27,996 nucleotides of DNA. Source: Saccoglossus kowalevskii. Its lineage: Eukaryota > Hemichordata > Enteropneusta > Harrimaniidae. The notes under the pieces were generated by a model. The model worked only from the letters and a program-made list of their open reading frames with translations, was not told where the DNA came from and did not search any database. Positions 1 to 27,996 of this stretch are shown here, piece by piece. The stretch's first letter is position 1. Each line of letters opens with the position of its first letter. The stretch is taken from positions 896,305-924,300 of the forward strand of contig NW_003120918.1 of NCBI RefSeq assembly GCF_000003605.2, written 5' to 3'. A program made the position numbers and the translations under genes.

Positions 1-380
1 AGAGCTTCATTCAAAAAGGATCCGAATTCACATTTTTCAGCAAGGTGTCTGAGCTCGGCTAAAAATTTAGCAACAGATTCTCCGACCAGTTGGTTGCGAC
101 CATGGAATTTAAATCGCTCCGCAATTGTTAATGGCCTTGGGTTAAAATAAGTATTTAATATTTCCACGAGTTCACTGAACGGTTTGGTGGAGGGTTTCAC
201 TGGAGCTAACACATTTCTGAGAATATCGTACGTCTTAGGACCAATGACGGTAAGAAATATGGCGACTTGCTTACCCTCGTCAGTAACTTCATTTGCTTTG
301 AAGTACTGGTACAGTCTTTCTGTATACGAAACCCAATTTTCGCCTTCTGTAAACTCTTCTATTTTCCCCAGTAAAGCCAT
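1..380 (-). CDS. Ty3/mag-like Gag, N-terminal part (runs off window)
   Basis: Read on the minus strand from the ATG at 380-378, the frame stays open for about 126 codons to the window edge. The protein starts MALLGKIEEFTEGENW and contains a helical capsid-type region with FKANEV, VAIFLTVIGPKTY and TIAERFKFHGR, which resembles the N-terminal Gag of metazoan Ty3/gypsy elements (PF retrotransposon-gag type): a structural particle protein acting in the cytoplasm. The zinc knuckle and Pol would lie outside the window. Position relative to a primer site (436-453) and LTR immediately upstream fixes both orientation and start. No stop or frameshift is visible in this part, so the element could be fairly young. 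Family assignment is by pattern recognition, not by a search. Confidence 0.8.
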   Translation of the reverse strand, partial: MALLGKIEEFTEGENWVSYTERLYQYFKANEVTDEGKQVAIFLTVIGPKTYDILRNVLAPVKPSTKPFSELVEILNTYFNPRPLTIAERFKFHGRNQLVGESVAKFLAELRHLAEKCEFGSFLNEA

Positions 381-435
381 GCTGGTTTCTTCATTCAACC
401 ATTCATATTTCAAACACGTCTACCAGGTTTATGAG

Positions 436-453
436 ATCCTGCCGACTACGCCA
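436..453 (-). other. Retrotransposon primer binding site, tRNA-Ser
   Basis: On the minus strand the 18 bases TGGCGTAGTCGGCAGGAT begin one base after the LTR end. They are the exact complement of a eukaryotic tRNA-Ser (AGA-type) 3' end including CCA. Priming by tRNA-Ser is known for mag-type Ty3 elements, which supports that clade. The match to tRNA-Ser is from memory. Confidence 0.75.
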
Positions 454-454
454 T

Positions 455-766
455 TGTAATGTTTGTGAGTCAATAAAGACGGACACTGTTGCAACACGTG
501 TGACCACGTCCAAGCTTTATTCCAGACTGCCCGTACTCCCAAAATCTACGGACTCCCTAGCACAATTGTCATTCATAACATACTACAATGAACTACTGAC
601 TCTCTAGCATAATTGTCATTCTTAATATATTACAAGTTTGTAATACGTTATAATATAAGTACATCGTTCACGCCTGTTTCCCTGCTGCTATAGTTTCCAC
701 AAACGCTGAGAGCGACTGACGTTTTCGTAAGAAAAACTACTAGTATACTGTCACGCTGTACTGACA
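455..766 (-). mobile_element. 5' LTR of the Ty3/mag-like element (outer end approximate)
   Basis: The inner edge is clear: plus-strand TG at 455 directly abuts the primer site. On the minus strand a TATA-like ACTTATATTATAACG (660-646) and an AATAAA signal (521-516) lie in the expected U3-R order. Inside the LTR a 47-bp unit is imperfectly duplicated (551-597 and 598-about 640, both with CTAGCA.AATTGTCATTC). The outer edge is a guess at the CA-type end near 766, since the partner LTR is outside the window. Confidence 0.55.
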
Positions 767-906
767 TATGTATTCAATGTTGTATTCAAGGCTATCTGAG
801 CGCCATATCTATTGGATAGATATTGTTATCGGAGATGGGGTGAACAATTCAATGTCGAGGTTGGTGCGAATTATTTATCTCGAGACTGACGTATTCAACA
901 TTACCA

Positions 907-1044
907 TTAAAGCGGTAGGGTCGTCACCTGCGCACGCGGGAAATTGAGTTCCAAGCGACGATAACAACACATGCTAAAAACGCAAAGGTTCATGGGTTGA
1001 CGCTTGTTTGTAAACAATGACACGCTATGGCCATCTGACGCATG
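907..1044 (+). mobile_element. TTAA-type MITE, truncated copy
   Basis: Starts with TTAA and a GC-rich terminal sequence (AGCGGTAGGGTCGTCACCTG) and is the reverse complement of the element at 20087-20252 over about 138 bases. The far inverted repeat is lost after GACGCATG at 1044. No coding capacity. The TTAA target suggests mobilisation by a piggyBac-like transposase. Confidence 0.7.
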
Positions 1045-1294
1045 TGTTCTTATCAATACATTTGACATGCAAATGCATGAGTATCTTCAATATAATTGTT
1101 GATTATTGGCCATGGGTTTCGCGTTGGTTAAATTCGTGTTGCGCTTTTATCGAGTTCGTGACTCTCGTTGATCTCATCCGAGTCGCGATACAAATAAACA
1201 TAAAAGAGAAAGCCGTTATGTATCTTCCCAACCTCGGTTTAGCCTCATGCAACAACCGATGATAATGACACTACACATCTGCTTCTTTTCGTAG
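1045..1294. other. Unassigned spacer
   Basis: Ordinary sequence between the truncated MITE and the candidate exon. The only useful signal is the pyrimidine-rich tract with CGTAG at its end (about 1280-1294), which looks like a 3' splice site for the next feature. Confidence 0.4.
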
Positions 1295-1571
1295 TGACAA
1301 GAAAACGTCTGAGGAGAAAGTCTCCAGCAAAAATTCAACCGGATACGGCAACAAAACAGTAACACGTTGTGAAAATGTGTTGAAGGGAGATGAAAACCCG
1401 TCATTCAAACAGACCAATAAAGTAGTGAAGACGCTCGAAGCGGCAGAAGAAGGAGCTACATTGGAAGGCATACACGAGACAGTAGCAATGGGCAACACTG
1501 TCGTGGTGCTTTTGACAATCATCGGTGTATATCTCCTATTAATATACACGACAATATGCAGTATGTATTAA
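1295..1571 (+). CDS. Possible terminal exon with C-terminal membrane anchor
   Basis: Open frame of about 91 codons after a strong-looking 3' splice site (CTGCTTCTTTTCGTAG ending at 1294), closing with TAA at 1569-1571. The N-terminal two thirds is hydrophilic (DKKTSEEKVSSKNSTGY, then KGDENPSFKQTNKVV and an acidic helix EAAEEGATLEG). The last 25 residues are a single hydrophobic segment, NTVVVLLTIIGVYLLLIY, with a very short tail, as in tail-anchored membrane proteins. There is no ATG that would cover the frame, so it can only be an internal or last exon. No partner exon is visible to the left, where element debris lies. I do not recognise the protein. A chance ORF is possible, but the splice signal plus anchor at the exact C-terminus is suggestive. 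Confidence 0.35.
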
Positions 1572-2738
1572 TTTCGGTTGCAACTCATAATAATAGCCAT
1601 ATTATTTACATATATCCGGTGATTTAAATTTTTAATTACTGTAAAAGGGTTAATTAATCACTGGGGTTTAATTTTGCTTATTTCGCTGACTTGAAAATGC
1701 GCTAAAATAAAACCCTGTGAATATGTAAAATTGAGCATAGAACACATAATCTAAATGATAAAACCGTGAATTTAAAACCCGCTGAATATGCATGTAATGC
1801 TAAATCAGTGAAGTTTCAACCCAGTGAAAATTAGTCATTTTACAGCAGTCTAGTTCATTAGAGTAACTTGTGCTTAATTATGCTATTTTACTCAAATACA
1901 TGTAATGTTATTTATTGCACCAAGAACATGTTTCTTTGTTTCAAACAGACCGCCTTTACTAGTTTCTTTGTCAACGTTGCCACGGTGACCTTACTTGGAA
2001 TAAATGATGTTTTGTTTTTTAAACTCCCCAAATTAACTAGTAAATAAAGTGGTTTTCAGAACGAGGTTATTTCACATGATGAAAGTAGAGATTGCAGCTT
2101 TTTTATATACAAACCAATGATTTTCAGATCGATTTTTTAATGAATAGTCAGGTCGATTCACTAAACGAGCTAAGTACGTGATTGTTATTAGAATGCAATA
2201 CGTGGTTTACTATGAACCAGGTGCGATTTCTACAGGTTACGTAACATACATAAGCTATGACAGCACACAACCCGTGACGAGGCTTCAGAAAACTCATATA
2301 TTCAATAATCTATTGTTTTTTTTTAAATATCGTCATCAAGAATATGATTCATTTCTTGGATTAATTGTCATAATTATTTGCCAGTAGGCGTATCATCCAC
2401 TCAATTTTAATGACGTCATTCAATTTTTTTGCAGACATTGCTCATATAGGTAAGCATGTCACATATATAAACAATGCATTTTGGGAAAACAACTTTCCAT
2501 TGTATATACTGGGGAACTATTATTGCCCTGAGAACTAACTCACTAATTAAATGTCACGTCAATTTCATGATTAAATATCGAATAACACCTTTCAGCATAG
2601 CATTGGCTTTTACAACAATAACTTACATTGTGTTTCACTTGGGTATAGATTATTTTTTGTATCTAGCGGGTTGTACCAATTAAAGGTAGGCTTTTATGAA
2701 AAGCATTTTCACGCAAAGGATAATGTCGGAAGATACGG
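1572..2738. other. AT-rich intergenic stretch
   Basis: No convincing gene. Between 1612 and 1840 short motifs of the type AAACC(C)G.TGAATAT recur irregularly (for example near 1711, 1763 and 1776), suggesting an old degenerate interspersed repeat. Small ORFs at 2178-2387 and 2474-2683 have no recognisable features. Confidence 0.4.
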
Positions 2739-2852
2739 TATGATATGATATGATATGATATGATATGATATGATATGATATGATATGATATGATATGATA
2801 TGATATGATATGATATGATATGATATGATATGATATGATATGATATGATATG
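2739..2852 (+). repeat. (TGATA)n microsatellite
   Basis: Twenty-two perfect TGATA pentamers (2741-2850) plus partial units at each side. The absence of interruptions indicates a young, unstable array. Confidence 0.98.
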
Positions 2853-3284
2853 CCATTTGTTTATTCTACACCTGTAGATACGTTTTGGTTATCAGCATTA
2901 AAATCTAAAACTGTTTTTCATTGTGTCTGTCTACCCTTTATAGCTGTTTTTTTATATAGTATCTATAGTATTGTTTTATGTTTTTAAGACAATAAATTCA
3001 TCTAGACGAAACAAACATTTAAGCCCGGGCTGCTGAACATTTGTGTTATATGAGGTTTGATCGGGGCGCGAATTGCACGGTGACTCCTTCGATGATTCTA
3101 GTCACTTAAACATATCTAATTAAAGCTTGGTAAGGTCTCAGTTTGTAGCCAAAGTCACCATCGTTGTTAATATGAGACCCATATATCTCGCGCAAACGTG
3201 GCACGACGACTACCGGCCTTTAAATATTTCGCCACTAATCTGTTTTTTCTGTGATTGCTTTAAAATCCTTCAAATGCAGCAGTA
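2853..3284. other. Intergenic stretch, no feature seen
   Basis: AT-rich with an isolated AATAAA near 2991; no ORF, no splice pattern and no repeat recognised. Confidence 0.4.
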
Positions 3285-3960
3285 GTTTAAGTTACATTAT
3301 AGGGACGACCATGAGGGCGCTGTTCATAGGTCGGATGCGATGACGTCATACGGGATGGATGACGTCTCAATGGGGGACCGTGCATAGATGAGCAGAAATG
3401 ATGACGCCACAATGGGAATTCGTGTATAAATTAGCATAAATGAGCGATCATGGCCGTAAAGTGGTTAATTTGCGTGAGGATGACGTCACAGTGGGATATT
3501 GTGAATACACTTGCATACATGAAATTGATTTGAATACGAGGTCGTAACGAGGTCATCGTAAATGCATTTGCATAAATTACCATCATTTTTTTTTTTTTTT
3601 TTAATTGGATTTTTGAAAATTTATTTTTAATTGGACGAGTATGGACGTCACGAACAATTTTTCAGAATGTATCGTAGAGGGCGCTCACACACGCACACAC
3701 ACTCACACGCTAATAAATACGTCATTTTGAAAACTAACGGAGTTTATTATACAAAAATGGGTAAAACATCGAAGAACAGTGACGTGGAATATACATTTTT
3801 TTTTGTTTGTTTGAGTAAATAATAAAAAAAGAATGGATTAAAAACTGAGTAATATATAAGAATGATATTATTAGTAATATTTAAGAATAAAAAATGACAT
3901 TTTAGAACGGTTGAAATACATAGAGTATTCTTTCAAATGCGGTTAAGTATTTACACTGAG
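3285..3960 (+). repeat. Dispersed repeat 'A' with CRE-like sites
   Basis: This 676-bp block is matched in reverse orientation at 17838-18739. The shared ends are GTTTAAGTTACATTATAGGG on the left and GGTTAAGTATTTACACTGAG on the right. It has no clear terminal inverted repeats, no target duplication and no coding capacity, so the class is open (long MITE, SINE-like or Helitron fragment). Inside are TGACGTCA palindromes at 3341-3348 and 3481-3488, variants at 3360-3367 and 3402-3409, an ATTTGCAT octamer near 3565, poly-T, a short CA-rich run near 3690-3710 and a CTCF-like motif at 3672-3686. Confidence 0.85.
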
Positions 3961-3970
3961 AATCGATTAT

Positions 3971-3999
3971 ATAATAATAATTCTAATAATAATAACACC

Positions 4000-4094
<95 letters not shown>
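3971..4094 (+). repeat. (AAT)n microsatellite
   Basis: Roughly 40 AAT trinucleotides, interrupted near 3981-4000 and pure afterwards. The plus-strand poly-Asn reading frame across it is only the repeat read as codons. Confidence 0.97.
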
Positions 4095-4096
<2 letters not shown>

Positions 4097-4185
4097 GTGA
4101 TAGGGTTAGGTGTCAGTAGAAAATTCACCGAGTGTTTTACTGTACTACAGAAAATGACTGATAAAGTATGATTGGCATGCTTATT

Positions 4186-4529
4186 CTATATATGATGTTG
4201 TATAATGTCAAAGAGTTGTGAATCCATTTCGCGTGTTGATAACTTGATTTCACGGCAGACTAAACACATTTGAAGGTTTGATTTAAATTGTCGAAACAGT
4301 ACACGGGTATACCGCTTGGACAATTTTCCAACCAACTCTGGGTGAATGTGTTGAAATGCATCGTAACACATGGCAATTTTACCACTATCAATTTCAGACA
4401 AAGCTTGGTCAATGTAGAGACGAATGAACAGTACTTTCATCAGCGAATCCATAAGATGAACACAAATGCTGGTGTTGTGAAGGATGCTCTATATCAACCC
4501 GAGGCAATTGGCTTGAATGATACGATGAA
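4186..4529 (-). pseudogene. Unrecognised protein, candidate downstream exon
   Basis: Minus-strand frame entered through a possible 3' splice site (CATCTCTACACAAG, ending at 4530) in the phase left by the exon at 4729-4989. It reads VHRIIQANCLGLI, then one TAG (4491-4489), then about 100 uninterrupted codons to the stop at 4186. The long part has protein-like composition: LMKVLFIRLYIDQALSEID, KRYTRVLFRQFKSNLQ and a CLVCREIKL with a C-x2-C pair. If the TAG is real the gene is dead or ends there; if it is a sequencing error the pair of exons would encode at least 200 residues. I cannot name a family; a domesticated or decaying transposon protein is as likely as a host gene. Confidence 0.35.
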
Positions 4530-4728
4530 CTTGTGTAGAGATGAATTAAGTGACGATTTTTTTTCATAACCAGTTTATCCAATGGTTTCCTGTTGCCAGT
4601 GAAAAATACAAAGAAAATATCTATATAAAATTACTCACAAAGATGTACATAAGTACGTTGGAGAAAAGAATTCACAGTGATGTACAGATTGTTGACAGGG
4701 CACAGCAGATATGTGTAAATGCTCTCAC

Positions 4729-4989
4729 CTCTCGGGGGGCACCCGGCTTTCAGATGATTTAGGTGTTGGCAGCGCATTCGTGACTTTGCGTCTTTTAATA
4801 CGGCGAGTTGATTTTTAGAAACATCAGGTTCAACTTGTGGTGCAGCAGTTGAAATACTTTGGTCATATGTCGAAGGTATCACATCCTCTACGAGACTGCC
4901 TGAGAAATCATTTAGGTATGTGTGGAGCTGATTCGAACCCATGTTGCTAGTACGCTCATCAGTGATAAAATGATTCCCAATACCCACGC
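4729..4989 (-). CDS. Unrecognised protein, candidate internal exon
   Basis: The minus-strand frame opens at an AACACTAG splice-acceptor-like site (AG at 4991-4990) and ends at 4729 with a consensus donor, GAGAG followed by GTGAGAGC. The 87 codons encode a hydrophilic sequence with LNDFSGSLVEDVIPSTYD, then a basic C-x2-H...C stretch, RMRCQHLNHLKAGCPP, that could be part of a zinc finger. No ATG at the start, so it must be internal. The predicted intron to the exon at 4529 would be 199 bases and keeps phase. Family unknown; both exons being on one strand with matching phase is the main argument that they belong together. Confidence 0.4.
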
Positions 4990-4999
4990 CTAGTGTTAA

Positions 5000-5329
5000 A
5001 ATATTCCCCTTTCTGTTACCCCAGATGTTTACATCATGTTAACATTTTTTCCCAACCAAGTCAAATATATTTATAGATTCATTACACACACAGACATACA
5101 GGTGTCCGTCCCATGAATTGATGAGCCACCATTGGATTCACTTTTAATATAGTTGAATTAACTTTTAATATAGTTGCGATATGAACTCGATTAAAACGCG
5201 TTCCTATATAAGGTTGAGTTTTAATTGGAGTTTAATTAAACTCAATTACAATGCAATACAATGGAGAATTGCACTTTAATTAAGTTTAATTAAACTAGAG
5301 TTGAATATCCCGTGACTGAACATAGAAAT
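5000..5329. other. AT-rich spacer with TTAATTAAA motifs
   Basis: No gene. Two short direct copies of ACTTTTAATATAGTTG (5140-5176) and repeated TTTAATTAAACT motifs (5229-5297), partly self-complementary. Possibly an old MITE edge; nothing definite. Confidence 0.35.
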
Positions 5330-5428
5330 GTTTGCGAAGCTTAGGTTTAGTATTGGGGTAATATATATATAAATATTATATATAAACTGTACCATACCTA
5401 CCCCGATATAAACCTAAGCTTCGCAAAC
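5330..5428. repeat. 99-bp imperfect palindrome (hairpin or tiny MITE)
   Basis: The left arm GTTTGCGAAGCTTAGGTTTA (5330-5349) and the right arm ending AAACCTAAGCTTCGCAAAC (5410-5428) are inverted copies, extended by TTGGGGTA / TACCCCGA nearer the loop. About 27 of 31 arm positions pair around an AT-only loop. It could be a foldback element or a structured RNA. Confidence 0.75.
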
Positions 5429-5582
5429 CTGACTTAAATTTGATTAAATATTAATATAAATTATGAAACATTGTGGAGCCCCATGTTTGGGGCTCCACTT
5501 GTACAAACGACTCCACTTTGTTTGTGTATGTCTGGACTACTGGCTCTACTTCTACGTCTACACCAACACACACACACACGTC

Positions 5583-5960
5583 GTAAAATAAACAGGTTTC
5601 TCCTGTTCAAAAACAGTTCATGAATCCAGGGGGAAAATCAATGTTGAGTTCGCTAAGGTGTTGAGAGTTGGTTGTCAGACCTGTGTCATCATGATCCAAT
5701 TTTATCTCACAAACAGACCACACAGACACACAGATGTCCTGTTCAAAAACAGTTCATGAATCCAGGGGGGAAATCAATGTCAAGTTTGCTGAGGTGTTGA
5801 GCGATGGGTGTCAGACATGTGTCGTCATGATTCAATTTTATCACACAAACAGACCACACAGATGTTTATAGTAAAATAAACAGATCCCATCTGTTCCTGG
5901 GATCCAGGGGAATATGAATGTCTGCTATCTAAGGTGTTTGAGGGTGTCAGATCTGTTATC
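5583..5960. repeat. Tandem repeat of about 136 bp at 3' end of the Ngaro-like element
   Basis: Two good copies (starting 5601 and 5737, both TCCTGTTCAAAAACAGTTCA) and a third, diverged and shortened copy (about 5871-5960). Each contains ATCCAGGGGG, GGTGTTGAG and ACAAACAGACCACACAGA. The third copy overlaps the tail of the recombinase frame, so the array starts inside or just after that ORF. It may derive from the element's 3' terminal repeats (Ngaro elements carry split direct repeats), although no match to the 5' terminal repeat was found. Confidence 0.75.
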
Positions 5961-6620
5961 AAAAACACAAATTTGTAAAGACACTCCTCGCGGTAAACGA
6001 GTAAAAGGCAGAGAGTGATCGGACAAACTGCATTGCGTGTTGGAAATAATTGCAGGTGGAAACCCTGACGGTCTGTATTTGAAGACTTGATGTGCACTGT
6101 TACAGACTTAATTGAATCTTTTTTATTATTGATGATGACATCCTTTATGCAGAGATGAATATTGGGGTTGAAACCATTCACTAGGGCAGTAAACTCATTG
6201 CAGTGCAAGAAGCCAAAAAAGGCAAGGGTGAACGATGACCTCAAAAGTAAATCTGTGTAGCTCCATATACACCGCTTTGCAGAAGCACACACAATTGCTT
6301 AAGGATGTCCACTGTTATGGGCAAACGTGGGCGAGATGAAGAACCCTGTGTCCATTGAATCCCTCTCAACACATAGGATAGACGAGTGAACTCCAAGCCC
6401 TCGGATGTGATCATGGGGTTTCCATAGCCTCCCTGAATGTAGTGGTTCCGAATTGAAGCGAGGTAAACTTTAATCGTGGATGCACAGTGAGCTGCAAAGT
6501 AAATTACAGTGTCTTCTGAAATATCTGGATAGGATGCTGCAGCACCAGGTAACTCGAAGAAGGTGGCAGCCATGCACGCACTCCTGTTGCATAGGACTGG
6601 TGTGTCCTCGTGCTGAGGGA
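5945..6620 (-). pseudogene. Tyrosine recombinase of the Ngaro-like element, broken
   Basis: Three frame segments follow each other: SYATGVRAWL near 6600 (core-binding start), then DTVIYFAAHCASTIKVYLASIRNHY and YVLRGIQWTQ...RPRLPIT (6241-6540), then DLLLRSSFTLAFFGFLHCNEF, KSSNTDRQG and ITLCLLLVYREE (5945-6290). These match the order of DIRS/Ngaro recombinases, which integrate circular cDNA. The first catalytic Arg, expected in FFGFLRxxEF, is His here; CAC versus CGC is the change expected from CpG decay. The C-terminal H-x-x-R...Y box is not found: the frame runs instead into the tandem repeats. At least two frameshifts. Not functional. Confidence 0.75.
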
Positions 6621-6769
6621 GGCATCCTAAAAGTGCGAAATAGCATCATTTAGCCAAACATTATTTCGCAAGTTATTGGGCACGGCTGTTCTTGTGCGAG
6701 TGGGGCTGCTTTCTAGAAACGACGAACCTGTAAACGTTATAGCGAATCAGCAATAATGTTAATAACGTT

Positions 6770-8098
6770 AATGTATATGTTCTGCCTGGAAAGTGAAGCT
6801 ATCAGTGGCTGCTAGAATGACTAGGCGGTGCATGAGTTTCATTATAGCTAGTGACTTGTTAATAATGTTCACCACTGCTAGATTGTCACAATGAAATAAC
6901 ACTCGCTTACAGCACCAGTGTTTTCCCCAAAGGAAGCAAGCAGCAACAATAGGATATAATTCCTGTGTTGGGTCATTCTCCAGAAGAAGCTCATTGGACC
7001 AGGGGGCTTGAAACCATTGACCTTGATAGTAGCCCCCATAACCAACACCACTGGCATCAGTGAAAAGCTCCATACTGGATGATGGTGTTGTATGTACATC
7101 TAAGAACATGGAAATGCCATTCCAGTTAGCCAGCAACCTTTGCCACATAAATAAGTCCTGCTTGGCCTCTGTAGACAAGGTGACGAAGTGATGAAAGCAC
7201 TTGACCCCCTTTGAAAGTTCGATGAGACGAGAAATAAAAGTTCTACCAGTAACAAATGGCCTAACAGACTCAAAAGGTTGCACTTTGTGCAAGTTTTGTG
7301 GTTGATAAATGTAAGTAACATTTCTCGGATGCGAGCTAATTTGTCCATGGGAGCCGTGCATGCATGTGTTGATTCCTAAATACTCGATTGTGCAGCTAGG
7401 GCCTACTGTTTTGTGAGGTGCTAGTGGTATGCCTAGACGTTTAAAAATCAAAGTCAAGACAGCCATGGTTCTTTCTGCTTCGGCATTTGGCAAGTCAACG
7501 GTGAGGAAGTCGTCCAGCAAATGGAAAATAGTCTTGATACCATAGTTGTTTTCTGCGATCCAACAAATCGCAGATGACAAGTGATCAAAAATCTTAGGAC
7601 TTGAATGACAACCAAAGGCCAGACGCGCAAAGTATGATAGCTGCCAATAAATTCCATATAAATGCCACAAATAGGGGTGGATCGGAATGAGCTTAAATGC
7701 GTCTACAATGTCTGTTTTGCATAACATGGCTCCAGCACCAGCTTTATTGATCGCGGCAATAGCAACGTCTACTTCCACATACGTGAGTGAAAAGTCCTCC
7801 TTGTTAATGAGTCCATTAATACTTGGTGTTTCGGAATCACGAGAAGAGGACAGGTGGACGTTAAGCCGCTCTTTTGTAGAATATTTCTTCTCCACTAGAC
7901 CAATAGGGCTACATCGATAATGTGTAAAGGGGGAGTTGGGAAAGGACCCGTTAAATAACTTTTGTCGACCTCTGTTCGTACGAGTTCTGAAATAATGTCT
8001 GGTTGATTGCGAGCAGATGAAAGATTACGACACACCAGAGAAGTAGTAGGTGGATTATGTATGCCTGTATCGAAACCTTCAGTCAGGCCACTAATCAA
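6770..8098 (-). pseudogene. Reverse transcriptase / RNase H of the Ngaro-like element
   Basis: Starts near 8098 with LISGLTEGFDTGIHNPP and continues after a frameshift at about 7917 into a 375-codon open stretch. RT landmarks: SPIGLVEKK, MLCKTDIVDAFKLIPI, CHSSPKIFDHLSSAI and the polymerase box HLLDDFLTV, all intact. RNase H follows with LFTDASGVGYGG, ELYPIVAACFLWG and LFHCDN, so the acidic residues are kept. The linker to the recombinase (IIADSL.RLQV.RF, near 6745-6700) is only readable in another frame with stops. The enzyme copies element RNA in the cytoplasm or nucleus. This central ORF is the best preserved part of the element. Confidence 0.85.
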
Positions 8099-8126
8099 GC
8101 AGGATACAAAATAAGAGTCGGGTGGT

Positions 8127-8953
8127 TCAAAAGTTCATGTTGGAGCCTTGAAATGTTAACTGTTGGCACTGGATAGCACAGTGGTCGTTGGCATGGCAAG
8201 ACAAGCACAAAGGAGCAAAGATGCAGTTTGGTTTGCTACACCCCTTTGACGAATTAAAAGTATTACACAGTTCTATTCCCTGGAAGGTTACACATCGCCG
8301 ACTCATTCTGTCGAGTGTATTGTTATTGCCAGTGGCCAGTGGGATCTTTTGATTAGACATTCTCCTTGATGCATCAGGGCAGGAAATTGCTGAATGACCA
8401 ACACCCCCGCAAGTAGAACAGGAAATAGCGCGACATTCGGCGAAAATAGAGCAGTAAAGTTGGTTGTCATGACGTGACCAGTCCACTTTCACGTTATGGT
8501 TCAACAATAGAGTTGCGGCTCTCACAGAGAATTCATGGTGATACTGGAAAGAAGTCGCACCACCAAAACAGAAACTCATTTCGACGATGTCACGTTAATA
8601 TGCATCAAGTTCCTGCCGGCATGCGAGATAAGCTTCACACATCACGTTTTTTTAGATGGCAAAAGCCAAAATAAATTCGGAAATGGACAGGGAATGCGAA
8701 AGTATGTTATCCGTAGGGGCATGCAATGTAAAAGCCTCAGCTCCAAGAAGGTCGCATTTGTTGTCGTTGCCTCATTCTCGATCGGTTGCGTTTGTGTGTT
8801 CATTACTCCACTCCCGTTAGGAGTGCCGTTCATAACTCCCTGTACGGGTGTCGGAATTGAACGTGATCGCGTCACTGGCATTGAATACGGTTGTATTCTT
8901 GATGAAACACCACTGGTTTTCCTTGACTGACGCCCTTTTCCTCGAGGAGCCAT
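8127..8953 (-). pseudogene. Gag-like ORF1 of the Ngaro-like element
   Basis: ATG at 8953 begins MAPRGKGRQSRKTSGV, a basic Ser/Thr-rich start, and reads about 100 codons before a stop at 8642. After a frame change and a TAA near 8595, the second half (8579-8127) contains FQYHHEFSVRAATLL, VDWSRHDNQLY and a zinc knuckle CSTCGGVGHSAISC (C-x2-C-x4-H-x4-C), then a second cysteine cluster, CNTFNSSKGCSKPNC with FAPLC..C...H....C. This pair of cysteine regions is characteristic of metazoan DIRS/Ngaro ORF1. It would package element RNA. The first part is shorter than usual for the family, so an internal deletion is likely. Confidence 0.75.
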
Positions 8954-9078
8954 GGTATGCTTGAAAAAAGCGATTGTTCGACAAGGAGAATAGTGCAATG
9001 ATTGTGATAACGAGCGAAGAGAATACAATGCTTGAGCAGTGATATGTAAAAAACAATGAATGAAACGGCTGGACAAAA

Positions 9079-9225
9079 GAAATATTGTTAACCGCGTTAA
9101 CTATTGTCTGTCGAGATGGCAAACAGACGGTATGGTATGTGGGGTCATGTGACAAGGGGTATTTAAGTGGAGGACAGAAGGTTGAATGTCAATCTAGGCC
9201 AGTCTCGCTACAGTGCAGTTTTCGG
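9079..9225 (-). repeat. 5' terminal repeat of the Ngaro-like element
   Basis: About 147 bp nearly identical to 14804-14964. On the minus strand CACTTAAATACCCC (9168-9155) can serve as a TATA box about 210 bases before the Gag ATG. The inner edge carries GTTAACCGCGTTAAC, a shortened form of the hairpin seen in the other copy. Both copies diverge from their flanks at GTGCAGTTTTC, which marks the outer end. Confidence 0.7.
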
Positions 9226-9298
9226 CGGTTTCCTTTTTTAGTCACACTTTGTTCATTCCTGTGCTTCAACCCAACAGTAAACTTTTGACATCACGACT

Positions 9299-9478
9299 AT
9301 GTTTTTTCAAGTGCAAGTAGAAAAGACGGTTGATGGAACTAGCAGATCCCATAGTGTCGGAAATGCACGACAACGTTCACTTCGGTTAGCCGATTGGGAA
9401 GACCTTAGACGAGATGTTAAAACATACAAGACGTACATTTCGGCCTATGTTTTGAATGGCAAAAAAGCATTCTGAAGC
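9299..9478 (+). CDS. Small basic ORF, 59 residues, unrecognised
   Basis: ATG at 9299 opens a 59-codon frame just right of the element boundary. The sequence is basic and helical (ARQRSLRLADWEDLRRDVKTYK, quoted in part: RQRSLRLADWEDLRRD). The next ATG in another frame (9456) starts MAKKHSEAEKKQRA and runs 72 codons to 9674 with FRERRIQRN. A similar Arg/Tyr-rich piece, NRQRKYYRNNQELRVYQEW, lies at 13901. Such basic helices occur near the N-terminus of some transposon helicase proteins, but the evidence here is too thin to name one. Confidence 0.2.
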
Positions 9479-9679
9479 CGAGAAGAAACAGAGGGCAATA
9501 TTAATTTTATTTACTATGCATCATACCCAGCACCACAGCAAGATTGCTAACAGATCGCATCGAGTACTCTTTCGAGAGCGGAGAATTCAAAGAAACCATG
9601 AGCATATTTATTCGGCCATATGCGTTACGTGTCCTCCAACTTCAAAGATGTCGAACATTAAACTCTTCATGTAACTATT

Positions 9680-10430
9680 TTAACACTTATGCCGATCTTG
9701 ATTGTTCGTTTTTTGTGAGGTAGCATCCTTAATTTATGGGGTGTTAATTGTCGCGGCAAAAAAAAAAAAAAAGTCAATCCTGTATGCATTGAGTTGTACG
9801 ATGTGATATTTTAAGATTTGCGTCCCTTTGCCAGTGACTCTTGTGAGCAGGTTTATAGTTGCGGTAATTTGTTTGTAAAGTCACAACCACTTGGTCTAAA
9901 GTCTTGGACGTGTATGCCGTTTATGGCTACTTCTCCACGGTATGTATTTGCGTCAACCGAAATTGATAATTGGCTCGCTTGACAATTATTCGTTCATGTG
10001 GATCATTTAATTACTTTTTACATTAAGTCCACGTACCATCACATCACGATCATCTGGAAACATCAGGGCTATTTTGGATTCTCCCAAGGAGTTTTACTTT
10101 GGAATTCGGCATTTCTATCGCGCCATGTTTATTCACAAAAATATCAAAGCGAAGGTAAGTTGTTGGTCAGTTGTGTGTGTGTGACTAGGTTATTGGTGAG
10201 CTTGCATCAACGTATCGATGAAATCAAGCTGGTAACGGTCTGTTTAAATCTAGGGCTCTTTCATACCGTGCATGTTTGAAGGAATCAGTAAAACACTGCA
10301 ATTCCAGAATAGGTATATTTGTGTCTGTTTTTTCATCATGTTAGATAAGCGAGTCGGGAATTTAATGCGCATGGATGGGACTGCGCCATGCTTCCGTACA
10401 TGACGGCCATGACGGCCATGGTGGTTTATA
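9680..10430. other. Intergenic stretch
   Basis: No gene recognised. A poly-A run at 9759-9773 and a short tandem CATGACGGC pair at 10398-10416 are the only features. Confidence 0.4.
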
Positions 10431-10437
10431 ATGTTAA

Positions 10438-10760
10438 ACAAGAAGGTAAGAGTGTGTGTGGTAAGGGATCTGTATTGTATTGTTGAAAGTTCAACCTGGC
10501 GAGCACTCGTTGAAGCTCACTGTATGTTATTATGAAAGATTGGAGTGGATAACCAGGAAGTGGTGAGGATTGTACGCAACAGTAAATACTTTGAAGGTGT
10601 CTTTTTATACACCGTGTGTTTTTTATACTGAAACGTCCTCAATTGGCTATGGCAGGTGTATTGACCAAGAAGGTAAGGAGGCGAGTGTAAGTGGTCTCTA
10701 TAAGAACAGGTTGAAAGTTCAACCTGGAAGGAACTCGTTGCAATTCACGAAACAGTAAAG
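10438..10760 (+). repeat. Diverged tandem repeat, about 228-bp period
   Basis: Two copies share CAAGAAGGTAAG (10440 and 10668), then GTTGAAAGTTCAACCTGG (10483 and 10709) and an ACTCGTTG.A tail. The first copy also contains GATTGGAGTGGAT, which links this block to the 98-bp array downstream. Confidence 0.65.
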
Positions 10761-10966
10761 GTTTTGAAGGCTTAAACGTGCAATTGCGCACAAAAAACTA
10801 GATCGTGGCGAAGATTGCGAGAGTCGAAAGAAGAGTACCTGAGTTGCAGGATATAGTGTTATGGAATTTGATTTATGCAATAGCATATACGCTGGTATGC
10901 CCATAGTGTGCCCCTCTGGGGCAGAATGTTCTAGTCGATGGGCCAAGTAATCATGTTATTTACAAC

Positions 10967-11262
10967 GATTGGAGTATTCGGGTTTGATGCTTTCCAGGAA
11001 CTTGAGGCCCTGTGGGATCCACATTTCAGTGGATGGGGTTGCTTTTGATAGCAATAGTCAACGACGACTGGATCATCAATATTTATACTTCCCAGGAGCT
11101 TAAAGCTATGTGAGATCTACATTTCAGTGAATGGGGGCGCGTTTGACAGCAACAGTAAATTACGACTGGAGCATCAGTAGTGATGCTGTCCGAAAGCTTG
11201 ATGCTCTGTGAGATCTACATTTCAGTGGATAAGGTTGCTTTTGACAGCATTAGTACATTATG
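10967..11262 (+). repeat. Three tandem copies of a 98-bp unit
   Basis: Units start at 10967, 11066 and 11164 (GA.TGGA..AT) and each contains TGAGATCTACATTTCAGTG and TTTGACAGCA.AGT. Divergence between units is visible at many positions, so the array is old. No frame stays open through it. Confidence 0.85.
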
Positions 11263-11566
11263 CAAGGTTCAATCCTTGCTGAAAATGTCCCAATACTGAG
11301 ACAATTGAAGTTCTTTCCCAAAGTTGGGATGGGGAAAAAAAACAAAAGCTCGGCTCTCAAAAATCGCTTTACAATATTAATGAACAAGGTATGTGCGAAG
11401 TTGAAACGAGACCAAGCTCGTGGCACATTATTCTTTCCAATGTGGCAGTCGGCCTCTTTCGGACAGTGATATGCCCGGCTGACAATATATATGCAATTGA
11501 AGTGGAACTATTGGAAAGATTACTACTAGTATCACATGTGAATACAGTACATGGTACAAAAAAAGA

Positions 11567-11663
11567 AGCCACAATTCCTAATTTTCGAGTTGTTAGTTTT
11601 CTACGGAATTCCGCTAGAGGGCGCATCCAAAATACCCGGATGACGAGCCTGAGTGGGGTTGTT
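11567..11663 (+). repeat. Dispersed repeat 'C', forward copy, with CTCF-like motif
   Basis: Shares ATTCCTAATTT.CGAGTT, AGAGGGCG and ACCCGGATGAC with the reverse complement of 13640-13737. It contains CCGCTAGAGGGCGCA at 11611-11625, a close fit to the CTCF core. Confidence 0.7.
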
Positions 11664-11703
11664 TTTATTAAAGTTCTGTATTCTTACATGCGTAAATCAA
11701 TAG

Positions 11704-11804
11704 ATTGGAAAAGCAAAAAAGTTCCAGAACTCCGCAAATTTCTTCAGGATCGTGGTATAACTTGCAGCAATGTTCGTAAAGCTATTTTTTTGCAAACGAG
11801 TTAA
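11704..11804 (+). CDS. SAP-domain-like exon fragment
   Basis: After AAATCAATAG (possible 3' splice site ending at 11703) the frame reads WKSKKVPELRKFLQDRGI, then TCSNVRKAIFLQTS and a TAA at 11802-11804. The W-x4-VPELR-x-L-x-DRGI...RKA pattern is that of a SAP motif, a helix-turn-helix of about 35 residues that binds AT-rich DNA and is common in nuclear scaffold proteins and in several transposon or viral-recombinase-like proteins of invertebrates. The canonical Gly before the basic residues is replaced. The frame is also open upstream to 11391, but the ATG there sits in a GGTATGT donor-like sequence. Probably a detached exon or relic. Confidence 0.4.
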
Positions 11805-11964
11805 ATGTTCGCCAAAAGTCAAACAATCGTCGTCGTACAACCACTCCAATACACCGTCCTAGGCCCCGAATTGGCGGACCCATAGCCCCGACCAGGACGC
11901 AAACGTCTACCTGAACTTTCCCACCGGGACTTTCCCGCCACTTCCAACAGGAGCATCCGGAGGC

Positions 11965-12100
11965 TTATTGTAATCGAAGAAACGAAACGGAACGGAACGA
12001 AACGAAACGGGATAACACACATAATAAAAATTAAACTGTATTCAATGAAAATGGGTTTTATACGCACAATATTTACAAAATATTTGCTGAAAATATTTAA
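11965..12100 (+). repeat. Inverted repeat 'D', left arm
   Basis: Reverse complement of 12790-12930, with shared CGAAACG pentamer runs, GGATAACACACAT and GCACAATATTTACAAAATAT. The (CGAAA/GGAAC)n run at 11980-12010 differs in length from the partner. Confidence 0.75.
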
Positions 12101-12262
12101 GCAATAAACCACCGCCGGAGACGAAACTTGAACAGTATTTTTATTTAATTATTTGTTGCTACCCTTTTACATCAGAGGTTCACTGATTAGTAATTAGGAG
12201 CAGCAAAAAAAATTATTGGAAAAAGCACATACTATATAAATGAATAAAGAAACAGACAATTT

Positions 12263-12360
12263 AAAACTTAAAGGAAGTACAAAAAATTGAACTTGTTAAA
12301 ACTTAAAGAAAATACAAAAAAAAGAAACTTTTGAACTTAAAGTAAATACAGGAAATAAAT
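12263..12360 (+). repeat. Short tandem triplet, about 35-bp period
   Basis: Three diverged copies of AACTTAAAG.AA.TACA (starting about 12263, 12299, 12334) in AT-rich DNA beside the assembly gap. Confidence 0.6.
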
Positions 12361-12401
12361 CTAATCTACATAATCTCTTCTATAATCCATGACATAAATA
12401 A

Positions 12402-12451
12402 NNNNNNNNNNNNNNNNNNNNNNNNNNNNNNNNNNNNNNNNNNNNNNNNNN
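12402..12451. other. Assembly gap, 50 N
   Basis: Fixed-length run of N between the arms of inverted repeat 'D'. True size unknown. Confidence 1.
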
Positions 12452-12789
12452 AAGAACAATTAATTATTTCTTTTTTAGTAAAACAAAAAAGAAGTCCTGA
12501 CTTTGCCAGTCTAAGGTACAATAATCACATCTATCGGACGAAACATGGGCAGTATTTTACCTTTCAGTCGTGTATAAAACTGTATAAAACAATTATCTAT
12601 AATTAGCGAAACGAACCATTTACTAATTAAAATCCCGTTATTTTCGGCAAAAGTTTTTTGTCGTTATATACACTACTGAAAGGTGAATATACTGGTCAAG
12701 TTTTGTCCGACAGTTGTGAATATTGTACGTGTAAGACCCTCGTTTCGCTGAATACCGGTATTACCGGTATCTGTAATTGGCGAGACGAG

Positions 12790-12930
12790 CCATATGGTAT
12801 TAAATATTATTTTTTTCGGCAAATATTTTGTAAATATTGTGCGTATAAACCTATTTTCACTGATTACAGTTTAATTTTCAATATGTGTGTTATCCCGTTT
12901 TGTTTCGTTTCGTCGATTACAATAAATCGC
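12790..12930 (-). repeat. Inverted repeat 'D', right arm
   Basis: Partner of 11965-12100. A further diverged copy of its start seems to precede it at about 12607-12680 (AAACGAACCAT, TTTTCGGCAAA), so the family is partly tandem here. Confidence 0.7.
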
Positions 12931-13263
12931 ATACAAAAAGTCATCCCGGAGTCATCCACACTTCTTTCGCGCCTCGTCCTCATTCGCATTCAGCTCCTGC
13001 TTTTTTCTGGGTTTTCTACCCTGTATTCATGCCAAAACCACTCGGAGCTGGACATCAATATTGCGTAATGGTATCTGATGGAATAAGAATCCTGGCAAAG
13101 TTGTGTGCATTGTGTTTTAAACTATCAAATAAATGATGATATTCACACTCGTGTCAATAGTTCTCATCTTTCTTCATCAAACAACGAATGACACCAACAG
13201 GAGTTGCATACACAGTAACTTTTTTGACTTGATCACACTCCACTTGAGTGCAAAACATGGCAG

Positions 13264-13412
13264 AGAATCCTCGCAATAGGGGGTAGGATGTTCTCAATAT
13301 ATGTCTGAAATAGGGGGTATTTTTTTCTTCAATATGTCTGCTCTAGGGGGTACTAAATTTACATTGCGTCCGCAATAGGGGGTATGGGTAGCCAATGTGC
13401 TGCCAGCCCTAG
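13264..13412 (+). repeat. Degenerate 33-bp array of AATAGGGGGTA motifs
   Basis: The core (A/C)(A/T)AGGGGGTA occurs at about 13275, 13309, 13342 and 13373, each preceded by TC.GC or TCTG, and a fifth weaker form (CCCTAGGGGCC) at about 13408. The cores are conserved while the 20-bp spacers are not. Confidence 0.7.
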
Positions 13413-13639
13413 GGGCCTTTTATTTTTTAGCAAGAACGCACATGGTGTAAGGTTTCAATATTGAGTGACCCCCCGGGGCTGTCTCCAGTTATTAAACTAA
13501 AAAAATACTGGCGCAGGATGGAAAATGCCGTGAACAAACCCAGGAATATAGTTTGGCGTCCACTCAGGTTCCCAATGACGCATTCGAATCCACTGGCGTT
13601 GAGTATATTGCTTACAGCAGACGCCGCTCAAATTTCAAC

Positions 13640-13737
13640 CCCACCACGAACGTTGAACGGACTGTCATCCGGGTACTTTGAGAACGCCCTCTATCGAATT
13701 TCGTGAGAAAAATAGTAACTCGGAAATTAGGAATGGC
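13640..13737 (-). repeat. Dispersed repeat 'C', reverse copy
   Basis: Inverted partner of 11567-11663, with GAACGCCCTCTATCGA (CTCF-like on the minus strand) at 13682-13697. Confidence 0.7.
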
Positions 13738-13739
13738 GT

Positions 13740-14600
13740 ATTTAATGAAACTTTCAATTTATATCTGGTTGCGTTACACATTTGTTTTGTTTAAACGTTT
13801 TGGCATGAGAAGCCATGATGTAAGAGTTATTAACCGAGTGTTTTTTGTTTCAGGTCTGAGCCTGGAAGACGTCCTATTAGGCTGAGGAAGTATTACTTTG
13901 TTGAATCGGCAGCGAAAATACTACCGTAACAATCAAGAACTTCGCGTATATCAGGAATGGAAACGCAATTATCGGCAAGGAAGTGTCACTTTTGTATTTT
14001 TTTTTCTTATTTGTTTGAATGTTTGCTTAGTCTCCAGCAGTCATGTCTATGCAATTACCTGGTCGCATGTTACAGCTGGTTACGGTTATCCAACAATCCA
14101 TCTTTTCATTGATAGTCTATCCTAGCATAATTTTTGTTGAATCCAGAGAAGACTCTGTATCTGCAGAAATATTTTGAAGTCGCTTTGTATGAAATACTCA
14201 TTATGTACAGTTTTGTTAATTTGAAGAGTTTTTATTTTGCTATGTTATTTACGGAAACCACAAGTCATTTTTTATTTTCTCAGTTAAAGCTGAGCAGTAC
14301 AAACAGGGTAATACAGTCGTTATTTCTAGACTCGATTGAGTTGCGTGCCCTGTAAAATCTTACGTAAATATGTCGACGTTGCATCCGTTATATTCATGTC
14401 ATCTGAATATCTCTTTAGGTCATTTTTTTGGTCGGGTGGTATCTGTACCCATATCAAAATAATAATAATAAAAAAAAAACGTTGTGTTACACCAGAGCGA
14501 CGGAGACAATTGTCAAACGTCTTCAGGCAGTGCATGGTGATGATGCTTTAGGTTTGGCATTCATTCTTTGCGGGCAGGTGCAACTGCCGCATCTAATGCA
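13740..14600. other. Intergenic stretch with one splice-acceptor-like site
   Basis: TTTTTTGTTTCAG at 13842-13854 is a good 3' splice site, but the frame after it closes quickly. A basic piece, NRQRKYYRNNQELRVYQEW, is encoded at 13901-13957 without a convincing start. No gene can be built from these. Confidence 0.3.
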
Positions 14601-14621
14601 GGTTTAGGGCCAGGGCCAGGA

Positions 14622-14648
14622 CCAATCAGATACCGCCAAAGATGGCGA
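14622..14648 (+). promoter_or_regulatory. Promoter-like CCAAT plus YY1-type motif
   Basis: GACCAATCAG is followed 15 bases later by CAAAGATGGCGAC, which fits the YY1 consensus found at start sites of housekeeping genes. A TATA box is absent. Whether a transcript starts here is unknown; no long ORF follows. Confidence 0.35.
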
Positions 14649-14722
14649 CGCTGTTGACTCGCTGACTAGTCATTTGTCAATTTCGCAAACTTTGTAGGTG
14701 TCCGGGCCCGTTCTTTTTTATC

Positions 14723-15444
14723 TACGTGGCCGCACCTGGCATGAACCTTACCTTATGTAAGTGTGTGTTGTACATTGTCGGATGTGACTAGTCTAGTAAA
14801 GACATATTGTTAACCGCGTTTCGCAGTATAGCGGTTAACTATTGTCTTTTCGAGATGGCAAACAGACGGGTATGGTACGTGGAGTCATGTGACAAGGGGT
14901 ATTTAAGTGGAGGACAGAAGGTTGAATGTCAATCTAGGCCAGTCTCGCTACAGTGCAGTTTTCAAATTGTTGTTTTGTGAGTTTGTTGTATAATACAGGG
15001 CGACACCCGCCACCTTCCCCTGGGCACGATCGACAGTGCGACGGGTACAGGTTTCCAGGTATTTTTTCCTCAAAGGGTTTTTTATTCCTGGTTTTTCCTG
15101 GGCGGTCGGCGTGCCAGTAACAGGGGTTACTATTTTGTCGATGTTTTTTGTCAGTTATTTTAAATGTTTCTTTAACCGAGTAATGTTAATGCCATTTTTC
15201 GAGCATCAATAGTCGATCTTTTTTGCAGTCCATGTAAGTTATTTTTTTCTCTCATTTAGTTTATTTCAATTTGAACACTACATGCAATGTAATGGCAGCC
15301 GTTTTTAGTCGGCTTTATTAGTATGTTTTGTTAAATAAATGGTTCGCCGGACCGACTGCACATACGTGGCCGCACCTGGCATGAACCTTACCTTATGTAA
15401 GTGTGTGTTGTACATTGTCGGATGTGACGAGTCCAGTAAAGACA
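14723..15444 (+). repeat. 82-bp direct repeats, 640 bp apart
   Basis: 14723-14804 and 15363-15444 differ at two positions only. Both hold CACCTGGCATGAACCTTACC followed by TTATGTAAGTG, where GTAAGT could be a splice donor. The second copy is preceded by an ATG (15339) whose frame, MVRRTDCTYVAAPGMNLTL, reads to that donor. The segment between contains the terminal repeat copy. Confidence 0.85.
14804..14964 (-). repeat. Second copy of the Ngaro-like terminal repeat
   Basis: Nearly identical to 9079-9225 but retains a full stem, GTTAACCGC ... GCGGTTAAC, with a 13-base loop at 14809-14838 that the other copy has lost. It stands alone, like a solo terminal repeat, and shares the same outer end. 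Confidence 0.75.
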
Positions 15445-15491
15445 ACAAAAGAGGTAGGGACGCTACAGTCCGTGTGCACAAGCTGGCTATG

Positions 15492-15566
15492 ATTGGCTGG
15501 CGAATGGAAGCTGATTGGTTGACAAAAATGTGAGCTGATTGGTCGAAATAAACAGGATATGATTGG
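15492..15566 (-). promoter_or_regulatory. Cluster of four CCAAT (NF-Y) boxes
   Basis: Minus-strand CCAATCA occurs with ATTGG cores at 15492, 15514, 15538 and 15562, each preceded by purine-purine or AG/GA, as NF-Y requires. Spacings are 22, 24 and 24 bases, about two helical turns. Would drive transcription leftwards. Confidence 0.5.
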
Positions 15567-15689
15567 CTGAGAACATAGCATCCTGAATCCTAAAATGTAT
15601 CAAGCTCAAGGGTTCCATGTCTTTACAAACTTACATTTGTGCAGGCACAAGTGAACAATTTGTTCAAGCGTATTCAGACTCGTGAATTT

Positions 15690-17836
15690 ATAGCTCCAAC
15701 ATGTCTAAATGACCTACACTCGTTACATGGGATGAAATGACGTCTACAGATATCGAATCTAAATACAAGCAATATCGAAACATTCTGACAAAACTGTTAA
15801 AATTGGCAAAAAAAACGTTATTTCAAATATAAATTTATTTCCGCAAATGGGAATACGAGTAAGATTTGGATAACAATTAACAGCATTTTAAATAAATACA
15901 ATAATATGACCACCCCTCAAAGACTTAAATCACCGACGTGATGCTCCCGATAAAGTTTTGACAGGAAGTTGCGATATTGCAAATGAATTCAATAATTACT
16001 TTACAAATATTGGCCCTGAGCTAGCTAGAAAAATTCACACATCTGTAAATTTTAATCACTATCTCACAGGGAATTTCCCGTCGTCCCTTTTCCTCCAAGC
16101 AATCACAGGACGGGATATTATGAAATTTCTTTACCGATTAGAAAGCAATGGGACATGATCACGTGTACCCCAAACTTGTAATTGATGCTGTAAAGTATAT
16201 TAACCTCTAGCGCACATTCTTAACTGTTCTATAGCTCAAGGTATTTTTTCTGACTCTCTGAAACTCGCCACAATCACACCTGTATATAAAAAGGGATCTG
16301 CCCTGGATGTCGGCAATTATAGGCCCATATCTATTCTACCCGTATTCAGTAAAATATTTGAATCAGCTGTAAATCATCAGCTACTTGGTTTCCTAAATAA
16401 GTTCAACATACTCTTGTCCTCGCAATATGGTTTTCGGAAAAAAATACAGTACCGCCCTTGCCCTAGTTGACCTTGTTTCTGATATCACTGCCAACATGGA
16501 CAACGGTTTTTTTACATGTGGGGTATTCATTGACTTAAACGAGCATTCGATATTATTGACCACAATATTCTCCTTAAAAAACTGGCTTATTATGGGATAT
16601 AAGGGGGTCTCCTGCTTTCATGGTTTCGAAGCTATATAACTAATAGACACCAAACAGTAAACATTGACGGAACTGCATCCACACCCAGACAGATTCAATA
16701 CGGGGTGCCCCAGGGATCAATATTAGGACCTTTACTTTTTCTTCTCTACATAAATGATATTCACCACTCTACTGATGCTTTCAATTTCCACCTCTTTGCG
16801 GATAATACACATTTATTTAAATTCCTGCAAACTAACACTATTGATCTTTCTAATATTAACAATGATTTTGAAAATGTTGTACAGTGGTGCAAAGCTAATA
16901 AATTAACAATTAATGTAGAAAAAACAAACTATATGATCCTGAAAACCCCGCAAAGATAAGTAAAAGTGGAGGGACAGCTTGCAATCAATGATACGTTGAT
17001 AGAGGGCGTGTCTAAAGCCACTTATCTGAGAGTAACCATTGACCCATGCCTAAATTGGAATTCTCATATTGCAAACATTGTGAAAACCATTAGTCTCAAA
17101 GTGGGCATTATATCTCGCATTCGTTCCAAGATCAATTCTTATCCTACTTTACAACACACTTATTCTCCCACACTTAATGTACTGTATTGAAATCTGGGGA
17201 AACACATACCCAACACTTCTTGAACCAGTTCTGTTCTTACAAAAAAAAAGTTGTGCGCCTTATCACCTTCTCGCACTTTAAAGCACATTCTGCTTCTCTT
17301 TTTATCCAATTACGCATAATTGATATTCACAAACTTTGTAAATTACAAACCTGCCTATTTATCTTCGACCTTAAACACAACAGATATGCACATAGCCTCA
17401 ATAAGTATGTTAATGATTACCCACATTGCTATCCCACAAGTTCAGTGTCTAGTGGTAACTTGTCAATTCCTGTTGCTCAACTTACAGTTTCACAACATAA
17501 TTTAAATTTGCTGCAGTAAAACACTGGAATTCACTTCCAGACTCCCTCAAAAACATCAACAACAGAAACAAATATGAAAATATGAAATGAAACATTATTT
17601 GCTTTGTTAAATTCTTGGATTACCTTCCATTTCTCTGCATTTTTTTAATTTTTTTCTTTTATTCTACATTTGTAAATTGTAAATTTCTACTTGACAGTCT
17701 GGGCCATGGACTGGACTAGTCCATAAGGACTATTTCCATGGTCCCCACCGGAATTACTACTATTGTATTTTGTTTATAAGTTCTGTTATAATGGTCATAC
17801 TGGTGAAATAAATTAAAAAAAATCTGATTCTGATTT
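15690..17836 (+). mobile_element. Jockey/CR1-like LINE, 5'-truncated
   Basis: The element begins in the linker between endonuclease and RT (IESKYKQYRNILTKLLKLAK, near 15750) and ends in a 3' tail with AAATAAATTAAAAAAAA and two TCTGAT units at 17819-17835. The 3' untranslated part contains GGACTAGTCC and paired CCATGG words at 17704-17742 that can fold. No target duplication was identified, and repeat 'B' directly abuts the tail. Confidence 0.85.
15735..17519 (+). pseudogene. LINE reverse transcriptase, frameshifted
   Basis: RT blocks in order: ANEFNNYFTNIGPELARKI (15980), LATITPVYKKG and NYRPISILPVFSKIFE (16265-16360), SSQYGFRK with an A-run frameshift near 16440, YSTALALVDLVS, GVFIDL with a deletion after it, YGVPQGSILGPLLFLLYIND (16700-16760), HLFADNTHLF, and WCKANKLTINVEKTNYM (16890). 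The catalytic box FADD is FADN here, so the polymerase would be dead even without at least four frameshifts. The C-terminal region (YCIEIWGNT, KKVVRLITF, LRIIDIHKLCKLQ) is typical for this superfamily. The endonuclease domain is absent. Confidence 0.85.
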
Positions 17837-17837
17837 A

Positions 17838-18739
17838 CTCAGTGTGAATACTTAACCGCGTTTGAAAATGTATACTCTATCGTTGAACCATTTTAAAATG
17901 TCATTTTTTATTCTTAAATACTACTAATAATATCATTCTTATATATTACTCAGTTTTTAATCCATTTATTTGATTATTTACTCAAACAAAAAAAAAACAA
18001 AAAAACAATAACAAACAAAAAAAATGTATATTCCATGTCACTGATCTTACTAGTTTTACCCTTTTTTTGTCAGTTTCATAATCAAATACTTAACCGGGTT
18101 TGAAAATGTATACTCTATGTATTTCAACCATTTTAACATGTCATTTTTCATTCTTAAATATTACAAATAATATCATTCTTATATATTACTCAGTTTTTAA
18201 TCCATTTTTTTTATTATTTACTCAAACATAAAAAAATATATGTTCCATGTCACTGATCTTAGTAGTTTTACCCATCTTTTGTGTATAAAAATGACGTGTA
18301 TTTATTAGCGTGTGAGTGTGTGCGTGTGTGTGCGTGAGCGCCCTCTACGATACATTCTGAAAAATCTTTCGTGACGTCCATGCTCGTCCAATTAAAAAAA
18401 TCCAATTAAAAAATAATTAAAAAATTGGAAAAAAATGATGGTAATTTATGCAAATGTATTCACGATGACCTCTTACGACCTCGTATTCAAATCAATTCTA
18501 TGTATGCAAATGTATTCACAATATCCCATTGTGACGTAATCCTTATGCAAATTAACCCCTTTACGGCCATGGTCGCTCATTTATGCTAATTTATGCAGGA
18601 ATTCCCATTTATGACGTCATCGTTTATGCTAATCTATGCACGTTCCCCCATTGTGACGTCATTCAACCCCCCGTATGACGTTATCGCATCCGAACTATGA
18701 ACAGCGCTCTCATGGTCGTCCCTATAATGTAACTTAAAC
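17838..18739 (-). repeat. Dispersed repeat 'B', inverted partner of 'A', internally duplicated
   Basis: Reverse complement of 3285-3960 with one extra copy of the end region: the stretch from CTTAACC..G to GTAGTTTTACCC occurs at 17848-18061 and again at 18089-18272. Regulatory-looking words are better preserved here than in 'A': ATGCAAAT at 18448, 18504 and 18545, ATGCTAAT at 18583 and 18626, TGACGTCA at 18612 and 18654, variants at 18532 and 18675, and a minus-strand CTCF-like site at 18336-18350. Confidence 0.85.
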
Positions 18740-20086
18740 GACTTGCAGCCTATGTATAGTGGTGCAAATACTTGACTACGGTGGAGAGCCTACAGCACTG
18801 AAGCCTAGAATGAGTGTACCACAGTACTGGCCTATTTTTGTTTGTTTAAATAATCATTATGGTTCATAACTGGTGGTTCACTATCTAATTGAATTAGAAG
18901 AATTGATAGATTATAGTAATTCTTGTTCATTTCACCCATGAATATGTTTTCTAATACTTTCTAAAATAAAGTGTTTGCTGTTAAGTTATTGTGAAAATTT
19001 ACAAAAATAACATTTTTTTTACGGAAAATAAGACAACTTTGATGACCTACATAATAATAAAGTGATAATTTGAGTACATTCGGATATGTTGGCACTTTTT
19101 ATTCATCCAGTATGCTATGCCGTGCAGAGCGCCTATTGGTCGATTGAATAATGACGTGGGTTTAACTAAACGATATACAAGTAGTGCTCGAGGTCGATGA
19201 AACCAATTACCAGATGTATCAGGAACAGAACGCAATGACACATATACATACATAATCTCCATCCGTAATCGTTCTGGTTTTAATTTAAGACATTCCCTTA
19301 ATTTTATTCTGAAAATGGCACAACAACAAAGAATACATGATATATATAATTTCTATCAACGATTCATGGTTTGAGGAATTACATGCCTACATACATGAGC
19401 TTATTGCCCCCTTTTCACCAAATACAGAATATAGTTTATACCACACTTGACTTGAGTGAAACTTCAATGTACATTATTCATAATTATATGTAAGCTTTTC
19501 CCAATATTCATTTTTCAATAAATGTTACCAAAAACTGGTTTCCAAGTTAATACTCTTAAACCTTTAAACAAATATATAACTACCCTCAAACCCCAAAACA
19601 ATAATTAACATAAATACTTAAATGTCTCTTTAAAAACTTTGGCTATTCAAATGCACATAAGTGTATAATAATATGTTCGAAAGAGATATTAGAGAACCTA
19701 CAAATCTTTTACCTCAGATGGGTCATACAAACTTAGCTCTTAGTTTAACAATAAATTCAAGTCAAGATTGCAAATCCATGCAATCAATATTCGACATTGG
19801 TTTGACATTATTCAATGAAAATGAACAAAAGATTAATTTGAGCGATCATATGACTGTGAACAAAATAATGCATAGACATTTGGAGATCAATGGCTTGTAG
19901 AAGTCACAAACTTGTACTTGATCGTTAAACGCTGTAAAGTTAAAACTAGCTGAACTGAATGATTCACTGGTTAGAGATGTAAATGAAGAGATGTTACTGA
20001 TCAAAGCCGGCTTCTAAGTTCCAAGGAATTATGCAAATAACGTCAAATTATTTCTTTTTGTACACCTTTCTGTTGTAATGAATACG
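18740..20086. other. AT-rich intergenic stretch
   Basis: No gene assigned. A minus-strand 71-codon ORF starts at an ATG at 19262 (MEIMYVYVSLRSVPDTSGNW) and a plus-strand frame at 19661-19900 (with LFNENEQKINLSDHMTVNK) look more protein-like than average but lack recognisable motifs or splice support. Confidence 0.35.
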
Positions 20087-20252
20087 TTAAAGGGCGGGAG
20101 TGGTCACCTGCGCATGCGCCAGATGGCCATAGCGTGTCATTGTTTACAAACAAGCGTCTACCCATAGGCCATTGCGTTTTTAGCGTGTGTTGTTATGATC
20201 GCTTGGGACTCAATTCCCGCGCGTGCGCAGGTGACGACCCTCCCGCTTTAAA
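20087..20252 (-). mobile_element. TTAA-flanked MITE, complete
   Basis: 166 bp bounded by TTAA at both ends (20087-20090 and 20249-20252), with imperfect inverted repeats of about 29 bp: AGGGCGGGAGTGGTCACCTG on one side and, reversed, AGCGGGAGGGTCGTCACCTG on the other. Non-coding. The TTAA borders are the target signature of piggyBac-type transposition. It lies 12 bases beyond the stop codon of the dioxygenase gene, so it is probably in that gene's 3' untranslated region. Confidence 0.8.
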
Positions 20253-20264
20253 TTGCCACCAGGA

Positions 20265-21260
20265 TCACTTATCAAGCAGAATTGGTTTCACATACTCGGG
20301 ACTACGCGACCCCATATACTCGGGTCTGGCATCCCATGGAGCACTAAACGCGTTCACCAATTTATTATTCACACTGTTATATACCGGTAATATATTAACA
20401 CGATTCCATGGTGAACGATTGCTATGACTACCATGAATCAAATTTACATCGAAAAAAACGACAGACCCAACATCGCCTAAACAATACTCAATACCATATG
20501 CATTTGCCAAATTAGCAACTAACATGTTATCGGTTTCTCCAGCCGTCAATTTGAACTTAGAGGCCGTGGTAAGGTGGTCAGCCGGTGTTTCAACAGCGCC
20601 GCTTAAGAATACTCTATGCGATTTCGGTATAACCATAATCGCCCCAGACTCGCATGTATTCGTTGATAACATTATAATACACGTTTGCGCTCTCATCCTT
20701 GGCATGCCATCTTCGGCGTGAAATATTTCGAAATCACTATGCCATGTATATCCAGTAGCAGTAAATGCTTGGTGAAAATTGATCGCGCACTGGTGAAGAT
20801 ACACATCATCTCCTAATATCTGATGAACATGGGAAACAATTTTTCTGCTGCGTAAGAGATTGTCCACGGATGCAAGCGTGTTATGCGCCCCATAGACACT
20901 CCGTAATTTGTTTGTACCCGGTTCCGTGACAAAGTGACACTTATCAGTGATCGTTGGGTCATCGCCATAAGTGATGTTGTTTTGAATTTCGTATGTGTGT
21001 TGTGTTACTTCCTCAATGACCGGTTTCAGCTCATCTCTCGTGAAGAAGTCGTGTAGTGCGATAAACCCTCTTTCTTCATATTCATCCAGTTGTTCGGGCG
21101 ACATTGGTCCCCCTGCCCTCGCACCATTCCTCGTCCACACGATTGGATCTAGGCGTGGATATATTCCTGTAACCCCTTTACGACTAGGATAGTAATTCTT
21201 ATGAGACGAGGTGCTGTGATACGTAATGTGATGTGATGACCACTTTGGAAAATTGGCGAG
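20265..21260 (-). CDS. Ectoine-hydroxylase-like (EctD/PhyH family) dioxygenase
   Basis: Fe(II)/2-oxoglutarate oxygenase of the phytanoyl-CoA dioxygenase superfamily. The open frame runs from 21260 to the TGA at 20265. It has YPSRKG near the N-terminus (about 21197), LDPIVWTRN, MSPEQLDEYEERGFIALHDF, HQCAINF, then YTWHSDFEIFHAEDGMP, close to the EctD signature. Counting from the GTG codon at 21140, iron ligands are H134, D136 and H236 (LIHGSHSN) and the 2-oxoglutarate Arg is R247; the 102- and 11-residue spacings agree with bacterial EctD as I recall it. Signature positions Thr-Trp are Ile-Phe here and HQSR is HQCA, so the substrate may not be ectoine. No ATG precedes YPSR in frame: a 5' exon is needed, and splice-acceptor-like sites occur at 21243-21244 and 21214-21215. 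No stop or frameshift; no intron over the domain. Confidence 0.85.
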   Translation of the reverse strand, partial: LANFPKWSSHHITYHSTSSHKNYYPSRKGVTGIYPRLDPIVWTRNGARAGGPMSPEQLDEYEERGFIALHDFFTRDELKPVIEEVTQHTYEIQNNITYGDDPTITDKCHFVTEPGTNKLRSVYGAHNTLASVDNLLRSRKIVSHVHQILGDDVYLHQCAINFHQAFTATGYTWHSDFEIFHAEDGMPRMRAQTCIIMLSTNTCESGAIMVIPKSHRVFLSGAVETPADHLTTASKFKLTAGETDNMLVANLANAYGIEYCLGDVGSVVFFDVNLIHGSHSNRSPWNRVNILPVYNSVNNKLVNAFSAPWDARPEYMGSRSPEYVKPILLDK

Positions 21261-21600
21261 CTATCACTGTTGGCAGTCGATGCACATAATTTCCGATGTG
21301 GCACAGAAACATTTTCAAGTGTCCTGAACAAAATGAAAATAGAATTTAGTTCAAAAAATTATGCTACTAAACATTGCTGCCTAATATTTTATCCAGGGCT
21401 TTGTTAAAGTAATTTTACTTCATTGTTCTTAACAAAAAAACGTCGCAATAAAGGGCACAATTGACTTTGAAGTTTATTGAAATTGTCACTATTGTCTGCG
21501 CATTTTGACTCGGAGTGCATTTGATACAAATAAAAAGTAGTGTTTTTATGTACGTCAGTTTTATTTTAGTAAGATCGTGACAAGCCTTATGGGGGTGAAA
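21261..21600. other. Upstream region of the dioxygenase gene
   Basis: Contains a good minus-strand acceptor, ATTTTCATTTTGTTCAG, ending at about 21326, which would open an exon in another frame (LENVSVPHRKLCAS) that does not join the dioxygenase frame directly. The first coding exon is not identified. Confidence 0.35.
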
Positions 21601-21604
21601 CTGG

Positions 21605-21868
21605 GTGAAGGTCTTTTTGTTATTGCTGTGTTTATTAGGATTGCTGGCAAGCCTATTTTTGATTATTACTAGGGTTGAAGTGATTTATTGTAGTCACAAT
21701 GTACGTCTCACCGACATGCTAATCGTTTTTGTACCGATTATAACTATTCTTATTATTTTTCTTCCGGGAATTGGTTTCAGCTGTAATTGCAAAGCCGTTC
21801 AATTTTTGTTGGCTGGGATTTGTAGTGGTAAGAAGTGTAAATGTCCTGTAAATTCATGCATATGTTAA
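21605..21868 (+). CDS. Small two-helix membrane protein with Cys-rich tail, possibly broken start
   Basis: An 87-codon frame with hydrophobic helix 1 (VFLLLLCLLGLLASLFLII), a short loop (RVEVIYCSHNVRL), helix 2 (MLIVFVPIITILIIFLPGIG) and a tail with seven cysteines in the last 30 residues (CNCK ... GICSGKKCKCPVNSCIC). The frame starts at GTG; an ATG at 21590 lies one frame off, so either a single-base shift or an upstream exon is required. The composition is hard to explain by chance, but I do not recognise a family. Cys-rich tails of this kind are often palmitoylated or metal binding. Confidence 0.35.
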   Translation: MKVFLLLLCLLGLLASLFLIITRVEVIYCSHNVRLTDMLIVFVPIITILIIFLPGIGFSCNCKAVQFLLAGICSGKKCKCPVNSCIC

Positions 21869-22231
21869 ATGAACAATTTGTAAATAGGATTCTTGTGAGG
21901 AACCATGAAGTCTCTTTAGTTGAGCTTTGTCGGGCCTAGACTTGCTTGCAGTTTGTTGCGATTCCGATGTAAAATTCTTGAAAAATAAATATAAATTGCG
22001 TAAACGAGGGGTGAATGCGAAAGTCATGTGACCGCAAAATCCCAGCAGACTTGTAACATGTTTTGCAACCATTACAACGCATAAATACTCCTATAACAAT
22101 GACAATGTAACCATTGTAATGTAATGGAAGGGGCTTGATGCATTTAATTATTTTTAGAATGTATTTATTTAGCCAGTATTTATCGAATTGAAGGGTACAT
22201 TTACCGACACGTAATATCATTTCTTGTCAAC

Positions 22232-22477
22232 ATGTCGATCCCAATTACAGATTCAGGAGGGAGGGAGAAATCGACTCACGCATACACATGTATTGAGGAA
22301 ACCGTTACTCTTTGCGACAAGAACAACTTGTTCACGTACACTGAAGATTACAGTACAGTAAACGGGATCGACAGCTTTTTAGGTTTCTCTCTCGTCATAC
22401 TCGCAAATACGAAATACAACAATGATGAAACCCCTAAAACGGTAACACTTGGGTGGTCCTTTTGTCATATCTTTTAA
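22232..22477 (+). CDS. Small ORF with good start context and poly-A signal, unrecognised
   Basis: ATG at 22232 in TCAACATGT, 81 codons (MSIPITDSGGREKSTHAYTC...), stop at 22477 and AATAAA about ten bases later. Mixed hydrophilic composition with three cysteines, a central SFLGFSLVILA segment too short for a clear membrane helix. Could be a short single-exon gene or a first exon; no relatives come to mind. Confidence 0.3.
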   Translation: MSIPITDSGGREKSTHAYTCIEETVTLCDKNNLFTYTEDYSTVNGIDSFLGFSLVILANTKYNNDETPKTVTLGWSFCHIF

Positions 22478-22499
22478 ATCAACGGATCAATAAACCGCA

Positions 22500-23391
22500 T
22501 TTCTTGTCCCACCCAAGCCACAACGACCATATTACCGTGAAAGTGTTTTGTATTTAAGATGAAGCTAAAATAGGTTGTTAAGTTGAGATGTTACTCGTGT
22601 ATATTATATTGCAAACTGTGTCTAATGGTAAAAATCGCACTAGGCTATTATATAATGTAACAACTAATATATTTATTAACTAAAGTCATTAATCGATTTA
22701 ATTGATGAAATGCACAAGTAATAATAGGCAATGAGAGGGGCAATGAGTATAAGAGCTGTGAGATAGACGTATCTTTGGAATGAAAACTAACATGCACATC
22801 AACCAGCCAGAAAACAGCATTTATGAAAAACAAAATGTAATTGACGTTATGCTGTGATATCTAGTTTGATTCAAGTTGGATATAAAATATTCCAAAATGT
22901 TAGACAAATGTTCAGACGTAGAGCCCACAATAACTCATTATGGAAACAAATATTTCTTTATCCAACTGGCGTGTATGAAACGAGCGTCAAAACACATTTT
23001 CTCTATAGGAGGTGCTATGTTGCTAGGATGCGAACCACAGTGACTCTACTTGATGTATTTCCAACGGCACTGGTCGAGCTGCTATGAAACGCTGGTCAAA
23101 GAGCCAAGGAAAACGGCTTAAGTCGCGAAAATAGCACAAATTCAACTGTTAGACAATCCTGAACAACCAAATGTATATATGTTGCACATGTAGGGAGGGA
23201 TCGTGTTACACTGTTCAGGAAAGTCTAAACAACTAGCCTAAATACGTTTGTTTTCACCGCTTAGGGTTGCCAGGGGAAGAAAATGTTCGGATAATTGCAC
23301 TCGAAATTAGGCATTAAAACATCAGCTGACCGTGTGTTTTCACTGTTGAATCGTAAAATACTAAACACCACAAAAGACATACTCAAGGAAT
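22500..23391. other. Intergenic stretch
   Basis: No gene recognised. The 77-codon frame at 22854-23087 contains MFRRRAHNNSLWKQIFLYP but begins at a non-ATG codon and has no supporting signal. Confidence 0.35.
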
Positions 23392-24399
23392 ATGGCGCTT
23401 TCCGTAGATCGGCTGAACTTGATATAACTATCTGTTAAATATATCTATGAATCTATGGGGTAGAATCTGATGAGCATTGAAATGACTGATTTGCATAGCT
23501 TTCAAATATTAAAAACATATTTTTGGACACAATATCAACATAATGTGAATATGAATTGTGACACAGTGATATTTGCTGAAATACTTACGTACTTACATTA
23601 CTCAGAACATCTAGACTTGTCGGACAAACACTATCATCATAGTGTAAATATTAAATGTGGCACTGTAATATATGCAGGCAGGCATACATACGCGACATCA
23701 CATCAGCCCGACATTTTCAATTAACATGGCCTTCAAATATATAGAATTTGTTGGACATATAATATCAATATAATACTAATTAATGTGTCGAAAATTAAAT
23801 GGCTGGGCATTTCAAACATATACATCGATTTTTCAATAAGTGTTTTTCATGAGATGCACATATCCATTGATACGTGTTCCCTACATATATATTTCATGGC
23901 GCTTTCCGTAGATCGGCTGAACTTGATATAACTATCTGTTAAATATATCTATGAATCTATGGGGTAGAATCTGATGAGCATTGAAATGACTGATTTGCAT
24001 AGCTTTCAAATATTAAAAAAATATTTTTGGACACAATATCAACATAATGTGAATATGAATTGTGACACAGTGATATTTGCTGAAATACTTACGTACTTAC
24101 ATTACTCAGAACATCTAGACTTGTCGGACAAACACTATCATCATAGTGTAAATATTAAATGTGGCACTGTAATATATGCAGGCAGGCATACATACGCGAC
24201 ATCACATCAGCCCGACATTTTCAATTAACATGGCCTTCAAATATATAGAATTTGTTGGACATATAATATCAATATAATACTAATTAATGTGTCGAAAATT
24301 AAATGGCTGGGCATTTCAAACATATACATCGATTTTTCAATAAGTGTTTTTCATGAGATGCACATATCCATTGATACGTGTTCCCTACATATATATTTC
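23392..24399 (+). repeat. Nearly perfect 504-bp tandem duplication
   Basis: Copy 1 is 23392-23895, copy 2 is 23896-24399. By eye they differ at one base (AAAACAT versus AAAAAAT near 23516/24020). The junction shares ATG. Within each copy three diverged sub-repeats of 95-135 bp can be seen, all with GGACA.A..TATCA..ATA.T. The 84-codon ORFs in both copies are a by-product. Confidence 0.95.
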
Positions 24400-26190
24400 A
24401 TGTCCACACGACACGGGTCGAGTATTTAAAAATGTTGCAAGAACTTGAAAGTTTATATTACTTAGTAATACGTACGGTCCATTTTTTTGGTAGAAAGTGA
24501 GTGAAGTTGTAAAATGGTTGTTCATAGTATCCACAAAAAAACATCATAGGAATATATCTCTAGCATACTGTGGTTTCAGACATGGCGTGCAATGTTGATC
24601 GAAATTCTTTTTCTGGGCTGCTTTGACTTCACCGATACAGTACTATAAACAGCTGTGAAAATGGATAAATTGTATAAAATATGTATCTAACTTACAGGTC
24701 AGTCTAGGGAGTGTTTCTTCTTTGTTGGTCAAGTAGGCTATTGTGATAATTCAGTGACGCGTTTAATATTTCCAGTTTTGTTACCAGTAGAAATGAGAAA
24801 ATATGGTTGTTCGAAATGTTAAAAATAATGCCCTGAATTATCTGTTTATTTTTGGGTCAGTGTTTTGTTTGCATACGTGTATCACAAACATGCACTATAT
24901 ATACGACATATGGTACACGACATCAACCCTAATGCACCCTAAAAGGGACCCATTCTTTTATAGGAAAAAAATAACCAAATCTTTTAAACAGGAGAGGTGT
25001 TCAATTTCAATTCCTAGCGGGATTTTTAGCCTGGCGCCAGACCACATTCGGACCACACTAATTATTGACTTTAAAAGAAAAAAACGCCACCTAGTGTCTG
25101 AAACTATCGGTATATTCCGGGAATATTCGGACTTACGATATTACAAACAGTTATTACAGATATATATTATTCAGTCGGCAACGAGCCATATTTTGGCGTG
25201 GGCCAGCTAGTTACGTCACAGTTTGAAAATGGGCATAAGGACCAAGCAAATTGGTGGTAACGTCTGTGATATCGACAATATCACACGTCATTGTCATGCT
25301 ACACGTGACAAATCAATATGTACCATCAACTCAGGGTATGCAAATCGACACCGACCTTTCCCTCGCTTGACATCAACAGGACAAAACGCGTTAATAAATA
25401 CGAAAACCAAAGCGCCAACGGTGTCGTTTTCGAGATTATGCCCACTTAGTCCAAAACTGACAAACCATTACAAGGAAAATATATAAAATATAGTCAAATT
25501 GTGACACCGAAGTTTTCGCGAAAAATATTAAACCTCCCAATGTATAACACATAAATATGAATAATCCTAAATTGCTACGTTTTCTTCAAATACCCAACCA
25601 CAGTCCCCCAGTGATAGAGCGACTGTGGCCCAATGTAGAGAATAACACTAATACATAATTGTATAACCGACAATCGGGAACGATACTTTTCCACTTTTTT
25701 TTTAAATTCGACGAGCATGCGAATAATACTAGTAACAAGTATTGCCACCTCTTCTATTTGTGGTCACGCGGAATAGATTAAATTATATTGTATCACGTGT
25801 GACGGTCTTTCAACTATCACGGTTTAACTCATTAAGCCAGGTCACGGGTTACTTACAGCTTTTCATCCACGAGCGCAAAGCCACACCACGCCAATAATAT
25901 GTATAATATATATATTACCAGTATTTCAACATAACAAATTTGCATGTCGTTTTACTTTGTCAGGAGTTGAAAAAATTAAAAATGTTACTAATAACTACGC
26001 CATCAATGCACTGTACTACTGACTGGCGATCTCATATTGCTCTCGGTACAGAACAAGCGGCAGCCTGTTACCACGTTGTCACGTGACAATACTCAACATA
26101 ACAAACGGTAACACGTGTTTATGATTTAGGGTCAGACCAGGGTAGAAGCAAGGGGGAACCCAGACACTGTTCCATACATGCGATCAGTCT
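24400..26190. other. Intergenic stretch
   Basis: No gene assigned. A 135-codon ATG frame (24803-25210) starts MVVRNVKNNALNYLFIF but has no family motif and is compatible with chance in this composition. A minus-strand CTCF-like motif, GACACTAGGTGGCGT, lies at 25098-25084. Confidence 0.35.
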
Positions 26191-26195
26191 AATGT

Positions 26196-26393
26196 CTAGT
26201 CATTAGGTCTTCGAACACTCCAAGTTATTTGCGTTCGTAGTTTTAGCTGTAGTGTATTTCTCAAATTTAATTTTAATTTGCACCACTTGTGCATTCCACC
26301 CAACCCTTGGTGACACAGACTTGCTGTATATGTAAATGTATTATATACTATTGACTGTGGTAGATTGGTGATGTCATCGTCTGCATAAAACAA
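26196..26393 (-). pseudogene. Reverse transcriptase relic around a YADD box
   Basis: The minus-strand frame reads VLFYADDDITNLPQS, then about 20 unremarkable residues, then MHKWCKLKLNLRNTLQLK. The pairing of LFYADD with a following WC..LKLNL..T at about 35 residues is the normal layout of LINE RT motifs C and D/E. Nothing upstream or downstream extends it, so only 60-70 residues remain. Family cannot be given. Confidence 0.4.
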
Positions 26394-26645
26394 AACACGT
26401 CAACGCATTTACTGGATCTACCATTGCAGTCTATACAAATCTAACAATTGGGTATCGCATTGTACTGCTGACTATATCGTTTATTACGGCGTGTTTTCCA
26501 TATCAATCAGTTTTTACCCCTTCTCTGGTGAGTATTGTGATAACACACATGCGACCTCGTTATATTAACGAAAATCACGCCATTATTCACATTGAGACCG
26601 GAGAATGAATAAGGCTTACGTTGCAGGTACACCGAGTCTGTAGGC

Positions 26646-27067
26646 GCATGTAATATACAAGTAAATATTGAAAACGCGTGTGATATACAAGTCACTATTG
26701 GGGATGCGTGTAATATATCTGTGATTATTAAAGACGCATATAATATAGAAGCCTTTATTAGAGACGCGCGTAACGTTCAAGTCATTATTGGAGACGCGTG
26801 TAATATATACAGTACAAGTCATTATTGAAGACCCGCTTAATGTACAAGTCGTTATTGGAGATGCGCGTAATATACAAGTCATTATTGGAGACCCGCGTAA
26901 TATACAAGTCATTGTTGGAGACCCGCGTAATATACAAGTCATCATTGGGAATGCGTGTAATATATCTGTGATTATTAAAGACGCGTATATTATAGAAGCC
27001 ATTATTAGAGACGCGCGTAATATACAAGTCATTATTGGAGACGCGTGTAATATACAAGTCATTATTT
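26646..27067. repeat. 30-bp minisatellite, 14 units, with higher-order structure
   Basis: Consensus unit GCGCGTAATATACAAGTCAT then TATTGGAGAC. All units are 30 bp except unit 6 (26796-26832), which has 7 extra bases. Units 3-5 recur as units 11-13 (units 3 and 11 are identical), so an eight-unit block of about 247 bp was duplicated. Each unit contains one or two CpG pairs. Confidence 0.97.
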
Positions 27068-27141
27068 ATTATCAATAATGTTGTCTGTGTTGTGCTGAAA
27101 ATCAGTGCTTCGAGAATAGTTGACACAAAAACACCAAACAT
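26785..27141 (-). CDS. Repeat-protein ORF across the minisatellite (may be spurious)
   Basis: ATG at 27141 starts MFGVFVSTILEALIFSTT, a hydrophobic leader that could act as a signal peptide, and continues through ten-residue repeats of the type DLYITRVSNN for 118 residues until the 7-bp insertion in unit 6 brings a stop. Because the unit is a multiple of three with no stop codon, other frames on both strands are open too, including an overlapping minus-strand frame from an ATG at 27062 with MTCILRASPI repeats. Open reading is therefore weak evidence by itself; the unique leader is what makes this frame worth noting. Confidence 0.2.
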   Translation of the reverse strand: MFGVFVSTILEALIFSTTQTTLLIINNDLYITRVSNNDLYITRVSNNGFYNIRVFNNHRYITRIPNDDLYITRVSNNDLYITRVSNNDLYITRISNNDLYIKRVFNNDLYCIYYTRLQ

Positions 27142-27560
27142 CGCAGCATTCCTAACAGACAAATGTTTCCACTTTTTTATTTAAAGGTTGTTTTGTTTTG
27201 ATCTCTCGTGGCTTTTCATTGGTAACATACACATATTACGTGGCTCTAGTATTGCAACAATCGTTTCAACGTGGTTTCCATTTGCAAATAACATCAGTTT
27301 GACGAGTGACGAACATAGCATATGATTGAACTGTATTTGGATTAGCATAAATCAGTGCGCCATGTGGCCGCCGACTCACAATGTCCGGGGTGGTATATGC
27401 TTAGGAATAACATTTTGTTAATTCTTTGAATAATTTGTGCTAAAGCGACAGTTCCCAAAATAAATGTCACTGCGCATTTCGCCACAGAAACCATATTTCA
27501 CGTGCCGGACTATATGTAACAGAGCTGTGTGACCAGCTCCCTATCGGATGATATAGCAAT
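27070..27560. other. Intergenic stretch
   Basis: No gene or repeat recognised. Confidence 0.4.
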
Positions 27561-27563
27561 TAA

Positions 27564-27996
27564 ATTAAAGGGAACGATGGTCTCTCTGCTGATTTTTATA
27601 AGACATTTTGGCCAGTAATAGGAAGGTATTTGCTTAATAGTATTAATTATTCATATCATAAAGGTCTATTGGGGGTGTCACAAAAACAGGGTGTCATCAC
27701 AACACATATTTCAAATTATCGGCCAATATCTTTAATAAATGTAGATGTTAAAATTGCATCCAAAGCTTTTGCAAAGCGTATGCTTAATGTCTTGCCTTCC
27801 ATAATTCATCCAGACCAATGTGCATTTGTAAAAGGCCGCTACATCGGGGATGCTATACGAACAGTTCTTGATCTTATGTGGTACTCTAAACAGAATGATA
27901 TGTCAGTGTTCTAGTGTCTCTAGATTTTCACAAGGCATTTGATTCGGTCGACCATAGGTTTATTATTGAAGCCTTAAAGAGTTTTAACTTTGGTGA
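27564..27996 (+). pseudogene. Tx1/L1-like reverse transcriptase, partial, runs off window
   Basis: After a TAA the frame reads IKGNDGLSADFYKTFW, GLLGVSQKQGVIT, NYRPISLINVDVKIASKAFA, PDQCAFVKGRYIGDAI and a stop at 27912; a shifted frame continues with LVSLDFHKAFDSVDH, the first catalytic Asp block, to the window end. The PGNDG-like start, SVSQ-x-QGVIT and VKGRYIGD are typical of the Tx1 branch of L1 elements, which often insert at specific targets. About eight residues normally found between GVIT and NYRPISL are missing. One frameshift near 27914. Endonuclease is absent on the left, so the copy is 5'-truncated. Confidence 0.8.

Follow-up and report, generated by a model that had tools for sequence, protein, structure and literature searches.

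The window, by which we mean the whole stretch of 27,996 nucleotides analysed here, carries on its minus strand a frame of 331 codons from stop to stop, the translation of which runs without internal stop or frameshift. The frame and its parts are as follows:

20265–21260, minus strand: EctD-like dioxygenase frame of the PhyH fold, with a TGA stop codon at 20265–20267
20313–20327, minus strand: RPEYM, residues 312–316, with the equivalents of SaEctD Arg-280 (retained) and Leu-284 (Met)
20400–20435, minus strand: third iron ligand H276, S278 and the 2-oxoglutarate arginine R287
20700–20750, minus strand: EctD signature YTWHSDFEIFHAEDGMP, residues 171–187, including iron ligands H174 and D176, with 12 of 15 fixed positions
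20772–20795, minus strand: strand HQCAINFH, residues 156–163, with Gln-129 and Asn-133 retained, Arg-131 replaced by Ala and Lys-135 by His (Vs numbering)
21135–21191, minus strand: EctD-type N-terminal motif YPSR...RLDPIVW, residues 24–42, without a counterpart in the non-EctD relative L006
21199–21344, minus strand: possible 5' end, a polypyrimidine tract and AG (21344–21324) followed by an ATG at 21312

The encoded protein (the window protein) matched the Pfam PhyH family (PF05721) with an E-value of 6.1e-22 and 79.4 bits against a gathering score of 22, and the NCBIfam ectoine hydroxylase profile TIGR02408 with 1.2e-73 and 247.9 bits over profile positions 1–273 of 277. When the PDB was searched with phmmer, the best matches were the solved EctD structures 3emr and 4mhr (8.4e-52 and 1.9e-50). 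A chance open reading frame was ruled out, as these scores are far beyond chance. Up to an E-value of 0.01 the search returned six distinct sequences, namely two EctD, three H11 and one GriE, and neither human PHYH nor PHYHD1 was among them; the three sequences named phytanoyl-CoA dioxygenase are titled proline hydroxylase H11 in the fold comparison. EctD was also the nearest solved structure to the predicted fold of the window protein, and the YPxR...RxDPVV segment of EctD is present as residues 24–42, where it aligns with EctD's own N-terminus. The EctD-like frame proposed in a first-pass annotation of this DNA is thus real, and its assignment to an enzyme of the bacterial ectoine-hydroxylase (EctD) line, sited in eukaryotic DNA, is well supported.

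TIGR02408 has an equivalog cut-off of 336.5 bits, and the window protein falls below it. Among ten proteins scored against the profile, L009 (400.1 bits) alone exceeded the cut-off. We use "EctD-type" as our own label for alignment rows with WHSDFETWH, L091 being so named from its tree position. Several EctD-type rows of Rhodococcus plasmid or viral-contig origin also scored below the cut-off (L005, 324.7; L091, 315.6; L088, 284.5; L089, 188.5; L090, 173.2 bits), and three non-EctD rows scored 186 (L006), 170.2 (L094) and 119.8 bits (L098). The window score lies inside the range of the failing EctD-type rows and above all three non-EctD rows. Since L005 and L088–L090 also fall short yet carry WHSDFETWH, missing the cut-off is not decisive.

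Residues were compared in an alignment of 90 rows (7 plasmid, 80 genome and 3 viral), from which L006 and L007, which are not EctD, were removed for counts over 88 rows; L009, L040 and L077, which contain a stop sign (they overran or started before a stop codon), were included in column counts. The 80 genome loci were kept from a scan of genome contigs that gave at least 593 stretches and at least 588 relatives; bacteria may therefore hold a closer relative than these 80, to which the window protein is 34–41% identical. A scan of viral contigs with alignment A1 yielded 19 matches and three EctD-type loci, a scan of viral contigs with the single window protein yielded seven pattern matches and no relatives, and a phage scan gave no match. 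The three EctD-type proteins from IMG/VR contigs (L088–L090) are 30–35% identical to the window protein. The L091 gene, at 1384–2310 of a Rhodococcus plasmid, carries no annotation beyond phytanoyl-CoA dioxygenase, and the ectoine/hydroxyectoine transporter gene ehuA is about 1.1 kb away from it.

In a 36-row tree, the window protein grouped with 26 EctD-type rows against nine other PhyH rows (100/97), on a long branch (2.35) whose placement the tool flagged as unsure. None of the three placements tried was rejected by AU tests, whether outside the whole set of 26 EctD-type rows (p 0.238), beside the viral rows (p 0.411) or beside L009 (p 0.142), so the tree does not fix its place relative to the EctD rows. 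A profile built from 21 EctD-type rows together with the window protein gave 428–443 bits for EctD versus 49–52 bits for human PHYH and PHYHD1, which together with the tree grouping identifies the lineage as EctD. The first-pass annotation had named two refuting outcomes, nesting among animal PhyH paralogues and a chimeric contig; neither was seen in the comparisons made, which covered the human proteins and the repeat beside the stop codon, a repeat that recurs elsewhere in the scaffold. Profile bits, phmmer and fold identity rule out a PHYH/PHYHD1 paralogue, the proteins compared being the human ones in the PDB. Transfer from bacteria into a eukaryote, presumably an old event, is likely, although the gene may instead descend from an old eukaryotic EctD.

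The iron triad H174/D176/H276, equivalent to His-146, Asp-148 and His-248 of EctD, has identical letters in 88 of 88 EctD-type rows, and S278 and R287 of the 2-oxoglutarate site are present; the claim that these ligands stand at bacterial spacing was borne out. At the 2-oxoglutarate site the Ser and Arg of EctD are retained and the Phe is replaced by Tyr. The 17-residue EctD signature, F-x-WHSDFETWH-x-EDG-M/L-P, is reported in excerpts of PMC2871039 to be invariant in 71 EctD proteins. The window protein departs from it at three of the 15 fixed positions (Phe143Tyr, Thr151Ile and Trp152Phe, VsEctD numbering). Its earlier description as almost complete is right for the other 12, but passes over Phe143Tyr, a third change besides Thr-Trp to Ile-Phe. 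Small departures from the signature occur in other EctD-type rows, as L088 and L005 have 14 and L089 and L090 have 13 of the 15 positions; no change at Thr-151 or Trp-152 was found in the 88 EctD-type rows.

Positions 159, 163, 179 and 180 are invariantly Arg, Lys, Thr and Trp in these 88 rows and are Ala, His, Ile and Phe in the window protein. Position 171 is Phe in 85 rows and Trp in three, and here is Tyr, while N161, invariant in the alignment, is retained. The two pocket changes noted at first pass, Thr-Trp to Ile-Phe and Arg131Ala after HQ, are therefore there, but Lys135His and Phe143Tyr have to be added to them. Arg-131 and Lys-135 are probably pocket residues, judging from their position on the Gln-129 strand. 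Product contacts in SaEctD are given in excerpts of PMC6890836 as Gln-127, His-144, Thr-149, Trp-150, Arg-280 and Leu-284. Three of the six (Gln, His and Arg) are identical in the window protein and the others are Ile, Phe and Met, the Leu-284 position being variable in EctD rows anyway (Ile 62, Leu 22, Val 2, Met 2; n = 88). By signature and product contacts, the window protein would not qualify as a bona fide EctD.

Reuter et al. (excerpts of PMC2871039), citing unpublished data, reported that replacing Phe-143 with Ala, Trp or Tyr inactivated bacterial EctD. As L088–L090 all have Trp at this position, either the rule is not general or the viral proteins lack EctD activity. The window protein retains 54 of the 77 columns that are at least 95% conserved in EctD rows and 35 of the 44 absolutely conserved ones, with five of the nine losses within residues 158–180; L090 has 59 of 80 such conserved columns, yet carries WHSDFETWH, Arg-131 and Lys-135. 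Several more changes fall between residues 193 and 243, which may correspond to the lid described for VsEctD, and a 10-residue insert at residues 90–99 is found in none of the 90 aligned rows.

No in-frame ATG precedes the YPSR motif, the first being at 21104 (residue 53). Because the motif shares its frame with the core, the conserved coding part extends at least to about 21191. Upstream of the enzyme frame, the polypyrimidine tract terminates in CAG at 21324, and the ATG at 21312 begins a stretch of 37 codons, none of them for Asp or Glu, that ends at a stop at 21201–21199 and is not in the enzyme's frame. By eye only, this leader resembles a mitochondrial presequence. A short intron, an error of assembly, a start codon lost to decay, an exon far upstream and initiation at Met53 would each account for this 5' end. 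The frame had been called intron-free; this stands for the conserved part, which lies in a single frame, and has to be limited to it because no ATG precedes YPSR.

Four features of the surrounding DNA bear on the origin of the gene:

12402–12451: run of 50 N, a scaffold gap and the only one in the window, so that the gene's contig is 12452–27996
16204–16959, plus strand: broken reverse-transcriptase pieces on the gene's contig, with RVT_1 at 2.6e-12 (16603–16959), above the Pfam cut-off
20087–20251: MITE-like repeat 13 bp past the stop codon, with 33-nt imperfect terminal inverted repeats
27564–27914, plus strand: second reverse-transcriptase fragment on the gene's contig, on the opposite side of the gene, with RVT_1 at 4.4e-8, above the Pfam cut-off

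Segment 16204–16470 matched RVT_1 below the Pfam cut-off (3.7e-4), and the adjoining 15910–16158 had no match. With RVT_1 above the cut-off at two places on the gene's side of the N gap, the eukaryotic transposon surroundings described at first pass are confirmed. The inverted repeats of the MITE-like element lie at 20087–20119 and 20219–20251, and 139 nt of it (20113–20251) recur at 907–1044 with 91% likeness; a further repeat, 18084–18743, has a second copy (86%) at 3281–3952, beyond the N gap. The GC content at third positions of the frame is 0.408, compared with 0.349 in the flanks.

With 2801 ORFs of at least 100 codons from 98 fetched loci as queries, tblastn of the window produced 116 matches, two of them outside the gene. 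Segments 7409–7233 and 7412–7257 matched the EctD of L060 (4.5e-5) and L079 (1.3e-5), respectively, at 35–36% over 63 and 53 amino acids; these matches (7233–7412, minus strand) lie inside a reverse-transcriptase ORF and were taken for chance. Of the fetched loci, 69 contain EctC, and partial queries for EctC (two) and EctB (one) found no match in the 28-kb window at E 1. Neither Rfam models at the gathering threshold nor a tRNA search gave a hit in the window. A retroelement-like cluster on the minus strand at 5825–8594 includes a zinc-knuckle ORF (0.008) and a reverse-transcriptase ORF at 6768–7895 (RVT_1, 9.8e-5), both below cut-off, and ORFs that by eye are like a tyrosine recombinase and have no Pfam match; it is perhaps DIRS-like. 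Elsewhere, a 507-bp tandem duplication (23392–23898 and 23896–24402, 99.8% identity) is either a very recent event or an assembly artefact, and an array of imperfect repeats, 73–86% alike, at 26642–27066 is open in several frames.

The explanation that best fits these data is a nuclear eukaryotic gene for an Fe(II)/2-oxoglutarate dioxygenase of the EctD lineage. H174, D176 and H276 would bind Fe(II) and R287 and S278 would bind 2-oxoglutarate, and a ferryl species formed with O2 would then hydroxylate a small zwitterionic metabolite bound through the retained Gln157 and Arg312. This cofactor chemistry is established for the EctD family and is expected to carry over. Since Arg131Ala, Lys135His, Phe143Tyr, Thr151Ile and Trp152Phe fall at otherwise invariant or near-invariant positions in or near the active site, the substrate is probably not ectoine. 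The retained Gln and Arg point to continued binding of a small zwitterion, and the missing Trp and Thr contacts, Arg-131 and Lys-135 point to a change in its ring or side chain; candidates would be another ring or betaine-type solute or an amino acid (proline-like). The first pass had suggested that an animal-specific substrate is possible; these changes in and beside the putative pocket would allow another substrate.

Substrate shifts do happen, as FJS, described in excerpts of PMC12709175 as close to bacterial ectoine dioxygenases, acts on 2'-O-methyl nucleosides. According to excerpts of PMC6890836, proline is a substrate of some EctD enzymes and pipecolate of one of these too, and homoectoine is also turned over, but such promiscuous substrate use is not deducible from their sequences. 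A shifted substrate appears the most likely function, and an ectoine-directed or decaying enzyme less likely. We regard the chances as evenly balanced for the full reading, in which an EctD-lineage eukaryotic hydroxylase, probably of bacterial origin by transfer, has moved to another small zwitterion; overall, the first-pass interpretation is partly supported. It is a speculative and somewhat doubtful extension that a eukaryote, perhaps a marine animal, rebuilt the pocket of a bacterial ectoine hydroxylase and so gained a new solute hydroxylase. For a long time ectoine chemistry was considered exclusive to prokaryotes. If the preferred reading is true, a eukaryote kept the EctD scaffold and changed its substrate, the residues to test are those named above, and the gene points to an unrecognised hydroxylated solute in its host.

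An unlikely alternative is a true ectoine hydroxylase that forms 5-hydroxyectoine from ectoine despite the altered pocket, the ectoine being made by the host or derived from food or symbionts. It would suit reports of EctA/EctC-like sequences in Branchiostoma and Saccoglossus (reviews, excerpts of PMC5924519 and PMC5796728, which also describe a dinoflagellate fused frame containing ectD) and, for two genera of corals, of an ectoine synthase domain (excerpts of PMC11639872). Profile, fold and N-terminal motif all make EctD the nearest family, its Gln, His and Arg product contacts are kept, and a TIGR02408 score below the cut-off is common to L005, L091, L088, L089 and L090. The alteration of three of 15 signature positions and three of six product-contacting residues argues against it, as do the unmatched partial EctC and EctB queries, although this absence from the window carries less weight because bacterial operon neighbours may be separated in a eukaryote.

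That the gene is a decaying relic, transferred and now without a start codon, and still open because its decay is young, is quite improbable. The missing in-frame ATG before residue 53, the splice-like tract followed by an ATG in a different frame, and the many surrounding repeats, among them the MITE-like one 13 bp past the stop, all suit it, and Tyr at Phe-143, reported as inactivating in bacterial EctD, fits a dead or weak enzyme too. Yet 331 codons are free of stops and frameshifts, the iron triad and 54 of the 77 conserved columns persist, and the missing ATG would be explained by an exon farther upstream or by initiation at Met53, which leaves the PhyH core intact.

There is only a slight chance of a nucleoside-directed enzyme like bacterial FJS, which demethylates 2'-O-methylated nucleosides. 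Excerpts of PMC12709175 report that FJS is closely related to bacterial ectoine dioxygenases, and that the activity occurs in bacteria, fungi, plants, invertebrates, vertebrates and a virus and is also shown for PHYHD1. However, the wider tree in that paper groups FJS, known here by description, with PHYHD1, from which the window protein, which carries the EctD N-terminal motif and agrees with the signature at 12 of 15 positions, is far removed. Bacterial contamination or a chimeric scaffold, which the bacterial or viral-contig origin of the relatives found might suggest, was dropped as very unlikely because the gene is joined without N to retroelements and to repeats dispersed in the scaffold, including the MITE-like one with its copy at 907–1044; the 34–41% identity to the 80 kept loci (among at least 588 relatives) and, weakly, the GC values also argue against it.

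With EctD (TIGR02408; PDB 3emr, 4mhr and 4q5o) the window protein shares the PhyH-type fold, the iron triad, the 2-oxoglutarate Ser and Arg and the YPxR...RxDPVV segment; unlike EctD, it scores below the family cut-off, has five changed residues and the insert at 90–99, and is located in eukaryotic DNA. The trans-3/4-proline hydroxylase H11 (7dzz) and the leucine hydroxylase GriE (5nch) are 24–32% identical to it over the fold, and their alignments start at model residue 49–52 and so exclude the EctD N-terminal motif, while human PHYH and PHYHD1 are 14–19% identical over the aligned fold. Among the open-access papers listed by literature searches we saw none on an animal EctD, whereas EctA and EctC are reported for animals in reviews. 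A eukaryotic ectD, thought to have been acquired from prokaryotes, is described for Halocafeteria seosinensis in excerpts of PMC5924519 and PMC5796728; compared by description, the ect set of this organism, including ectD, is reported to contain introns and to have predicted signals for mitochondrial targeting. In the window, the leader that follows the splice-like site, out of frame and lacking Asp and Glu, hints at a mitochondrial presequence similar to the one predicted in the protist.
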